From: Catellatospora vulcania
Lineage (GTDB): Bacteria > Actinomycetota > Actinomycetes > Mycobacteriales > Micromonosporaceae
NCBI RefSeq assembly: GCF_009720385.1
Contig: NZ_WARX01000006.1
Coordinates: forward strand, 62,001 to 126,000
Reading direction: 5' to 3'
Length of the DNA: 64,000 bases
Below the pieces are notes generated by a model. That model made no database searches, was not told the DNA's origin, and was given only the letters and a program-made list of their open reading frames with translations. Below, one piece after another: positions 1 to 64,000 of this stretch; the first letter of the stretch is position 1, and the number at the start of each line of letters is the position of its first letter. The position numbers were made by a program, and so were the translations under genes.

Positions 1-127
1 GCCGGAACCCCGCACCCGGCACGTGGTCGTGCAGCAGCCGCGCCGCCAGCCGCCACATCAGCGGCTGCACCACCTGCTCCGGCGGCTCCAGCGGCGGGTT
101 CTCCCAGTCGATCGGGGGCAGGTCCAT
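1..127 (-). CDS. Hypothetical protein, N-terminal fragment
   Basis: The reverse strand is open from an ATG at 127 to the left edge of the window, giving about 42 residues that begin MDLPPIDWENPPLEPPEQ; the rest of the gene lies outside. The start at 127 is chosen because GGAGGG sits 7 nt upstream. In-frame ATGs at 178 and 250 would add 17 or 41 residues but have no ribosome binding site. The visible part is acidic and proline-rich followed by an arginine- and leucine-rich helix. I do not recognise a family and cannot propose a function. Confidence 0.5.
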   Translation of the reverse strand, partial: MDLPPIDWENPPLEPPEQVVQPLMWRLAARLLHDHVPGAGFR

Positions 128-571
128 CAAACCCTCCAGGGTGTACGCGACGAGGGGCACCGGGGCGGCGCAGGCCATGGGAGATGACGCGCCGCCCCGG
201 CGGCTCACACCGGCCTTGGGAGTGCCGTCGACCAGCGCGAGCCCGTCCATCACAGCGAAGATTCCGTGCCCTGGGAGGGGCCAGCGCAGAAATGTGGAGG
301 GGCCAGAGGGACTTGAGTCCTTACACGGCGGTGAGCAGCGACGATCCCCGCAACAGGAATCCGGAGCCACCTGCCGGAGCAGGTCACCGACCGTCAATGC
401 CCCGGACTGCCGGAAGATGCGGTCGCCCGGACCACTCGTTGCGAAGATCGCTGCTTCGCCGCAAAAAGTGAGGCGAGACCTCAGGTTTTGACCTGAAACA
501 GCGATCACCGTCCGGAGGGAGCGATGCCGTAAACCATTTGGCAGCGGTGGGGCAGATGACCAGGCTGGGCG
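128..571. other. Intergenic region between divergent genes
   Basis: A 444-nt gap between the leftward partial gene and the rightward gene at 572. Apart from the 61-nt hairpin element at 446-506 I see no credible coding sequence: the small ORFs here have no ribosome binding site and arginine/proline-rich shadow-type translations. It should contain the promoters of both flanking genes, but no clear -35/-10 pair stands out. Confidence 0.4.
446..506 (-). repeat. 61-nt GATC-ended hairpin element, family A copy 1
   Basis: A 61-nt imperfect inverted repeat that starts with GATCGCTG and ends with CAGCGATC. Read on the minus strand it resembles the element at 1816-1876: it starts GATCGCTGTTTC and carries GAGGTCT and GCCTCACTTT in the centre. 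The arms contain several mismatches, so it is a degraded copy. It lies between divergent genes and therefore does not sit behind a known gene. Confidence 0.6.
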
Positions 572-1810
572 GTGATGAGTGACGCCGACGACGCACCGCG
601 CTGGCAATACGACCCCGTCCGCACTCTTGCCGGGGACCTCCAGCGAGGGCACGGCATGGGTGTGGTGAAGGCGCACGCCGAAGCGGCCGGCCCGGACGCC
701 GTCTTCGCCTGCGTCCAGCGCGACCACCGATGGTGGTGGCTCGACGAGCGGCCGGAGTACCTGGCCAGGCTCATGCTCAAGCTGCGGATGGATCCGACCG
801 CGGTGGTCGCCCTGCTGCACGCTGCCGAGGACCTCGAATCCGACGACGACAACACCTTCGATATGGCACTCGGTGTGCTGGAGACACTCGGCTTCGCGGG
901 CGACGAGCAGGTCGTACGGGCACTTCGGCACTACGTGATCCACGGTGTGCGCTGGCTGGAGGTGCTGGAGGCGATCGCCCGGCGGTGGCCGCGGGCGACG
1001 TGGGACGACCTGGACGGCATCGCGCTCGCCCGGCTGACCCCGGCCATGGCGGACGAAGTCTTCGCCAGCAGGCAGCCCTGGCTCGGCTGGGCGGCACGCC
1101 ACGCACGGGTGGCTCGGCTGGCCCAGCGCCGGTCTGCGCGCCCCCCGCGCCCGGCCCCCGCTCTGGCACCCGACGCCGACCAGCTGCTGGCGTTGCTGGC
1201 CGACCCCGCGCAGCCGCGGGCCGACAAGCGAAGCGCCCTGCGCGACCTGGCCCGTTCCGGATCGGACCGCAGACTCCTCGGGTTGGCCGAGGAACTGCGT
1301 GGTATCCCTGGCCTCTCCGACGCGGTGATGGCGCTCGGACCGGCCGCGCTGGACCATGCCCGCGCGTGGGTGACGGGCGACCGGCTGGTCTGGCTGGGCG
1401 GCAGCCTGCTGGCGGCCCACGGCACAGAACGCGACATTCCCCGGCTGCTCGCCGTATGGGACCGGCTGTGGGACAGCGACGACTGGTGCGGCTTCGACCG
1501 GCTCGCCGACGGGTTCGCGCGCTTCGGGGCCCTGGCCGCCGACGCCGCCCCGCGGCTGCGAGCGGTGATCCGGCAGACGCCGCACTCGTACGAACGCACC
1601 GCCTGCCTGCGCGCACTACTGGCAATCGACCCGGTCGGCGCGGAAGGCCCCCTCGCACTGGGCCTGCTCGACTGCGAGCAGGACGTCCGCAGCCTCGCGG
1701 TGGCCCACGCACCCGACTCCAAGTTCACCCGCCAGGCACTGACCACCCGAAAAGACGACCCGACCGAGGCCCCGGAGATCCGCCAGGCCGCCGCCGCCCG
1801 GCTCGGCTGA
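572..1810 (+). CDS. HEAT-repeat-like hypothetical protein
   Basis: A 412-residue soluble protein read from GTG 572; an ATG lies at the next codon (575), so the start is one of these two. There is no signal peptide or membrane segment. The sequence is a series of short amphipathic helices with repeated LLALL/ALRDLA-type leucine patterns, spaced roughly every 30-40 residues, which is what HEAT or armadillo scaffolds look like. A WWW run is at residues 54-56. The C-terminal part around 'LLDCEQDVRSLAV' looks like a typical HEAT repeat. Such folds bind proteins or nucleic acid, but no partner can be named. A family-A hairpin follows 5 nt after the stop. Confidence 0.7.
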   Translation: MMSDADDAPRWQYDPVRTLAGDLQRGHGMGVVKAHAEAAGPDAVFACVQRDHRWWWLDERPEYLARLMLKLRMDPTAVVALLHAAEDLESDDDNTFDMALGVLETLGFAGDEQVVRALRHYVIHGVRWLEVLEAIARRWPRATWDDLDGIALARLTPAMADEVFASRQPWLGWAARHARVARLAQRRSARPPRPAPALAPDADQLLALLADPAQPRADKRSALRDLARSGSDRRLLGLAEELRGIPGLSDAVMALGPAALDHARAWVTGDRLVWLGGSLLAAHGTERDIPRLLAVWDRLWDSDDWCGFDRLADGFARFGALAADAAPRLRAVIRQTPHSYERTACLRALLAIDPVGAEGPLALGLLDCEQDVRSLAVAHAPDSKFTRQALTTRKDDPTEAPEIRQAAAARLG

Positions 1811-1815
1811 GGAAA

Positions 1816-1876
1816 GATCGCTGTTTCGTGTCGAAAACTGTGGTCTGACCTCACTTTCTGACACCAACTAGCGATC
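1816..1876 (+). repeat. 61-nt GATC-ended hairpin element, family A copy 2
   Basis: Inverted repeat of 61 nt starting GATCGCTGTTTCGTGTC and ending with GATC, placed 5 nt after the stop of the preceding gene. The two arms match over most of 30 nt with about seven mismatches. Centre GTGGTCTGACCTCAC is shared with copies at 446 (reverse) and 14468. Position suggests use as a transcription terminator or 3' UTR structure. Confidence 0.65.
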
Positions 1877-2008
1877 TTGGACCGGCGGCGGGTCGGCGGC
1901 GGCGGCGGTGTCGTACAGGGGCGGTAGAAATCAGGTCGGCGCTTGGGGGCCTGCGCCGGGGGTCGGGTGTTGTTCCGGTATTGCCGTGGGACGAGCCTGG
2001 AGGCCGCT

Positions 2009-3364
2009 GTGTCCCGTCCGCCGCTGGGCAGACTGATCGCCGAGACCCGACGACGACGCGGGTACAGCCAGACCAGGCTCGCCGCGCTGCTCTGCGCCGC
2101 CGCCGGCGTCACCACGGTGACCAGGCACGAGGTGAGCCGCTGGGAGCGCGGTGACCGGCTGCCTGGCGCGCAGTGGCTGGCCTGGCTGGCGCTGGTGCTG
2201 GACCTGCCGCCCGCGTGGCTGGCCGCCGCTGCGCGGCCGGTCGGGCACCCGGCTCCCGCCGATGGCGTCACCCGGCTGCACCGGCTCGCCGAGCAGTGGC
2301 TGCGCCACACCGTGCACAGCGACGTCGTGCCGGGCGAGTCCCGGAACTTGTCGGAGTGGCACGCCGCTCGCCGGCTCACCGGTTCCGGCGATGCCGCCGG
2401 ATCGGCGCACCCCGGGGTCGGCCGGTTCTTCGCGGGGCCTGGCGACGCGGAGTCCGCGCAGCTCGACCGGCTCATCGCCGAACTGCGGTGGATGGACGAT
2501 CTCATCGGCGGTGCCGATCTGGCCCCGGTGGCGCACCGGCGCTGGTCCCAGGCGGCCGACCGGCTGCACCGTGCCCACGGCGCGCAACGGCGACGCCTGC
2601 TGCGGCCGGTGACGGAGTTGGCGCAGCTCGCCGGGTGGACCGCCGCCGACGCCGGGGACCGGGCGACGGCGCTGGGGGCGTACCGGGAGGGGCTGGTACT
2701 GGCGATGGAGGCGGACGACCCGGCGTTGGGCGGGCACGTGCTGGGCGCGGCCAGCCACCTGCTCTGCGACGCCGATCCGCGGGCGGCCTGGCGGCTGGCC
2801 CGGATCGCCGCGGCGGGCACGCGCCGCGCGGGCAGTTTCGGGCTGCGGGCGCTGCTCGCGCACCGGGCGGCGCTGGCCGCGGCGCGGGCCGGGGACGGTC
2901 GGGCCGCGGCCGACGGGCTGCTGGTCGCCCGGCGGCTCGGCGACCGGGTGCGCCCGGAGCACGAACCGTCCTGGCTGTACTGGCTGGACCAGGCGGAACT
3001 GGCCGCGATGGCGGGCCGGTGCCTGGTCGCGCTGGACCGGCCGGCGCGGGCGCTGCCGTTGCTGGAGCAGCCGGGCCTGCGGCGGCCGCGGCGCGGTCAA
3101 CCGCGTACCCGGGCGGTCTATGCGGGCTGGCTGGCGCGTGCCCTGCTCGGCGTCGGCGAGGTGGAGCAGGCCTGCGCGGTCGGCGCGGACGCGGCGGTCG
3201 AGGCGGTGCGCGCCGGGTCGGTGCGGGCGGCCGAGCAGACCCGTGAACTGTCGGTGCGGCTGGCGGCCCGCCCGCAGACCCGCGCGGTACGTGAGTTGAG
3301 TGAACTGATCACCCAGCTCACGTCATACCTACCGGGGTCATCCACCCGGCTGGGAGTGAACTAA
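2009..3364 (+). CDS. XRE-family helix-turn-helix regulator with TPR-like C-terminus
   Basis: A 451-residue protein. Start GTG 2009 is preferred because GGAGG lies 5 nt upstream; an earlier in-frame start at 1943 adds a non-conserved leader. Residues about 5-70 form an XRE/Cro-type helix-turn-helix ('LGRLIAETRRRRGYSQTRLA', then 'RHEVSRWERG'), the DNA-binding part. The remaining 380 residues are alanine/leucine/arginine-rich paired helices typical of tetratricopeptide sensor regions in actinomycete XRE regulators. Ligand and targets are unknown. Its stop codon TAA is embedded in the TAAGTT hexamer that probably drives the next gene, so the two may be independently transcribed despite a 9-nt gap. 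Confidence 0.75.
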   Translation: MSRPPLGRLIAETRRRRGYSQTRLAALLCAAAGVTTVTRHEVSRWERGDRLPGAQWLAWLALVLDLPPAWLAAAARPVGHPAPADGVTRLHRLAEQWLRHTVHSDVVPGESRNLSEWHAARRLTGSGDAAGSAHPGVGRFFAGPGDAESAQLDRLIAELRWMDDLIGGADLAPVAHRRWSQAADRLHRAHGAQRRRLLRPVTELAQLAGWTAADAGDRATALGAYREGLVLAMEADDPALGGHVLGAASHLLCDADPRAAWRLARIAAAGTRRAGSFGLRALLAHRAALAAARAGDGRAAADGLLVARRLGDRVRPEHEPSWLYWLDQAELAAMAGRCLVALDRPARALPLLEQPGLRRPRRGQPRTRAVYAGWLARALLGVGEVEQACAVGADAAVEAVRAGSVRAAEQTRELSVRLAARPQTRAVRELSELITQLTSYLPGSSTRLGVN

Positions 3365-3367
3365 GTT
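3362..3367 (+). promoter_or_regulatory. TAAGTT -10 element, leaderless start of 3374 gene
   Basis: TAAGTT fits TANNNT and is followed by exactly 6 nt and then ATG 3374, with no Shine-Dalgarno sequence. This is the layout of actinobacterial leaderless transcripts. It overlaps the stop codon of the upstream regulator. Confidence 0.55.
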
Positions 3368-3373
3368 CGTCCC

Positions 3374-4444
3374 ATGACCATTCACCCGGTGGACCGGGCC
3401 GCGCTGCGTCCGCGGGTCGAGAAGGCCCTGGCGGTCTTCCTGGCCGACCGCCGGGCGCACATGGCGGGCATCGACGCCGGCCTGGGCCCGCTGGCCGACG
3501 CCGTGGAGGCGTTCGTGCTGGGCGGTGGCAAGCGCCTGCGCCCGGCCTTCGCCTACTGGGGCTACCGCGGCGCGGGCGGCGACGACCGCGACGACGTGGT
3601 GTCCGCGCTGGCCGCGCTGGAGCTGGTGCAGGCCAGCGCGCTGATGCACGACGACCTGATGGACGCCTCCGACACCCGCCGCGGCGAGCCCGCGGTGCAC
3701 CGCCGGTTCGCGATGCTGCACGACCGCGAGCGCTGGCAGGGCGGGGCGGCCGGGTTCGGCGCCGCGGCGGCGATCCTGCTCGGCGACCTGTGCCTGGTCT
3801 GGTCGGACGAGATGTTGCACACGACCGGGCTCGACCCGGTGACCGTGGCGCGGGCGCGGCCGGTCTTCGACCTGATGCGCACCGAGGTCATGATCGGGCA
3901 GTACCTCGACGTGCTCACCCAGGCCTCGGCGGACACCTCGGTGGAGCGGGCGTCGCAGGTGGCCCGGTTCAAGTCGGCCAAGTACACCGTCGAGCACCCG
4001 CTGCTGCTGGGGGCGGCGCTGGCCGACGCGCCCGCCGCGCTGAGCCAGGCGTACTCGGCCTTCGGGCTGCCGCTGGGTGAGGCGTTCCAGCTGCGTGACG
4101 ACGTGCTCGGGGTGTTCGGCGACCCGGTCGCGACGGGCAAGCCGGCCGGCGACGACCTGCGCGAGGGCAAACGCACCTACCTCATCGTGATGGCACTTGC
4201 CCACGCAGCCCCCGCGGACCGCGACACGCTCGCCGCCGCGCTGGGCACCCCCGACCTCGACGAGGCCGGTGTCGCACAGCTGCGCCGGATCATCACGGAG
4301 TCGGGCGCGCTGGCCCGCACGGAGGCGTACATCGCCGAGCTGACCTCGACGGCGCTCGCCGCGCTGGAAGCCGCACCGGTCGAGCCCGAGGCGGCCGAGA
4401 TGCTGCGCGAGCTGGCCGACGCCTCGGTGCACCGGGCCGCCTGA
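3374..4444 (+). CDS. Polyprenyl (geranylgeranyl-type) diphosphate synthase, IdsA2-like
   Basis: A 356-residue trans-prenyltransferase that condenses isopentenyl diphosphate with allylic diphosphates. Visible signatures are GGKRLRP at about 51-57 (IPP binding), the first aspartate-rich motif DDLMDASD at 93-100, KYT at 203-205, and the second aspartate-rich motif in RDDVLGVFGD at 241-250. Chain length cannot be read with certainty; short C20-type products are usual for this group. Position beside an MptA-like mannosyltransferase matches mycobacterial idsA2 (Rv2173)-mptA (Rv2174), consistent with supply of polyprenyl carriers or carotenoid precursors; lycopene cyclase genes lie 2 kb downstream. 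Confidence 0.85.
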   Translation: MTIHPVDRAALRPRVEKALAVFLADRRAHMAGIDAGLGPLADAVEAFVLGGGKRLRPAFAYWGYRGAGGDDRDDVVSALAALELVQASALMHDDLMDASDTRRGEPAVHRRFAMLHDRERWQGGAAGFGAAAAILLGDLCLVWSDEMLHTTGLDPVTVARARPVFDLMRTEVMIGQYLDVLTQASADTSVERASQVARFKSAKYTVEHPLLLGAALADAPAALSQAYSAFGLPLGEAFQLRDDVLGVFGDPVATGKPAGDDLREGKRTYLIVMALAHAAPADRDTLAAALGTPDLDEAGVAQLRRIITESGALARTEAYIAELTSTALAALEAAPVEPEAAEMLRELADASVHRAA

Positions 4445-4445
4445 A

Positions 4446-4886
4446 CTACCGCAGCACCTGGCGGAAGCTCTCGTAGTGGTCGCCGGTGTAGTAGAGGTCC
4501 CCGTCGCGGCCGGCCACCAGCCGCCGCGCGCCGCGGTCGCGTGAACCCGGCGTGGGCACCGTGTACTCCCGGTAGTAGCCGCGCGGCTGCCGGGGCAGGA
4601 TGCCCTCCAGGTTGCCGAACACGGTGCCGTCCTTGTCGTACGGGAACGGCCCGTTCGCGTCGATCAGCGCGACCGTGGCGACCGCCTCCTTGGGCAGGTC
4701 GCGCAGGGGCACCGTGGGCAGCCCCGACACCGGGGTCGCACCCGCCGACGCCGCGGGCGGGCCGCTCTCACCGGACGGCGCCATGGCGGTACGCGCGCAG
4801 TACCCCACCAGCGCCATGAGCGCGATCAGCAGCACCGCCACCACGGCGGTGATCGCGATGTTGCGCCGCGTCGCGAACCTGTCCAC
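4446..4886 (-). CDS. Guanyl-specific ribonuclease (RNase Sa/barnase superfamily), N-terminally anchored
   Basis: A protein of about 146 residues from GTG 4886; an upstream in-frame ATG near 4936 is possible. Residues 10-28 are a hydrophobic segment after a basic start, acting as signal peptide or anchor, followed by a Pro/Ala/Ser-rich spacer to about 60. Residues 64-146 are closely similar in pattern to Streptomyces RNase Sa, including GPFPY, GTVFGN, GYYREYTV, RGARRLV and YYTGDHY. The catalytic set maps to E107, R121/R122 and H137. The two cysteines that form the single disulfide of RNase Sa are absent. It would cleave RNA after guanine outside the membrane. No barstar-like inhibitor gene is visible next to it; the stop is 1 nt from the end of the convergent synthase gene. 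Confidence 0.8.
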   Translation of the reverse strand: MDRFATRRNIAITAVVAVLLIALMALVGYCARTAMAPSGESGPPAASAGATPVSGLPTVPLRDLPKEAVATVALIDANGPFPYDKDGTVFGNLEGILPRQPRGYYREYTVPTPGSRDRGARRLVAGRDGDLYYTGDHYESFRQVLR

Positions 4887-4943
4887 ATCAGGCAGTGTGC
4901 GGTGTCGCGGGGGCGCGATCAAGGACCGTGGAATCATCAACGG

Positions 4944-6506
4944 GTGCTCCCCCATGCCGCCACCCGTGCCACCGTCGCCCTGGGCTGCGTCTCGGGCGTG
5001 CTGCTGGCCGTCTCGGCATACCTGGCGGGCGCGTTGCCCAGCGGCGACCCTGGCCCTGGGCTGCGGCTGGGCGGGTTCGGCGCGGTGCGGGGGAGTTTCG
5101 TGCTGGGACTGGTCTGCTGGCTGGCCGGCATGGCCGGCTGGACCGCCGCGTGGTGGCGGCTCGGCCGCGCCGACGGCATGATCGCCGGCCGGCAGGCAGC
5201 GGACCCCGCCGGGGCCGCGAAACGCAACGGCGCGGCGTGGCGGGTGCTGGCGATCGGGGCGGCGTGGGCCGCGCCGCTGCTGGTCGCACCGCCGCTGGGC
5301 AGCCGGGACGCGTACGCGTACGCCTGCCAGGGTTGGCTGTGGCGCGTTGGCCTGGACCCGTACGCGATGGGTGTCGCCGACGGCGGCTGCCCCTGGACCA
5401 CGTCGGTGCCCGAGCTGTGGTGGCACACGCCGACGCCCTACGGCCCGGTCGCGGTGCTGCTCACCGGCGCGGTGACCGGCCTCGGCGGCCTGCTCGGCGC
5501 GCTGGCGGGCCTGCGCCTGCTCACCCTCGCCGCGGTGGCCGTGCTCGCCGTCGCCCTGCCGCCCCTGGCCCGCGCCTGCGGCGTCCCCGTCCCCGCCGCC
5601 TACTGGCTGGCCCTGCTCACCCCCTTGACCGCCGTCCACGCCCTCTCCGCGCTCCACAACGACGCCCTGGTCGCCACCCTCGTGATCACCGCCCTGACCC
5701 TGGCCGTGGCCCACCGCGCCGCCCAAGATCCCAACGATCTTGCGCAAACTGGTGCCCTTTTGCCCGCTTCAGGCGTGTCGTCCCCACGGTCCGCGCAAGA
5801 TCGTCGCGGTGGGGGTGGGGCGGCGGGGGCGGGGTGGTGGGGGGCGGTCGGGGCCGGGGTTGTCGTGGCGGGGGCGGTCGGGGTCAAGGTGACGGCGGTG
5901 GTGGCGGTGCCGTTCGTGCTGGTGCTGCTGGGGCGGCGGTGGTGGGCGGCGGCTGCGGCGGGGATTGGCGCGTTCGTCGGGGTCAGTGCGGTGAGCGGGC
6001 TGGGGCTCGGGTGGATCGCGGCGCTGCGCGGGACCGGGGAGCTGGTGCAGTGGAGTTCGCCGCCGACGGCGGTGGGCATGGCCGCGGGGTATGTGCTGCG
6101 GCTGGCCGGGCGGGACGAGTGGGTCGACGCGGCGGTGGCCGTCGGGCGGGCGCTGGGGCTGGTGGCGCTGGCGGCGGCCGGGGTCTGGGCGCTGCTGCAT
6201 GCGTGGCGACGGCGACACGACACGGGGGCGGTGGTGCGGGCATGCGGGTGGCTGATGGTGGCGACGGCGCTGCTCGGGCCGGTGTTCTATCCCTGGTACG
6301 CGCTCGCGCCGCTGGCGGTGCTGGCCGCCGCGGATACCGACCCGCGCCGTCGGCGGTGGCTCGCCATCGGGGCCGTGGCCTGCGCATTCCTGACGTTGCC
6401 CAACGGGCTCGGGGTGCCGGTGCTGACCAAGGCGGTCGGGGCGTTCGCGGTCACGGCCGCGCTGATCGTCGCCGCCGTCCGGTCCAGACCCAGAGCGACA
6501 GGGTGA
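4944..6506 (+). CDS. mptA: Polyprenol-phosphomannose-dependent alpha-1,6-mannosyltransferase, MptA/MptB family
   Basis: About 520 residues from GTG 4944 (GTG 4902 would add 14). It is a GT-C fold integral membrane enzyme with roughly 10-12 hydrophobic segments. The family hallmark is the extracytoplasmic loop after the first helices: 'PPLGSRDAYAYACQGWL' followed by 'GLDPYAMG' and 'WWHTPTPYGPVAVLL', carrying the catalytic aspartate. It extends the alpha-1,6-mannan core of lipomannan using polyprenyl-phosphate mannose. Synteny with Rv2173-Rv2175c favours mptA over mptB. Residues about 264-290 are a hydrophilic insert encoded by a long inverted repeat (5734-5804), and codon choice flips from C-ending/GGC to GGG-rich at that point. 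The 3' end overlaps the convergent crtYd by 56 nt. Confidence 0.8.
   Translation: MLPHAATRATVALGCVSGVLLAVSAYLAGALPSGDPGPGLRLGGFGAVRGSFVLGLVCWLAGMAGWTAAWWRLGRADGMIAGRQAADPAGAAKRNGAAWRVLAIGAAWAAPLLVAPPLGSRDAYAYACQGWLWRVGLDPYAMGVADGGCPWTTSVPELWWHTPTPYGPVAVLLTGAVTGLGGLLGALAGLRLLTLAAVAVLAVALPPLARACGVPVPAAYWLALLTPLTAVHALSALHNDALVATLVITALTLAVAHRAAQDPNDLAQTGALLPASGVSSPRSAQDRRGGGGAAGAGWWGAVGAGVVVAGAVGVKVTAVVAVPFVLVLLGRRWWAAAAAGIGAFVGVSAVSGLGLGWIAALRGTGELVQWSSPPTAVGMAAGYVLRLAGRDEWVDAAVAVGRALGLVALAAAGVWALLHAWRRRHDTGAVVRACGWLMVATALLGPVFYPWYALAPLAVLAAADTDPRRRRWLAIGAVACAFLTLPNGLGVPVLTKAVGAFAVTAALIVAAVRSRPRATG
5734..5804 (+). repeat. Inverted-repeat element inside the mannosyltransferase gene
   Basis: Perfect 12-nt arms ACGATCTTGCGC (5734-5745) and GCGCAAGATCGT (5793-5804) enclose 47 nt. 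A smaller CAAGATC/GATCTTG palindrome precedes it at 5724-5742. Like the intergenic hairpins elsewhere it starts and ends with GATC (5736 and 5802), but it is in frame within a coding region, adding about 24 residues to a membrane-protein loop. Confidence 0.6.
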
Positions 6507-6759
6507 ACAGCACCAGGGCGAAACCGAACACCAGATCCTCGACCGGGGCGTACGCGATGCGCAGGCCCGTGATCTCCTCGGGCGCGTAGCGGACCACCCC
6601 GCGGCCCGTGAGCACCCCGTTGCTGAGCAGCTGGAACAGCAGCACGATCGGGTACGTCGCCCAGAAGGCGAGGCTCAGCAGCACCCGGGTCCGCAGCACC
6701 AGCAGGTCGACGGCCACCGCGGCGGCCAGGCCGAGCACGGCGGCCGTGGTGTACGTCAC
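6451..6759 (-). CDS. crtYd: Lycopene cyclase domain protein, CrtYd-type subunit
   Basis: A 102-residue membrane protein with three hydrophobic helices. Its start GTG 6759 overlaps the stop of crtYc in GTGA, so the pair is translationally coupled. The motif 'APVEDLVFGFALVLF' is the PxE(E/D) helix characteristic of heterodimeric lycopene cyclases (CrtYc/CrtYd, CrtYe/CrtYf), which close beta or epsilon rings on lycopene. Its 3' end overlaps the end of the convergent mannosyltransferase gene by 56 nt. No crtB, crtI or crtE cluster is in the window; the polyprenyl synthase at 3374 could supply C20 precursor. Confidence 0.8.
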   Translation of the reverse strand: MTYTTAAVLGLAAAVAVDLLVLRTRVLLSLAFWATYPIVLLFQLLSNGVLTGRGVVRYAPEEITGLRIAYAPVEDLVFGFALVLFTLSLWVWTGRRRRSARP

Positions 6760-7073
6760 GAGCGTCCGGCCCGGTCCAGCACCTTGCGCACGGCCTCGAA
6801 GCCGAGGATCGCGCACAGCGGCACCACCAGGAAGAACAGCAGCTCCTCCAGGGGCATCCCGCCGGGCAGCCAGACGCCCAGCACCTGGTCGTGGTCGAAG
6901 GTCCAGTGCCCGGCCGCGATCGCGAGCAGGTCCCACGCACCGAACACCAGCACCACGGGCACCGCGACCAGGAGCAGCCGCCGCCACTGGCGCAGCACCC
7001 CGACCCGCAGCGCCGGCTCCAGCCACAGCGCGCACAGCAGGCAGCCGAGCAGCACCGCCAGGTACGCGTACAC
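6756..7073 (-). CDS. crtYc: Lycopene cyclase domain protein, CrtYc-type subunit
   Basis: A 105-residue membrane protein with three predicted helices. GTG 7073 begins 2 nt after the stop of the Rv2175c-like gene, suggesting coupled translation. The signature 'GGMPLEELLFFLVVPL' contains the conserved P-x-E-E-x-x-F-F pattern of bacterial heterodimeric lycopene cyclases. It should form one half of the active cyclase with CrtYd, whose start overlaps its stop. Placement between mptA-like and Rv2175c-like genes breaks the mycobacterial order and marks a lineage-specific insertion. Confidence 0.8.
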   Translation of the reverse strand: MYAYLAVLLGCLLCALWLEPALRVGVLRQWRRLLLVAVPVVLVFGAWDLLAIAAGHWTFDHDQVLGVWLPGGMPLEELLFFLVVPLCAILGFEAVRKVLDRAGRS

Positions 7074-7075
7074 CG

Positions 7076-7435
7076 TCAGAAGGCCACGGCCTGGGCCCGG
7101 CGCTTCACCTCGCGGGCCTTGTCGCCGCCGAGCGCCGCTGCGGGCGTGCCCGGAAGCGTGTCGTCGGCGGTGTAGAGCCACCGCACGGCCTCATCGTCGT
7201 TGAACCCGGCGTCGCGCAGCAACGTCAGCACGCCGGGGAGGTGCTTGAGCACGATGTCGTTGGCCACCAGCTCCGCGGGCACCTGGCGCACGCCCTCATG
7301 GCGTACGGCCAGCAGCGCGCCGTCCTTGATCAACTGGTGCACCTTGAGGATCGACAGGCCGAGGCGCTCGGCCACGTCCGGCAGGGGCAGCCAGGTCGTG
7401 GGTGCGTCGGTCGTCGAGTGCGAAGTTTCGGCCAC
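7076..7435 (-). CDS. Rv2175c-family DNA-binding protein
   Basis: A 119-residue protein from GTG 7435, with AAGG 7 nt upstream; GTG 7441 is an alternative. 'WLPLPDVAERLGLSILKVHQLIKDG' (about residues 13-37) is a winged/helix-turn-helix unit, and the C-terminal half with 'LLRDAGFNDDEAVRWLYTAD' matches the Rv2175c family. In M. tuberculosis the orthologue is a DNA-binding substrate of the kinase PknL encoded next door. The same pairing holds here, with a PASTA kinase 800 nt away on the other strand. It is the first gene of a leftward unit with crtYc and crtYd, so kinase-responsive control of the cyclase genes is possible but unproven. Confidence 0.8.
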   Translation of the reverse strand: MAETSHSTTDAPTTWLPLPDVAERLGLSILKVHQLIKDGALLAVRHEGVRQVPAELVANDIVLKHLPGVLTLLRDAGFNDDEAVRWLYTADDTLPGTPAAALGGDKAREVKRRAQAVAF

Positions 7436-7519
7436 CTCCACACCTTGCCACGTCGCCGACCGGGCCCACCACCGCATCCCCGTCCCGGCCGCCGTGGCGG
7501 CCGAGCAGAGGAGCCTTTG

Positions 7520-8155
7520 ATGAATCCCTGGCAGACGATCAAGCGGGAGATCGACGGCGCACGCCGGTCGCTGCGCTATGACCTCGCCCGGCGAAAGATG
7601 AACGACGACACGACGGTGATGCCCGCGGTCGGCGGCGGGCCTGACCCGCAGCCGCCCCGGGCCCGCCACCGCGTCGTGCTCGCCGCCGGTGCGCTGGTGC
7701 TCGCCTCGGTCGGCGTCGGCGGCTACTACGCGGTCGCGGCCGGGGTGGACGCCCTGGTCGGCGACGAGCGCGCGCCCGGGGGCCTGCCGCGGGTGCCGGC
7801 GCCTCCGGGCTCGGCGGAGCCGGTGCCGTGGCGGCAGACGAACTCGACGGCGAGTCCCACCGATCGGGTGAAGGACGTCCCGGCGGGCCGGCTGGTCACG
7901 CCGGGTCCCAGCCCGCGGCGTACGCCCTCGCCGAAACCCACGCCGACCCCGTGCGACTGCGAGTCGTCGCCGACCCCGTCGCCCTCGCCGACCCCGTCCC
8001 CCTCGCCGAGCCCGTCGCCGAGCCCCAGCGAGTCCGCCTCGCCCTCGGCGTCGGCGTCCGCGATGGCGTCGGCGTCCGCGATCGTGATGCCGGACACCTC
8101 GCAGCCGGTGGACCCGGTTCCGCCGGACGCCCACGAGGACCCGGAGACACCCTGA
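7520..8155 (+). CDS. Single-pass membrane protein with Ser/Pro-rich tail
   Basis: A 211-residue protein with GAGGAG 7 nt before ATG 7520. Residues 1-50 are a basic, probably cytoplasmic segment; about 53-75 is one transmembrane helix (alternating Val/Leu/Ala, 'VGVGGYYAVAAG'); the rest is low-complexity extracellular sequence. A CDC motif is near residue 153, followed by a Ser-Pro repeat run of about 40 residues and an acidic proline-rich end. Such tails commonly span the peptidoglycan or are glycosylated. I recognise no enzyme domain. It is transcribed toward pknL and could be a sensor or wall-spanning partner, but that is only context. Confidence 0.65.
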   Translation: MNPWQTIKREIDGARRSLRYDLARRKMNDDTTVMPAVGGGPDPQPPRARHRVVLAAGALVLASVGVGGYYAVAAGVDALVGDERAPGGLPRVPAPPGSAEPVPWRQTNSTASPTDRVKDVPAGRLVTPGPSPRRTPSPKPTPTPCDCESSPTPSPSPTPSPSPSPSPSPSESASPSASASAMASASAIVMPDTSQPVDPVPPDAHEDPETP

Positions 8156-8225
8156 CATGCTGCAGAAACGCCCGATCGAGACGCGGTCGCACGCGCGGGT
8201 GTACGACGTCGGCCGCCGCCTGACT

Positions 8226-8231
8226 TAGACT
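8226..8231 (+). promoter_or_regulatory. TAGACT -10-like element before the PASTA kinase
   Basis: TAGACT lies 8 nt before ATG 8240 and no Shine-Dalgarno sequence is present. Spacing is slightly longer than the 6-7 nt seen at the other leaderless starts in the window, so this one is weaker. Confidence 0.4.
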
Positions 8232-8239
8232 GCGCTGCG

Positions 8240-10225
8240 ATGGACACTCAGGTCGCCGATCCACTACTCGGCACACTCGTCGACGGGCGCTACCGCATCC
8301 GCGGTCGCGTGGCTCGTGGTGGCATGGCGACCGTCTACACGGCTGTGGACGAGCGCCTGGAGCGCACCGTCGCCCTGAAGATCATTCACCCGGCGCAGGT
8401 ACGCGACGCCGCCGGCCAGGCCTTCAGCCTCGACCGCTTCACCGACGAGGCCAAGACCATCGCCCGGCTGACCCATCCCAACGTCGTCGCCGTCTACGAC
8501 CAGGGCACCCACGCCGGCCTGCCGTACCTGGTGATGGAGTACGTCCGGGGCCGCACGCTGCGCGACATCCTCGCCGAACGCCGCCGGCTCACCCCCGTCG
8601 AAGCGCTGGCCGTCATGGAGCAGGTGCTGGCGGCGCTGGCCGCGGCGCACCGCGCCGGCCTGGTGCACCGCGACGTCAAGCCCGAGAACGTGCTGGTCGC
8701 CGAGGCGCCCACCGGCGGCAGCCACAACCTCATCGACGCCGTCGCGAAGGTGGCCGACTTCGGCCTCGCCCGCGCCGTCGAGGCCAGCGCCGACGACCCG
8801 AGCGGCGGCCAGCTCATGGCCACCGTCGCCTACGTGGCCCCGGAGCTGGTCACCGACGGCCACGCCGACCCGCGCAGCGACGTGTACAGCGCCGGGATCG
8901 TGCTGTTCGAGGTGCTCACCGGCCGCGTGCCCTACGACGCCGAGCGCCCCGTCGAGGTGGCCTGGCAGCACGTGGACCGGGACGTGCCGCCGCCGTCGCG
9001 TTTCGTCGCGGGCCTGCCCCCGGTGCTGGACGAGCTGGTCGCCGCAGCGACCCGCCGCTCCCCCGGCGGCCGCCCCACCGACGCCGGTGCGCTGCTGGCC
9101 GCCGTGCAGGCGGCCCGGGAGAACGTCACCGCGAGCACCACCACGCAGCGGATGCGGCCGGTCGAGCAGGAGACCGTGATCGTCAGCCATGTGGTGCCCG
9201 CCGAGCGCCCGTCCTGGGCCCGGCTGCCCGACGCGCAGCCCGCGCCGCGCTCGCGCCGCCGCGCCCCGGCGCCCGCTCCGACGAGCCCGCTGGACCGGAT
9301 CAAGACGAAGTACCAGCAGCTCATGGCCGACCCGCGGGGACGCACGGCGCTGACCGCGGGCGCGGTCGTGCTGGTCCTGCTGGTGCTGACCGGCGGCTGG
9401 TGGCTGGGCTTCGGCCGGTACGAGGTGACCCCGCAGCTGGTCAACCTGACCCGGGAACAGGCGGAGACCACCCTGACGGCCGCCGGCCTGGAGGTCGTCT
9501 ACGCCGAGGCGCAGTACCGCGAGGACGTGCCCAAGGACGTGGTGCTGGTGCAGAACCCGCCGCCCGGCGAGCGGGTGGTGCGCGGCGGCAAGGTGACGCT
9601 GACCCTGTCCAACGGACCCGAGCGCTACCTGGTGCCCGACGTGGTCGGCAAGTCCTGGGAGCTGGCCGTCGCGGACCTGCAGGCGGCGCCGCTGAAGCTG
9701 AACCCGGTCAAGGCCGGGGAGAAGTACGACGACCTCGCCCCGAAGGGGACCGTGCTGTCGACCGATCCCAAGGCCGACACGGAGGTCAAGCCCGGCAGCG
9801 AGGTCAAGGTCGTCGTCAGCAAGGGCAAGGCTCCGCTGAGCGTGCCGTTCGTCGAGGGCAAGTCGGTCGCCGAGGCGACCGACATCCTGCAGAAGCTGGG
9901 CCTGCGGGTGAGCGTCGAGCGGGTCGAGTCGGATAAACCGTACGACATCGTGGTGAAGCAGACACCTGCCAACGGCACCGGCGCGGAAGCCAATGACGAG
10001 GTGAAACTGCAGGTCAGCAACAATCAGAACGTCAGAGCGATGCCGGAGGTGCGCAACGCGCGCTGCGGCGACGCCGAGGGGGCCCTGGCCGCGCTGGGGT
10101 TGCAGGTCGAGGTCCGCGGCGTGCTCGGCGACAAGAACTGGTTCAAGGTCGTGAACCAGGACCCCGCGCCGAACACGGCCGTGCAGGCGGGACAGCATGT
10201 GGTGATCGAATGTCAGCTGGGATGA
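8240..10225 (+). CDS. pknL: Serine/threonine protein kinase with four PASTA domains, PknL-like
   Basis: A 661-residue receptor kinase. The kinase domain spans about 18-280: glycine loop 'GRVARGGMATVY', K47, HRDVKPEN with catalytic D145, DFG at 173-175, and APE at 200-202. A Pro/Arg-rich juxtamembrane stretch follows, then a transmembrane helix at about 371-393. Four PASTA repeats run from about 394 to 661, each starting with 'V-P-x-V/L' type strands. PASTA domains bind muropeptides or lipid II, so the protein links cell-wall status to phosphorylation. Adjacent Rv2175c-like gene supports orthology to PknL, although PknL of M. tuberculosis lacks PASTA repeats and this one has four. The stop overlaps the next start (ATGA). 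Confidence 0.85.
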   Translation: MDTQVADPLLGTLVDGRYRIRGRVARGGMATVYTAVDERLERTVALKIIHPAQVRDAAGQAFSLDRFTDEAKTIARLTHPNVVAVYDQGTHAGLPYLVMEYVRGRTLRDILAERRRLTPVEALAVMEQVLAALAAAHRAGLVHRDVKPENVLVAEAPTGGSHNLIDAVAKVADFGLARAVEASADDPSGGQLMATVAYVAPELVTDGHADPRSDVYSAGIVLFEVLTGRVPYDAERPVEVAWQHVDRDVPPPSRFVAGLPPVLDELVAAATRRSPGGRPTDAGALLAAVQAARENVTASTTTQRMRPVEQETVIVSHVVPAERPSWARLPDAQPAPRSRRRAPAPAPTSPLDRIKTKYQQLMADPRGRTALTAGAVVLVLLVLTGGWWLGFGRYEVTPQLVNLTREQAETTLTAAGLEVVYAEAQYREDVPKDVVLVQNPPPGERVVRGGKVTLTLSNGPERYLVPDVVGKSWELAVADLQAAPLKLNPVKAGEKYDDLAPKGTVLSTDPKADTEVKPGSEVKVVVSKGKAPLSVPFVEGKSVAEATDILQKLGLRVSVERVESDKPYDIVVKQTPANGTGAEANDEVKLQVSNNQNVRAMPEVRNARCGDAEGALAALGLQVEVRGVLGDKNWFKVVNQDPAPNTAVQAGQHVVIECQLG

Positions 10226-11061
10226 CGAACCAGGTCGGCGCGCACGCGCCGGTGGCCGGCGGGCTCGCCAAGGCCGCCCTGCCCTACATCGACAAGGTCT
10301 CGGCCGCGGCGGTGCAGGTGTACGTGGGCAACCCGCGGGGCTGGGCCCGCCCGCCCGGTGACCCGCTCCAGGACGAGGCGTTCACCGCCGGCTGCCACAC
10401 CCGCTCCGTCCCCGCGTACGTGCACGCCTCGCTGCTGGTCAACGTCGGCTCCCCCACCGCCGCGACGGTGGAGCAGTCCCGCGAGGTGCTGACGCACGCG
10501 CTGCTGCGTGCCGCGGCGATCGGCGCCCGGGGGGTCGTCTTCCACGCCGGCTCCGCGGTCGACGCCGAGCACGCCCCAGCGGCCATGCGCCAGGTGCGCG
10601 AGGTGCTGCTGCCGCTGCTGGACGCGCTGCCCGACGACGGTCCCCGCCTGCTGGTCGAGCCCAGCGCGGGCGGCGGGCGCTCGCTGGCGGCCCGGGTGGA
10701 GGACCTGGGGCCGTACCTGGACGCGGTGGACCGCCACCCGCGCCTGGGCGTGTGCTTCGACACGTGCCACGCCTGGGCTGCCGGGCACGACCTGGCCAAG
10801 CCGGGCGGCATGACGCTGACCCTGGACACCCTGGTGCAGGTGTGCGGTCCGGACCGGCTGGGTCTGGTGCACGCCAACGACTCCAAGGACCCGGTGGGGT
10901 CCACTCGCGACCGGCACGAGGCCATCGGCCAGGGCACGATCGGCTCGGAGGCGTTCGCCGAGATGTTCCGCCACCCCGCGCTCAGCGGGGTTCCGATCAT
11001 CGTCGAGACGCCGGGTGAGACCCATGCCGCAGACATTTCCCTGCTCAGGGGCTTGCGCTAG
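10222..11061 (+). CDS. nfo: Endonuclease IV-family AP endonuclease
   Basis: A 279-residue TIM-barrel protein. ATG 10222 overlaps the kinase stop in ATGA; ATG 10210 would add four residues. Family signatures are visible in order: 'VQVYVGNPRGW', 'HASLLVNVGSP', 'FHAGSAV', 'LLVEPSAGGG', 'GVCFDTCHAWAAGHD', 'LGLVHANDSKDPVGSTRDRHEAIGQG' and 'VPIIVETPG'. These carry the His, Glu and Asp ligands of the trinuclear zinc site. It incises DNA 5' of abasic sites in base excision repair. Translational coupling to a PASTA kinase is unusual but may only reflect compact packing. Confidence 0.85.
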   Translation: MTNQVGAHAPVAGGLAKAALPYIDKVSAAAVQVYVGNPRGWARPPGDPLQDEAFTAGCHTRSVPAYVHASLLVNVGSPTAATVEQSREVLTHALLRAAAIGARGVVFHAGSAVDAEHAPAAMRQVREVLLPLLDALPDDGPRLLVEPSAGGGRSLAARVEDLGPYLDAVDRHPRLGVCFDTCHAWAAGHDLAKPGGMTLTLDTLVQVCGPDRLGLVHANDSKDPVGSTRDRHEAIGQGTIGSEAFAEMFRHPALSGVPIIVETPGETHAADISLLRGLR

Positions 11062-11070
11062 GCATTTCCT

Positions 11071-11104
11071 TTAGGGCACCCTTACTGAGGCAAGGCTTGC
11101 TTGA
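11071..11104 (+). promoter_or_regulatory. Tandem IdeR/DmdR-type iron boxes upstream of bfd-bfr
   Basis: Two overlapping matches to the 19-nt iron box (TTAGGTTAGGCTAACCTAA): 11086-11104 (TGAGGCAAGGCTTGCTTGA, about 12-14 of 19 allowing W/S positions) and a weaker one at 11071-11089 beginning TTAGGGCACCCTTA. They sit 39 nt before the Bfd start. In mycobacteria tandem boxes let IdeR activate bfrA when iron is plentiful; the same logic would fit these iron-storage genes. Confidence 0.5.
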
Positions 11105-11142
11105 CCGGAGCCTCACTCCTCCAGTGCCGAAGGGTCCCTGCT

Positions 11143-11331
11143 GTGTTCGTATGCATCTGTGAACGGGTTCGTGAGTGCGAGGTGCGCTCGGTGATCCGCG
11201 CGGGCGCGCGCTGCGAGGACTCCGTCGGCGAGGCATGTGGCGCGGGGACCGGGTGCGGTTCCTGCATCGACCGCATCTATGACCTGATCGACGAGGAGAA
11301 CGCCGACACGCTCGTGGCAATCGCGGCATAA
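11143..11331 (+). CDS. bfd: Bacterioferritin-associated ferredoxin (Bfd)
   Basis: A 62-residue [2Fe-2S] protein from GTG 11143 with GAAGGG upstream. Cysteines C4-x-C6 and C38-x2-C41, separated by 31 residues, match the Bfd cluster motif CxCx(31-35)CxxC; 'GTGCGSC' is typical. Bfd delivers electrons to the heme of bacterioferritin so stored iron can be released. The bacterioferritin gene follows 60 nt downstream on the same strand, and iron boxes lie upstream. Confidence 0.85.
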   Translation: MFVCICERVRECEVRSVIRAGARCEDSVGEACGAGTGCGSCIDRIYDLIDEENADTLVAIAA

Positions 11332-11391
11332 CCGGACAACCCGCGTAGATTTACCCCCTATACGAGAGTTCCCGTGGGGGGTTACTTCACC

Positions 11392-11871
11392 ATGCAAGGC
11401 GACGCCCGAGTCATAGAGTTCCTCAACGAGCAGCTGACCGCCGAGCTCACCGCGATCAACCAGTACTGGCTGCACTACCGCATGCAGGAGAACTGGGGCT
11501 ACACGAAGCTCGCGAAGTACACCCGGCACGAGTCCATCGATGAGATGAAGCACGCGGACCGCCTCGCCGAGCGGATCCTCTTCCTCGACGGACTGCCGAA
11601 CTTCCAGAAGCTCTTCGCCCTGCGCATCGGCGAGACCGTCAAGGAGCAGTTCGAGTGCGACATGAAGGTCGAGGTCGAGGCCGTCGAGCGGCTGCGCCTC
11701 GGCATCGAGTACATGCGCTCGGTCGGTGACGTGACCTCGGCCAACATCTTCGAGGACATCCTCAAGGACGAGGAGCACCACATCGACTACCTGGAGACCC
11801 AGCTCGGCCTGATCGCGAGCCTCGGCGAAGGCCTCTACCTCCAGAACGTCACGGAGCACCCGGAAGCCTGA
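11392..11871 (+). CDS. bfr: Bacterioferritin
   Basis: A 159-residue ferritin-like four-helix protein; ATG 11392 is preferred over 11374 because family members begin with M-Q-G-D. Ferroxidase ligands can be counted: E18, E51, H54, then E94, E127 and H130 in the second helix pair, with the heme axial methionine M52 in 'DEMKHADRLAERILFLDGLPN'. Twenty-four subunits would form a heme-containing shell that oxidises and stores iron. It forms a unit with bfd, and a strong terminator hairpin lies right after the stop. Confidence 0.92.
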   Translation: MQGDARVIEFLNEQLTAELTAINQYWLHYRMQENWGYTKLAKYTRHESIDEMKHADRLAERILFLDGLPNFQKLFALRIGETVKEQFECDMKVEVEAVERLRLGIEYMRSVGDVTSANIFEDILKDEEHHIDYLETQLGLIASLGEGLYLQNVTEHPEA

Positions 11872-11873
11872 CC

Positions 11874-11922
11874 CGATACGCGAACGGGCCGCCGCATCGC
11901 GCGGCGGCCCGTTCGCGTATCG
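11874..11922. terminator. Bidirectional terminator between bfr and vapC
   Basis: A perfect 22-bp stem (arms 11874-11895 and 11901-11922; left arm starts CGATACGCGAACGGGCC) with a 5-nt loop. It lies between convergent genes and is very GC-rich without a long T-run, usual for actinomycete terminators. Confidence 0.8.
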
Positions 11923-11931
11923 TGAGTCGGC

Positions 11932-12339
11932 TCAGCCGGGCGGCACGATCCATCGCTGCCGCAGGGCCGGCACGACGGTGGCGATGTCCGCGAAATCGCG
12001 GTCGTTGTGCACCAGCACCGCATCATGGTGCACGGCCACCGAGGCGATGATCAGATCCGGCAGGGGCTTGCGGCCCATCCCGCGGTCGAACAGCCCCTCC
12101 TGCAGATCCACGGCCTTGACCAGCACAGCGTCGGTCGTCTCCAGCCAGACGCAGTGCTCACGGAGATAGGCCCTGAGGATCTTGTGCTCGGCCCGGTTGC
12201 GCGCCGAGTACAAGATCTCGAGTTCCACCATGGCGCAGGTGGCCAGCAGTCCCGTCACGGCCAGCGTCTCGAAGGCGCGTCCCGCCTTCTCGTCACGACG
12301 TGCCAGCTCGTGGGCAGACTTGTCCGCCAGGAAGAGCAT
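11932..12339 (-). CDS. vapC: PIN-domain toxin, VapC-like
   Basis: A 135-residue PIN ribonuclease. ATG 12339 overlaps the antitoxin stop as TGATG with GGAG 4 nt before; GTG 12351 would add four residues. The acidic metal-binding residues of the PIN fold appear as D6 ('LADKSA'), E39 ('MVELEIL'), D95 ('LPDLIIASVA') and D113/D115 ('HNDRDF'). VapC toxins cleave tRNA or rRNA when free of antitoxin. The pair sits between bfr and ltaE, a small module of the kind that moves between genomes. Confidence 0.85.
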   Translation of the reverse strand: MLFLADKSAHELARRDEKAGRAFETLAVTGLLATCAMVELEILYSARNRAEHKILRAYLREHCVWLETTDAVLVKAVDLQEGLFDRGMGRKPLPDLIIASVAVHHDAVLVHNDRDFADIATVVPALRQRWIVPPG

Positions 12340-12533
12340 CAGCTCCGCCACGCCTGCGCGCGGTCCTCCTCGGTCAGGTCGAGATCGCGCAGCAACTGCA
12401 GGTACTCCTCAGTGCGGCGGCGAGCCGCGGCGAGCCGCAGCGCCTCGTTCACCGTGGCCACCTTGGTCGTGGTACCCAGTTCAGCCGAGGCCTCAGCCAG
12501 CGCCTCGTCATCGATGTCGATCACAGTGCGCAT
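12339..12533 (-). CDS. vapB: Antitoxin of VapB family
   Basis: A 64-residue protein starting 'MRTVIDIDDEALAEASAELG', then 'TKVATVNEALRLAAARRR', the ribbon-helix-helix pattern of VapB antitoxins of the VapB/DUF2191 type. The C-terminal part ('LLRDLDLTEEDRAQAWRS') would wrap the toxin. Stop overlaps the toxin start by one base, ensuring coupled synthesis. Two copies of a TTGATATC-type palindrome just upstream are likely operator sites for autoregulation. Confidence 0.85.
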   Translation of the reverse strand: MRTVIDIDDEALAEASAELGTTTKVATVNEALRLAAARRRTEEYLQLLRDLDLTEEDRAQAWRS

Positions 12534-12549
12534 GGCCCCACCCCTGACG

Positions 12550-12583
12550 TTGATATCAAATCAGCTCCCGCAAAGATATCAAG
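12550..12583. promoter_or_regulatory. Paired GATATC palindromes upstream of vapBC
   Basis: TTGATATCAA at 12550-12559 is a perfect 10-nt palindrome and AGATATCAAG at 12574-12583 repeats its core, centre-to-centre 24 nt apart (about two helical turns). They lie 17-50 nt before the vapB start and at the 3' end of ltaE. RHH antitoxins usually bind such pairs. Confidence 0.5.
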
Positions 12584-13610
12584 CGCGAAGTGCCGCCGCC
12601 AGCACGTCGATCGCCCGGTCGATACCCGCGTCGTCGACATCCAGGTGGGTGATGAGGCGGCCGGTGCGCGGTCCCAGTGCGCTGACCAGCACTCCCTGCT
12701 CGCGGGCTCGGGCGGCCAGGGTGGGCGCGTCCAGGGCGGTCTTGGCAAGGTCGAGGATCACCAGGTTGGTGCGCACCCGGTCCAGGTCCACCACGCCGTA
12801 CGCGGCCAGCGCCTCGGCGAGCCGCCGTGCCCGTACGTGGTCCTCGGCGAGCCGCGCCAGGTGATTGTCCAGCGCGTACAGGCCGGCCGCGGCGAGGATG
12901 CCCGCCTGGCGCATCCCGCCGCCCATGCGCTTGCGGATCCAGCGCGCCTTGGCGATCTTCTCGGCGCTGCCCACGACCAGCGAGCCGACCGGCGCACCCA
13001 GGCCCTTGGACAGGCACACCGACAGCGTGTCGAACAGCGCCCCGTACTCGGCCAGCGGCACCCCGTCGGCGATGTGCGCGTGCCAGATCCGCGCCCCGTC
13101 GCAGTGCATCGCGATCCCGGCGGTGTCGGCGACCTCGCGCAGACCGCGCAGCGTCTCCAGCCCGATGACGACGCCGCCGGCCATGTTGTGGGTCTGCTCG
13201 ACGGCCAGGGCCCGCGTCGGCACGGCGTGATACCCGTCGGGGCGGATCATCGAGGCGACCTGCTCCACGTCGATGAGGCCGCCCGCGAAGGGCCAGGTGC
13301 GGCTGGAGATGCCGCCGATCGCCGCGGCCGCGCCGATCTCGTACGTCACCACGTGCGCGTTCGCGTCGCACAGCAGTTCCTGCGCGGGCGGCACGACCAG
13401 CTGCAGCGCGATCTGGTTGGCCATCGAGCCGGTCGGGGCGAACAGGGCGGCCTCATGCCCGAACAGCGCGGCGACCTTGCGCTCCAGCGCGTTGACGGTC
13501 GGGTCCTCGGCGTACACGTCGTCGCCGACCTCGGCGGCGGCCATCGCCGCCCGCATGGCGGCGGTCGGCTTGGTCACGGTGTCGCTGCGAAGATCAACCA
13601 GTTGCGTCAT
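12579..13610 (-). CDS. ltaE: Low-specificity L-threonine aldolase
   Basis: A 343-residue fold-type I PLP enzyme that cleaves L-threonine or L-allo-threonine to glycine and acetaldehyde. The start '[19 protein letters not shown]' is typical. Visible active-site elements are '[10 protein letters not shown]', 'APTGSMANQ', the DGAR aspartate near 171 that contacts the pyridine nitrogen, and K202 in '[12 protein letters not shown]', the Schiff-base lysine. Its 3' end reaches into the vapBC operator region 46 nt before vapB, so the three genes could be read together. No Shine-Dalgarno match better than AGGA is present at the ATG. Confidence 0.9.
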
Positions 13611-13749
13611 TCCTCGTTCCTACCGCATCACGCAGGACGGACGCCGACCGGCCCTGCGTACTCGTCCGTGCGTGAGAACCGACGGCCCCCGACGCGGCGC
13701 AGCGTATGAGGCGGCCACGGGCCGGGCGGCGAAAGTCGCCGTCAGGATC

Positions 13750-13755
13750 TACGCT
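13750..13755 (+). promoter_or_regulatory. TACGCT -10 element, leaderless start of 13763 gene
   Basis: TACGCT is followed by 7 nt and GTG 13763. No ribosome binding site is present, so transcription and translation probably start at the same base. Confidence 0.55.
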
Positions 13756-13762
13756 GCGGGGC

Positions 13763-14464
13763 GTGACGGACCTGCCTATCCCGTCCGACCAGGCGTTGCG
13801 CACCGCCACCTTCGCCGACAGCCCGGCAGCCGCCGACGACGCGTTCCGCGACGACCGGCCCGCCCGGCCGGAGCGGGCCGGGCCGGACCCCCGCCGGACG
13901 CGACGTGGCCCGCGGCCCGCCCTGCTCGTCGTGGCGGGCGTCGTGTCGCTCGCCGTGGTGGCGCTGGCCGGCTGGCAGAGCATGGCAGTCGGCTACGAGC
14001 TGGCGCCTGGAGCACTCGGTGGCGGCGGGCCGGACGGGCGTCGGTACGAGAAACCCTATGTACGAGGCGTCGAGTACGAGTTCGCCATGGACCGGAGCTA
14101 CGACCTGTACTTCTCGATCCGCAACACCGGCCCGCTACCGGTGCGCATCGAGGGCCTCGAACCCTTCGGCCTGCCGCTGGCACGGCTCGCCGTCATCCCG
14201 GCCACACCGTCGGACATGGCCTGCTGCGACACGTCCACCGCGGTGCCGTTCCAGCCGACGGACCTGCCCGCCGGCGGCGAACTCGTCCTACTGGCCACCT
14301 TCGCGTGGGATGGGGACTCAGCCGCCCCGGCGCCGGATGCTCCCTGCTCCCGTGTCTGGTGGAGCACCGTCAGGGTGCGCCGCACCGTGCTGGGCCTGAC
14401 GCAGGCCGTCGAGCTGGAGCTCCCGCAGGCGCTCATCCTGCGCTCGCCCAGGTGCACGACGTGA
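13763..14464 (+). CDS. Hypothetical single-pass membrane protein with extracytoplasmic domain
   Basis: A 233-residue protein starting at GTG 13763. Residues 1-50 are Asp/Arg/Pro-rich and cytoplasmic; about 54-75 is a transmembrane helix ('[20 protein letters not shown]'); the remainder looks like a beta-sandwich outside the cell with '[20 protein letters not shown]', a pattern common in bacterial secreted Ig-like folds. Three cysteines are present, two adjacent ('DMACCDTST') and one later ('APCSRVWW'). I do not recognise a named family. The gene is followed 3 nt later by a 61-nt hairpin. Confidence 0.65.
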
Positions 14465-14467
14465 GGT

Positions 14468-14528
14468 GATCGCTGTTTCCGGTCATGATCTGTGGTCTGA
14501 GCGCAGATCATGACCGGAAACAGCGATC
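14468..14528 (+). repeat. 61-nt GATC-ended hairpin element, family A copy 3
   Basis: Nearly perfect inverted repeat: GATCGCTGTTTCCGGTCATG at the left pairs with CATGACCGGAAACAGCGATC at the right; centre TGTGGTCTGAGCGCA. It lies between convergent genes (stops at 14464 and 14542) and would act on both strands as a terminator. It is the best-preserved copy of the family. Confidence 0.8.
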
Positions 14529-14541
14529 ATGGGCCGGAAGG

Positions 14542-16035
<1,494 letters not shown>

Positions 16036-16085
16036 TCACCCTGCGCGAACGTGTCGCCGCCAGGCGATGGCCTCGTTGATCAGAT

Positions 16086-16589
16086 ATGACCTCACTGCCG
16101 CGGCTGGCGGAGTACACGCCGCACCGGATCGTGTCCGACATCGACCTCGAAGGGCACGTGGTGCCGGGGCTGACCGGGGAGTTCTTCCGCCGGCCCGAGG
16201 ACGGGCGCACCGCCACCGTGGGGCTCTACCGCTACCTGGGCGTCGAGCTGTTCATGGCCTGGGGGTACGTCGGCGAGGAGCACTGCCGGTGGACGGCGTA
16301 CCGGCGTGCCGACGCGGGCTGGGGCGCGGCGCACCCGGGCTGCCCGCGGGTGCGCCACCGCGGCGAGCACCTGGAGCTGGACCTCGACGGCGAACGGGTG
16401 GCCCTGCGCACGGCCGCCCGACCCGGCAGCGCCGGATCGGGCGGTTGTGCGGTACCGCCGCCGGCCGTCCGCGACTCGTCGCACACAGCCGACAGCGGGT
16501 TCGCTCCGTCCGCCGGGTCTCCCCGGCAGCGGGTCTCTCAGCCGGCCGTTTCGACGGCCGCGGCGACCTCGGCCTCGCGCCGTACGTAG
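16086..16589 (+). CDS. Hypothetical protein, N-terminal half well formed
   Basis: A 167-residue reading frame from ATG 16086. Residues 1-110 look like a real compact soluble domain ('GLTGEFFRRPEDGRTATVGLYRYLGVELFMAWGYVGEEHCRWTAY'), with aromatic-rich beta strands. Residues 115-167 are Ser/Pro/Ala-rich and overlap the end of the convergent membrane gene by 52 nt, which is unusual. Either the tail is disordered or a frameshift has extended the frame. I do not recognise a family. Confidence 0.45.
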   Translation: MTSLPRLAEYTPHRIVSDIDLEGHVVPGLTGEFFRRPEDGRTATVGLYRYLGVELFMAWGYVGEEHCRWTAYRRADAGWGAAHPGCPRVRHRGEHLELDLDGERVALRTAARPGSAGSGGCAVPPPAVRDSSHTADSGFAPSAGSPRQRVSQPAVSTAAATSASRRT

Positions 16590-16906
16590 ACGATCGACGT
16601 GACGGTGATGGCGAGGCTGGTCACCAGGGCCGTCGCGTGCAGCACGGGGTCGGGGATGGGCACGAACGCCAGCACGCCCGCGGGGACCTGCACCAGCCCG
16701 ATCAGCAGCATCAGCCCTGCCGAGCGGCGCCCGCGGGACCAGGTGAAGGCGGTCCACACCGGAGCGGTGACGACCGCGAGGGTGAGCACGTCGAGGATCG
16801 CGTGCAGCACGGGGTTGGTGACCTTGTCGTGGGCGTAGGCGTAGGCCGGGGCGGAGATCATGAGGGCGGCGAGGGTGGTCCCGATGACTGTTGCGGCGCG
16901 TCGCAT
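16538..16906 (-). CDS. Small membrane protein with signal peptide and three or four helices
   Basis: A 122-residue protein with GGAG 7 nt before ATG 16906. The first 24 residues end in 'SAPAYAYAHD', a typical signal peptidase I site; a further three hydrophobic helices follow (about 35-55, 66-82, 88-108). Asp/His near the exported N-terminus and 'NPVLHAILDVLTLAVVTAPVW' are the only distinctive parts. I recognise no catalytic motif. It may be one of the small exported membrane proteins of unknown function common in this family of bacteria. Confidence 0.65.
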   Translation of the reverse strand: MRRAATVIGTTLAALMISAPAYAYAHDKVTNPVLHAILDVLTLAVVTAPVWTAFTWSRGRRSAGLMLLIGLVQVPAGVLAFVPIPDPVLHATALVTSLAITVTSIVYVRREAEVAAAVETAG

Positions 16907-17059
16907 GGCCGTCTCCTTGCGTGTGGCTCCGAGGGCGGAGCTACGGGGCCGGGGGTTCGGCTCAAACTCCCTGCTCCGAGCCTAAGGCGACAGTCCGAAC
17001 AGCAGGAACCCCCGCAGGCGTGAATGATCCTGCGGGGGTATGCGGTCACGCCTTCGTGG

Positions 17060-17866
17060 TCACGCGGCCTGGTCGGCGATCTCCTTCGCCCGGTCGCGGG
17101 CGGCCTCCAGCGCGGCCAGGAACGCGGCGCGCACGCCGTGGTTCTCCAGCTCGCGGATGGCGGAGATGGTGGTGCCCGCGGGCGAGGTGACCGCCTCGCG
17201 CAGCTTCACCGGGTGCTCCCCCGAGTCGCGCAGCATGATGGCCGAGCCGATCGCGGTCTGCACGATGAGGTCGTGCGCCACCTGGCGCGGCAGGCCGAGC
17301 AGGATGCCCGCGTCGGTCATCGCCTCGACCAGGAAGTAGAAGTACGCCGGGCCGGAGCCGGACAGCGCGGTGACCGCGTCCTGCTGGCTCTCCGGGACCC
17401 GGATGGTGCGGCCCAGCGGCGAGAACAGCTCCTCCGCGATGGCCAGGTGGTGCGCGGTCGCGTGCGGACCGGCCGAGATCGCCGTCATCGCCTCGTCTAC
17501 CAGGGCGGGCGTGTTCGTCATGACCCGCACCACGGGCGTGCCCTCGGCCAGCCACTTGGTGAAGAACCCCGTGGGCAGGCCGGCGCAGAGCGAGATGACC
17601 AGCTTCCCGGCCGGGATCTGCGGCCCCAGCTCCGCCATCAGCGCGCCGGCGTCCTGCGGCTTGACCGCGATCGCCACCACGTCGGCGGCGGCCACCGCCG
17701 CGGCGTTGTCCAGCACCCTGATGCCGTACCGGTTGCGCAGCTGCTCGGCCCGCTCCTCGCGCCGCGCCGTCGCGACGATCTGGTCAACCGGCCACCCGGC
17801 CTTCACCAGCCCGGACAGCAGCACCTCCCCGATCTTCCCCGCCCCGACCACCGCAACGGTGTACAT
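17060..17866 (-). CDS. proC: Pyrroline-5-carboxylate reductase
   Basis: A 268-residue NADPH enzyme completing proline synthesis from glutamate. ATG 17866 has GGAGG upstream; an in-frame start six codons earlier is less likely. The Rossmann motif 'VAVVGAGKIGEVLLSGL' is at the N-terminus and the ProC signature 'TALSGSGPAYFYFLVEAMTDAG' lies at about 170-191, with 'REAVTSPAGTT' close to the end. All expected regions are present at usual length. It lies downstream of pfp on the same strand with a 55-nt hairpin between, so the two are probably separate transcripts. Confidence 0.92.
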   Translation of the reverse strand: MYTVAVVGAGKIGEVLLSGLVKAGWPVDQIVATARREERAEQLRNRYGIRVLDNAAAVAAADVVAIAVKPQDAGALMAELGPQIPAGKLVISLCAGLPTGFFTKWLAEGTPVVRVMTNTPALVDEAMTAISAGPHATAHHLAIAEELFSPLGRTIRVPESQQDAVTALSGSGPAYFYFLVEAMTDAGILLGLPRQVAHDLIVQTAIGSAIMLRDSGEHPVKLREAVTSPAGTTISAIRELENHGVRAAFLAALEAARDRAKEIADQAA

Positions 17867-17893
17867 CCCTGTTCCCTCCTGCACGTACGGAAA

Positions 17894-17964
17894 AGCGGGT
17901 TGATCATGAAGTTATGGACGCGACACTCCGTCGAACCGTGCCATAAGTTCATGATCAACCCGCT
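17894..17964 (-). repeat. 55-nt hairpin element, family B copy 1 (with flanking stem)
   Basis: Core 17902-17956 runs GATC to GATC over 55 nt. The stem extends outward to 24 bp (arms 17894-17917 and 17941-17964) with one internal mismatch (GAAGTT facing AAGTTC). The centre contains CGACACTCCGTCGA. It lies 18 nt downstream of the pfp stop and, read on the pfp strand, begins GATCATGAACTTATGGCACG, as do the other two copies relative to their upstream genes. Confidence 0.8.
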
Positions 17965-17981
17965 CAAGGGTTGGTCGTGGC

Positions 17982-19007
17982 TCAGCCGAAGAAGGCCTCA
18001 GCCTCGGCGTAGCGGTGCGGGGGGACGGTCTTGAGCTCGCGGGTGGCGTCGGCCAGCGGAACGCGGACGATCTCCGTGCTGCGCAGGGCGACCATCTTGC
18101 CGAAGTCGCCCTCGTGCACGGCGTCGATCGCGTGCAGGCCGAAGCGGGTGGCCAGCACCCGGTCGAAGGCGGTGGGCGTGCCACCGCGCTGGGTGTGGCC
18201 CAGCACGACCGCGCGCGCCTCCTTGCCGGTGCGCTTCTCCAGCTGGTCGGCCAGCCAGTTGCCGATGCCGCCGAGGCGCACGTGGCCGAACGCGTCCAGC
18301 TCGCCGTTGAGGGTGATCATGTCACCGTCGGTCGGCATGGCGCCCTCGGAGATCACGATGATCGGCGAGTAGTTGGTCTTGAACCGGGTCTCCACGTGCT
18401 CGACGACCTTGTCCAGGTCGAACTTCTGCTCGGGGAGCAGGATCACGTTCGCGCCGCCGGCCAGGCCCGCGTGCAGCGCGATCCAGCCCGCGTGGCGGCC
18501 CATGACCTCGACGACCACGGTGCGATGGTGCGACTCGGCCGTGGTGTGCAGCCGGTCGATCGCCTCCATGGCGATGTTGACCGCGGTGTCGAAACCGAAC
18601 GTGAAGTCGGTCGCGCCCAGGTCGTTGTCGATCGTCTTCGGCACGCCGACGACGTTCACGCCCAGCTCGGTCAGCTTGGTGGCCACCCCGAGGGTGTCCT
18701 CGCCGCCGATCGCCACGAGCGCGTCCACGCCCATGTCGGCCAGGTTCTGCTTGATCCGCTCCACGCCGCCTTCGATCTTGAAGGGGTTGGTGCGGGACGA
18801 GCCCAGGATCGTGCCGCCGCGCGGCAGGATGCCGCGGACCTCCGGGATGCCCAGCGGGCGGGTGATGCCCTCCAGCGGTCCCTTCCAGCCGTCGCGGAAC
18901 CCGACGAACTCGTGCCCGTAGGTGCCCACGCCCTTGCGGACCACGGCGCGGATGACCGCGTTGAGACCGGGGCAGTCGCCGCCGCCGGTGAGTACGCCGA
19001 TACGCAT
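17982..19007 (-). CDS. pfp: 6-phosphofructokinase, pyrophosphate-type residues
   Basis: A 341-residue group III phosphofructokinase; ATG 19007 follows GGAGGACGAG. Phosphorylates fructose 6-phosphate at C1 in glycolysis. Key motifs: GGGDCPG at the N-terminus, GGEDT at 101-105, PKTIDND at 123-129, 'MGRHAGWIA' and 'QRGGTPTAFDR'. The phosphoryl-donor residues are D104 and K124; ATP enzymes have glycine at both sites, while Asp104/Lys124 is the pattern of PPi-dependent enzymes such as that of Amycolatopsis methanolica. This suggests reversible, PPi-linked glycolysis. Related actinomycete proteins with mixed residues exist, so donor choice needs assay. Confidence 0.85.
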   Translation of the reverse strand: MRIGVLTGGGDCPGLNAVIRAVVRKGVGTYGHEFVGFRDGWKGPLEGITRPLGIPEVRGILPRGGTILGSSRTNPFKIEGGVERIKQNLADMGVDALVAIGGEDTLGVATKLTELGVNVVGVPKTIDNDLGATDFTFGFDTAVNIAMEAIDRLHTTAESHHRTVVVEVMGRHAGWIALHAGLAGGANVILLPEQKFDLDKVVEHVETRFKTNYSPIIVISEGAMPTDGDMITLNGELDAFGHVRLGGIGNWLADQLEKRTGKEARAVVLGHTQRGGTPTAFDRVLATRFGLHAIDAVHEGDFGKMVALRSTEIVRVPLADATRELKTVPPHRYAEAEAFFG

Positions 19008-19218
19008 TTTCTCGTCCTCCCGATTACGGGTAGTCAGTTGCCGGGCCCCGGGAGACGAGTGATCACGGCTACGTTGCCGGCCGGGGCGGGCCGCAAATGC
19101 GCACTGTACTGGGATCACCAGGCTTAGGCCAGCACGCCCCGCCGCTGTCCACATGTCGGGGCCTGACGGCGCTCACCAGGCGAGCGCAACAGTGTCGCAA
19201 TGGCAAGGTTACCCGTGC

Positions 19219-19264
19219 GTGACAGGCCCGCGGCAGGCCGGGGCGTGCCGTCCCGGCCTGTCAC
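19219..19264. terminator. Terminator after the exoribonuclease gene
   Basis: Perfect 10-nt outer arms GTGACAGGCC (19219-19228) and GGCCTGTCAC (19255-19264) with a further GC-rich inner hairpin. It lies 8 nt downstream of the leftward gene stop at 19272. Confidence 0.65.
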
Positions 19265-19271
19265 CGGCACT

Positions 19272-19808
19272 TCACCCGGCGTCCACCACGGGCGGTTTGG
19301 CGTCCTTGCGCTTACGCGCCGTCATCGCCCGGAAGCGGGCCAGGTTGTGGCGGGCGTCCACGAGCGCGTCGTGCCGGGCCGTCGCCGCCTCGGGCAGCAC
19401 CGGACGCCCCTTGTCGTCCCACAGCTGGCGCAGCTCCTTGGTGAAGCGCGGGATGGCCCGCGGCAGCGTCACCATCGCCCCCCACAGCTGCGCCAGGCAC
19501 ACGTGGTCGTACGCGCCGTACCAGGCCCACAGCTCGATGGTCTCCTGAGGCTTGCCGGCCAACGGCTCGGTCAGGAACTCCAGCAGCTCGGTGCGGATGC
19601 GCTCGCGTGAGCGCCACGCCTTGTCCGCCGGGGACGGGAGCAGGTTCAGCACGTTGTCGCGCACCCACGGGATGGCCCGGGTCGGGTCGAACTCGGTGGA
19701 GACGGCGTAGAACTCCCGGCCGAACTCGTCGACCACGCCGATCGAGACCAGGTCGATGGTGACTCCGTCCTCGATGAACTCGCAGTCGTAGAAATATCGG
19801 TAGGCCAC
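19272..19808 (-). CDS. Rv2179c-like 3'-5' exoribonuclease
   Basis: A 178-residue DEDDh-type nuclease from GTG 19808. 'YRYFYDCEFIEDGVTIDLVSIGVV' carries the first D-x-E pair, 'WAWYGAYDHVCLAQLWG' the second acidic residue, and 'ARHDALVDARHNLARF' the catalytic His-x4-Asp. Mycobacterial Rv2179c is the founding member: an RNase T-related exoribonuclease active on 3' overhangs. Length and motif order agree. It diverges from the DUF1028 gene with a 64-nt spacer holding both promoters, and follows the mycobacterial order after aroG. Confidence 0.85.
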   Translation of the reverse strand: MAYRYFYDCEFIEDGVTIDLVSIGVVDEFGREFYAVSTEFDPTRAIPWVRDNVLNLLPSPADKAWRSRERIRTELLEFLTEPLAGKPQETIELWAWYGAYDHVCLAQLWGAMVTLPRAIPRFTKELRQLWDDKGRPVLPEAATARHDALVDARHNLARFRAMTARKRKDAKPPVVDAG

Positions 19809-19859
19809 GTCTTCCCCTGTCGTGAGGATCTCTCCTGTACGCCCGGCGCTACGGGCCCC

Positions 19860-19865
19860 TACCCT
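19860..19865 (+). promoter_or_regulatory. TACCCT -10 element, leaderless start of DUF1028 gene
   Basis: TACCCT followed by 7 nt and ATG 19873; no ribosome binding site. Confidence 0.55.
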
Positions 19866-19872
19866 GAGCGCC

Positions 19873-20700
19873 ATGACGTTCTCGATCGTCGCGCGTTCGG
19901 CCGACGGGGTCGCACACGGGGTCGCCGTAGCCAGCAAGTTCCTGGCCGTGGGAGCTGCCGTGCCCGCCGCGGAGGCCGCCGTCGGCGCGCTGGCCACCCA
20001 GTCCTACGCCAACCTGGCCTACCGGCCGCAGGGACTCGCCCTGCTGCGCACCGGCACCGCCGCGGCCGACGTGGTGGCCGGGCTGACCGCCGCCGACCCG
20101 GGACGCGACTCGCGCCAGCTCGGCGTGGTGGGCCGCAGCGGCGACGGCGCGACGTACACCGGGGCGGACTGCCACGGCTGGGCCGGTGGCCGCACCGGCG
20201 ACGGGTACGCGATCCAGGGCAACATCCTCGCCGGACCCGAGGTGGTGGCCGCCATGGAGGCCGCCTGGCTGGCGAGCGACCCCACGGCGGAGCTGGCGCG
20301 ACGGCTGCTCGCGGCGCTGCGCGCGGGCGACGGGGCAGGCGGCGACAAGCGCGGGCGGCAGAGCGCGGCGCTGTATGTCGTCGCCCCCGGCCAGGGCTAC
20401 GGCGGCACCAGCGACATCGTGGTCGACCTGCGCGTCGACGACCACCCCGACCCGTGCGCCGAGCTGGCCCGCCTGCTCGACATCCACACGCTGCTGTTCG
20501 GCAAACCCGACCCGGCGACCCTGCTGCCGCTGCGCGACACCCTGGCCGACGAGGTGCACACGCTCCTGGCCGCCCGCGGCCACACCTCGTCCGATCTCGA
20601 CGCCGCCCTGTCCGGCTGGGCCGGCATCGAGAACCTCGAGGAGCGCATGGTCCCCGGCCACATCGACCCCCTGGTCCTCGCCCACCTCCGCGCCTCCTGA
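19873..20700 (+). CDS. DUF1028 family protein (Ntn-hydrolase-like fold)
   Basis: A 275-residue protein beginning 'MTFSIVARSADG', typical of DUF1028. Further family segments are 'VASKFLAVGAAVPAAEAAVGALATQSYAN', 'ATYTGADCHGWAGG' and 'YAIQGNILAGPEVVAAME'. The family is predicted to have an N-terminal nucleophile hydrolase fold, with Thr2 as possible nucleophile after Met removal; substrates are not established. The C-terminal 60 residues ('HTLLAARGHTSSDLDAALSGWAGIENLEERM') resemble the small putative peptidoglycan-binding extension found in many members. The last 60 nt are strongly C-rich. Confidence 0.8.
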   Translation: MTFSIVARSADGVAHGVAVASKFLAVGAAVPAAEAAVGALATQSYANLAYRPQGLALLRTGTAAADVVAGLTAADPGRDSRQLGVVGRSGDGATYTGADCHGWAGGRTGDGYAIQGNILAGPEVVAAMEAAWLASDPTAELARRLLAALRAGDGAGGDKRGRQSAALYVVAPGQGYGGTSDIVVDLRVDDHPDPCAELARLLDIHTLLFGKPDPATLLPLRDTLADEVHTLLAARGHTSSDLDAALSGWAGIENLEERMVPGHIDPLVLAHLRAS

Positions 20701-20702
20701 CC

Positions 20703-20832
20703 GCCCGCGCGGGCGGGCGGATCGCGGACGGGCGCACGGGCGCACGGACGGGCGCACGGCCGGACGGACAGACGCATGGCAGGACGGACGGGCGCACGCA
20801 CGACCGGAAAGGCGCACGCGACCGGACGGGCG
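20703..20832. repeat. Degenerate GGACGGGCGCAC-type repeat
   Basis: About 130 nt made of imperfect copies of GGACGGGCGCAC and related GGACGGACAGACGC units, lying between convergent gene ends. No single period holds throughout, so this looks like an old, decayed tandem repeat. No coding function is apparent. Confidence 0.5.
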
Positions 20833-20839
20833 AGGTGGA

Positions 20840-21721
20840 TCAGTCCAGTAGGGCGGTGCGGGCCTCGTCGAGGGCGGCGCGGCAGCGGTCGGCCGCAGGC
20901 TGGTCGAGGGTCCCGGCGGCCAGGGCGCGGGCGCAGGCGTCGGCCTCCATCGCCCAGCGGAAGCGCAGCAGGGTTTCCAGGCTGCCCTCGATCTCCGCGA
21001 CCGGCACCGGGCCGCTGTCCTCGTACGCCGCCAGCAGCTCCCGCGCCTGCCCCGGACCGCCGGCGTGCCGGACCGCCGAGGCCACGTCGTACATCAGCGG
21101 GCCGAACCGCGCGCGGCCCCAGCTGACCAGCCCGATGCGGCCGGTCCCGTGGTCCAGCAGGAACGCCGCCGGGCGCGGGTCGCCGTGCAGCGGGCCGACC
21201 GTGAGCCGGTCGGTGATCTGCAGTTTCGTCAGCGCGGTGACCGCGCCGGTGAGCGCGGGCCGTAGCCAGGCCGCGACGGACAGATGCGGCGCGTCCGGAC
21301 GCAGCGGATGCCAGGCGGGCAGGCCCGGGTGCCGGAACCCGGCGAGCCCGCGGTGCGCCGCGCCGAGCCGGTCACCCCACCACTGCTGGTCCACCGGGTC
21401 CGCGCCGTCGAGTGGACGGCCGGGGACGAAGTCGAGCAGGGCGAGCACGTGCTCGCCGACGGGCACGCACAGCGCGCCGTCCGCGGCGCGCACCGGGGCG
21501 CCCGTGCCAAAGCCCCGCCGGTCGAGATGTTCGGCGGCGGCCAGCCCAGCCTCGAACCTAGGCCGTTCCGCGCCCTCTACCAGGACCGCCAGGTACCGCC
21601 GGTCACCCGCGGCAACCGTCCTGGTCGATGTCGTCGGCTCACCGTCCAGCGGAGTGCAGCCATCCGGCTGAAGGTGCCATGCCGTACGAAGTGTCGTGCG
21701 GATCGTATCGTCAGCCAGCAC
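20840..21721 (-). CDS. Aminoglycoside phosphotransferase-fold protein with altered active site
   Basis: A 293-residue protein with the C-lobe organisation of APH/choline kinases: 'HVLALLDFVPGRPLDG' (hinge), 'AAHRGLAGFRHP', the catalytic loop 'LHGDPRPAAFLLD' (H179-G180-D181) and 'LVSWGRARFGPLMYDVASAV'. The Brenner-type loop keeps the catalytic aspartate, but the metal-binding aspartate of the usual I-D-W/F segment is replaced by S200-W201, and the asparagine of HGDLHPGN is missing. It is therefore likely a weak or non-catalytic member. The substrate cannot be inferred. It diverges from the Crp gene. Confidence 0.65.
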   Translation of the reverse strand: MLADDTIRTTLRTAWHLQPDGCTPLDGEPTTSTRTVAAGDRRYLAVLVEGAERPRFEAGLAAAEHLDRRGFGTGAPVRAADGALCVPVGEHVLALLDFVPGRPLDGADPVDQQWWGDRLGAAHRGLAGFRHPGLPAWHPLRPDAPHLSVAAWLRPALTGAVTALTKLQITDRLTVGPLHGDPRPAAFLLDHGTGRIGLVSWGRARFGPLMYDVASAVRHAGGPGQARELLAAYEDSGPVPVAEIEGSLETLLRFRWAMEADACARALAAGTLDQPAADRCRAALDEARTALLD

Positions 21722-21920
21722 GGGCGGATTATCACATGTGGCAGCACGCTGTCGTATCCGTCGGAGGTGTCTGCGTTACGGCAGATCTGTCAATGGACAG
21801 CCTCCGATGGCGACGCACGGAGTGGACGTGGCGGCTCACGCACGCGATGATCTGTCCAGGGTTGCACCGACCGCCACGACCGTGTGCGTCGGTGGGGGTG
21901 GGAAACGGAAGGGGTAGGCG

Positions 21921-22613
21921 GTGGAGATTCGCATTCCGGAAGCTGCGGACGCGCTCACCGGGGTGGACATGTTCGCTGGTCTGGAGCCTGAGGTACGGCA
22001 ACGGGTGATCGCCGCGGCGGTGCCGCGCACCTTCCGCAAGGGGCAGCTGCTGTTCGTCGAGAACGACCCCGGCGAGTCCCTCATCGTGCTCAAGCGGGGA
22101 TCGGTGGCCATCTTCCGCACGTCCCCGACCGGCGAGCGGGCGGTGCTGTCCGTGCTGCGCCCGCCGGACGTGCTGGGTGAGGTGTCCCTTCTGGACGGTT
22201 CGGCCCGCTCGGCGTCGTGCGAGGCGCTGGAGGACTGCACCGCGCTGGCGCTGTCGCGGGGCGCGTTCATGGAGCTGGTGCACTCGAACCCGCGCATCCT
22301 CGACGCGGTCATGCGCTCGCTGGGCGCGCTGATCCGCCGGCTGACCGAGCAGAACGCCGACCATGTGTTCCTCGACCTGCCCGGCCGCGTCGCCAAGACG
22401 CTGGTGCGGCTGGCCGGGGAGAGCCAGGCTCCGATGATCACCATCGAGCTGAACCAGAGCCAGCTGGCCGAGATGGCGGGCGGCTCGCGCCAGAGCGTGA
22501 ACCAGGCGATCGGGTCCTTCGCCAGCCGGGGATGGCTGCGCACCGAGGGCCGCCGGATCGTGGTGATGGACGTTCCCGCCCTGCGCCGTCGCGCGGGTAT
22601 GCAGGACCGCTGA
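21921..22613 (+). CDS. Crp/Fnr-family transcription regulator
   Basis: A 230-residue regulator from GTG 21921 with GGAAGGGG upstream. Residues about 15-130 are a cyclic-nucleotide-binding beta roll ('GQLLFVENDPGESLIVLKRGSVAIFR', 'PPDVLGEVSLLDGSARSASCEAL'); the phosphate cassette 'GEVSLLDGSARSAS' keeps the Arg-Ser that contact cyclic phosphate. A dimer helix follows, then a Crp-type HTH with 'ELNQSQLAEMAGGSRQSVNQAIGSFASRGWL' at about 175-206. It may respond to cAMP; a large class III cyclase is encoded 2.7 kb downstream. Targets unknown. Two hairpins follow the stop. Confidence 0.85.
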   Translation: MEIRIPEAADALTGVDMFAGLEPEVRQRVIAAAVPRTFRKGQLLFVENDPGESLIVLKRGSVAIFRTSPTGERAVLSVLRPPDVLGEVSLLDGSARSASCEALEDCTALALSRGAFMELVHSNPRILDAVMRSLGALIRRLTEQNADHVFLDLPGRVAKTLVRLAGESQAPMITIELNQSQLAEMAGGSRQSVNQAIGSFASRGWLRTEGRRIVVMDVPALRRRAGMQDR

Positions 22614-22628
22614 CGTCACAGATCGTCG

Positions 22629-22668
22629 GATCAAGGCTCCGCCCACCCCGGGACGGAGCCTTGATCTG
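22629..22668 (+). terminator. Intrinsic terminator of the Crp gene
   Basis: Arms GATCAAGGCTCCG and CGGAGCCTTGATC form a perfect 13-bp stem followed by TGTTTTT, a classical intrinsic terminator 15 nt after the stop. Its last bases GATCTGTTTTT also start the next hairpin. Confidence 0.85.
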
Positions 22669-22724
22669 TTTTTGCGGACGCTGGACGTGGTCATGGCGAC
22701 GTCCAGCGTCCACAAAAACAGATC
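22663..22724 (+). repeat. 62-nt GATC-ended long hairpin
   Basis: Arms of 26 nt (22663-22688 and 22699-22724), starting GATCTGTTTTTG and ending CAAAAACAGATC, with one mismatch and a 10-nt loop. Overlaps the preceding terminator by six bases, so both stems cannot form completely together. Same architecture as families A and B but a different sequence. Confidence 0.75.
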
Positions 22725-22843
22725 ATGCGCGGTGCGCCGGCGACCCGGCCGGAAGCGGGCACCCGGAAGCCGGCCCGCCGTTGCGGCGCAACGGGTTCGG
22801 CCTCTACTGAACCGCTTTACCTGAGCGAGGCCCGGCCCTACTA

Positions 22844-22917
22844 TGGGAGCGCTTCCATTGACGGTTGTTCCCATCGCCCGCGATGTGCCCGCATCGCTGG
22901 GAGCGGCCGCGTTCCCA
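22844..22917 (+). promoter_or_regulatory. CebR/CelR-like operator palindromes upstream of GH5 gene
   Basis: TGGGAGCGCTTCCA at 22844-22857 matches the CebR operator TGGGAGCGCTCCCA at 13 of 14 positions. A second, wider palindrome TGGGAGC-N6-GTTCCCA lies at 22898-22917, just before the ribosome binding site, with a GTTCCCA half-site between them at about 22866. A LacI-type CebR repressor released by cello-oligosaccharide would fit the polysaccharide-degrading product. Confidence 0.65.
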
Positions 22918-22927
22918 AGGAGTCCCC

Positions 22928-24607
22928 ATGTCCCGTTCCCCACGGCGTGCCCTGCTGGCCGCGCTGGCGGCGGTCACGGCCACGCTGGCCCTGGCCCTGC
23001 CGTTCGTCGGCTCCCCCGCCGCCCAGGCGGCCGACCCGCGCGACAGCTTCGTCACCCGCTGCGGCATCCGCTTCTGCCTGGACGGCAAGCCCTACTACCA
23101 CGCCGGCACCAACACCTACGACGTGTTCACCTTCGGCTACGACTGGCTGCCCGGTGAGCAGTACGTCGACAAGGCCAAGATCGACGCCCACATGACCCGG
23201 CTGCAGAGCGACAACGTGTCGGTACTGCGACTGTGGATGTTCAGCCACGAGGACTGGATGGGCTTCGAGGCGGCCGAGGGCGTCTACACCGAGGAGGCGT
23301 TCATCCTCTTCGACTACGTCATGAAGTCGGCCCGGGACCACAACATCCGGCTCATCCCCGTGTTCGAGAACTTCTGGGAGGCGTACGGCGGCATCGACAA
23401 GCGCCTGGCCTGGGAGGGCCTGCCCACCGGGTACGCCAACCGCTGGCGCTTCTTCAACAAGACCGCCTGCCCCGGCTGCTTCACGCAGTACCGCAACTAC
23501 GTCACCAAGGCGCTGACCAGGACGAACTCGTTCACCGGCGTGGCCTGGAAGAACGACCCCACGATCCTGGCCTGGGAGCTGATGAACGAGCCCCGCTACC
23601 CCGACGCCACGCCCAACGAGAACACCACCGGCACGACCCTGCGGGCCTGGGTCGACGAGATGGGCGCGCTGGTCAAGAGCCTGGACCCGAACCACCTGCT
23701 GGGCACCGGTCAGGAGGGCCAGGAGACGAAGTACGGCTACGGCGGCGACTCCGGCGGCCCGTGGACGTACATCCAGTCCTCGCCGTACATCGACTTCACC
23801 TCGGGGCACATGTACCCGACCGAGGGCTGGGCGGGCCTGAACTTCGCCACGGCCCGCGCCCTGCTGCGCCGGTGGATCAGCGACTCGCACACGGTCGTCG
23901 GCAAGCCGTTCTTCCTCGGCGAGTGGAACGTGCACGACGACAAGACCACCTGGTGGACCGAGATGTACGCCGAGATGGAGGCCTCCGGCGGCGACGGCGA
24001 CGCGTTCTGGTGGTTCCCCGCGAACAGCAGCTGCGGCGGCTTCGACTCCGGCCAGGGCTGCCCCGAGCACGCCGTGTTCCGGCAGCACTCGCTGAACATG
24101 AAGGCCAAGAGCGGAGTCGTCGACCCGTCGCCGAGCGTCAGCCCGTCCCGCTCGGCGAGCCCGTCGCCGTCGGTGAGCCCCAGCGCCAGCCCGAGCCCCA
24201 GCCGCAGTGCCAGCCCGAGCCCGAGCCGCAGCGCCAGCCCGTCGCCGAGCGCGTCGCCCAGCCCGAGCGCGAGTCCCAGTCCGAACGCCGGGACGAGCTG
24301 CCGGGCGGTGTACCGGGTCGACAACTCCTGGCCCAACGGCTACAACGCCTCGCTGGTGGTGACCAACACCGGCAGCACCACGTTCACCAACTGGGTGCTG
24401 ACCTTCACGCTCGGCAGCGGCCAGGTGATCGTCAACGGCTGGAACGGCACCTTCACCATCAGCGGCAGCACGGTGACGGTCACCGCGCCGGGCTGGGCCC
24501 CGAACCTGGCGCCCGGACAGAGCTGGACGGTCAGCTTCACCGGCTCCGGCCCGTCCACCGCGCCGAGCAACGTGAAGCTCAACGGGGTGGCCTGCACCGC
24601 GAGCTGA
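22928..24607 (+). CDS. Secreted GH5 glycoside hydrolase with C-terminal CBM2
   Basis: A 559-residue exported enzyme; AAGGAG lies 5 nt before ATG 22928. Signal peptide to about residue 35 (AQA/A). GH5 catalytic barrel at about 40-390 with the acid/base in 'WELMNEPRY' (E221), 'HMYPTEGW', and the nucleophile in 'FLGEWNV' (E332). 'RLWMFSHEDW' and overall layout favour endo-beta-1,4-mannanase or a related beta-mannosidic subfamily rather than classical endoglucanase. A Ser-Pro linker of about 60 residues follows, then a CBM2 at about 457-559 with 'NGWNGTF', tryptophans for cellulose binding and terminal cysteines. Regulated by CebR-like sites; a strong terminator follows. Confidence 0.88.
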   Translation: MSRSPRRALLAALAAVTATLALALPFVGSPAAQAADPRDSFVTRCGIRFCLDGKPYYHAGTNTYDVFTFGYDWLPGEQYVDKAKIDAHMTRLQSDNVSVLRLWMFSHEDWMGFEAAEGVYTEEAFILFDYVMKSARDHNIRLIPVFENFWEAYGGIDKRLAWEGLPTGYANRWRFFNKTACPGCFTQYRNYVTKALTRTNSFTGVAWKNDPTILAWELMNEPRYPDATPNENTTGTTLRAWVDEMGALVKSLDPNHLLGTGQEGQETKYGYGGDSGGPWTYIQSSPYIDFTSGHMYPTEGWAGLNFATARALLRRWISDSHTVVGKPFFLGEWNVHDDKTTWWTEMYAEMEASGGDGDAFWWFPANSSCGGFDSGQGCPEHAVFRQHSLNMKAKSGVVDPSPSVSPSRSASPSPSVSPSASPSPSRSASPSPSRSASPSPSASPSPSASPSPNAGTSCRAVYRVDNSWPNGYNASLVVTNTGSTTFTNWVLTFTLGSGQVIVNGWNGTFTISGSTVTVTAPGWAPNLAPGQSWTVSFTGSGPSTAPSNVKLNGVACTAS

Positions 24608-24614
24608 ACACACG

Positions 24615-24651
24615 GCGGAGGGCGGGCCGGATCACCCGGCCCGCCCTCCGC
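24615..24651 (+). terminator. Terminator after GH5 gene
   Basis: Perfect 16-bp stem (arms 24615-24630 and 24636-24651, left arm GCGGAGGGCGGGCCGG) with a 5-nt loop, 8 nt after the stop. It lies between convergent genes. Confidence 0.8.
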
Positions 24652-24713
24652 GTCACGTCGTCGCATCCGATCCGCCCGCCGGGCGGCGGTGCGTTGACGC
24701 CGCCGTCAGACGG

Positions 24714-25019
24714 TCACGGCTGGTCGTCCGGCTCCGTGTCCGGCTCGTCGGCGGGCGGCGCACCAGGGCCCACCCAGGCCTTCTCCTCGGCGGGCGGCGA
24801 CCCGGGGCCGACCCACGCCTTGTCACCGGCGGGCGGGGCACCAGGGCCGACCCATGCCTTCTGCGGCTGGTCGGGCGTCGGCTGGATTTCGGTCATGTTC
24901 TCCACCACTCCCTGTTCTTCGAGCTCGGCGAGGGTGATCGCGTCGATGTCCACAAGCTCGCCCACGCCGTGCGCGACCCCGAAGGGATCGGTCCAGGCGA
25001 GCGCCAGTCGCACCAACAT
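24714..25019 (-). CDS. Small protein with three KAWVGPG repeats
   Basis: A 101-residue protein with GGGAGG 7 nt before ATG 25019. Residues 1-45 ('MLVRLALAWTDPFGVAHGVG', then an acidic helix 'ITLAELEEQGVVE') form a small folded part. The C-terminal half holds three near-identical units of KAWVGPG(A/S)PPA spaced 14 residues apart, then an acidic tail DEPDTEPDDQP. Proline-rich tryptophan repeats of this kind often bind partner proteins or line an assembly. No signal peptide or membrane helix. I do not recognise a family. It is divergent from the cyclase-ATPase gene across 260 nt. Confidence 0.65.
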   Translation of the reverse strand: MLVRLALAWTDPFGVAHGVGELVDIDAITLAELEEQGVVENMTEIQPTPDQPQKAWVGPGAPPAGDKAWVGPGSPPAEEKAWVGPGAPPADEPDTEPDDQP

Positions 25020-25279
25020 CGTTCGGCCTCCCACGCACGACCATCGATTGGCTAGCGTCCGCTGGCGACGCGCACCGGCGGCCCACCTCCGGCGGGACCC
25101 CCGACCACTCGCCACCAGCGCCACACGAGACCCCGGCACACCTGCCGCGGTCTGTTCAGTGCACGAAACTGTAGCCGCGCGGCGGTGTTGGCGCGGACCC
25201 CTTGTCGCGTTAGCTACAGCGGTAAGGAAACGACCCGGGCGGTCAGGCCATACTGGACCTCCGGCGACCTGGCGGAGAC

Positions 25280-28200
25280 GTGAAGACCCCAACCTGCGCG
25301 CACTGCTCCCGCGCGGCCGGCCCGGACGACAGGTTCTGCGGCGGCTGCGGGGCTAACCTCACGCCACCATGCGTCCACTGCGGACGTACGGTGGCTTTCG
25401 GCGACCTCTTCTGCACCGGCTGCGGCAACCCGCTGGCCGCGGCGCAGGGCCCGCCCGCCCGGGAGGACCGGCGTCAGGTCAGCGTGCTGTTCGTCGACAT
25501 GGTCGGCTTCACCGCGTACGCCGAGCAGTCCGACCCGGAGCAGGTGCGCACCCTGCAGCAGGAGTATTTCAGCGCGGTGCGCCAGGTGGTCCGCCAGTTC
25601 GGCGGCGTGGTGGAGAAGTACATCGGCGACGCGGTGATGGCCATCTTCGGTGCCCCGGTCGCCACCGAGACCGACGCGCTGCGCGCGGTGCGGGCCGGGC
25701 TGGAGGCGCAGCGGGTGCTAGGCCGCGGCAGCCTGGCCGACGCGGCGACCTTCCGGGCCGGGGTGGCCACCGGCGAGGCGCTGGTCGACGTCGACGCGGC
25801 CCGCGACGGCGGGCAGGCCATCGTGGCCGGCGACGTGGTCAACACGGCGTCGCGGCTGCAGTCGGCCGCCATGCCCGGGGCCGTGCTGGTGTGCGCGGAG
25901 ACGGCCCGTGCCAGCGCCGACGACATCGAGTACGACGAGCAGGCCCCGCAGACGCTCAAGGGCCGCAGCACCAGCAGCCGGGTCTTCCTGGCGGTGTCGG
26001 CCCGGCTGCAGCGGCGCGACCGGGACGAGTCCACCCCGATGGTCAACCGCGACCACGAGCGGGGGCTGCTGGTCACCGCGCTGCACCGGACCATCCGCGA
26101 CCGCAGCCCGCAACTGGTCACCGTGTTCGGGCCGGCCGGCATCGGCAAGAGCCGGCTGCTGCGCGAGCTGGCCCGGCACGCCGAGCGCATCCCGGAGACC
26201 ACCGTGTGCTGGCGGGTCGGGCACTGCCCGCCGTTCGGCGAGAACGTGACCTACGCGGCGCTGGCCGAGATCGTCAAGGCGCAGGTCGGCATCCTCGACA
26301 CCGACGACGAGCCGACCGCCCGCAACCGGCTGGAGAGCGCGCTGCGGGCCATGTGCGGCGAGCTGGAGGCGGCCAGGCTGGGCGACGCCCTGGGCCCGCT
26401 GGTGGGCCTGCCCGGCGCCGGGCTGAGCCCGGGTGAGACCGAGTCGGCCTGGCGGCGCTTCCTGCTGGCGATGACCACGGCCAACCCGACCGTGCTGGTC
26501 TTCGAGGACATGCACTGGGCCGACGAGGCCATGCTGCGCTTCGTGGAGATGCTCGGCAGCATCGGCCCCGGGGTGCCGCTGCTGGTGGTCGCCACCGCCC
26601 GGCCCGAGCTGCGCGAGCGCCGGCCGGGCTGGACCAGCGCGGTCAGCGGCGCGGTCTCGGTGTCGCTGGGCCCGATGCACGACGAGCACATCGCGGCCAT
26701 GTACCGGCTGATGTTCGGCCAGGCCGTCTTCCCCGCCACCGGGGTCGCCCCGCTGGTGGAGCTGGCCGGCGGCAACCCGCTCTACGCCCACGAGTTCGTC
26801 CGCATGCTGGTCGAGCGGGGCGAGCTGCGCCCGGTCGGCGGCAACTGGGCGCTGGCCGACGGCGACGCGACCCCGATGCCGCAGACGGTGCAGGCGGTCA
26901 TCGCCAACCGGCTCGACCTGCTGGACCCGACCGACCGGTCGGTGCTGCAGGCCGCCGCGGTGGTGGGCACCCAGTTCTGGCCGGGGGCGGTGGCGGGCGC
27001 GCTGGGCCTGGCCGCCGACGTGGTGATCCGGTCGCTGCAGCGGCTCCAGCAGCGCGACCTGGTCGCCGAGCACCCGACCTCGGCGATGGCCGGGCAGCCG
27101 GAGTACGCGTTCCGCCACGTGCTGGTCCGCGACGTCTGCTACCAGCGGCTGCCGCGCGCCGAGCGGGTCACCCGCCACCAGCGCACCGCCGACTGGCTGG
27201 AGCAGATCGCCGACAACCGGGTGACCGACCTGGCCGAGGTGCTGGCCAACCACCGCTGGGCCGCCCACGAGATCGCCCGGACGCTGGGCATGGACCCCGA
27301 GCCGTACGCCCCGGCGGCGCGGACCGCCCTGCACCGGGCTGCGCGGCGCGCGTACGCCCTGCACGCCCTGGACGCCGCGGCGACGCTGCTGGACCGCGCG
27401 TTCAGCCTCAAGCTGGACAACGACCCGCTACTGGACCTGTTCGCCGCCGAGCTGCAGCTGTTCCGCGCCGCGGACTCGTTCGGCGACAGCGGCGGCCCGC
27501 AGCGGCTGGCCGAGCTGGCCGAGGAGCTGGACCGCCTCGGCGAGCGCGCCGGGGCGGCCCGCGCGCTGACGCTGCTCGGCACGGTCGCCTGGAGCCGCGC
27601 GGACCGGGCCGCGACCCTGGCGCACCTGGACGCCGCGGTCGAGCGCTACGAGGAGCTGCCGGAGACCCTGGAGAAGGCCGAGGCGCTGCTGGAGCTGGCC
27701 CGGGTGCACATGATGAACTACGAGGCCGAGCCGGCGATCGCCGCCGCCGAGGCGGCCGCCGACATCGCCGACCGGCTCGGCCTGGCCGAGGTGCACGCCA
27801 ACGCCCGCATCACGTCGGCCACCGCGCGCTACATCGCGGGCGACCCGATCGGGTTCAGCGAGCTGGAGCTGCTCACCGAGCACTGCCGCGAGCACCGGCT
27901 GACCAGCCGCCGCCGGGCGGTGCAGAACTACGCCTGGGCCTGCCTGGAGGAGGGCGACCTGGCCCGGCACCACCGGCTGCTGACCGAGCAGCGCACGGTG
28001 GACATCGCGGGCGGCCTGAGCCTGGCCACCAACTTCCACCGGGAGGCGGCCGACGCCTTCTTCGCCGGGGACTGGGACACCCAGGTGCGGGCGATCAGCG
28101 AGACGATGCGCTCCAACGCGGCCGAGTGGGACGCCATGTCGGTGCTCACCTCGTCCTGGATCCGGGTGCTGCGCGGCGAGGAGCCCGACGACGACGCCAT

Positions 28201-28663
28201 CGAGAAGCTGCTCTACTTCGCCCGCCGCAGCGGCTTCCACCGGGTGCTGCGGGGCGCCACCGCCCCCGCCGCGCTGTGCCGGGCGCTGCAGGGCCGCGCC
28301 GAGGAGGCCGCCTCGCTGCTCGGCGAGCTGGAGCGGGACTGGCAGGCCCGGGTGATGCTGCCGTTCGGCGAGTGGGTGGCGGCCGCCGGGCACGCGGCCG
28401 CGCTGCTCGGCACCGTCGAGCAGGAGCGGGTGCGGGCGATGCTGGCCCGCTCGCCGCGGCGTACGCCGTGGGTCCGGGCGGCCCTGGCCACCGTCGCGGG
28501 CGAGCACGTCGAGGCGGCCGGGATCTTCGCCGGCATCGGCGACGCCAGCAACCGGATGCTCTCGCTGGCCTGGGCCGCCCGCGCGGGCACGCTCGACGAA
28601 GGCGGCCTGGCCGAGCTGCGCGAGTTCGCCGCCCGCAACCGGGCACAGGGGCTGCTGGGTTAA
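25280..28663 (+). CDS. Zinc-ribbon / class III nucleotide cyclase / AAA ATPase / TPR regulator
   Basis: A 1127-residue cytoplasmic protein from GTG 25280. Two N-terminal zinc ribbons use C6, C9, C20, C23 and C31, C34, C45, C48. A class III cyclase domain spans about 64-240: metal aspartates D73 ('FVDMVGFT') and D117 ('YIGDAVMAIFG'), adenine-selecting K113, and N188/R192 ('VVNTASRLQ'), so catalysis looks intact. A STAND-type ATPase follows with P-loop GPAGIGKS at 284-291 and 'LVFEDMHWADEAML' as Walker B. The C-terminal half is TPR-like helices. It should make cAMP in response to an unknown signal read by the TPR/ATPase part; no LuxR HTH is present. Confidence 0.88.
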   Translation: MKTPTCAHCSRAAGPDDRFCGGCGANLTPPCVHCGRTVAFGDLFCTGCGNPLAAAQGPPAREDRRQVSVLFVDMVGFTAYAEQSDPEQVRTLQQEYFSAVRQVVRQFGGVVEKYIGDAVMAIFGAPVATETDALRAVRAGLEAQRVLGRGSLADAATFRAGVATGEALVDVDAARDGGQAIVAGDVVNTASRLQSAAMPGAVLVCAETARASADDIEYDEQAPQTLKGRSTSSRVFLAVSARLQRRDRDESTPMVNRDHERGLLVTALHRTIRDRSPQLVTVFGPAGIGKSRLLRELARHAERIPETTVCWRVGHCPPFGENVTYAALAEIVKAQVGILDTDDEPTARNRLESALRAMCGELEAARLGDALGPLVGLPGAGLSPGETESAWRRFLLAMTTANPTVLVFEDMHWADEAMLRFVEMLGSIGPGVPLLVVATARPELRERRPGWTSAVSGAVSVSLGPMHDEHIAAMYRLMFGQAVFPATGVAPLVELAGGNPLYAHEFVRMLVERGELRPVGGNWALADGDATPMPQTVQAVIANRLDLLDPTDRSVLQAAAVVGTQFWPGAVAGALGLAADVVIRSLQRLQQRDLVAEHPTSAMAGQPEYAFRHVLVRDVCYQRLPRAERVTRHQRTADWLEQIADNRVTDLAEVLANHRWAAHEIARTLGMDPEPYAPAARTALHRAARRAYALHALDAAATLLDRAFSLKLDNDPLLDLFAAELQLFRAADSFGDSGGPQRLAELAEELDRLGERAGAARALTLLGTVAWSRADRAATLAHLDAAVERYEELPETLEKAEALLELARVHMMNYEAEPAIAAAEAAADIADRLGLAEVHANARITSATARYIAGDPIGFSELELLTEHCREHRLTSRRRAVQNYAWACLEEGDLARHHRLLTEQRTVDIAGGLSLATNFHREAADAFFAGDWDTQVRAISETMRSNAAEWDAMSVLTSSWIRVLRGEEPDDDAIEKLLYFARRSGFHRVLRGATAPAALCRALQGRAEEAASLLGELERDWQARVMLPFGEWVAAAGHAAALLGTVEQERVRAMLARSPRRTPWVRAALATVAGEHVEAAGIFAGIGDASNRMLSLAWAARAGTLDEGGLAELREFAARNRAQGLLG

Positions 28664-29421
28664 GCCGCGGCCGCCGCGACGTTCTTGATCTTCACGGCGT
28701 ACGTGTCGACGTACTCGCGGCCGGAGAGCTCCATCACGTCGTACATGATCTCGTCGGTGATCGCGCGCTCGACGAACCGGTCGCCGGCCATGCCGGCGTA
28801 CCGGGAGAAGTCCAGCGGCGCCCCGAAACGGATCCGCACCCGCATCACCTTGGGGATGAGCTTGCCGGTGGGCTGCACCACGTCGGAGTTGAGCATCGCC
28901 ACCGGCACCACCGTCGCACCGCTCTCCAGCGCCAGCCGGGCCACCCCGGTCTTGCCCCGGAACAGCCGCCCGTCCGGCGAGCGGGTGCCCTCCGGGTAGA
29001 TGCCGGCCAGGCCGCCCGCGCGCAGCACGCGCAGCTGGGTGTCCAGGGCCGCCTGCGCGGCCCGCCCGCCGGAGCGGTCCACCGGGATGGTGCCGGTGCC
29101 GACGAAGAACATCTTCGTCAGCCAGCCCTTGACGCCCTTGCCGGTGAAGTATTCCGCTTTGGCCACGAATGTGACCTTCCGCTTGACCACCAGGGGCATG
29201 AAGATGGAGTCGGAGAACGAGAGATGGTTGCTGGCGAGGATCGCCGGGCCCCGGTCCGGCACATGTTCGAGTCCCTCGACCTGCGGCCTGAAGATCAACC
29301 GCAGCAGGGGGCCGAGGATGATGTATTTCAGCAGCCAGTAGAGCACTGAGTCCCGTCCAAGTCGATCGGCGAACGTGGTGTGGCGCTTGACGATCCGGCT
29401 CGGAGGGGCCGGCCGGGACAT
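28660..29421 (-). CDS. plsC: 1-acyl-sn-glycerol-3-phosphate acyltransferase (PlsC family)
   Basis: A 253-residue membrane-associated acyltransferase. Motif I 'SNHLSFSD' (HX4D) and motif III 'IYPEGTRSPDG' are at usual distance; 'KAEYFTGKGVKGWLTKMFFVGTGTIPVDR' matches the mycobacterial Rv2182c group. It acylates lysophosphatidic acid in phospholipid synthesis. The stop lies 4 nt inside the end of the convergent cyclase gene. The gene holds the syntenic position of Rv2182c and points away from the gene at 29542. Confidence 0.88.
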   Translation of the reverse strand: MSRPAPPSRIVKRHTTFADRLGRDSVLYWLLKYIILGPLLRLIFRPQVEGLEHVPDRGPAILASNHLSFSDSIFMPLVVKRKVTFVAKAEYFTGKGVKGWLTKMFFVGTGTIPVDRSGGRAAQAALDTQLRVLRAGGLAGIYPEGTRSPDGRLFRGKTGVARLALESGATVVPVAMLNSDVVQPTGKLIPKVMRVRIRFGAPLDFSRYAGMAGDRFVERAITDEIMYDVMELSGREYVDTYAVKIKNVAAAAA

Positions 29422-29541
29422 ACCGTGTTTGTGGCATGCATCGCAGAGCCTACTGCCGGAACACGGGTGTCACGTGTCAGGATTTGAAGCGATGCCCACC
29501 GGCCCCACGACGAGCCCCTATCCCGCCAAGGAGTGTGCCAG

Positions 29542-30114
29542 GTGCCAGCCACGGACGATCCGGACCGCACGCCGGCCGAACCTGCGCGTCCCGGGCCGTC
29601 CGGCAACGACGCGACGCCCGAACAGGTGGATGCGGAGTTCGCCCGCATCGTCGCCGGTTTCGACACGCCATTGACCGCCCGGCCCTGGCCCGCCGGCGAG
29701 GAGCCGCCCGCCGCCCCGGCCGCGCCGACCGGCCCGGTGTGGCCAGCGGGCGGCCCGGTCCTCAACCGCGCCGCGCTGACCGGCGACCCCCGAGGGATCT
29801 CCCCCGGCGACCCGTCGCTGCTCGACTCGCTGGACTCGTTCGGCAGCGGGCTGCCCGACGACACGCCGGAGGAGTTCGTGCCGCCGCCGCCCCCGCCGCT
29901 GCCGCGGGTGCCGTTCGCCGCGATCGTGGCCGTGCTGTCGATCATCTTCGGGTTCGTGCTCTTCTTCGACACCCGGCTGCTGCCCTTCAACGAGCGGGTG
30001 AGCATGCTGTTCGCCCTGGTCTGCATCCTCGGCGGGGCGACCGCGCTGATCATGCGGCTGCGCCCCGGCGACGAGGACGACGAGCTGCCGCCCGACGACG
30101 GCGCTGTGGTCTAG
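29542..30114 (+). CDS. Hypothetical two-helix membrane protein with Pro-rich N-terminus
   Basis: A 190-residue protein from GTG 29542, 8 nt after AAGGAG; GTG 29533 would overlap that site. Residues 1-125 are Pro/Asp/Ala-rich and probably disordered in the cytoplasm, ending in a run of eight prolines interrupted once. Two transmembrane helices follow (about 130-148 and 157-175), then an acidic C-terminus. 'FDTRLLPFNERVSMLFALVCILGG' between the helices is the only distinctive part. No known function; a terminator follows immediately. Confidence 0.65.
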   Translation: MPATDDPDRTPAEPARPGPSGNDATPEQVDAEFARIVAGFDTPLTARPWPAGEEPPAAPAAPTGPVWPAGGPVLNRAALTGDPRGISPGDPSLLDSLDSFGSGLPDDTPEEFVPPPPPPLPRVPFAAIVAVLSIIFGFVLFFDTRLLPFNERVSMLFALVCILGGATALIMRLRPGDEDDELPPDDGAVV

Positions 30115-30115
30115 G

Positions 30116-30152
30116 TCGAAAAGCCCGCTCCGTGGTGGAGCGGGCTTTTCGA
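30116..30152. terminator. Bidirectional terminator
   Basis: TCGAAAAGCCCGCTCC pairs with GGAGCGGGCTTTTCGA around a short GTGGT loop, flanked by A- and T-rich ends, so it works in both directions between convergent genes ending at 30114 and 30164. Confidence 0.9.
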
Positions 30153-30163
30153 ACAAGTCAGCC

Positions 30164-30946
30164 TCAGGCCGACTTCTCCAGCCAGTCCAGGATCGCGTCG
30201 ATCGGCTCGCGCCAGCGGGTGTCCAGCATCAGGTCGTGGCCCATGCCCGGGAACAGCAGCGGCGCGCCGCCGTAGCCGCGGGCCACCCGGCGCAGCGCGG
30301 TGTCGGACACGATGCGGTCGTCAGGGCTGCCCACCACCAGCACCGGCGGGTCGCCCACCGGCGGCTGCGGGGTGCGCCCGCGCAGCAGCTGCCACTGGGC
30401 ACGGGTCGAGGCCCGGCCCAGGCGGGCGGCGTACCCGCGGGCGGCGTTGGCCGGCAGCTCGCGGCTGAACAGCTGCCCGGCGGGCAGGCGCAGGCCCCCG
30501 CCGAACAGCGCCGGCAGGCTGAGCATCGGGTTGCGCAGCGCGGTGCCCGCCCCGCCGAAGACCGGCGACAGCAGCACCGCGGCCCGCGCCGGGTAACGCG
30601 CCAGCGCATGCGCGGTGACCAGCGCGCCGGCCCCGTGCCCCACGATCACCGCGCGGCGCGGCAGGGAGGCCGCGACCTGAGCCACATCGTGGGCGTACGC
30701 CCGCAGCGTGGCCTTCGGCGCCTTCGCGCTGTCGCCGTGGCCGCGCAGGCTCACCGCGTACGCCGGGAAGCCGCGGTCGGCGGTGTGCTCCAGCCAGTGC
30801 TCGGCGAACGCCCACGCGCCGTGGCCGAACCCGGGCACGAACAGCACGGGCGGCTTGCCCTCGTCCAGCTCGGGGGTGGCGCGGCGCACCTCACGGCGTA
30901 CCGGCGCGATCGGGAACGCCCACTCGCGGGCGCGCAGGACCTTCAC
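30164..30946 (-). CDS. Alpha/beta hydrolase
   Basis: A 260-residue alpha/beta-hydrolase whose GTG 30946 overlaps the monooxygenase stop (GTGA). Visible elements: 'VLFVPGFGHGAWAF' (oxyanion loop), 'VSLRGHGDSAK', the nucleophile elbow 'VIVGHGAGALV', 'VLVVGSPDDRIVS' (acid) and 'FPGMGHDLMLD' (catalytic His). The elbow reads G-H-G-A-G, with glycine/alanine where a serine nucleophile is expected, so it may not be a standard esterase and could be a non-canonical or inactive member. Tight coupling suggests that it acts with the flavin monooxygenase, for example on an ester or lactone made by it. Confidence 0.75.
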   Translation of the reverse strand: MKVLRAREWAFPIAPVRREVRRATPELDEGKPPVLFVPGFGHGAWAFAEHWLEHTADRGFPAYAVSLRGHGDSAKAPKATLRAYAHDVAQVAASLPRRAVIVGHGAGALVTAHALARYPARAAVLLSPVFGGAGTALRNPMLSLPALFGGGLRLPAGQLFSRELPANAARGYAARLGRASTRAQWQLLRGRTPQPPVGDPPVLVVGSPDDRIVSDTALRRVARGYGGAPLLFPGMGHDLMLDTRWREPIDAILDWLEKSA

Positions 30947-32355
30947 TTCGCCCCCTCCAGGCTGAGTTCGTCGAGCAGGCGCTGGATGGCCTTGAGGTAG
31001 GTGGTGTGGCTGATCTCGAACCAGTGCCGGGTCGAGTCCTTCACCTTCGCCGAGGTCCACCGGCGGTCCAGCTCCGACTCCAGGCGGCGCTGCACCGCGA
31101 CCGCCTTCGCCGGGGCCGCCTCGCGCACCCGCAGCATCCGGGCGAACGCCACCATCTGCCAATGCACCAGCGGGAACAGCCCCGAGTCCGGCTGCAGCAG
31201 CCCGGCCACGGCCAGCGTCGGCTGGCGCCTGGGGAAGGCGTGCATGGCCAGCCGCGGGCGGCCCTGCGCGTCGACGCCGAGCAGGCTGCCGTCGATGAAC
31301 TCGAACGACGGGTGGTAGCCGGTGGCCAGCACGACCAGGTCCGGCTCGATCACCTCGCCGCCCTTGAGCTCCACGCTGTGGCGGTGGAAGCGCGCCACGT
31401 CGCCGACCGGCGAGACCGCGCCGTGGCCCAGGTGGTAGACCAGCTGGCTGTTGACGATGGTGTGCGTCTCGTAGATCTTGTGGTCGGGCTTGGGCAGGCC
31501 GAACCGGGTCAGGTCGCCGACGGTCGACTTCAGCGTCCGGTGGGCCAGGAACTGCCGGGCCCGCAGCGGCAGCTTCAGCCACAGCATCAGGTCGTTCACC
31601 TGGTCGGCCGGGCGGCCCAGGGTGTACTTCGGGGTGTACCAGTAACCGCGCCGGGTCGAGTGCCAGCAGCGGGCGGCCTGCTGGGCCGCCTCCACCGCGA
31701 TGTCGCAACCGGTGTTGCCGGCCCCGATGACCAGGACCTTCTTGTTGCGCAGCTGAGCGGCGTCCTTGAACTGGGCGGCGTGGATGACCTCGCCCTTGAA
31801 GTCCTCCAGGCCCTCGTACTCGGGGCGCTTCGGGGACCAGTTGTGGCCGTTGGCGATGACCACCGCCGCGTACCGGTGGATGCGCTCGCCGCCGTAGCCG
31901 CCGGTGCTGCGCGTGGTCACGTCCCAGCGCTCGCCCTCGGCCGGCTCGACCTTGACGACCTCGGTGCCGAACCAGATGTGCGGCTTGAGGTCGAAGTGGT
32001 CGGCGTAGTGCTCCAGGTACTCCAGCACCTGGGTGTGCTTGGGGTAGTCCGGCCAGCTGTCCGGCATCGGGAAGTCCGGGAACTGGCTGAACGGCTTCGA
32101 GGAGATCAGGTGCGTGCTGGAGTACACCGGGCTGCGGTCGTGCCGCCAGTTCCAGGCGCCGCCGACGCTGGTGTCGCGCTCGTAGCAGTCGACGCCGAAC
32201 CCGTGCTCCTTGAGGTTCTTCATCGCGGTCAACCCGCTGGGCCCCGCGCCGATGACGCAGACCGTGCCGCTGCGGTCGTAGACCGGCCAGCCGTCCCGCC
32301 ACGCCGTCGCGGGGGCACCCTGCTCGGGATCGCCGTAACCGGCCGAATACGTCAC
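30943..32355 (-). CDS. Flavin-containing monooxygenase
   Basis: A 470-residue class B flavoprotein monooxygenase from GTG 32355. FAD-binding 'VCVIGAGPSGLTAMKNL' lies near residues 32-48, the FMO fingerprint 'FKGEVIHAAQF' near 187-197, the NADPH-binding 'VLVIGAGNTGCDIAVEAA' near 207-224, and 'DLVVLATGYHPSF' near 358-370. Such enzymes oxygenate soft nucleophiles or carry out Baeyer-Villiger oxidation of ketones. It is translationally coupled to the downstream alpha/beta hydrolase, a pairing often seen when an ester product is hydrolysed. The natural substrate cannot be told from sequence. Confidence 0.85.
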   Translation of the reverse strand: MTYSAGYGDPEQGAPATAWRDGWPVYDRSGTVCVIGAGPSGLTAMKNLKEHGFGVDCYERDTSVGGAWNWRHDRSPVYSSTHLISSKPFSQFPDFPMPDSWPDYPKHTQVLEYLEHYADHFDLKPHIWFGTEVVKVEPAEGERWDVTTRSTGGYGGERIHRYAAVVIANGHNWSPKRPEYEGLEDFKGEVIHAAQFKDAAQLRNKKVLVIGAGNTGCDIAVEAAQQAARCWHSTRRGYWYTPKYTLGRPADQVNDLMLWLKLPLRARQFLAHRTLKSTVGDLTRFGLPKPDHKIYETHTIVNSQLVYHLGHGAVSPVGDVARFHRHSVELKGGEVIEPDLVVLATGYHPSFEFIDGSLLGVDAQGRPRLAMHAFPRRQPTLAVAGLLQPDSGLFPLVHWQMVAFARMLRVREAAPAKAVAVQRRLESELDRRWTSAKVKDSTRHWFEISHTTYLKAIQRLLDELSLEGAK

Positions 32356-32428
32356 CCACGACCTCCACCACTAGGTAAGACGCTGAGCATCTTTCCCGTT
32401 TGCGGCAGAGGTTGTAAAGCGCGGATTC

Positions 32429-33100
32429 CTAGACGATGTCGACGACCAGGGGGTAATGGTCGCTGGCCCGGTCCGCCGCGTCCGACGTGTCGACCTGGTA
32501 TCGCCGCAGCTCCAGGCGCGGGTCGAGGAGGATCGCGTCGATCCGCCGGTTCGGGTTCGGGGTCGGGAAGGTGTGCCGGTCCTCCAGGTCGGCCAGCGCC
32601 GCGGCGTCGGCCAGCCGATCGGTGAGCAGCTGCCAGGAGTCGCCGTCGGGGGTCTCGTTGAGGTCCAGCCCCACGATCACCGGGTCGTCGAGCGCCAGCG
32701 CCGGCTTGAGCAGCGCCGCCTGGGCCGGTCGCTCGGCGTCGTCGGTCGACAGGTGCGACCCGACCACCACGAACGGCGCCCGCCCCGGCACCTCCAGCCG
32801 CGCGAAGCACGCCCCCCGCATGTGCCGGCCCGGGGTCAGCGGATAACGCATGCACCACTGCTCCAGCACCCGCACCCGCAGACTGGTCATGATCACGTTA
32901 CCCAGGCTGGGCATACCCCCGGCGGCCATGTACATCCCGAACGACGCGGCCAGCTCGGCGCACTTGGTCCGCCACCGCCAGCGCCGGGGCGCCTCCTGCA
33001 CGATCAGCACGTCCGGGGCCAGCTCCCGCACCACCGCCGACAGCGCAGACAGATCATCCCGCAGCGAATGCACGTTGTACGACACAACCCGCAGCGACAT
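32429..33100 (-). CDS. Endonuclease/exonuclease/phosphatase family protein
   Basis: A 223-residue DNase I-like fold from ATG 33100; an ATG four codons earlier is possible. Motifs appear in order: 'RVVSYNVHSLRDD', 'PDVLIVQEAPRR' (metal Glu), 'FVVVGSHLSTDD' (His), 'PVIVGLDLNETP' (Asp/Asn), 'RRIDAILLDPRLE' and 'DRASDHYPLVVDI' (catalytic Asp-His). All active-site residues of the EEP superfamily are present. Cytoplasmic, no signal. Substrate may be DNA, RNA or a phosphoester; this cannot be decided here. Confidence 0.8.
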   Translation of the reverse strand: MSLRVVSYNVHSLRDDLSALSAVVRELAPDVLIVQEAPRRWRWRTKCAELAASFGMYMAAGGMPSLGNVIMTSLRVRVLEQWCMRYPLTPGRHMRGACFARLEVPGRAPFVVVGSHLSTDDAERPAQAALLKPALALDDPVIVGLDLNETPDGDSWQLLTDRLADAAALADLEDRHTFPTPNPNRRIDAILLDPRLELRRYQVDTSDAADRASDHYPLVVDIV

Positions 33101-33127
33101 GCCGCCCAGCATGCCCCACCCCCGCCA

Positions 33128-33190
33128 CGATGATCATGAAGTTATGGCTACGACACGCCGTCGAGCCTTGCCATAAGTTCATGATCATCG
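33128..33190 (-). repeat. 55-nt hairpin element, family B copy 2 (with flanking stem)
   Basis: Core 33132-33186 is 55 nt from GATC to GATC; stem arms 33128-33148 and 33170-33190 pair over 21 nt with one mismatch at the same position as in copy 1. Centre CGACACGCCGTCGA. It lies 12 nt downstream of the glucokinase stop and reads in the same sense relative to that gene as copies 1 and 3 do relative to theirs. Confidence 0.8.
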
Positions 33191-33201
33191 CGGTGAAGCG
33201 G

Positions 33202-34146
33202 CTACAGGCGCGCCAGATCCGCGGCGCCGACCAGGCCGGCCACGTTGCCCATCTTGGCGGCGCGGAGTTCGGCCACCGGGAGGCGGCCTCGTTGGGCGAG
33301 GCTGTCGAGGTAGGACTGGCGGGCGGGGGTCATCAGGAGGTCGCCGGCGTCGATGACGCCGCCGCCGACCACGAGGACCTGCGGGTCCAGGATCTGGACC
33401 AGGTCAGCCAGGCCCTGGCCGAGCCAGTAGCCGATCTGCGTGAACGCGTCGATCGCGATCTCGTCGCCGGCCTGGGCCGCCGCGGTGACGATCGGACCGG
33501 TGATGTTCTCCACCTTGCCGTCGGCCTTGCCCAGCAGCAGGGCCGCCCGCTCCGGCTCGGCCTGCGCACCCGCGCGGGCGAAACGGACCAGGGCGTTGCC
33601 GCTGGCGTACTGCTCGATGCAGCCGTGCCGGCCGCACCCGCAGACGTGACCGTCGGGCACCGCGAGCATGTGCCCGATCTCGGCTGCGATGCCGTGCGCG
33701 CCGCGCACGAGTGCGCCGCCGAGCACGATGCCGCCGCCGATGCCGGTGCCGACGGTGAACATCACCATCGAGTCCTCGGCGTCGGCCGCCGCGCCGTAGC
33801 GGAACTCCGCCCACGCCGCCACGTTCGCGTCGTTCTCCACCACGACGGGCAGGTTCACCGCCTTGGCGACATAGTCGCGCAGCGGCTCGTCACGCCAGGC
33901 CAGATTCGGTGCGAAGAGCACCGTCGACCGGGTCGCGTCAATCCATCCGGCGGCGCCGATGCCGACCGCGTCCACCGAATGCTCGGCGGACAGATCCTTC
34001 ACCACATCGATGATCACGTCCCGGGTCGCGGCGACGTCGCCGGCCGGGGTGTCGCGACGGCATGTCGCGATCACGGTGCCGTCAGGATCGACCACACCGC
34101 CGAGCACCTTCGTGCCACCGATGTCCACGCCGATGGTGAGTGCCAC
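33202..34146 (-). CDS. glk: ROK-family glucokinase
   Basis: A 314-residue sugar kinase from GTG 34146. ATP-binding 'IGVDIGGTKVLGGVV', sugar-binding 'VENDANVAAWAEF' and 'EIGHMLAVPDG', and the ROK zinc motif C-G-C-G-R-H-G-C are all present. It phosphorylates glucose, feeding glycolysis through the phosphofructokinase at 17982. In Streptomyces the homologue also mediates glucose repression. It heads a leftward group with the EEP protein beyond a hairpin, and follows the Cys-cluster protein gene after 120 nt. Confidence 0.9.
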   Translation of the reverse strand: MALTIGVDIGGTKVLGGVVDPDGTVIATCRRDTPAGDVAATRDVIIDVVKDLSAEHSVDAVGIGAAGWIDATRSTVLFAPNLAWRDEPLRDYVAKAVNLPVVVENDANVAAWAEFRYGAAADAEDSMVMFTVGTGIGGGIVLGGALVRGAHGIAAEIGHMLAVPDGHVCGCGRHGCIEQYASGNALVRFARAGAQAEPERAALLLGKADGKVENITGPIVTAAAQAGDEIAIDAFTQIGYWLGQGLADLVQILDPQVLVVGGGVIDAGDLLMTPARQSYLDSLAQRGRLPVAELRAAKMGNVAGLVGAADLARL

Positions 34147-34269
34147 GGCCGAACCCTTTCTTGCTGGGCTTGCCGGCGGTGACGCTTTTGGGGAGCCACG
34201 CCGTGCTACTTGGGCAACACCCTAACGCCGGAAGGACCCCCGGCGAGCGTCGCCCGCCGAAGATCGGTC

Positions 34270-34812
34270 TCACAACTCCGGCGGCGGGTGCGGCTCAGCC
34301 TTGCGAACGGCCTTTTTTGCTGCTTTAACCCGTACGGGTGACGGGGGTGTTTCGGGTTCGGAAACAGACGGTGTCGGGTTAGTGACAACTTTCTTGACGA
34401 TCTTCTTGACCGCCTTCTTGGCCATCGGCCGGGCAGGCGGGGCGTCCGCCGAGGCGGCACCCTCCGGACCCTCATCCGCGGCTGCGCTCCCGCCCGCAGG
34501 TGCGCCCTCACCCGCGCCCGGGTGCGCCGTGGCGTCGCGCCATGCCGCATCGCCGGGACGGTGCGTGGACACGCTGCGCATGAAGCTGGCCAGGCCGGCG
34601 GCCAGGTCGCCGGCTCCGGTCGCGACCCGCTCCACCAGTTCCGGATCGGGGTCGCGGACCGCCGCGATCACCTTGCAGAGTGGACACACGCAGCACTCGG
34701 GCGAGCCCGTGGCCAGGTGCGGATTGGCGTTGGCAGCCAGCGTCGCGGCGGCGAGCACCGCCGCCACCAGCCGCTCCGCCTCCTCTCGGGCCGTGCCCGG
34801 TGAGATGTCCAT
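34270..34812 (-). CDS. Actinobacterial protein with CxxCPxC cluster and Lys-rich tail
   Basis: A 180-residue soluble protein. Residues 1-78 form a helical domain with 'TGSPECCVCPLCKVIAAVRDP' (cysteines at about 40, 41, 43, 46), which could bind zinc or a metal cluster. Residues 95-130 are Ala/Pro/Glu-rich. The tail has alternating Lys/Ala/Val stretches ('AKKAVKKIVKKVV' and 'VKAAKKAVRKAEP') like histone H1 or nucleoid-protein tails, so it may touch DNA or RNA. It resembles DUF5304-type proteins encoded beside SRPBCC and glucokinase genes in actinomycetes. Stop-to-start spacing to the upstream SRPBCC gene is 2 nt, so they are co-transcribed. Confidence 0.7.
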   Translation of the reverse strand: MDISPGTAREEAERLVAAVLAAATLAANANPHLATGSPECCVCPLCKVIAAVRDPDPELVERVATGAGDLAAGLASFMRSVSTHRPGDAAWRDATAHPGAGEGAPAGGSAAADEGPEGAASADAPPARPMAKKAVKKIVKKVVTNPTPSVSEPETPPSPVRVKAAKKAVRKAEPHPPPEL

Positions 34813-34814
34813 GC

Positions 34815-35258
34815 TCAGGCCGCCTCGACCTGCTTCTTGAGCTCCTTCAGGGCGGTATCCATGATCGCCTTCTCGGCCTTCTTCTTGAACATGCCGAGCA
34901 TGCCGATCGAGAGGTCCACCGACAGCGTGTAGGTCACCGTGCAGGTGCCGTCGCCGTTGTCGGTGATGTCATAGGACCCGTCCTGCGCCTTCTGCATCTT
35001 GGACGGCGCGACCAGGTGCCACTCGATCCGCGAGATGTCCTCGGCGTAGTCGTAGTGCAGCGTGTACTCGTCCTGCACGATGCCCGCGTCGATGACGAAG
35101 CGCACGGTGGCCGGATAACCGTCCTCGTACTCCTCGAGCACCTCAGCGGCCTTGATGGCCTGGGTCCACCGGGGATACGAGGGGTAGTCGCAGATGACCT
35201 CGGCGATGCGAGCCGGGTCGGCGTTGATCACGATCGACTGGGAGGAGGATTCCGCCAT
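34815..35258 (-). CDS. SRPBCC / polyketide cyclase-like protein (Rv2185c-like)
   Basis: A 147-residue START-like helix-grip protein: 'SIVINADPARIAEVICDYPSYPRWTQAIKAAEVLEE' at the start, a run of paired strands, and a long C-terminal helix 'KKKAEKAIMDTALKELKKQVE'. Such proteins bind hydrophobic ligands in a deep pocket. It corresponds to Rv2185c (TB16.3) in position next to fadD15. TAGCCT lies 7 nt before ATG 35258, so the mRNA is probably leaderless. It is divergent from the acyl-CoA ligase gene, which supports a lipid-related role without proving it. Confidence 0.82.
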   Translation of the reverse strand: MAESSSQSIVINADPARIAEVICDYPSYPRWTQAIKAAEVLEEYEDGYPATVRFVIDAGIVQDEYTLHYDYAEDISRIEWHLVAPSKMQKAQDGSYDITDNGDGTCTVTYTLSVDLSIGMLGMFKKKAEKAIMDTALKELKKQVEAA

Positions 35259-35265
35259 GAACAGC

Positions 35266-35271
35266 AGGCTA
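35266..35271 (-). promoter_or_regulatory. TAGCCT -10 element, leaderless start of SRPBCC gene
   Basis: On the minus strand TAGCCT is followed by 7 nt and ATG 35258; no ribosome binding site. Confidence 0.55.
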
Positions 35272-35452
35272 CCCGTAGCGGCCGGGGCATAGCCGACCCG
35301 CCACGACGGACGCGTGGCAACCGGTCGGAACAGGGACAGCGTTTGCAGTGGGACCGGGACGACGTTCTACAGTGCCGGGGGCGGCAGCGGCGCTTGCCGC
35401 CGGGCGGCGCGGACGCGCCAGATGCCCGAACGAGCAGCTCAAGGAGCGTTTG

Positions 35453-37237
35453 GTGCGGCAGTTTTCGCAGGCCCCGGCGGTGATCGTCGACGACACCGAC
35501 CGCTTGACCGACCCGGTGTGGGACAACGCGGCACAGACGCCCCAGCTGGTGCAGTTCTCCCGCCGCGCGGGGACCGGCTGGGCGGACGTCACCTGTGCGG
35601 AGTTCCACGCCGAGGTGGTGGCCATGGCGCGCGGCCTGGTCGCCGCGGGTGTGCAGCCCGGCGAGCGGGTGGCGCTGATGAGCCGCACCCGGTTCGAGTG
35701 GACGCTGATCGACTACGCGATCTGGGCGTGCGGCGCGGTCACCGTGCCGATCTACGAGACCTCCAGCGCCGAGCAGGTGCAGTGGATCCTGGCCGACTCC
35801 GGCGCGGTGGCCTGCTTCACCGAGACCGCGGCGCACACCGCCACGGTGCGCGAGGCGGCCCCTGGCCTGCTGCGGCTGTGGCAGATCGAGGGTGGGGACC
35901 TGTCCACGCTGGTCACCCGGGGTGAGAGCGTCGACGCGGCCGAGATCGAGACGCGGCGCAAGTCGGGCAGCGCCGACGACCCGGCGACCATCGTCTACAC
36001 CTCCGGGACCACCGGCCGGCCCAAGGGCTGCGTGCTGACGCACCGCAACATGCTCTCCGACATCGGCAACGCCATCCCGGCCCTGGACATCCTGTTCCAG
36101 CCGGGCTCCTCGACGGTGCTGTTCCTGCCGCTGGCGCACGCGTTCGCCCGGCTGCTGCAGATCGGCGTGGTGCAGGGCCGGGTGCGCACCAGCCACACCG
36201 CCGACGTGAAGAACCTGGTCGAGGACCTGGGCGCGTTCCAGCCGACGTTCCTGCTGAGCGTGCCGCGGGTGTTCGAGAAGGTCTACAACAGCGCGCGGCA
36301 GAAGGCGCACGGCTCCGGCAAGGGCGCGATCTTCGACCGGGCCGAGGCCGTCGCGATCGCGTACAGCCAGGCCCTGGAGACGCCCTCCGGCCCCGGTGTG
36401 GGCCTGAAGATCAAGCACACGGTCTTCGACAAGCTGGTCTACGGCAAGCTGCGGGCCGCCCTGGGCGGGCGCTGCCACAGCGCGATCTCCGGCGGCGCGC
36501 CGCTGGGCGACCGGCTGGGCCACTTCTTCCGCGGCGTCGGGCTCAACGTGCTGGAGGGGTACGGGCTGACCGAGACCTCGCCCGCGATCACCTTCAACCG
36601 GGCGAACGCGCAGCGCATCGGCACCGTCGGCCAGCCGCTGCCCGGGGTGACCGTCGCCATCGCCGACGACGGCGAGATCCTCGCCCGCGGCGAGGTCATC
36701 TTCCCCGGTTACTGGAACAACCCGGCGGCCACCGCCGAGGCGATCGACGCCGACGGCTGGTTCCACACCGGAGACCTGGGCTCGCTGGACGACGACGGCT
36801 TCCTGCGCATCACCGGGCGCAAGAAAGAGATCATCGTGACGGCGGGCGGCAAGAACGTCGCGCCGGCCGTGCTGGAGGACCGGGTCCGCGCCCACGCGCT
36901 GGTCAGCCAGTGCATGGTGGTCGGTGACCGGCAGCCGTTCATCGCCGCGCTGGTCACCATCGACCCCGAGGCGCTGCCGGGCTGGCTGTCCGCACGCGAC
37001 CGTCCGGACACGCCCGTTTCGGACCTGGTCGACGACGCCGACCTGCGCGCCGAGATCCAGGCCGCGGTCACCGACGCCAACAAGGCCGTGTCGGCGGCCG
37101 AGGGCATTAAGGTCTTCACGATCCTGCCCCGTGACTTCACCGAGGCAACCGGCGAACTGACCCCGTCGCTGAAGGTCAAGCGCGCGGTCGTGATGAAGGA
37201 GTACGCGGAGGAGATCAATGACATCTACCACCGCTGA
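35453..37237 (+). CDS. fadD15: Long-chain fatty acid-CoA ligase, FadD15-like
   Basis: A 594-residue adenylate-forming ligase. GTG 35453 follows AAGGAG by 6 nt; the longer frame from 35348 has an arginine-rich leader and is rejected. The P-loop 'TIVYTSGTTGRPKGCVLTHRN', 'PLAHAFARLLQIG', 'GYGLTETSPAITFNR', 'WFHTGDLGSLDDDGFLRITGRKKEIIVTAGGKNVAP' and a C-terminal lysine in 'LTPSLKVKRAVV' are present. It activates long-chain fatty acids to acyl-CoA. The stop overlaps the start of the histidine kinase gene by 20 nt, suggesting linked expression. Confidence 0.88.
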   Translation: MRQFSQAPAVIVDDTDRLTDPVWDNAAQTPQLVQFSRRAGTGWADVTCAEFHAEVVAMARGLVAAGVQPGERVALMSRTRFEWTLIDYAIWACGAVTVPIYETSSAEQVQWILADSGAVACFTETAAHTATVREAAPGLLRLWQIEGGDLSTLVTRGESVDAAEIETRRKSGSADDPATIVYTSGTTGRPKGCVLTHRNMLSDIGNAIPALDILFQPGSSTVLFLPLAHAFARLLQIGVVQGRVRTSHTADVKNLVEDLGAFQPTFLLSVPRVFEKVYNSARQKAHGSGKGAIFDRAEAVAIAYSQALETPSGPGVGLKIKHTVFDKLVYGKLRAALGGRCHSAISGGAPLGDRLGHFFRGVGLNVLEGYGLTETSPAITFNRANAQRIGTVGQPLPGVTVAIADDGEILARGEVIFPGYWNNPAATAEAIDADGWFHTGDLGSLDDDGFLRITGRKKEIIVTAGGKNVAPAVLEDRVRAHALVSQCMVVGDRQPFIAALVTIDPEALPGWLSARDRPDTPVSDLVDDADLRAEIQAAVTDANKAVSAAEGIKVFTILPRDFTEATGELTPSLKVKRAVVMKEYAEEINDIYHR

Positions 37238-38933
37238 GCGCCCGAAGCGCCGCCTGCGGCGCATCCCGGCCTCACAGCTGATCGCGGTCGCCGTGCGCGG
37301 CACCATGCTGCTGCTGGTGGGCGTGCTGATCATGGCGGCCACCAAGGACTGGTCCGAGCTGCGCTGGGTCGCCCTGCTGGCGCTGGCCGGGCTGCCGGGC
37401 GTGCTCACGCCCCGGCACAACGTGCTCGCACCGCTGGGCCGGTTCGCCGAGACGGTGCTGGTCGGCCTGGGCGCGAGCGCCGTCGCGCTGGCCGCCGACC
37501 AGATGTACTCGCTTTCGGACGGCGCGGGCGCCTCGGCGATCCTGCCCTACCTGGCCGTGCCGATCACCGCGGCGATGCTCAACCACCGCCCGCTGGAGTC
37601 GGCGGGGCTGCTCAGCGCCGCCGCGCTGACGCTGGCCGTGGCGGGCTGGCTGACCGTGCTGCCGGACGGCACCCGGCAGCTGAGCCACTTCGGCTACCTG
37701 GCGGCCTGCGCGCAGTGGCTGATCCTGGCCGCGGTCGGCACCATCACCACCGGCGCCATGCAGCGGGCCGCGCTGATCCGCCGCACCCCCCAGCCGTACG
37801 CGGAGGCCACCCGCCTGCTCACCCAGCTGCGCCAGGTGGCCCGCCAGCTGCCCGGCGCGACCCTGGACCCGGGCAGCATCGCCGAGCACCTGCTGGAGGA
37901 GCTGCGCCCGATCGGGCGGCCCCAGCGGGCCGCGGTGCTGGCCGCCAGCGGCGCGGGCCGCCTGGTGGTGCTCGCCCAGTTCGGCGTGGAGGCCGACGAC
38001 ACCTCGACCCGGGCCGCCTGGGAGACCAGCCTCGACGCCGACTCGGCCATCGCCGACGCGTGGGCCAGCCAGCAGCCGCAGGTCTCCGGGCGCTCCCAGC
38101 TGCGCTCCTTCGACCAGACCGGGCCGGTCTCGGCCCTGGTGGTGCCCCTGATCGCCGGGGTGCGCACGGTGGGCCTGGTGGCCCTGGAACGCGACGGCAC
38201 GAACGGCTACCCGCCGGCGCTGACCGGCCGGATCGTCTCCGCGGCCACCCCGGCGGCGCTGCGGCTGGAGGCCGCGCTGCTGTTCGAGGAGGTCCGCTCG
38301 ATCGCCACGAACGAGGAGCGCCAGCGGCTGGCCCGCGAGATCCACGACGGCGTGGCCCAGGAACTCGTGATGATCGGGTACGGCGTGGACAACGCCAAGG
38401 CCATGCTGCCCGAGGGGGCCGAGGACACCGCCGAGGAGCTGCGCGTGCTCCGGGCTGAGATCACCCGGGTGATCACCGAGCTGCGGCTGAGCCTGTTCGA
38501 GCTGCGCAGCGAGGTGGACCGGCACGGCGGGCTCACCGCGGCCATCGCGGAGTTCGCCCGGATCTCGGGCAACCAGGCCGGGCTGAAGGTGAACCTGTCG
38601 TTGGACGAGGCGGGCCGGCTGCCGGCCTCGATCGAGTCCGAACTGCTGCGGATCGCCCAGGAGGCGATCACCAACGCCCGAAAGCATGCGAATGCCGCGA
38701 ATCTATGGGTGACCTGCACCGTTGACCCGCCGTACGGCCTGATCGAAGTGTCCGACGACGGCAAGGGCATACCCGATGAGCGTACGGACGGACGCTACGG
38801 TCTTGCGATCATGGCAGAGAGGGCGGAACGTATCCGGGGCCGACTCGAGATCAGGCCTCGAGACCCGGTGGGCACCACCGTCGCCGTGGTCGTGGGCGGT
38901 TCCTCTCGACAAGAGGGCCGGGCGGCGCGATAA
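37218..38933 (+). CDS. NarL-type sensor histidine kinase with GAF domain
   Basis: A 571-residue kinase. Five or so membrane helices occupy about 18-180, a GAF domain about 195-350, then the HisKA_3 dimerisation region with phospho-acceptor H376 in 'LAREIHDGVAQELVMIGYG', and an HATPase domain ending in 'SDDGKGIPDERTDGRYGLAIMAERAERIRG'. The N box is 'IAQEAITNARKHANA'. It should autophosphorylate and pass phosphate to the LuxR-type regulator 54 nt downstream. Signal unknown; the membrane part could sense lipid or redox state. It overlaps the fatty acyl-CoA ligase gene, a possible hint. Confidence 0.88.
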   Translation: MTSTTAERPKRRLRRIPASQLIAVAVRGTMLLLVGVLIMAATKDWSELRWVALLALAGLPGVLTPRHNVLAPLGRFAETVLVGLGASAVALAADQMYSLSDGAGASAILPYLAVPITAAMLNHRPLESAGLLSAAALTLAVAGWLTVLPDGTRQLSHFGYLAACAQWLILAAVGTITTGAMQRAALIRRTPQPYAEATRLLTQLRQVARQLPGATLDPGSIAEHLLEELRPIGRPQRAAVLAASGAGRLVVLAQFGVEADDTSTRAAWETSLDADSAIADAWASQQPQVSGRSQLRSFDQTGPVSALVVPLIAGVRTVGLVALERDGTNGYPPALTGRIVSAATPAALRLEAALLFEEVRSIATNEERQRLAREIHDGVAQELVMIGYGVDNAKAMLPEGAEDTAEELRVLRAEITRVITELRLSLFELRSEVDRHGGLTAAIAEFARISGNQAGLKVNLSLDEAGRLPASIESELLRIAQEAITNARKHANAANLWVTCTVDPPYGLIEVSDDGKGIPDERTDGRYGLAIMAERAERIRGRLEIRPRDPVGTTVAVVVGGSSRQEGRAAR

Positions 38934-38987
38934 CGTGTGTCACCCGCACAGCCAGAGCGCGGGTGCCAGAAGGGGAGAAAAGCGGGC

Positions 38988-39659
38988 ATGTCTACCAGTA
39001 CTGTGCCGACAGGGCGCACCAAAGTCCTGCTCGTCGATGATCATGACCTGATCCGCAAGGGGCTTCGCCACGCATTCGAGCGGGACCGCCAGTTCGAGGT
39101 CGTCGGCGAGGCCAGCACCGCGGCCGAGGCGGTTCGCCAGGCCGGCGCCCTGCACCCCGACGTGGTGATCATGGACCTCCGCCTGCCCGACGGCAGCGGC
39201 CTGGAGGCCACCCGCACGCTGCGCAAGTCCAGCTCGACCATGGGCATCGTGGTGCTGACCATGTACGCCGGCGACGACCAGCTCTTCGGTGCGCTGGAGG
39301 CCGGTGCCAGCGCGTTCGTGCCCAAGACCGCCCCGGCCGACGAGGTCGTCGCGGCGGCCCGCCACGCGGCCAGCGCGCCCAGCGCGTTCACCGCCGCGGA
39401 CCTGGCCGAGGCCATGAAGCGCCGGCTGACCCCGAGCGGCCCGCAGCTGAGCCCCCGTGAGGGCCAGGTGCTCAAGCTGCTCGCCGAGGGCATGAGCGTG
39501 TCCGGCATCGCCAAGCAGCTGTTCGTCAGCGAGTCGACGGCCAAGACGCACATCTCGAAGCTCTACGAGAAGCTGGGCGCCGCCAACCGCGCCCAGGCCC
39601 TGATGACCGCGCTGCGCCTCGGCCTGCTGCAGGCGCCCGACGCCCCGAACCTGTCCTGA
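38988..39659 (+). CDS. LuxR/NarL-family response regulator
   Basis: A 223-residue regulator from ATG 38988 with AAGGGGAGA upstream. Receiver domain 11-130 has acidic D18/D19, phospho-acceptor D63 in 'VVIMDLRLPDGSG', and the conserved Lys in 'FVPKTAPADEV'. A LuxR-type HTH is at about 155-215 ('LSPREGQVLKLLAEGMSVSGIAKQLFVSESTAKTHISKLYEKLG'). It is the partner of the kinase encoded immediately upstream. The stop overlaps the next start as TGATG. Confidence 0.9.
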   Translation: MSTSTVPTGRTKVLLVDDHDLIRKGLRHAFERDRQFEVVGEASTAAEAVRQAGALHPDVVIMDLRLPDGSGLEATRTLRKSSSTMGIVVLTMYAGDDQLFGALEAGASAFVPKTAPADEVVAAARHAASAPSAFTAADLAEAMKRRLTPSGPQLSPREGQVLKLLAEGMSVSGIAKQLFVSESTAKTHISKLYEKLGAANRAQALMTALRLGLLQAPDAPNLS

Positions 39660-40177
39660 TGGGGCGGCACGCCCACGCCAGCGGCGACGAGCTGCTCACC
39701 GACTGGCGGACCGACCGGCTGGGTGCTGCCCGGCGCGGCGACAACCCCCTCGTCATGGCCAAGCTCAACAGCGGGTACGCCGTCTTCGGCGACACGCAGC
39801 ACCTGCCGGGCTACTGCGTGCTGCTGTCCGACGTGGACGGCGCCGACCACCTCACCGACCTGACCCGCACCCAGCGGGCGGACTTCCTGGCCGACATGGG
39901 CCTGCTCGGTGAGGCGGTCTTCGCCGCCTGCAACGGTTTCGACCCCGCGTTCCGCCGGCTCAACTACGAGATCCTCGGCAACTCGCTGCACCACCTGCAC
40001 GCGCACATCCACCCCCGCTACTCGTGGGAGGCGCGCGAGTTCCGCGACGCTCCCGTGTGGAGGTACCCGAACGAGGTGCGCTTCGCCGAGGAGCACGACA
40101 CCCTCGTCTCCCCGAAGGCGGAGGAGTACGACCAGCTCCGCGAGGCCATCACGGCCGAACTGGCCCGCCTGGCCTGA
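39659..40177 (+). CDS. HIT-family hydrolase
   Basis: A 172-residue histidine-triad protein translated from an ATG overlapping the regulator stop (TGATG). The triad is H114-A-H116-I-H118 in 'NSLHHLHAHIHPRY', with N108 and an upstream 'LPGYCVLLSDVDG'. HIT enzymes hydrolyse or transfer nucleotidyl groups, for example diadenosine tetraphosphate or AMP-lysine compounds. Coupling to a two-component system is noteworthy, but the role there is unknown. A terminator hairpin follows. Confidence 0.85.
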   Translation: MGRHAHASGDELLTDWRTDRLGAARRGDNPLVMAKLNSGYAVFGDTQHLPGYCVLLSDVDGADHLTDLTRTQRADFLADMGLLGEAVFAACNGFDPAFRRLNYEILGNSLHHLHAHIHPRYSWEAREFRDAPVWRYPNEVRFAEEHDTLVSPKAEEYDQLREAITAELARLA

Positions 40178-40189
40178 GCCGATACGCCC

Positions 40190-40226
40190 GAAAGGGGCCC
40201 GACCGCGCTGCGGCCGGGCCCCTTTC
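40190..40226 (+). terminator. Terminator after HIT gene
   Basis: GAAAGGGGCCCG (40190-40201) pairs perfectly with CGGGCCCCTTTC (40215-40226) around a 13-nt loop, 13 nt after the stop. Confidence 0.85.
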
Positions 40227-40322
40227 GTGTCAGCAGCGGGCTCCGCATGTTTCCGTCCTGCTCCCGCCGGGCAGGGATCTGTGGGACATTAGCGAAAGAT
40301 CCTGAGGGGCGGTGAGCGCCCG

Positions 40323-41801
40323 ATGGGCGAGAAGGTGCAGCAGCACGTCTTCACCCGCGCGGACCGCGCGCAGTACCGGGAGAAGGTCCGCCGGTGCCTG
40401 GACGTGTTCGCGCTGATGCTGGGCGAGTCCCAGTTCGAGTTCGAGCGACCGCTCACCGGGCTGGAGATCGAACTCAACCTCGTCGACGCGACCGGCCACC
40501 CGTCCATGCGCAACGCCGACGTGCTCGCCGCCATCGCCGACCCGGCCTTCGTCACCGAACTCGGCCAGTTCAACATCGAGATCAACATCCCGCCGCGGGA
40601 GCTGGCCGGAGGCGGGCTGACCGCGTACGAGGAGCAGATCCGGGCCAGCCTGAACGCCGCCGAGGGCAAGGCCCGCACGGTCGGCGCGCACACCGCGATG
40701 ATCGGGATCCTGCCGACGCTGCGGCCGGAGCACCTGACCGAGGCGTCGCTGTCGGCCAACCCCCGCTACGCGCTCATCAACGAGCAGGTGTTCGCCGCCC
40801 GCGGGGAGGACCTGCGGATCAGCATCGACGGGCCGGACCCGCTCACCGTCACCGCGGACACCATCGCCCCCGAGGCCGCCTGCACCAGCGCCCAGCTGCA
40901 CCTGCAGGTCAGCCCGGCGCAGTTCGGGGCGTACTGGAACGCCGCCCAGGCCATCGCCGGGGTGCAGCTGGCCATCGCGGCCAACTCGCCGTTCCTGTTC
41001 GGGCACGAACTGTGGCACGAGACCCGCATCCCCCTGTTCAAGCAGGCCACCGACACCCGCCCCGAGGAGATCAAGACCCAGGGGGTACGCCCCCGGGTCT
41101 GGTTCGGCGAGCGCTGGATCACCTCGGTGTTCGACCTGTTCGAGGAGAACGTCCGCTACTTCCCCGCGCTGCTGCCGATCAGCACCGAGGACGACCCCGC
41201 CGATCAGCTCGCCGGTGGCGAGGTGCCCGAGCTGACCGAGCTGCGCCTGCACAACGGCACCATCTACCGCTGGAACCGCCCCGTGTACGACGTGTCCGAC
41301 GGCATGCCGCACGTGCGCGTCGAGAACCGGGTGCTGCCGGCCGGCCCCACCGTCGTCGACACCATGGCCAACGCCGCGTTCTGGTTCGGCCTGGTGCGCA
41401 CGCTGGCCGAGGGCGGGCTGCCGGTGTGGTCCCGGATGCCGTTCCGGCAGGCCGACCAGAACTTCTACACCGGCGCTCGGCAGGGCATCGGCGCCCACCT
41501 GTTCTGGCCCGACCTCGGTTACGTCAGCGCGTACGAGCTGGTGCTGCGGCGGCTGCTGCCGCTGGCCCACCAGGGCCTGGAGAGCTGGGGCGTCGACTCG
41601 CGCGAGCGCGACCGGCTGCTGGGCATCATCGAGCAGCGCTGCCTGCTCCGCCGCAACGGCGCGACCTGGCAGATCGACACCGTGCACCGGCTGGAGCGCG
41701 GCGGCATGGACCGGCCGGAGGCGCTGCGCGAGATGCTGCTGCGTTACATGCGCCACATGCACGAGAACATCCCCGTGCACGAGTGGCCCCGCGAGGAGTG
41801 A
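40323..41801 (+). CDS. Glutamate-cysteine ligase family protein (GCS2-like)
   Basis: A 492-residue protein of the actinobacterial glutamate-cysteine ligase-like group. 'LTGLEIELNLVDATG' and 'QFNIEINIPPRELAGGG' contain the acidic metal-binding strands; 'HLQVSPAQFGAYWNAAQAI', 'ANSPFLFGHELWHETRIPLFKQA' and 'VRVENRVLPAGPTVVDTMANAAF' follow. Members have a carboxylate-amine ligase fold; the true substrate of this long form is not settled. ATG 40323 is preceded by a GGGCG/CGCCC stem that could partly hide the GAGGGG site, a possible control on translation. Confidence 0.75.
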   Translation: MGEKVQQHVFTRADRAQYREKVRRCLDVFALMLGESQFEFERPLTGLEIELNLVDATGHPSMRNADVLAAIADPAFVTELGQFNIEINIPPRELAGGGLTAYEEQIRASLNAAEGKARTVGAHTAMIGILPTLRPEHLTEASLSANPRYALINEQVFAARGEDLRISIDGPDPLTVTADTIAPEAACTSAQLHLQVSPAQFGAYWNAAQAIAGVQLAIAANSPFLFGHELWHETRIPLFKQATDTRPEEIKTQGVRPRVWFGERWITSVFDLFEENVRYFPALLPISTEDDPADQLAGGEVPELTELRLHNGTIYRWNRPVYDVSDGMPHVRVENRVLPAGPTVVDTMANAAFWFGLVRTLAEGGLPVWSRMPFRQADQNFYTGARQGIGAHLFWPDLGYVSAYELVLRRLLPLAHQGLESWGVDSRERDRLLGIIEQRCLLRRNGATWQIDTVHRLERGGMDRPEALREMLLRYMRHMHENIPVHEWPREE

Positions 41802-41895
41802 GCCGGGCCGAACCGGTCACGTTTCGAGAAGCAGCCCGCCCACGAGGTCACTTAGAGTGACCGACGTAAGCACTGCCTCGACTTCAGGAGATGCC

Positions 41896-42252
41896 ATGAC
41901 CGGCTCGCCCACCCAGGGAATCATGACCGTGTTGCACCCCGTGTCGGACCTCGCGGCGGCCAAAGCCGTGTACTCCGCGTTGCTCGGCATGGAGCCGACG
42001 GCCGATTCGCCCTACTACGTCGGTTTCGAGGCCGCCGGTCAGCAGATCGGGCTGGTGCCGGGCGGCGGGCCCCAGGGCATGACCTCGCCGGTGGCCTATT
42101 GGCACGTGGCCGACATCGAAGCCAAACTGGCCGAGGTGACCGCGGCGGGCGCGACGCTGAAGGAGGCCGCGCACGACGTGGGCGGCGGCCGGCTGGTGGC
42201 CACCGTCACCGACCCCGACGGCAACGTGCTCGGGCTGCTCCAGGACAGCTGA
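41896..42252 (+). CDS. VOC (glyoxalase/bleomycin-resistance fold) protein
   Basis: A 118-residue vicinal-oxygen-chelate protein; ATG 41896 has GGAG 5 nt upstream and is preferred over 41857. Two beta-alpha-beta-beta units are visible, 'VLHPVSDLAAAKAVYSALLGMEP' and 'WHVADIEAKLAEVTAAGATLKEAAHDVGGGRLVATVTDPDGNVLGLLQ'. Metal ligands His and Glu of active glyoxalases are only partly present, so it may bind a ligand rather than catalyse. It stands alone between the ligase gene and the UvrA2 gene. Confidence 0.8.
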   Translation: MTGSPTQGIMTVLHPVSDLAAAKAVYSALLGMEPTADSPYYVGFEAAGQQIGLVPGGGPQGMTSPVAYWHVADIEAKLAEVTAAGATLKEAAHDVGGGRLVATVTDPDGNVLGLLQDS

Positions 42253-42270
42253 GCGCCTCACGGAAACCGT

Positions 42271-42298
42271 CAGCCGCAGGCCGTATGGTCTGCGGCTG
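42271..42298 (+). terminator. Terminator after VOC gene
   Basis: CAGCCGCAGGCC (42271-42282) pairs with GGTCTGCGGCTG (42287-42298) with one wobble and a 4-nt loop, 18 nt after the stop. Confidence 0.75.
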
Positions 42299-42395
42299 AG
42301 GACGATCAGGCGCGCTGCTCGACGCCGGTGGGATCGAGCCCGGTGACGCCGACCACGGCCGCGCAGGCGGCCCGCCCCCGACAGATGGAGACACG

Positions 42396-44786
<2,391 letters not shown>

Positions 44787-44817
44787 CCCCGCCCGCCCGG
44801 ACCGCCCACCCGCCCCA

Positions 44818-44848
44818 GAGGCCGCAACTTTTAAAGAGTTGCGGCCTC
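44818..44848. terminator. Terminator between uvrA2 and pimB
   Basis: Perfect 12-bp stem GAGGCCGCAACT / AGTTGCGGCCTC with a TTTAAAG loop, 32 nt after the UvrA2 stop. A second, related AGAGTTGCGGC segment lies at 44878-44888, so an alternative pairing is possible. Confidence 0.8.
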
Positions 44849-44916
44849 CGGCGTGCCGGGAAGGCGCGACTCGTTAAGAGTTGCGGCAGGTAGGACGGCT
44901 CGCCGGACGGGGCGAC

Positions 44917-44991
44917 GGGCGCTGGGTTGGCGGGCGCTGGGTTGGCGGGCGCTGGGTTGGCGGGCGCTGGGTTGGCGGGCGCTGGGTTGGC
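44917..44991. repeat. 15-nt tandem repeat, five copies
   Basis: Five exact copies of GGGCGCTGGGTTGGC in a row, followed by a partial GGGCG. The tract lies 60 nt from the pimB stop between convergent genes. Fifteen is a multiple of three but no supported gene covers it. Perfect copies imply recent expansion and likely length variation among strains. Confidence 0.9.
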
Positions 44992-45050
44992 GGGCGTCAC
45001 CGGGCTGGTTTCGGCGCGGCGCTTCGAGGGCTGCCGCGTCGTGACGGCGG

Positions 45051-46181
45051 CTAGTCCTCGGTTCCGGCGAGCAGAGTGCGCAGGCGGCGGGCCTGGAGGT
45101 CCCAGCCCCACTCCTGCTCGACCCAGGCCCGGCCCGCCGCGCCCATCTTGGCCCGCAGCGCCTCGTCAGACAGCAGCTCGACCAGCCGCGCGGCGAGCAC
45201 GTCCACGTCGCGGCCGGGCACCACGAAGCCGGTCTCGCCCTCGCGGACCGCGTCCGGCGCGCCGCCGGAGTCGCCGGCGATCACCGGCAGGCCCACCGCG
45301 GACGCCTCCAGGTAGACGATGCCGAGCCCTTCCACGTCGAGTCCGCCGTTGCGGGTGCGGCACGGCATCGCGAAGACGTCCCCGGCCGCGTAGTGCATGG
45401 GCAGCTCCGCCCACGGCACCGAGCCGGTCAGCACCACGTGGTCGGCCACGTCCAGCTCACGGGCCAGCCGCTGCACTGTCGGCCGGTGCGGTCCCCCGCC
45501 GACCAGTAGCAGGGCCGCGTCCGGGATCGCCTTGCGGACCAGGGGAAGCGCGCGTACCAGCGTGTCCTGGCCCTTGCGCGGCACCAGCCGGGACACGCAC
45601 ACGATCACCGGACGGCCGGTGAGCCCGTGCCTGGCCCGCACGGACGCGCCGTCCACGTCGGGGTGGTACATCGCCGAGTCGACGCCCGGCGCGAGCCGCT
45701 GCAGGCTGGTCCGCTCCCCCAGCGCCTTCGCGAGCCGCACCCGCTGGTACTCGCCGAGGTAGGTGAGCACGTCGTTGCCGTCGGCGATCCGGCGCAGCGC
45801 GCTGCGGGCACCGGGCAGCGCCGCCCAGCCGATCTCGTGTCCGTGGGTGATGCCCACCGCCCGCTGCACCCCGGCCCGCCTGCGCAGGCCCTGGGCCAGC
45901 AGCCCGAGCGGTGCGGCCGCGCCGAACCAGACCCGGTCGCAGCCCTCAGCCCGGGCCAGTTCGGCGACCCGTCGGGCCACCCGCGGTGTGGGCAGCAGCA
46001 CCCCGGTCCGGTCCCGGACCACCGGGTACGGCTGCTCGGCGTCGAACGGCTTCGGGTCGCGCCAGGTCGAGGCGTAGACGACGAGCTCGCCGTCGGGCTG
46101 GCGGATCGCGAGGTTGTGCAGGAACTGCTGGATGCCCCCGGGGCGGGGCGGGAAGTCGTTGGTCACCAGCAGCGTGCGCAT
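45051..46181 (-). CDS. pimB: Phosphatidyl-myo-inositol mannosyltransferase PimB-type (GT4)
   Basis: A 376-residue GT-B glycosyltransferase. The N-terminal 'TNDFPPRPGGIQQFLHNL' is the donor/acceptor loop typical of PimB; 'VCVSRLVPRKGQDTLVRALP' and the EX7E motif 'EGLGIVYLE' lie in the C-terminal donor-binding domain. It adds mannose from GDP-mannose to PIM1 at the inner leaflet, starting PIM2, lipomannan and related glycolipids, upstream of the MptA-like step encoded at 4944. Equivalent to Rv2188c by position after fadD15. TAGGCT stands 6 nt before ATG 46181. Confidence 0.88.
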   Translation of the reverse strand: MRTLLVTNDFPPRPGGIQQFLHNLAIRQPDGELVVYASTWRDPKPFDAEQPYPVVRDRTGVLLPTPRVARRVAELARAEGCDRVWFGAAAPLGLLAQGLRRRAGVQRAVGITHGHEIGWAALPGARSALRRIADGNDVLTYLGEYQRVRLAKALGERTSLQRLAPGVDSAMYHPDVDGASVRARHGLTGRPVIVCVSRLVPRKGQDTLVRALPLVRKAIPDAALLLVGGGPHRPTVQRLARELDVADHVVLTGSVPWAELPMHYAAGDVFAMPCRTRNGGLDVEGLGIVYLEASAVGLPVIAGDSGGAPDAVREGETGFVVPGRDVDVLAARLVELLSDEALRAKMGAAGRAWVEQEWGWDLQARRLRTLLAGTED

Positions 46182-46187
46182 CCGCGC

Positions 46188-46193
46188 AGCCTA
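46188..46193 (-). promoter_or_regulatory. TAGGCT -10 element, leaderless start of pimB
   Basis: On the minus strand TAGGCT is followed by exactly 6 nt and ATG 46181, without a ribosome binding site. Confidence 0.6.
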
Positions 46194-46225
46194 CCGGGCC
46201 TGCGATCGCCGCCCGGCAACGCCGA

Positions 46226-46286
46226 GATCGCGGTTTGGTGTCATGATCTGCGGCCGGACCGCAGATCATGACACCAAACGCCGATC
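46226..46286 (+). repeat. 61-nt GATC-ended hairpin element, family A copy 4
   Basis: 61 nt from GATC to GATC. Left arm GATCGCGGTTTGGTGTCATG pairs with CATGACACCAAACGCCGATC at the right with two mismatches; centre ATCTGCGGCCGGACCGCAGAT. It lies upstream of pimB and 250 nt beyond the M48 protease stop. Arms diverge from copy 3 but the length and the CATGATCTG core are kept. Confidence 0.75.
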
Positions 46287-46391
46287 TTGAACCGGCCCCG
46301 CCAACCCCGGCCCAGCAGACGCCGACCGGCGAGCGCCATGCGGCCCGGCGAGCGCAGTGCAGACCGGCGCGCGTGCAGACCCGCGCGCGTG

Positions 46392-46524
46392 CAGACCCGC
46401 GAGCGCGGCGCAGACCCGCGAGCGCGGCGCAGACCCGCGAGCGCGGCGCAGACCCGCGAGCGCGGCGCAGACCCGCGAGCGCGGCGCAGACCCGCGAGCG
46501 CGGCGCAGACCCGCGAGCGCGGCG
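46392..46524. repeat. 19-nt tandem repeat, seven copies
   Basis: Seven copies of CAGACCCGCGAGCGCGGCG, exact over most of the tract, with decayed related units upstream to about 46360. It ends 13 nt from the M48 protease stop. Period 19 is not a multiple of three, so overlapping frames give arginine-rich shadow ORFs only. Together with the hairpin it fills the 355-nt gap 46182-46536. Confidence 0.9.
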
Positions 46525-46536
46525 CGGACCGGTCGG

Positions 46537-47778
46537 TCAGCGGCCGTGGTCGCGGGCGTAGGCGCGGGCCGCGGCCATGCGTTCCACGGTGGTGGGGTGG
46601 CTGCCGAACAGGGCCTGCTCCCAGGTGGGCGGGTCCGGGTCGCCGAGGTTGACCAGGGACAGCCTGCCCTGCATCTGCTCGAACCCGGCCGGGTCGCCGG
46701 TCAGCTCCAGCGCGTGCTCGTCGGCCCGCGCCTCGATCAATCGGGACACGTACGCCTGCGCCGGCCCCGCCAGCAGCCCGCCCACCGTGGCGATCGCCAG
46801 CAGCAGCCCGATGGCCCGCGGTTCGGCGATCGACTCGACCCCGGCCCGGTGCAGCAACCAGGTCCACGCGCCGAGAAGGTACAACCCGACCACGAAGATC
46901 GCGGCACCGAGCGCGCCGATGACCGTGCCGATCACCACGTCACCGCGTTTCGCGTGCCCCAGCTCGTGCGCGGCGACCGCGACCACCTCCGACTGCGGGG
47001 CCTCGCGCAGCAGCGTGTCGTAGACGACGATGCGCCGGGTCGGGCCGATACCGCTGACGTACGCGTTGAGCGCGGTGGTGCGCCGGGACGCGTCGGCGAC
47101 GAGCACGTCGCGCACCGGCACCCCGTCGCGCTGGGCAAGTTCCATCAGCTCGGTGCGCAGCGGCCCGTCGGCCATCGGCGTGAACTTGTTGAAGACCGGC
47201 TCGACCAGCACCGGGAACACGAAGCTGAGCAGCACCACGAGCGCGGCCGCGCCGACCGCGCCGAACGCCCACCACCAGTTCGGCGCCAGTCTGGTCAGGC
47301 CGTAGAAGCCCAGCAGGGCGACCGCGCCGAGCACCGCGCCGACGGCGTACCCCTTGAGCAGGTCGACGGCCCAGCCGGCCCAGTCCTGTGTGGACAGCCC
47401 GTAGCGGACGGCGACGGTGTGCCGCCACGCCGCGAACGGCAGCGTGATCAGATCCGCGGTCAGCAGCACCAGCAGCCCGCCGCCGAGCACCTTGGCCAGC
47501 CACGGTCCGGGCACCAGCCCCACCAGCCAGGAGCCGAGCGGGGTCAGCCCCAGCACGAGCGCCACCGCCAGCCCGACCAGCATCGCCGGGTACGTGATCC
47601 AGCGCAGCTCGCCCCGCAGCTCGCGCGCCTTGGCGACCCGGTCCGCGGGCAGCTCGGCGAGCGCGGCGAGCTGGTCGGCCCGCGGCGCGGGCGGCCGGTG
47701 CCACGGCACCAGCACCGCCACGGCCAACGCCGCACATAGGACGACCAACGCCAGCCAGGCCCAACCCCGCACCGTCAT
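46537..47778 (-). CDS. M48-family (Ste24-like) membrane zinc metalloprotease
   Basis: A 413-residue integral membrane protease with about six helices. The zinc site is 'VAVAAHELGHAKRGDVV' (HExxH) plus the downstream glutamate in 'RLIEARADEHALEL'. The N-terminal CAAX-peptidase region 'LRWITYPAMLVGLAVALVLG' and 'HTVAVRYGLSTQDWAGWAVD' matches bacterial Ste24 homologues that degrade misfolded membrane proteins. TAGGAT stands 6 nt before ATG 47778. The 3' end borders a 19-nt tandem repeat. Confidence 0.87.
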   Translation of the reverse strand: MTVRGWAWLALVVLCAALAVAVLVPWHRPPAPRADQLAALAELPADRVAKARELRGELRWITYPAMLVGLAVALVLGLTPLGSWLVGLVPGPWLAKVLGGGLLVLLTADLITLPFAAWRHTVAVRYGLSTQDWAGWAVDLLKGYAVGAVLGAVALLGFYGLTRLAPNWWWAFGAVGAAALVVLLSFVFPVLVEPVFNKFTPMADGPLRTELMELAQRDGVPVRDVLVADASRRTTALNAYVSGIGPTRRIVVYDTLLREAPQSEVVAVAAHELGHAKRGDVVIGTVIGALGAAIFVVGLYLLGAWTWLLHRAGVESIAEPRAIGLLLAIATVGGLLAGPAQAYVSRLIEARADEHALELTGDPAGFEQMQGRLSLVNLGDPDPPTWEQALFGSHPTTVERMAAARAYARDHGR

Positions 47779-47784
47779 CGCCCG

Positions 47785-47790
47785 ATCCTA
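47785..47790 (-). promoter_or_regulatory. TAGGAT -10 element, leaderless start of M48 protease gene
   Basis: On the minus strand TAGGAT is followed by exactly 6 nt and ATG 47778, without a ribosome binding site. Confidence 0.6.
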
Positions 47791-47853
47791 AGCCCGCCCC
47801 CGCCGACGACCCCGACCCCGCGCCTCCCACCGGGGCAGCACCCACTCGGCTTG

Positions 47854-47917
47854 CTGCAGTTTCGGGGAAACTGCTCGAATCGAAGCCTGCATTCCGGCAC
47901 TTTCCCCGAAACTGCAG
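47854..47917. repeat. 64-nt long hairpin
   Basis: CTGCAGTTTCGGGGAAACTG pairs with the complementary 47897-47917 segment ending CCCCGAAACTGCAG, one mismatch, around a loop of about 22 nt. It lies 31 nt after the stop of the leftward NYN gene (47948) and upstream of the M48 gene, a terminator-like position. Sequence unlike families A and B. Confidence 0.7.
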
Positions 47918-47947
47918 GCCGGGCACGGCCGGACGGACGGACCCGGG

Positions 47948-49312
47948 TCAGCTGCGGGTGAGGCGGCGGACGAGGGATTCGGAGTTCATGGGGTAGGCGC
48001 CGTGGCGGCGTACGCCGTCGGCGACCTCGCGGTCGGAGGAGACCACGACGATGGGGCGGCCCGGCGGTTCGGCGCGGACCAGGCGGCGGATCACCTCGTC
48101 GGCGGTCTCGCCCTTGCGGGAGAAGAGCACGCGCACGCCGCGCGGCGGGGCGGGCAGGCCGTGCACCCGCTCGGCCCCGTCGAAGACGACGGTCACCTCG
48201 GCCCCGGTCTGCGCGGCCACCCCGCCCATGCCGGTGACGAGCCGGTTGCGCTGCTGCTCCAGGGACATCTCGGCGAAGCCGCGCTTGGTCACGTTGTAGC
48301 CGTCGACGACCAGGTGCGCCTTGGGCAGGGCCAGCAGTTGGGCCAGCCGGGCCGGGTCGTCGGCGTCCTGGGCCCGGTTGGTCGCGGTGGGAGCGCCGGC
48401 CATGTCGGCGTACGCCGCCGCGACCGTGTCGCCCGGCAGCACCTTCGCCGGGTCCAGGGCAAGCTCGCGGCGCAGCCCCACGGCGGCCTGCCCGATGGTC
48501 TCCAGCAGCAGCCACAGCCGCGCCTCGTCGACGGCCCGGGTGTCGCGGGCCGCCTGGCGCGCGTCGCCCGCCGCCGCCTCGGCGTCGGACAGCCTGGCCC
48601 GCAACCGGCGCAACTCGGCCTCGTGGTCGCCGTGGCCCTTGGCGGCCCGGCCCTTCTCCACCGAGAGCAGCTCGTTGGCGCGTTTCAACTGGGCCTGCGT
48701 GTCGCGCAGCGCCTTGCCGCTCGCGCGGGCCTCCTCGCGCAGCTGGCCCAGCTCGTCGCGTACCCGGGCCAGCTCGTCGCGCAGCTTGTCGGCCTCGACC
48801 CGGGCCACGGCCCGGTCGTGTTCGGCGCGGGCGGCCCGCGTCTCGGCGTCGCGGATGTGCTCGGCGACGGCCGTGCTCTCCGCCTCGGCGACGACCGCCT
48901 GGCCGGCGGCGTCGAGCAGTTCGCGCCAGCCCTCCGGCCGGGCCAGGTAGGCCAGCGCGGCGACCTCGATCGGGTCGGCGGCGGCCGGCGCCATGCCGCC
49001 GAGCACCGCCGTGCCCAGCTCGCCTGCCTCGGCCAGCACCCGGGTGCTGATCCGCTGCCGGAACACCGAGTCGGCGGTGAGCTGCGCCGCGATCGCCGCC
49101 CCGCCCAGCCGCGCCCGGCGGTTGGGCGCGAATTTCGCGACCTTGCGTAGCGCGATCGGCATCTCGTCGTTGGGCAGTGCGGTCAGCACCGCCGCGGCCA
49201 GGGTGACCACCCGCTGGCGGATGGGCTCGGGCAGGATCGGCTCGGGCACGAAGTCAGCCGCCCCCACCGGGTCCCCGGAGGAGGCATCGAACGAAAGTTC
49301 AGCGGCTGACAT
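47948..49312 (-). CDS. NYN-domain (PIN-like) RNA-binding protein with coiled coil
   Basis: A 454-residue cytoplasmic protein. Residues about 30-140 are helical; about 150-260 is a long charged coiled coil ('RVEADKLRDELARVRDELGQLREEARA'); about 320-454 is an NYN/YacP domain with 'HLVVDGYNVTKRGF', 'EVTVVFDGAE', 'RVLFSRKGETADEVIRRLV' and 'PIVVVSSDREVADGVRRHGA', carrying the acidic residues of PIN-like nucleases. Homologues in actinomycetes are often called RNA-binding proteins. It probably cuts or binds RNA in translation-linked decay. It is divergent from the exonuclease/GIY-YIG gene. Confidence 0.8.
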   Translation of the reverse strand: MSAAELSFDASSGDPVGAADFVPEPILPEPIRQRVVTLAAAVLTALPNDEMPIALRKVAKFAPNRRARLGGAAIAAQLTADSVFRQRISTRVLAEAGELGTAVLGGMAPAAADPIEVAALAYLARPEGWRELLDAAGQAVVAEAESTAVAEHIRDAETRAARAEHDRAVARVEADKLRDELARVRDELGQLREEARASGKALRDTQAQLKRANELLSVEKGRAAKGHGDHEAELRRLRARLSDAEAAAGDARQAARDTRAVDEARLWLLLETIGQAAVGLRRELALDPAKVLPGDTVAAAYADMAGAPTATNRAQDADDPARLAQLLALPKAHLVVDGYNVTKRGFAEMSLEQQRNRLVTGMGGVAAQTGAEVTVVFDGAERVHGLPAPPRGVRVLFSRKGETADEVIRRLVRAEPPGRPIVVVSSDREVADGVRRHGAYPMNSESLVRRLTRS

Positions 49313-49383
49313 GGTCCTAGTGTTCCACCGACTTGCCGATCTTGTCGCTCAGGTTCGCGGCTCGGCGTCCTCGCCGACCACCC

Positions 49384-51159
49384 ATGTCGTACCGGACGTT
49401 TAGCGTCCCGTCTGTGCCGTCCCCGTCCCAGGTGCCGTCCGCGCGCCCCGCCGCGCCGAGTGACCGATTCGAACAGCCGACCCTCGACGGCATGCTGGCC
49501 GATCCACTGCAGCTGGACCTGCGGCACACCACGTTCGTGGTGCTCGACCTGGAGACCACCGGCGGCGCGCCCGACGGCGGCGGCATCACCGAGATCGGCG
49601 CGGTCAAGGTCCGCGGCGGCGAGGAGCTGGGCTCCTTCGGCACGCTGATCAACCCCGGAGTGCCGATCCCGCCGTTCATCACCGTGCTGACCGGCATCAC
49701 CACCGCGATGACGATCGAGGCGCCCCCGATCGAGGCCGTGCTGCCCTCGCTGCTGGAGTTCCTGGCCGGCGCGGTCCTGGTCGCCCACAACGCGCCGTAC
49801 GACACCGGTTTCCTCAAGGCGGCCTGCGCCGCGCACGGCTACCGGTGGCCCAACCCGCGCGTGGTGGACACGGTCGCGCTGGCCCGCCGGGTGCTGCTGC
49901 GCGACGAGGTGCCCAACAACAAGCTGGGCACCCTGGCCGCCTACTTCCGGGTCGGCGACCAGCCCAACCACCGGGCGATGGACGACGCGCGGGCCACCGT
50001 CGGGGTGCTGCACGCGCTGATCGCCCGGCTCGGCGGGCACAAGGTGCACACGCTGGGCGACACCATCGAGTTCGTCAAGGCGGTCGCGCCCGTCCAGCGC
50101 GCCAAGAAGCACCTGGCCGAGAACCTCCCGCACGCGCCGGGGGTGTATCTGTTCCGGGCCGCCGACGACCGCCCGCTCTACGTGGGCACCTCGAACGACA
50201 TCGCCACCCGGGTGCGCAGCTACTTCACCGCCGCCGAGCGGCGCGCCCGGATCAAGGAGATGCTCGGCGCGGCAGTGCGGGTGGACGCCGTCGAGTGCGC
50301 CCACGCGCTGGAGGCGCAGGTACGCGAGCTGCGGCTGATCGCGGCGCACGCGCCGCCGTACAACCGGCGTTCCAAGCACCCGGAGCGGGTGCAGTGGCTG
50401 AAGCTGACCGCGGAGGCCTTCCCCCGGCTGTCCGTGGTCCGGCAGCTGACCGCCGACGGCGCGTCCTACCTGGGGCCGTTCGCCGGGCGGGCCACGGCCC
50501 AGGCCGCGGTGGACGCGATCCACGAGGCGCTGCCGCTGCGCCAGTGCACGCCGAAGCTGTCGGCGCGTAAGGCCTCGCCCGCGTGCGCGCTCGCCGAGCT
50601 GGGCAAGTGCCCGGCCCCCTGCCAGTTGGCGATCAGCGTCGAGGAGTACGACGCGCAGGCTGCCGCCCCGCTGCGGGCCGCGTTCGACGGCGACCCGGAC
50701 GCGGTGGTGGACCCGCTGCTGGCCCGCATCCGCAAGCTGTCCGACGCCCAGCGCTACGAGGACGCCGCCGCGGTGCGCGACCGGCTCGCCGCGTTCCTGC
50801 GCGCGGCCGTGCGCATGCAGCGCCTGTCCGCCCTCACCTCGATCGAGGAGCTGATCGCGGCCCGGCGCACGGAGCGCAACGCGTGGGAGATCGCCATCGT
50901 GCGGCGGGGCCGGCTGGCCGCCGCGGCGACCGCGGAGCCGGGCGTCCATCCGCGACGGACCCTCGACGTGCTGCGGCCGACCGCCGAGACGGTGCTCGCC
51001 GCGCCCGGCCCGACGCCCGCGGCCACGCCTGAGGAGACCGAGCGGATCCTGGACTGGCTCGAACGCCCGGAGACCCGCCTGGTGGAGGCCACGTCGGGCT
51101 GGGCCTCCCCGGCCCGCGGCGCGGCCCGCTGGAAGATGCTCCTCCAGACGGCACGCTAG
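49384..51159 (+). CDS. DEDDh exonuclease fused to GIY-YIG (UvrC-like) nuclease
   Basis: A 591-residue fusion from ATG 49384 (49333 possible). Residues about 45-205 are a DnaQ-type 3'-5' exonuclease: 'FVVLDLETTGG' (D-x-E), 'LVAHNAPYDTGFLKAAC', and 'NHRAMDDARATVGVLHAL' (H-x4-D). From about 255 a GIY-YIG fold follows ('PGVYLFRAADDRPLYVGTSNDIATRVRSYF'), then a UvrC-like cysteine stretch 'ALAELGKCPAPCQL' and a UVR helix pair ('RYEDAAAVRDRL'). This is the Rv2191 architecture, related to E. coli Cho and PolC-like exonucleases; it may incise or trim damaged DNA. Usual length for the family. Confidence 0.87.
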   Translation: MSYRTFSVPSVPSPSQVPSARPAAPSDRFEQPTLDGMLADPLQLDLRHTTFVVLDLETTGGAPDGGGITEIGAVKVRGGEELGSFGTLINPGVPIPPFITVLTGITTAMTIEAPPIEAVLPSLLEFLAGAVLVAHNAPYDTGFLKAACAAHGYRWPNPRVVDTVALARRVLLRDEVPNNKLGTLAAYFRVGDQPNHRAMDDARATVGVLHALIARLGGHKVHTLGDTIEFVKAVAPVQRAKKHLAENLPHAPGVYLFRAADDRPLYVGTSNDIATRVRSYFTAAERRARIKEMLGAAVRVDAVECAHALEAQVRELRLIAAHAPPYNRRSKHPERVQWLKLTAEAFPRLSVVRQLTADGASYLGPFAGRATAQAAVDAIHEALPLRQCTPKLSARKASPACALAELGKCPAPCQLAISVEEYDAQAAAPLRAAFDGDPDAVVDPLLARIRKLSDAQRYEDAAAVRDRLAAFLRAAVRMQRLSALTSIEELIAARRTERNAWEIAIVRRGRLAAAATAEPGVHPRRTLDVLRPTAETVLAAPGPTPAATPEETERILDWLERPETRLVEATSGWASPARGAARWKMLLQTAR

Positions 51160-51222
51160 CCCCCGCGACGGTACTGTCGGCATGCCCGTTCGGCCATTAC
51201 TTGACCGAACGCATGAAAGGTC

Positions 51223-51256
51223 TTGACCATTCGGCCACGACGTTCGTTACTAGGCT
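51223..51256 (+). promoter_or_regulatory. Possible promoter of the second RelA/SpoT gene
   Basis: TTGACC (51223-51228) and TAGGCT (51251-51256) could be -35 and -10, although the 22-nt spacer is long; another TTGACC lies at 51201. If TAGGCT is used, the 5' UTR to GTG 51367 is about 100 nt, longer than for most genes in the window. Confidence 0.35.
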
Positions 51257-51366
51257 ATGGAGCGATATCCAGAGATCTCTCGGAAGTGGGCAGTCGTGAC
51301 GGGGCGTCGGAGCCGCGTACGTGCCACACGGCGCTCCACCTCCACGCGGTGAGGGGGGTGTCCTCA

Positions 51367-53298
51367 GTGGACGCGGAAGCCGCCACGGTGGCAGCGGGGA
51401 TTCCGGTAACCGGCCGGGCCGGTGAGAGCATGCTCACCACCCGGCTCCGAGCGATGCTCAGCTGGCCGAACGCGCGGGAGCGGTCCGCCGCGCCCGTCGA
51501 CCCGGTCACCGCCCTGATCAAGGCGCACCACCAGGTGCATGCCGGCTCCGACGTCGCCCTGCTGCGCCGCGCCTACCTGGTCGCCGAGCGCATGCACCGC
51601 GGCCAGATGCGCAAGAGCGGCGATCCTTACATCACGCACCCGCTGGCCGTCGCGGAGATCCTGGCCCACCTCGGCATGGACGGCACCACGCTGGCCGCGG
51701 CGCTGCTGCACGACACGGTCGAGGACACCAGCTACACCCTGGCCCAGCTGCGCGCGGACTTCGGCCCGGACGTCGCGCACCTGGTCGACGGGGTCACCAA
51801 GTTCGACAAGGCGCACTTCGGCGCCCGCGCGGAGGCCGAGACCATCCGCAAGATGATCGTCGCCGCGGGGCAGGACATCCGGGTGCTCGTCATCAAGCTC
51901 GCCGACCGGCTGCACAACATGCAGACCCTCGACGCCCGCTCGGCGGCCTCGCGCGCCCGCATCGCCGGGGCGACCCGCGAGGTGCTGGTGCCGCTGTGCG
52001 ACCGGCTCGGCATCCAGGCGCTCAAGCGCGAACTCGAGGACAAGGTGCTGCTCTTCCTCGACCCGGAGGAATACGAGCGCATCGACGGCATGGTCTCCAA
52101 CCGGCCGGACTGGAACGACTACGTGCAGAACCTGGTCACCCTGGGCGGCGGCGCGCTGCGCCGGGAGAAGCTCGACGGCCGGGTGAAGCCGCGCCCGCGG
52201 CACTACTACTCCATCTGGAAGGACACCCAGCAGGCGGGCAGCCCGGTGCCGATGGACCTGCCCCGCATCGTGGTGATCCTCGACGGCGACGACCCCGACT
52301 GCTACGCCGCCCTGTGCGCGGTGCACCAGCAGTGGAAGCCGATCCCCGGCCGGTTCAAGGACTTCATCGCCGCGCCCAAGAACAACCTCTACCGCTCGCT
52401 GCACACCACGGTGCTGGGCCCCGGCGACCAGATGGTCGAGGTGCTGATCCGCACCGAGCAGATGCACCGCGCGGTGGAGTACGGCGTGGTCGCCCCGTTC
52501 CGCTACCCGGTCCGCCCGTCGCGGCGCAGCGGGGCGCTGCGGGTCTTCAACGGCCGCACCGCCCCCCGGGAGGTCGCGCCCGCCCCGCGCCAGCACGGCG
52601 AGCACGCCTGGCTGCGCCGCGCGCTGGACCTGGAGCAGGCCGCCCCGGACGCGGTGCAGTTCGTCGAGACGCTGCGCTGCGACCTGGCCGAGCAGCAGAT
52701 CCAGGTCTTCGCCTGGGGACGCCAGCTGCTGCTGCCCGAGGGCGCGAGCCCGGTCGACGTGGCGTACGAGCTGGGCACCCGCACCGGCGACCGCTGTGTC
52801 GCGGCGACCGTGAACGGGGTGCTGACCCCGCTCAACGCGACGCTGACCGACGGTGACGTGGTGGACATCCTGGTCAGCCGGGCACGCAACCATCCCGGCC
52901 CGCGCCGGGAGTGGCTGGAGTTCGTCAAGGCGCCCAACGCGCGGCTGCGGCTCAGCCGCCGCTTCACCGAGCCCGAGGTCGCCGCGGGCACCGTCAGCGA
53001 CCGGCTGCAGCTGGGCCGGGCCGCGATCGGGCTGGCCCTGCGCCGCCGGGACCGGGCGCTGGCCGACGAGCAGCGCCTGATCAGCCTCGCCCAGGCGCTG
53101 GACTACCCCGACCTCGACACGCTGCTGATCGCCGTCGCCGAACACCGGGTGTCCGCGGACACCATCGTCGACCAGCTCATCGCCAGCGTCGACAACCAGA
53201 ACGACGCGGCCCGCACGCCCCCGGTGAACGTGGTCGCCCCGCGCCGCGAGGCCGCTGACACGCCACCGCGACGCTCGTCGACTAGCCTGGCAAGGTGA
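51367..53298 (+). CDS. Second RelA/SpoT homologue, hydrolase intact, synthetase degraded, no ACT domain
   Basis: About 643 residues from GTG 51367, with GAGGGGGG 8 nt upstream; starts further left lack such a site. The HD hydrolase domain is complete: 'GQMRKSGDPYITHPLAVAEIL', 'ALLHDTVEDT' (H115-D116) and 'VLVIKLADRLHNMQTL'. The synthetase part keeps 'GRFKDFIAAPKNNLYRSLHTTVLGP' and 'VEVLIRTEQMH', but the usual EIYDLVGVRV strand reads 'MDLPRIVVILDGDD' and the preceding loop is shortened. A TGS domain is at about 445-505. The ACT/RRM region of long Rel is missing. It probably hydrolyses (p)ppGpp; Streptomyces RshA is a comparable extra enzyme. Overlaps the Nudix gene (GTGA). Confidence 0.82.
   Translation: MDAEAATVAAGIPVTGRAGESMLTTRLRAMLSWPNARERSAAPVDPVTALIKAHHQVHAGSDVALLRRAYLVAERMHRGQMRKSGDPYITHPLAVAEILAHLGMDGTTLAAALLHDTVEDTSYTLAQLRADFGPDVAHLVDGVTKFDKAHFGARAEAETIRKMIVAAGQDIRVLVIKLADRLHNMQTLDARSAASRARIAGATREVLVPLCDRLGIQALKRELEDKVLLFLDPEEYERIDGMVSNRPDWNDYVQNLVTLGGGALRREKLDGRVKPRPRHYYSIWKDTQQAGSPVPMDLPRIVVILDGDDPDCYAALCAVHQQWKPIPGRFKDFIAAPKNNLYRSLHTTVLGPGDQMVEVLIRTEQMHRAVEYGVVAPFRYPVRPSRRSGALRVFNGRTAPREVAPAPRQHGEHAWLRRALDLEQAAPDAVQFVETLRCDLAEQQIQVFAWGRQLLLPEGASPVDVAYELGTRTGDRCVAATVNGVLTPLNATLTDGDVVDILVSRARNHPGPRREWLEFVKAPNARLRLSRRFTEPEVAAGTVSDRLQLGRAAIGLALRRRDRALADEQRLISLAQALDYPDLDTLLIAVAEHRVSADTIVDQLIASVDNQNDAARTPPVNVVAPRREAADTPPRRSSTSLAR
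53283..53288 (+). promoter_or_regulatory. TAGCCT -10 element, leaderless start of Nudix gene
   Basis: TAGCCT with exactly 6 nt before GTG 53295, inside the end of the RelA/SpoT gene; no ribosome binding site. The Nudix gene may thus have its own leaderless transcript besides read-through. Confidence 0.5.
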
Positions 53299-53840
53299 AC
53301 CGACGCTCGCCGCTGCGCTTGAAACTGGTCTCCTTCGGCTACGGCGTCTTCTACCGGATCCCGCCACGCTGGCGTAACCGGATGGTCAAGCTGGTGACGG
53401 CCCGTTACTCGGTCGGCTCGGTGGTGCTCATCTTCGACAGCGAGGCCGCCGGACCCGAGCGCATCCTGCTGCTGCGCCAGCCGCCCGGACGCGGCTGGAC
53501 GCTGCCCGCCGGGCTGCTGCAACGGCGGGAGGCGCCGATCTCCGGCGCGTGCCGTGAGGCGGCCGAGGAGACCGGCATCCAGCTCACCCTGGACCAGGTC
53601 AGCCCGGCGGTGCCGAACGCGGTGGTGCACCACCGCGGGCACTGGGTCGACATGGTCTTCACCGCTCGGGTGCCCGCCGCCCACACCCCGCTCAGCGTCG
53701 ACGGGGCCGAGGTGTGGGAGGCCCGCTGGCACTCCGTCGACGAGCTGCCCGTGGTGACCCCGGCGACGGCCCGGCTGCTCGGCCACTACGGCATCGGCCC
53801 GGAGGCGCACCTGCGCGACACCGTGGACGTGGCGCGGTGA
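53295..53840 (+). CDS. Nudix hydrolase
   Basis: A 181-residue Nudix protein whose GTG overlaps the previous stop (GTGA). The Nudix box is 'GLLQRREAPISGACREAAEETGI', matching GX5EX7REUXEEXGU, preceded by 'LLLRQPPGRGWTLPAG'. The N-terminal 35 residues are basic and partly hydrophobic. Nudix enzymes cleave nucleoside diphosphates linked to other groups. Placement between a (p)ppGpp hydrolase and a nucleotidyltransferase makes nucleotide or NDP-sugar substrates plausible, but specificity cannot be read. Its stop overlaps the next start as GTGA. Confidence 0.87.
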   Translation: MNRRSPLRLKLVSFGYGVFYRIPPRWRNRMVKLVTARYSVGSVVLIFDSEAAGPERILLLRQPPGRGWTLPAGLLQRREAPISGACREAAEETGIQLTLDQVSPAVPNAVVHHRGHWVDMVFTARVPAAHTPLSVDGAEVWEARWHSVDELPVVTPATARLLGHYGIGPEAHLRDTVDVAR

Positions 53841-54664
53841 GAGCCCCCGACGACGTCTGCGCCGTGGTGCTGGCGGCCGGCCTGGGCACCCGGCTGCGGC
53901 CGCTGACCATGCTGCGACCCAAGGCCCTGGTGCCGGTCGGCAACCAGACCCTGCTGGACCGGACCTTCGACCGGCTGGCCGAGGTCGGGCTGACCGGTCC
54001 GGACCGGGTCGCGGTCAACACGCACTGGCTGGCCGGGCAGATCGACGAGCACGTCGACGGCCGGGCCAGGCTGTCCTTCGAGCCCGAGCCGCTGGGCACC
54101 GCCGGGGCGCTGGCCAACCTGAACGCCTGGATCGACGGGCGCTCGGTGCTGGTGCTCAACGCCGACGCGTACGTCGTCGCGGACGCCCCCGAGGACCTGG
54201 CGGCGCTGCTGCGCGGCTGGGACGGCACGCGGGTACGCATGCACGGCGTCAAGGCAGGGCTGCCCGACCCGTTCGGCGGCCACAACTTCGCGGGGGCTTC
54301 GCTGCTGCCCGCCGCCGACGTGGCGGTGCTGCCCGACAAGCCGGGCGAGCTGGTCCGCACCACCTGGCGGCCGGCCGAGCTGTCCGGAAGGCTGGACGTG
54401 GTCGCGCTGCCGGGCCGCTACCTGGACTGCGGCACGCCCGCCGACTACCTCGCCGCGAACCTGGACGCCGCCGGCGGCGCCAACCTGTTCGGCGACGACG
54501 TGCTCGTCACCGGCGAGGCCCACGGCAGCGTCCTCGGCGACGGCTCCCGCGTCGAGGGCGCCGTCCACGACTGCGTCCTGTGGCCCGGCGCCTACGTCGC
54601 CCCCCACGAAACCCTGCACCAGGTCATCCGGGTAGGCCGCGACCTCACCGTCCCCGCGGCATAA
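53837..54664 (+). CDS. NDP-sugar nucleotidyltransferase
   Basis: A 275-residue sugar-1-phosphate nucleotidyltransferase from GTG 53837, overlapping the Nudix stop. The signature 'VVLAAGLGTRLRPLTMLRPKALVPVGN' binds NTP; 'PLGTAGALANLNAWI' and 'LVLNADAYVV' (metal Asp) follow, then 'ALPGRYLDCGTPADYLAANL'. A short left-handed beta-helix-like end ('GSVLGDGSRVEGAVHDCVLWPGAYV') suggests oligomerisation. It resembles short mannose-1-phosphate guanylyl- or glucose-1-phosphate transferases; sugar and base are undetermined. GDP-mannose supply for PimB is a possible use. A family-B hairpin lies 25 nt after the stop. Confidence 0.8.
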   Translation: MRAPDDVCAVVLAAGLGTRLRPLTMLRPKALVPVGNQTLLDRTFDRLAEVGLTGPDRVAVNTHWLAGQIDEHVDGRARLSFEPEPLGTAGALANLNAWIDGRSVLVLNADAYVVADAPEDLAALLRGWDGTRVRMHGVKAGLPDPFGGHNFAGASLLPAADVAVLPDKPGELVRTTWRPAELSGRLDVVALPGRYLDCGTPADYLAANLDAAGGANLFGDDVLVTGEAHGSVLGDGSRVEGAVHDCVLWPGAYVAPHETLHQVIRVGRDLTVPAA

Positions 54665-54689
54665 CATGACCCCGTAACCCCGATACAAC

Positions 54690-54744
54690 GATCATGAACT
54701 TATGGCACGGGTCGACGGCGTGTCGTGGCCACAACTTCATGATC
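54690..54744 (+). repeat. 55-nt hairpin element, family B copy 3
   Basis: 55 nt from GATC to GATC, starting GATCATGAACTTATGGCACG and containing TCGACGGCGTGTCG. It is the reverse complement of copies 1 and 2 on the plus strand, so relative to its upstream gene it reads in the same sense. Arms 54689-54706 and 54728-54745 pair with two mismatches, one at the position also mismatched in the other copies. Confidence 0.8.
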
Positions 54745-54772
54745 GACAGATGCTCGACGCGAGGAGTCTCCG

Positions 54773-55048
54773 GTGATCACAGCGATCGTTCTCATCGACT
54801 GCGCGACCGACGCGATCCCGGAGGTCGCCGAGGAGCTGGCCAACCTGGAGGGCGTCAGCGAGGTGTACTCCGTCGCGGGCGGCGTCGACCTGATCGCCAT
54901 CATCCGGGTACGCGAGTTCGACCACATCGCGGAGGTCATCGCGGGCGGCATCTCGAAGGTGCCGGGAGTGCTGAACACCGACACGCACATCGCGTTCCGC
55001 TCGTACTCGCGCCACGACCTGGAGCAGGCGTTCGCCATCGGCTTCTGA
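54773..55048 (+). CDS. Stand-alone Lrp/AsnC ligand-binding (RAM) domain protein
   Basis: A 91-residue protein with GAGGAG 6 nt before GTG 54773. It consists only of the alpha-beta sandwich effector domain of Lrp/AsnC regulators ('AIVLIDCATDAIPEVAEELANLEGVSEVYSVAGGVDLIAIIRV' then 'VPGVLNTDTHIAFRSYSRHDLEQAF'), without the DNA-binding helix-turn-helix. Such proteins oligomerise and bind amino acids, and may modulate full-length Lrp proteins. It lies near trpD-ctaE-qcrCAB in actinomycetes; regulation of this region by amino acids is conceivable. Confidence 0.85.
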   Translation: MITAIVLIDCATDAIPEVAEELANLEGVSEVYSVAGGVDLIAIIRVREFDHIAEVIAGGISKVPGVLNTDTHIAFRSYSRHDLEQAFAIGF

Positions 55049-55120
55049 GCGGCGAGGGTGACCCGGTCGAGCGGCCTGCGTCACACTCCGCGGTTCTTAC
55101 TTGCGAGTAACGTCGCGGTC

Positions 55121-55126
55121 TAGGCT
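55121..55126 (+). promoter_or_regulatory. TAGGCT -10 element, leaderless start of 55133 gene
   Basis: TAGGCT with exactly 6 nt before ATG 55133, and TTCTTACTTGCG about 20 nt further up as a weak -35 region. No ribosome binding site. Confidence 0.6.
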
Positions 55127-55132
55127 GCTGCC

Positions 55133-55966
55133 ATGCAGCTCACCGTGGACCGCGGCAGCGACCGGCTCGGCGTACAGCTCCACCCGGCGCAGGCCCCCGA
55201 CGCGCCCCTGGTCGTCATCTTCCCCGCGATGGGCGTGCCGGCCGGCTACTACACCCGCTTCGCGCACTCCCTCAACGAGGCGGGCCTCGGCGTCGCGGTG
55301 GCCGACCTGCGCGGCACCGGCGCCAGCACGCCGGCGCCCAGCCGGCGCAGCCGGTACGGCTACCCCGAGCTCGCCGACGACGTCGCCGCGGTGCTCGACG
55401 CGCTGGCCGAACACCGCGCCGGACGGCGCACGGTCCTGCTCGGACACTCCCTCGGCGGGCAGGCCTGCGTGCTGCACCTGGCCCGCGAGGCCGCCCGCGG
55501 GGCCGGGCACAGCGTGGACGGGCTGGTCCTGATCGCGGTCGGGCTGCCGTACTGGCGCACCTACCCGCGGCAGCGGCTGGGCGTGCTCGCCATGACGCAG
55601 TTCGTCAACGCCGTCTCCGCCGTGCTGCGGGTCTGGCCCGGCTGGGGCTTCGGCGGCCGCCAGGCCCGCGGCCTCATCAAGGACTGGGCTTACACGGCCC
55701 GCCACGGCCGGTTCCCCGCCCACCTGGGCGCCGAGCCCGGTCTGTCGCAGGTGGACCTGCCGGTGCTCGCGATCAGCGTCGACGACGACCAGTACACCCC
55801 GCCGGAGACCACCGACCACCTCGTCGCAGCCCTGACCGGGGCGAAGGTCCAGCGCGACCACCTCACGACCGCCGACGCGGCCGCTCCCCTGGATCACTTC
55901 AAGTGGGTCAAGGCCGGCACCGCGCTCGCGCCCCGTATCACCGGCTGGCTGCCGATCCGCCACTGA
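55133..55966 (+). CDS. Alpha/beta hydrolase
   Basis: A 277-residue alpha/beta-hydrolase of the YheT/lysophospholipase-like type. 'PLVVIFPAMGVPAGYYTRFAHSLNEAG' is the oxyanion region, 'VADLRGTGAST' a typical strand, 'VLLGHSLGGQACVLHL' the nucleophile elbow with serine, and 'LAISVDDDQYTPPETTDHL' and 'APLDHFKWVKAG' the likely acid and histidine. The triad looks complete, unlike the hydrolase at 30164. Substrate unknown. Convergent with the P450 gene across a hairpin. Confidence 0.82.
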   Translation: MQLTVDRGSDRLGVQLHPAQAPDAPLVVIFPAMGVPAGYYTRFAHSLNEAGLGVAVADLRGTGASTPAPSRRSRYGYPELADDVAAVLDALAEHRAGRRTVLLGHSLGGQACVLHLAREAARGAGHSVDGLVLIAVGLPYWRTYPRQRLGVLAMTQFVNAVSAVLRVWPGWGFGGRQARGLIKDWAYTARHGRFPAHLGAEPGLSQVDLPVLAISVDDDQYTPPETTDHLVAALTGAKVQRDHLTTADAAAPLDHFKWVKAGTALAPRITGWLPIRH

Positions 55967-56027
55967 CCGCCCCCGCGGCCCTCGCTGGGCGCGACCGAGC
56001 CGGGCGGGATCCGCACCAAGGTCTTTC

Positions 56028-56086
56028 GACTTGCCAGGCACCTGGGCGAATGCGGGCTCAAGATACGCACAGGTGCCCGGCAAGTC
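56028..56086. repeat. 59-nt long hairpin between hydrolase and P450 genes
   Basis: GACTTGCCAGGCACCTG (56028-56044) pairs with CAGGTGCCCGGCAAGTC (56070-56086) with one mismatch, around a 25-nt loop. Lies 62 nt after the hydrolase stop; a terminator-like element between convergent genes, not similar to families A or B. Confidence 0.7.
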
Positions 56087-56156
56087 TGACGATCATGGGG
56101 CGGGCCCTCGGGCGGCCGGGGTCTGGATGGCCGGCTGATGCGCGGGACCGCCACCG

Positions 56157-56280
56157 GGCGGACCGTCAGGCCATGCCGGGGCCGGTCGGCGGACCGTCAG
56201 GCCATGCTGGGGCGGACGGCGGACCGTCAGGCCATGCCGGGGGTGGACGGCGGGCCGTCAGGCCGTGATCGGCAGGGTTG
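56157..56280. repeat. 30/31-nt tandem repeat overlapping the P450 stop codon
   Basis: Four imperfect units of the type GGCGGACCGTCAGGCCATG, starting near 56160, 56191, 56221 and 56252. The last unit contains the P450 stop codon and final residues; the others appear to be duplicated and drifted copies of that 3' end, extending the 3' UTR. Extra in-frame stops are not needed, so the coding sequence is unharmed. Confidence 0.7.
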
Positions 56281-57460
56281 CGTAGCCACGGAAGCCGAGG
56301 CGGTCGCGGCGGGTCGGGACGCCTGCGGAGCGCAGGTGCGGCAGCCGTTCCAGGAGCAGCGGGAACGCGACCTGCGCCTCCAGCCGGGCCAGCGGTGCGC
56401 CGAGGCAGTAGTGCGCGCCCGCGCCGAAGGACAGTGACGGCACAGGCGGCCGGTCCGGCAGGAAGTCTGCCGGGGCGGCGAAGCGGCGCGGGTCCCGGCT
56501 CGTCGCGGCGAGCACCACCAGCACCTCCGTGCCCGCGGGCAGCGCCACCCCGGCCAGCTCGGTGTCCTGCCCGGCGTACCGCGAGGTCACCTGCACCGGC
56601 GGGTCGAGGCGCAGCATCTCCTCGACGTACGCCTCGGTGAGCGCCGGGTCGTCGCGCAGCCGGGCCAGGTGCTCGGGCCGGTCGAGCAGCATGGCCAGAC
56701 CGTTGCCGAGCAGGTTGGTGGTCGTCTCGAAGCCCGCCACCAGCAGCAGCACCAGGTGCGCGACGAGCTCCGCCCCGCCGATCCGCCCGGCCGCGCCCGC
56801 CGCGAGCAGGTCGCTGATCATGTCGTCGCCGGGTTCGCGCTGCCGCCGCGCTAGCAGGTCGACGAAGTACTCCGACAGCTCCTCGCTCGCGGCGTCGGCG
56901 CGGGCCAGCTCCTGCGGGTCGCCGGCGAACACCTCCAGGGCCAGGGTCAGGTCCTGCGCCCGCGGCCGGAACCAGTCCCGGTCGGCGGCGGGCACGCCGA
57001 GCAGGGCGCAGATCACCGACACCGGCAGCGGGTACGCCAGCGTGTCCATGAAGTCCACCGGCCCGGCGGCCGCCGCGATGGGCTCGATCAGCTCGTCGGC
57101 GAGCGTGGTGACGTCGGCGCGCAGCGCCGCGACGCGCCGGGCGGTGAACGCCGAGCCCGCCAGGCGCCGCAGCCGGGTGTGGTCGGGCGCGTTGCGCCAC
57201 AGCATGGTGCGGCTCAGCCACTGCCAGGAGCCGACGGTGCGCCAGCCGGGCATCGCCCGGTCCAGCGCGACGGCGTCGGTGACCCGGAACGAGGCGTCCC
57301 GCAGCACCTGGTCGGCCTCGGCATGGCCGGTGACGACGGCGAACCCTTCGCCCAGCGGCACCACCGGGCCCGCCGACCGCAGCCGCTCGTAGTGCGGGTA
57401 CGGATCAGCCCGGCCCTCGGCCGTGGCCAGTGCCTGCATCGCCGCCAGTGCGTTCTGCAT
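56258..57460 (-). CDS. Cytochrome P450
   Basis: A 400-residue soluble bacterial P450 with GGGGAG 5 nt before ATG 57460. The I-helix oxygen-activation motif is 'VAGFETTTNL' (about 241-250; position of the acid is Glu), the K-helix ExxR is E281-R284, and the heme loop 'FGAGAHYCLGAPLARLE' holds the thiolate C352. All elements look functional. It has the closest similarity in style to CYP107/CYP105-like tailoring enzymes. Just upstream, on the same strand, is a 59-residue peptide gene, so the P450 may modify that peptide. No ferredoxin gene is adjacent. Confidence 0.88.
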   Translation of the reverse strand: MQNALAAMQALATAEGRADPYPHYERLRSAGPVVPLGEGFAVVTGHAEADQVLRDASFRVTDAVALDRAMPGWRTVGSWQWLSRTMLWRNAPDHTRLRRLAGSAFTARRVAALRADVTTLADELIEPIAAAAGPVDFMDTLAYPLPVSVICALLGVPAADRDWFRPRAQDLTLALEVFAGDPQELARADAASEELSEYFVDLLARRQREPGDDMISDLLAAGAAGRIGGAELVAHLVLLLVAGFETTTNLLGNGLAMLLDRPEHLARLRDDPALTEAYVEEMLRLDPPVQVTSRYAGQDTELAGVALPAGTEVLVVLAATSRDPRRFAAPADFLPDRPPVPSLSFGAGAHYCLGAPLARLEAQVAFPLLLERLPHLRSAGVPTRRDRLGFRGYATLPITA

Positions 57461-57551
57461 CGCCGCTCCCCTGCGCCGCCGCCGTATGGGGGAAGACTAC
57501 GACGCGGGGGCGACCAGACCGCCGAGCAGCGGCCGCGGACGGCCCGACCTG

Positions 57552-57731
57552 CTAGTCGTTGGGCGTCAGCGACATCGGCGTGCAGCCCGGCCCGGTGTGG
57601 ACCGAAGCGCAGCAGGCCGTGGTCCATGCGCCGTTGAAGACGGCGTGCCGGGCGAGGCCGGTGGCGGCGGGCCGGCGTGCGGCCGGGGCGGTCCTGGGGT
57701 CGCGCTTGCCCGCGTGCTCTGCCGTGATCAT
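57552..57731 (-). CDS. 59-residue Cys/Thr/Ser-rich peptide, possible RiPP precursor
   Basis: A short gene with an ideal AGGAGG 6 nt before ATG 57731 and TAG stop at 57552. The first 30 residues (MITAEHAGKRDPRTAPAARR...) are basic, Ala/Pro/Arg-rich and leader-like. The C-terminal 29 residues, from V31, contain the parts 'FNGAWTTACC', 'ASVHTGPGC' and 'TPMSLTPND' in order: three cysteines (C40, C41, C50), many Thr/Ser, one Trp (W36) and one Phe. There is no signal peptide. It precedes the P450 gene by 91 nt on the same strand, likely one transcript. Composition suits a ribosomally made, post-translationally modified peptide; however no lanthionine synthetase, YcaO or radical SAM gene is near, so the type is open. 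It could also be a small Cys-rich protein of other use. Confidence 0.6.
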   Translation of the reverse strand: MITAEHAGKRDPRTAPAARRPAATGLARHAVFNGAWTTACCASVHTGPGCTPMSLTPND

Positions 57732-57846
57732 GTACTGCCTCCTGGAACGTCGAATGCGCCACGACTATGCCATGGCCGTGCTCCAAGATCTGTCGCGTGC
57801 GTCGTCGGGGCCTGTGTGACAGTGCTTACCGGGATACGGACACGGC

Positions 57847-57878
57847 GAAGGGCGCCCACCCTCGGGTGAGCGCCCTTC
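57847..57878 (-). terminator. Terminator of the qcrCAB operon
   Basis: GAAGGGCGC and GCGCCCTTC arms, extended by CACCC/GGGTG with one bulged base, 22 nt beyond the qcrB stop and before the peptide gene promoter. Confidence 0.8.
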
Positions 57879-57899
57879 GTCAGGCGAACCGTTGCCAGG

Positions 57900-59486
57900 T
57901 CAGGGCTTGCCGCTCGTGACTTCCTCGCGCGGCTGCTCCTCCTGCTTCGGCGGCGCCGACTGCTCGATCGGCCGGAAGAAGCCGCGGATGGCCGGCCCCA
58001 GCGCGCCGAGGCGGTTCATCTTCTTCGGCACCGTCCAGCCCACGTACGGCAGGTCGGTGTGGCCGTGCTCGTCGGGGGCGACCAGCGGCTGGTGCACCTC
58101 GACGAACCGGCCGTCCGGCAGCCGCTTGATGATGCCGGTCTCGACGCCGTGGGCGAGCACCTCGCGGTCGTGCTGCTGGAGGCCCAGCGCAAGACGGCGC
58201 GCGAAGTAGTACGCCAGCGGCGGCAGGACCAGCAGGCCGATGCGGCCCGCCCAGGTCATCGCGTTCAGGCTGATGTGGAACTTGTCGGCGACGATGTCGT
58301 TGCCGCCGGAGATCGTCAGCACCAGGTAGAACGCGCCGGCCATGGCGGCCAGACCGGTGCGGTCCGGCACGTCACGCGGGCGCTGCAGCAGGTTGTGCGA
58401 CGCGTAGTCCTTCTTCCAGCGCGCCTCGATCCACGGATACGCCATCGGCAGCACCGACAGGATGCCCGGGAGCACCACGGTCGGCCAGAACAGCGGCGGG
58501 ATGTTGTAACCGAGGAACCTGATGTCCCAGGCGGGCATCAGACGGGTCGAGCCGTCGAGGAACATGACGTACCAGTCGGGCTGGCTGCCCGCGGAGACCA
58601 CCGCGGCCTCGTACGGGCCGAACAGCCAGATCGGGTTGATCTGGAACAGGCCGCCCATCAGCGCGATGATCGCGAAGACGAGCATGAAGAAGCCGCCCTG
58701 CTTGATCGCGTACCGCGGGAACATGCGCTCGCCGACGACGTTCTTGTTGGTGCGGCCCGGACCCGGCCACTGCGTGTGCTTCTGCACGAAGACCAGGCCC
58801 ACGTGGATGGAGACCAGCGCGAGCAGGATCAGCGGCAGCAGGAACACGTGCAGGATGTACAGGCGGGACAGGATGATCTCGCCGGGGAACTCGCCGCCGA
58901 ACAGCGACGTGGTCACCCAGGAGCCGATCACCGGGATGGACAGCATGATCGCCGAGGCGATGCGCAGGCCGGTGCCGGACAGCGCGTCGTCGGGCAGCGA
59001 GTAGCCGGCGAAGCCCTCGGTGAAGCCCAGCCAGAACATGCTCAGGCCGATGATCCAGTTGATCTCACGCGGCTTGCGGAACGCGCCGGTCATGAAGATC
59101 CGGAACATGTGCACCACGATCGCGGCCATGAACAGCAGCGCCGCCCAGTGGTGCATCTGCCGCATGATCAGGCCGCCGCGCACGTCGAACGACAGGTCCA
59201 GCGCCGTCTCGTACGCCCGCGACATCTCCACGCCCTGCAACGGCAGGTACGAGCCGTCGTAGTGCACCTCCTGCAGCGAGGGCTCGAAGAACAGCGCGAG
59301 GAACGTGCCGGTCAGCAGCAGGATGATGAACGAGAACAGCGCGATCTCGCCGAGCAGGAACGACCAGTGGTCGGGGAACACCTTGTTCAGCACGCCGCGC
59401 AGCGGGGTCGCCACGGGCAGCCGGGTGTCCACCTCCTGCGCGGACTTGCCCGGGAGGGCTTTCAGGTCAACCTTGCGACGCTTCAT
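57900..59486 (-). CDS. qcrB: Cytochrome bc1 complex cytochrome b subunit
   Basis: A 528-residue membrane protein with about nine helices. Heme-ligating histidines are in 'MRQMHHWAALLFMAAIVVHMFRIF' and 'LYILHVFLLPLILLALVSIHVGLV'; the quinol-oxidation site reads P-D-W-Y ('GSQPDWYVMFLDGS'), the actinobacterial form of PEWY. The long soluble C-terminus ('QPLVAPDEHGHTDLPY') is typical of actinobacteria. It is the quinol-oxidising core of complex III, which forms a supercomplex with cytochrome aa3 oxidase. Last gene of ctaE-qcrC-qcrA-qcrB; 2 nt separate it from qcrA. Confidence 0.93.
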   Translation of the reverse strand: MKRRKVDLKALPGKSAQEVDTRLPVATPLRGVLNKVFPDHWSFLLGEIALFSFIILLLTGTFLALFFEPSLQEVHYDGSYLPLQGVEMSRAYETALDLSFDVRGGLIMRQMHHWAALLFMAAIVVHMFRIFMTGAFRKPREINWIIGLSMFWLGFTEGFAGYSLPDDALSGTGLRIASAIMLSIPVIGSWVTTSLFGGEFPGEIILSRLYILHVFLLPLILLALVSIHVGLVFVQKHTQWPGPGRTNKNVVGERMFPRYAIKQGGFFMLVFAIIALMGGLFQINPIWLFGPYEAAVVSAGSQPDWYVMFLDGSTRLMPAWDIRFLGYNIPPLFWPTVVLPGILSVLPMAYPWIEARWKKDYASHNLLQRPRDVPDRTGLAAMAGAFYLVLTISGGNDIVADKFHISLNAMTWAGRIGLLVLPPLAYYFARRLALGLQQHDREVLAHGVETGIIKRLPDGRFVEVHQPLVAPDEHGHTDLPYVGWTVPKKMNRLGALGPAIRGFFRPIEQSAPPKQEEQPREEVTSGKP

Positions 59487-59488
59487 GG

Positions 59489-60565
59489 TCAGTCCTTCTC
59501 CCAGAACGCCGGCCCGACCGGCACCTTGTAGTCGCCGGTCGCCACGAGGAAGCCCTCCTTGTCCACGCTGATGGGCAGCATGGGCAGGGACCGCGTCGCC
59601 GGGCCGAAGATCGGCCGGGCGTTGTCGGTGATGAGGAACTGGGACTGGTGGCAGGGGCAGAGCAGGCGGTTGGTCTGCTGCTCGTACAGGCTCGCCGGGC
59701 AACCCGCGTGGGTGCAGATCTTCGAGTAGGCCACGAAGCTGCTCCAGGTGCTGCCCTGGTTGATCGTGTAGAGCTGGCCGTTCAGCTTCGCCGCGTCGTC
59801 CTCCCGAAGGTGGATCAGCAGCGTCGGCGAGTCGGCGTAGTGGTTGCTGGAGCCGCCCGGGATGTTCGGGAACACCGTGATCTGACCGCCGGTGCTGACC
59901 ATCTCCGGCCGCACCAGCGTGCCGTCGTCGTGCTGCAGGCGGATGGGGTTGGTCGGCGTGGCGCCCGCCCAACCGGTCTTGAACAGGATGTCCGGGTGGT
60001 GCGGGTCCTTGATCAGGGCGCCGATCGGGATGGCCGCGGCGGCCAGGCCCAGCGGGGCCAGGCCCAGCAGCGACCACTTCAGGATCGGACGCCGGCCCAG
60101 GCCCATCTCGTCGCCGATGAACTGCAGCGTGGTGCCGGTGAGCTTCTGCTCCTCCGGCGAGGACGGGCCGTCGTGCCGCTCCTGGATCGCGATCTCGTGC
60201 GGAAGCAGCTTCTTGCCCCAGGTCAGCACGCCCAGACCGACGCCGACCAGGGCCAGGCCGAGGGTCAGGCCGAGGATCGGGGTGTAGTACTTGCTGGCGT
60301 GCGGGCCGAGCTCGTACTCCCACGGCCACCAGATGAAGGCGACCACGAACAGGGTCGACATGATGCCGGTGAGCAGGAAGAAGAAGGCGACGATGCGGGT
60401 CATCCGCCGCTCGCCCGCAGAACCCGGGGGGTACTGCGGCTCGTAGTGGACGATCTCCACGCCGTCCCGCCGCGCGCCCTCGCGCACGATGTCGAACCGG
60501 GTCAGGTTCGGGTTCGCCACGTCGACGCCCGCGGCGTCGCGCACCTGGGTGTTCGTCTCACTCAT
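59489..60565 (-). CDS. qcrA: Rieske iron-sulfur subunit of cytochrome bc1
   Basis: A 358-residue protein with three transmembrane helices in the first half (about 55-80, 95-118 and 165-185), as in mycobacterial QcrA, and a C-terminal Rieske domain. The [2Fe-2S] ligands are C284-T-H286 and C303-P-C-H306, with disulfide partners C289 and C305. It takes electrons from quinol to the diheme cytochrome QcrC. ATG 60565 overlaps the qcrC stop (ATGA). Confidence 0.93.
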   Translation of the reverse strand: MSETNTQVRDAAGVDVANPNLTRFDIVREGARRDGVEIVHYEPQYPPGSAGERRMTRIVAFFFLLTGIMSTLFVVAFIWWPWEYELGPHASKYYTPILGLTLGLALVGVGLGVLTWGKKLLPHEIAIQERHDGPSSPEEQKLTGTTLQFIGDEMGLGRRPILKWSLLGLAPLGLAAAAIPIGALIKDPHHPDILFKTGWAGATPTNPIRLQHDDGTLVRPEMVSTGGQITVFPNIPGGSSNHYADSPTLLIHLREDDAAKLNGQLYTINQGSTWSSFVAYSKICTHAGCPASLYEQQTNRLLCPCHQSQFLITDNARPIFGPATRSLPMLPISVDKEGFLVATGDYKVPVGPAFWEKD

Positions 60566-61386
60566 GACTTACCTGCAATCCACAGCGCTGCGAAAACCAG
60601 TGCCACCACACCCACCAGGAAGATCGCCAGGCCCTCGGTGACCGGGCCGAACCGACCGAGACCCCAGCCACCCGGGTCGCTGTCGGTCTGCAGGCTCTGC
60701 ACGTAGGCGATGATGTCGAACTTGTCCTGCGGGTCCAGCTCATTGTCGCCGAAGACGGGCATGTTCTGCGGGCCGGTCAGCATCGCTGCGTAGATTTGCC
60801 GGTCCGTCGCCAGGTCCAGGCTCGGCGCGTACTTGCCGCTGGAGAGCGCGCCGCCGCCGCCGGAGAAGGCATGGCAGGACGAGCAGTTGATCCGGTACAG
60901 CTGGCCACCGCGGGCGATGTTGCCCTTCGACGCGAAGTCCTCGCCCTCCGGGAGCTGCGGGCCGCCGCCCAGCTCCTGGATGAAGGCGCCGAGCTGGCGC
61001 GCCTGGTCGTTGGTGAACATCGGGTCCTTGCGCTCCGCCTGGGCCTCCTGGCGGGCGGCCGGCATGCGGCCCGTCTCCACCTGGAACTCCACGGCCGCCG
61101 AGCCGACGCCGATCAGGCTCGGACCGCGGCCGGGCACGCCCTGCGCGTTCGCGCCGTGGCAGGAGATGCAGCTCACGTCGTACAGCGCCTTGCCGGCCTC
61201 GGCGGCCGGGGTGAGCGGGGCGGCGCCCTGGGCTCCGCCGGGCGCGACGATCGCGTAGATGCCGCCCGCGAAGACCAGCGCGGCGAACATGCGCAGCGCC
61301 GAGTTCAGTCGCCGGCGTACTCGGCTGCGCTGCTTGGGCGCGCCCGCCGCCAGGCGTGGGGTGTCTGGTGTCATAGCCGAGCTCAC
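60562..61386 (-). CDS. qcrC: Diheme cytochrome c subunit of cytochrome bc1
   Basis: A 274-residue protein with an N-terminal signal-anchor (about 31-50), two cytochrome c domains with heme motifs C73-I-S-C76-H77 and C168-S-S-C171-H172, and a C-terminal transmembrane helix ('[21 protein letters not shown]'). The two hemes replace a soluble cytochrome c and pass electrons directly to the oxidase in the actinobacterial III-IV supercomplex. GTG 61386 overlaps the ctaE stop (GTGA). Confidence 0.93.
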
Positions 61387-61988
61387 ATCCGCTCCAGCAG
61401 GTAGATCATGATGAACAGGCCGATCCAGACCACGTCGACGAAGTGCCAGTAGTACGACACGACGATCGCCGAGGTTGCCTGCGCCGGCGTGAACCGGCCC
61501 ATGGTGGTGCGGATCATGTAGATGATGAAGGCGATCAGGCCGCCTGTCACGTGCAGGCCGTGGAAGCCGGTGGTCAGGTAGAACATCGACCCGTAGCCGT
61601 CAGCGTTGATCTTCACACCCTCGCCGACCAGCGTGATGTACTCGTTCACCTGGCCGAGCACGAACGTCAGGCCCATCAGGAACGTGATGGTGAACCAGAG
61701 CCGCAGCCCGTACACATCACCCCGCTCCGCGCGCAGCACGCCGATCTGGCAGGTGATGGAAGACAGCACCAGGATCGTCGTGAAGAACAGCGCGTACGGG
61801 AGATTGAGCACGTGGGAGTGCTGGATCCACTGGTCGTAGTCCGCGGCGCGGATCGCGAAGAACATCGCGAAAAGCGCGGCGAAGAACATGAGTTCGCTGG
61901 AGAGCCACACGATCGTCCCGACGCTGACCATGTTGGGCCTGGTCAGGGAGTGGATCCTGCTCTTGTCGATGGCTGAGGCGGCAGTCAC
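61383..61988 (-). CDS. ctaE: Cytochrome c oxidase subunit III
   Basis: A 201-residue membrane protein with five helices; GTG 61988 is chosen because mycobacterial CtaE starts similarly ('[28 protein letters not shown]'). '[26 protein letters not shown]' and '[22 protein letters not shown]' are conserved subunit III helices with His and Glu. It is part of the aa3 terminal oxidase. First gene of the operon with qcrC, qcrA and qcrB, all linked by 4-nt overlaps or a 2-nt gap, so the supercomplex parts are made together. Confidence 0.92.
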
Positions 61989-62084
61989 GCGGTCATTATT
62001 GCCCCCTACCTGCATCGGCGAGCGTCGGGGTGCCTGGTTGGCGGCGTGTCGTGACCCGGCGGACCGCGTTCGCCGAGCACGGTC

Positions 62085-62090
62085 TAGCCT
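62085..62090 (+). promoter_or_regulatory. TAGCCT -10 element, leaderless start of ctaG-like gene
   Basis: TAGCCT with exactly 6 nt before GTG 62097; this spacing is why GTG 62097 is preferred over GTG 62094. No ribosome binding site. Confidence 0.6.
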
Positions 62091-62096
62091 CGGGTG

Positions 62097-63113
62097 GTGC
62101 CGCCTGTCGATCATTTCACCGCGCTGACCTCGAACGTTGCGACCTTGACCGCCGAGACTCCCCCGTTCACGGTGGAGACGCTCGTGACCGGGGCGCGGCT
62201 CGACTCGTGGCTCGCGGTCGGACTGCTGCTGGCGGGTGCGCTTTATCTCTACGGCACCCACCGGCTGCGGGTGCGCGGCGACCGGTGGCCGATCGGGCGC
62301 ACCATCGCCTTCCTCGGCCCCGGCCTGGGCACGCTGGCCCTGGTCACGGTGAGCGGCGTCGGCGGCTACGACACCACGCTGCTGTCGGTGCACATGCTGC
62401 AGCACATGGCGCTGTCCATGGTCGCGCCGATCTTCCTGGCGCTCGGCGCGCCGGTCACGCTGGCCCTGCGCACCCTGCCCGGCCGTCCGCGCCGCACGCT
62501 GCTGGCGGCGCTGCACAGCAAGGTCGCGGCGGTGCTCGCCTTCCCGCTGGTCGCGTTCGGCATCTTCGTGGCCAACCCGTTCGCGCTGTATTTCACCAGC
62601 CTGTACGAGCAGACGCTGCGGCACGAGTGGCTGCACGAAGTCATGCACGCGCACTTCATCGCCACCGGCTGCCTGTTCTTCTGGCCCCTGCTGGGCCGCG
62701 ACCCGCTGCCGGGACGCTGGCCGTATCCGGCCCGCGCGCTGCTGATGCTGTTGAGTGTCCCGTTTCACACCGTGCTCGGGCTCACCATCATGCAGCAGAA
62801 GACCCTCCTCGGCGGCGACTGGTATCCGTCGCTGAACCTGTCCTGGATGGACCCCTGGGCCGACCAGGTCACCGCGGGCGGGGTGCTGTGGGCGGGCGGC
62901 GAGCTCGTCTCGGTCACCATGCTCGCGGTCCTCGTCGTCCAGTGGATCAAGCAGTCCCGCCAGGAGGCCGCCCGCATCGACCGCCAGCTCGACCGCGAGG
63001 AGGCCGCGCAGGCCGCCGTCGACGCCGCCGCAGCGGCCGGGTCGGCGCAGGTGGACGCGGACGGCGCACCGCACGACCACGAGATCACTTCACCGCTTAG
63101 GATGAGCGCATGA
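62097..63113 (+). CDS. Cytochrome c oxidase assembly protein, CtaG (caa3) family
   Basis: A 338-residue protein with about seven helices. Histidine pairs likely to handle copper appear in '[23 protein letters not shown]' and '[23 protein letters not shown]', the signature of the CtaG_caa3 family, which aids CuB insertion or oxidase maturation. The C-terminal 50 residues are a charged helix. It is divergent from ctaE, consistent with a role in building the same oxidase, and its stop overlaps the next gene (ATGA). Confidence 0.85.
63098..63103 (+). promoter_or_regulatory. TAGGAT -10 element before receiver-domain gene
   Basis: TAGGAT with exactly 6 nt before ATG 63110, located in the end of the ctaG-like gene; allows separate leaderless transcription of the small receiver gene. 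Confidence 0.5.
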
Positions 63114-63505
63114 GTACCAAGACCGTCCTGCTCTACAGCGACGACCCGCAGGTCCGCGACCGGATGCGACTGGCCATCGGCGAGCACCCGGCACCCGACC
63201 TCGAGGTCGAGTTCGTCGAGGCGTCCACCTACGGCGAGTGCGTCAAGCTGGTGGACGACTACGAGATCGACCTGCTGGTGCTGGACGGCGAGGCGACCCC
63301 GGGCGGTGGCCTGGGCGTGGCGCGTCAGCTCAAGGACGAGATCGACGAGTGCCCGCCCTGCTGCGTCGTCATCGCCCGCTCGGCCGACCGCTGGCTGGCG
63401 GCGTACGCCCGCGTCGACGCGACGCTGGTGCACCCGCTCGACCCGTTCGAGACCGCGAAGGTCATCTCCACCCTGCTCCGCGACGACTCCCCCGTGGCCG
63501 CCTGA
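63110..63505 (+). CDS. Stand-alone receiver-domain protein
   Basis: A 131-residue protein with a CheY-like fold and no output domain. Acidic residues 'SDDPQ' at 10-14 and the central '[15 protein letters not shown]' aspartate match receiver sites, but the conserved Thr/Ser and Lys are less clear ('[10 protein letters not shown]', 'VHPLDPFE'), so phosphorylation is uncertain. It may act as a pseudo-receiver adaptor. The ATG overlaps the stop of the CtaG-like gene, and trpD follows after 40 nt. Role unknown; the arrangement recurs in actinomycetes near ctaE. Confidence 0.8.
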
Positions 63506-63545
63506 CCCGAGCACAGCCGCCACGCCCTTCACCCCTGGAGGCCCG

Positions 63546-64000
63546 ATGGGCGACCGGAACACCTGGCCCCACCTGCTCGGCGCGCTGCTGCGCCGGGAGG
63601 AGCTCACGCCGGACGACACGGCCTGGGCCATGGGCGAGATCATGTCGGGCGTGGCGACACCGGCGCAGATCGCCGGCTTCGCGCTGCTGCTGCGGGCCAA
63701 GGGCGAGACCGCCGGTGAGGTGTCCGGCCTGGTCGCGACGATGCTGTCCAACGCGGCCCCGCTGCCGCAGACCGACGAGCAGCGCGCGGCCACCCTGGAC
63801 GTGGTCGGCACCGGCGGCGACCAGGCGCACACCGTCAACATCTCGACGATGTCCGCCATCGTGGCCGCCGGGGCCGGAGCCCGGGTGGTCAAGCACGGCA
63901 ACCGCGCCGCCTCCTCGTCCTGCGGCACCGCCGACGTGCTGGAGTTCCTCGGCATCCCGCTGGACCTGAGCCCGGCGCAGGTGGCCGCGGTCGCCGAGGA
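63546..64000 (+). CDS. trpD: Anthranilate phosphoribosyltransferase, 5' part
   Basis: GGAGG lies 5 nt before ATG 63546; 151 codons are visible before the window ends. The phosphoribosyl diphosphate loop '[18 protein letters not shown]' and '[24 protein letters not shown]' are characteristic. The enzyme joins anthranilate to PRPP in tryptophan synthesis. In M. tuberculosis trpD (Rv2192c) also sits beside ctaE-qcrCAB, in agreement with the conserved order. Confidence 0.92.

Follow-up and report, generated by a model that had tools for sequence, protein, structure and literature searches.

A Catellatospora-restricted peptide gene linked to a CYP164-like cytochrome P450, and its possible role as a client of that enzyme

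Is the short, cysteine-containing open reading frame directly upstream of a cytochrome P450 gene in Catellatospora vulcania the precursor gene of a RiPP matured by that P450, or does it encode a peptide of a different kind? Two-gene pathways made up of a peptide and a P450 are hard to find because adjacency alone marks them, and a literature search, mostly of open-access texts, found no publication on this locus. The region was analyzed within a stretch of 64,000 nucleotides (hereafter the window) from the 8.8 Mb genome of this species, for which an initial annotation had proposed that the peptide and the P450 may suffice to make a RiPP, perhaps of a new type. The features concerned are listed below.

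56258..57460, minus strand: cytochrome P450, 400 aa, with I-helix AGFETT, ExxR and heme loop FGAGAHYCLG
57466..57471, minus strand: Shine-Dalgarno-like GGGGAG of the P450 gene, 5 nt before the ATG
57492..57503, minus strand: GTCGTAGTCTTC, with a similar stretch before the P450 in related species (found by eye, absent from the promoter-scan output), possibly a promoter element of the P450 gene
57552..57731, minus strand: peptide gene, 59 codons, Catellatospora-restricted family, three Cys
57738..57743, minus strand: Shine-Dalgarno AGGAGG of the peptide gene, 6 nt before the ATG
57760..57774, minus strand: conserved box CATGGCATAGTCGTG upstream of the peptide gene, a possible promoter element
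57840..57884, minus strand: hairpin, strong (-32.5 kcal/mol) and without a T run, in the gap from qcrB to the peptide gene, probably separating qcrB transcription

The coordinates, strand, ATG and stop codon of the peptide gene were all as initially annotated, and so were the three Cys (at positions 40, 41 and 50), Trp36 and Phe32 of its product as well as the complete P450 gene that follows after 91 nt on the same strand with its own GGGGAG. The start region reads AGGAGG-CAGTAC-ATG, a spacing of 6 nt. The claim that this is the best Shine-Dalgarno sequence in the window was overstated: the site is strong, but it ties with three other AGGAGG sites located 4–10 nt before the starts of longer frames (268, 278 and 378 aa). 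A scan for sigma-70 promoters found none between positions 55950 and 57950, and one for terminators with a T run found none either. The C. vulcania genome holds one exact occurrence of the 13-mer of the upstream box and three with a single mismatch, compared to four matches for a control, and a regulon marked by it was rejected as these counts are no better than the control.

In the window copy, two antisense frames and one further sense frame are also open, and one antisense frame is open in 6/6 copies. As stops alone do not decide between the frames in five of the six, the coding case rests on the codon-position pattern and on protein similarity. Intact homologs of 58–59 codons with a conserved ATG and GAGG were found in five other species, in addition to one frameshifted homolog, and the GAGG of the Shine-Dalgarno sequence is present in all six aligned copies. 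When three sister pairs were summed, nucleotide changes numbered 9, 12 and 24 at codon positions 1, 2 and 3, respectively. The dN/dS values of the pairs (genomes are given by our own handles, with G000 being that of the window) were 0.20 for G000/G109, 0.33 for G051/G071 and 0.79 for G087/G129, the last being based on only 10 changes. The constraint on the peptide is modest, and its dN between G000 and G087 was approximately six times that of the P450 (0.30 vs 0.048).

An alignment of the six intact copies contained 18 invariant columns, of which 15 fall within residues 25–57 (G25, A27, R28, H29, N33, W36, C40, H45, G47, C50, P52, M53, S54, L55 and P57), giving a genus-wide C-terminal pattern of RHxxxNxxW...C...H...C.PMSL.P, and the N-terminal third was found to be variable across the two clades. 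All six are basic (pI 9.2–11.9) and each has exactly three Cys, the third adjoining C40 or C50 depending on the clade. The end of the window copy deviates most: it carries two additional residues, and T51 and T56 replace the R51 and M56 that the other five intact copies share. The C-terminal conservation anticipated in the initial annotation thus holds between the clades. It fails within two sister pairs of the three, in which replacement changes per site are more numerous in the C-terminal than in the N-terminal part (dN 0.078 vs 0.042 for G000/G109 and 0.082 vs 0.023 for G051/G071).

Within the genus, the peptide gene adjoins the orthologous P450 gene in 7/11 species, C. vulcania included. 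It is situated upstream of the P450 in five species, directly so and intact in G000, G109, G087 and G129. In the fifth, G125 (locus L029), a frameshift at about codon 32 divides the gene, both halves are family-like and the P450 is intact; the frameshift reflects either recent decay or a sequencing error. In the other two, G051 and G071, the gene immediately follows the P450 in the same orientation, and the next gene beyond it is convergent. No peptide was found beside the P450 in G100, G016, G118 and G133, and a genome-wide profile search of these four genomes gave no match better than E 0.1. No copy away from the P450 was encountered in any of the 11 genus genomes, the next best match in the C. 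vulcania genome having an E-value of 0.29. Records of C. coxensis NBRC 107359 and C. paridis NEAU-CL2 encode the same peptides as two of the genus genomes, and each of these two species has the peptide gene together with the P450.

Outside the genus, no convincing homolog of the peptide was found among 300 genomes of the family, 394 of the class (16 candidates scored per genome), GTDB contigs, plasmids and viral contigs. The GTDB contig collection held two peptide loci, both from Catellatospora; plasmids gave no match, and none of 40 pattern stretches in viral contigs was confirmed. Weak matches occurred in 11 family genomes outside the genus (E 7e-4 to 0.01), and the class search added 26 more in 25 genomes (E 1e-4 to 0.01). 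All 11 of the former and 25 of the 26 latter were read, and none resembles a homologous gene. Two of the loci that were rejected had partial motif similarity: L074 (CC..TH....CRP) lies inside a longer frame that by eye is lipoprotein-transferase-like, and the L080 match (C.RPMSL.P) is part of a 165-aa frame that two further frames, of 363 and 275 aa, overlap. A DNA pattern for C.PMSLMP matched 7/300 family genomes, namely six Catellatospora and G015, compared to two for the reversed control; the G015 match was discarded as it is out of frame in a gene judged by eye to be transposase-like. Diverged copies could escape this pattern, since it misses the window's own copy. The peptide had no match in NCBIfam, none at cut-off in Pfam or PADLOC, and none in a profile search of PDB sequences at E-values up to 10. 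Taken together, the peptide gene is real, fast-evolving, confined to Catellatospora as far as searched, and always adjoins one CYP164-like P450.

The P450 itself matched PF00067 with 102.3 bits (cut-off 22.8). Its best match among PDB sequences was CYP164A2 of Mycobacterium smegmatis (PDB 3r9b). P450s sharing more than 40% identity are placed in the same family, and the C. vulcania enzyme falls just within CYP164 by this rule, as a borderline case, with 159 of 384 aligned residues identical (41%). We know of no physiological role and no peptide partner of CYP164A2. None of the ten NCBIfam families matched by the C. vulcania P450 reached its cut-off, including ApyO, the sole RiPP P450 reference compared (75.9 of 525 bits). 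P450s with 58–59% identity were also found in 3/289 family genomes outside the genus (L119, L120 and L121; E ≤ 1e-125). The L119 gene has other neighbors, among them a frame that by eye is deformylase-like, and the peptide is absent there.

An orthologous P450 is present in 11/11 genus genomes (71–93% identical to that of the window), and by pairwise values it shows no relaxed selection where the peptide is absent (four species). For the P450, dN/dS was 0.15–0.21 when G000 was compared with three relatives that carry the peptide gene (broken in one of them), 0.19–0.24 for four pairs with the peptide-free G100 and 0.16–0.19 for two pairs of peptide-free outgroup species, all of these values being pairwise and not branch-specific. 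The enzyme therefore appears to have other work in at least four species and is not simply a dedicated maturase. Absence of the peptide beside orthologous P450s had been named in the initial annotation as an observation that would speak against the proposed pairing, and this is the situation in 4/11 species, where the P450 shows no loss of constraint. By our own, unpublished criterion, a dedicated pair should have the peptide wherever the P450 orthologue is kept; the peptide was found in 7/11 species and the P450 in 11/11. Of the initial proposal, what stands is a real, P450-linked gene with C-terminal conservation and outside the known aromatic motifs; the dedicated pair is not supported. The dependency runs one way, with the peptide accompanying this P450 in 7/7 species and the P450 occurring without it in 4/11, a pattern that fits a peptide turned optional client of an older enzyme.

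Trees built from qcrB with the hydrolase and from the P450 both placed the peptide-bearing species within one well-supported group of eight that also includes the peptide-free G100, with three outgroup species, all peptide-free, on the other side and G051 and G071 in a clade of their own. Because the six-species group holding the window genome and G100 is poorly resolved, the state of G100 may reflect either gene loss or branching before the upstream copy arrived. A box similar to that in the window (CRTGGCACAGTGGCG) precedes the relocated gene in G051 and G071. As the box (CATGGCAYAGTSGYG) is thus found before the gene in both positions, the gene apparently took its upstream region along when it changed position. 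The peptide and P450 had further been described as an insertion in an otherwise conserved segment from the Lrp/hydrolase genes to qcrB, which comparison with other genera supports without amounting to proof: none of 28 loci from other genera shows this P450, with qcrB following within 1.5 kb of the hydrolase, P450-free, in five loci and no qcrB there in 23.

The peptide was compared to three kinds of known P450-associated systems. Atropopeptides (tryptorubin type), whose cores carry two consecutive aromatic residues, share the two-gene layout of a short precursor gene and one P450 but are described with a KSLK-like motif and mined at 10–40 aa (PMC11450843). The Catellatospora peptide has 58–59 aa and shows neither a KSLK-like motif nor consecutive aromatics in any of the six intact copies, and this identity was rejected. 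Biarylitides likewise combine a peptide and a P450 with the precursor gene up- or downstream, as in Catellatospora, but their precursors are mined as peptides of 5–20 aa whose positions 3 and 5 are aromatic (PMC13417212), compared to 58–59 aa with other conserved residues here, and this identity was rejected as well. For the signatures compared, the earlier view that the peptide lies outside the known aromatic motifs was borne out. The [3Fe-4S]/[4Fe-4S] ferredoxins that adjoin P450s are, like the Catellatospora peptide, of approximately 60 aa and contain Cys, but they have the motif CXX?XXC(X)nCP and a pI of 3.7–4.4 (PMC6237146). The motif is found in 0/6 copies, no ferredoxin family matched, and the peptide is basic, not acidic (pI 9.2–11.9), so that this identity was also discarded. 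With all these signatures failing, the peptide can be filed under none of the three groups; if a RiPP precursor, it would represent a new variant of P450-modified peptides.

RiPP-type modification by the P450 is the mechanism that we prefer, if only tentatively. The P450 would be the older partner with a substrate of its own, and the peptide gene would have been acquired or born beside it in the ancestor of 8/11 species and have become its optional client. As a RiPP precursor, the peptide would have its basic N-terminus as the leader, comprising about residues 1–24 (a putative border), its C-terminal part would be oxidized by the P450 around the invariant His29, Trp36, Cys40, His45 and Cys50, and release may be due to a housekeeping protease. 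In favor of P450 modification, the peptide occurs only beside this P450 in 7/7 species and the link outlived a change in gene order (upstream in five, downstream in two), the invariant C-terminal columns include oxidizable Trp, His, Cys and Met, the P450 has kept its catalytic signatures and, by analogy, biarylitide precursors may also lie downstream of their P450 (PMC13417212). Against it stand the lack of a rise in P450 dN/dS in pairs with peptide-free species, the broken copy beside an intact P450 in G125, the greater C-terminal change in two sister pairs together with the loss of R51 and M56 in the window copy, and the scores of the P450 below every NCBIfam cut-off, that of the RiPP P450 ApyO included. 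No RiPP hallmark was found beyond the short ORF adjoining a P450. The six intact copies have no adjacent aromatics, no KSLK-like motif and, in the C-terminal part, no Tyr, and no protease, transporter or second tailoring gene is present among the neighboring genes. The order swap could, moreover, arise by local duplication without selection.

Two other explanations are nearly as likely as P450 modification. The three Cys and invariant His45 of all six intact copies, in which the number of ligands is kept while the position shifts, together with the basic character of the peptide, make it possible that this is a small, unmodified Cys3His metal-binding (Zn, Cu) or disulfide peptide, perhaps one that assists the P450 or the cytochrome bc complex nearby, and what counts against it is that no curated cut-off was reached in Pfam or NCBIfam and that no PDB sequence matched. 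It is likewise conceivable, if somewhat doubtful, that the peptide gene is an orphan that serves a function of its own and is no more than a neighbor of the P450, its change of side being due to local duplication and loss: a possible promoter box of its own travels with the gene, the P450 is kept without it in 4/11 species and constraint is low (the G000/G087 dN given above), but adjacency has been maintained in 7/7 species through the side change, and no copy is found elsewhere in the 11 genus genomes and no convincing one in others. Maturation of a RiPP precursor by enzymes encoded elsewhere in the genome (e.g. dehydration of Ser/Thr with formation of Cys rings) instead of by the P450 would suit the C-terminal Ser/Thr and Cys and the leader-like basic N-terminus, yet the peptide is linked to the P450 and no other RiPP enzyme was found within the stretch read, which makes this route unlikely. 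A cis-acting leader peptide (attenuator) controlling translation or transcription of the P450 would agree with the arrangement in the window, where 91 nt separate the short ORF from the P450 that follows it; since the peptide follows the P450 in G051 and G071, with the next gene convergent, this role is largely refuted, and with conservation at the protein level at the C-terminus it is very improbable.

In its boldest form, P450 modification would mean that a CYP164-like P450 was recruited to make RiPPs of a new class from a precursor of 58–59 aa, with an oxidized core around the invariant His/Trp/Cys/His/Cys set (e.g. carrying Trp-Cys, Trp-His or Cys-His cross-links), and that this class was born in one genus by parasitizing a P450 that keeps an older substrate. 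We consider this rather doubtful; if true, it would capture the origin of a RiPP pathway, whose gain, relocation, loss and decay could all be seen among 11 species. More generally, if the peptide is modified, the genus would provide a rare time series of a RiPP precursor attaching to an existing oxidase, and if it is unmodified, the locus would caution against taking each short ORF next to a P450 for the gene of a RiPP precursor. The pair also illustrates the reach and the limits of comparative evidence, in that a partnership is suggested by the linkage and the conserved C-terminus, and an older enzyme with other work by the survival of the P450 without the peptide. It also draws attention to the question of which function CYP164-like enzymes serve.

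Several repeats were observed around the locus. In G051 (L030) and G071 (L031), long palindromes with CATGATCG-like ends, identified by eye, lie just after the relocated peptide gene and before the hydrolase gene, and as repeats collect in this gap between the P450 and the hydrolase, they may have helped the rearrangement. Downstream of the P450 in the window, positions 56013–56100 hold a near-perfect palindrome of about 85 bp (-45 kcal/mol, z -5.3), with at least 57 matches to its family in the C. vulcania genome and at least 50, 47, 38, 52 and 8 in five other Catellatospora. Rfam gave only sub-threshold hairpin matches for it and no REP-type Y1 transposase (PF01797) was found in the C. vulcania genome; it is a genus-wide palindromic repeat without an obvious mobilizer. 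A tandem repeat of 31 bp in 3.5 copies occupies positions 56157–56264, its last unit entering the end of the P450 gene.
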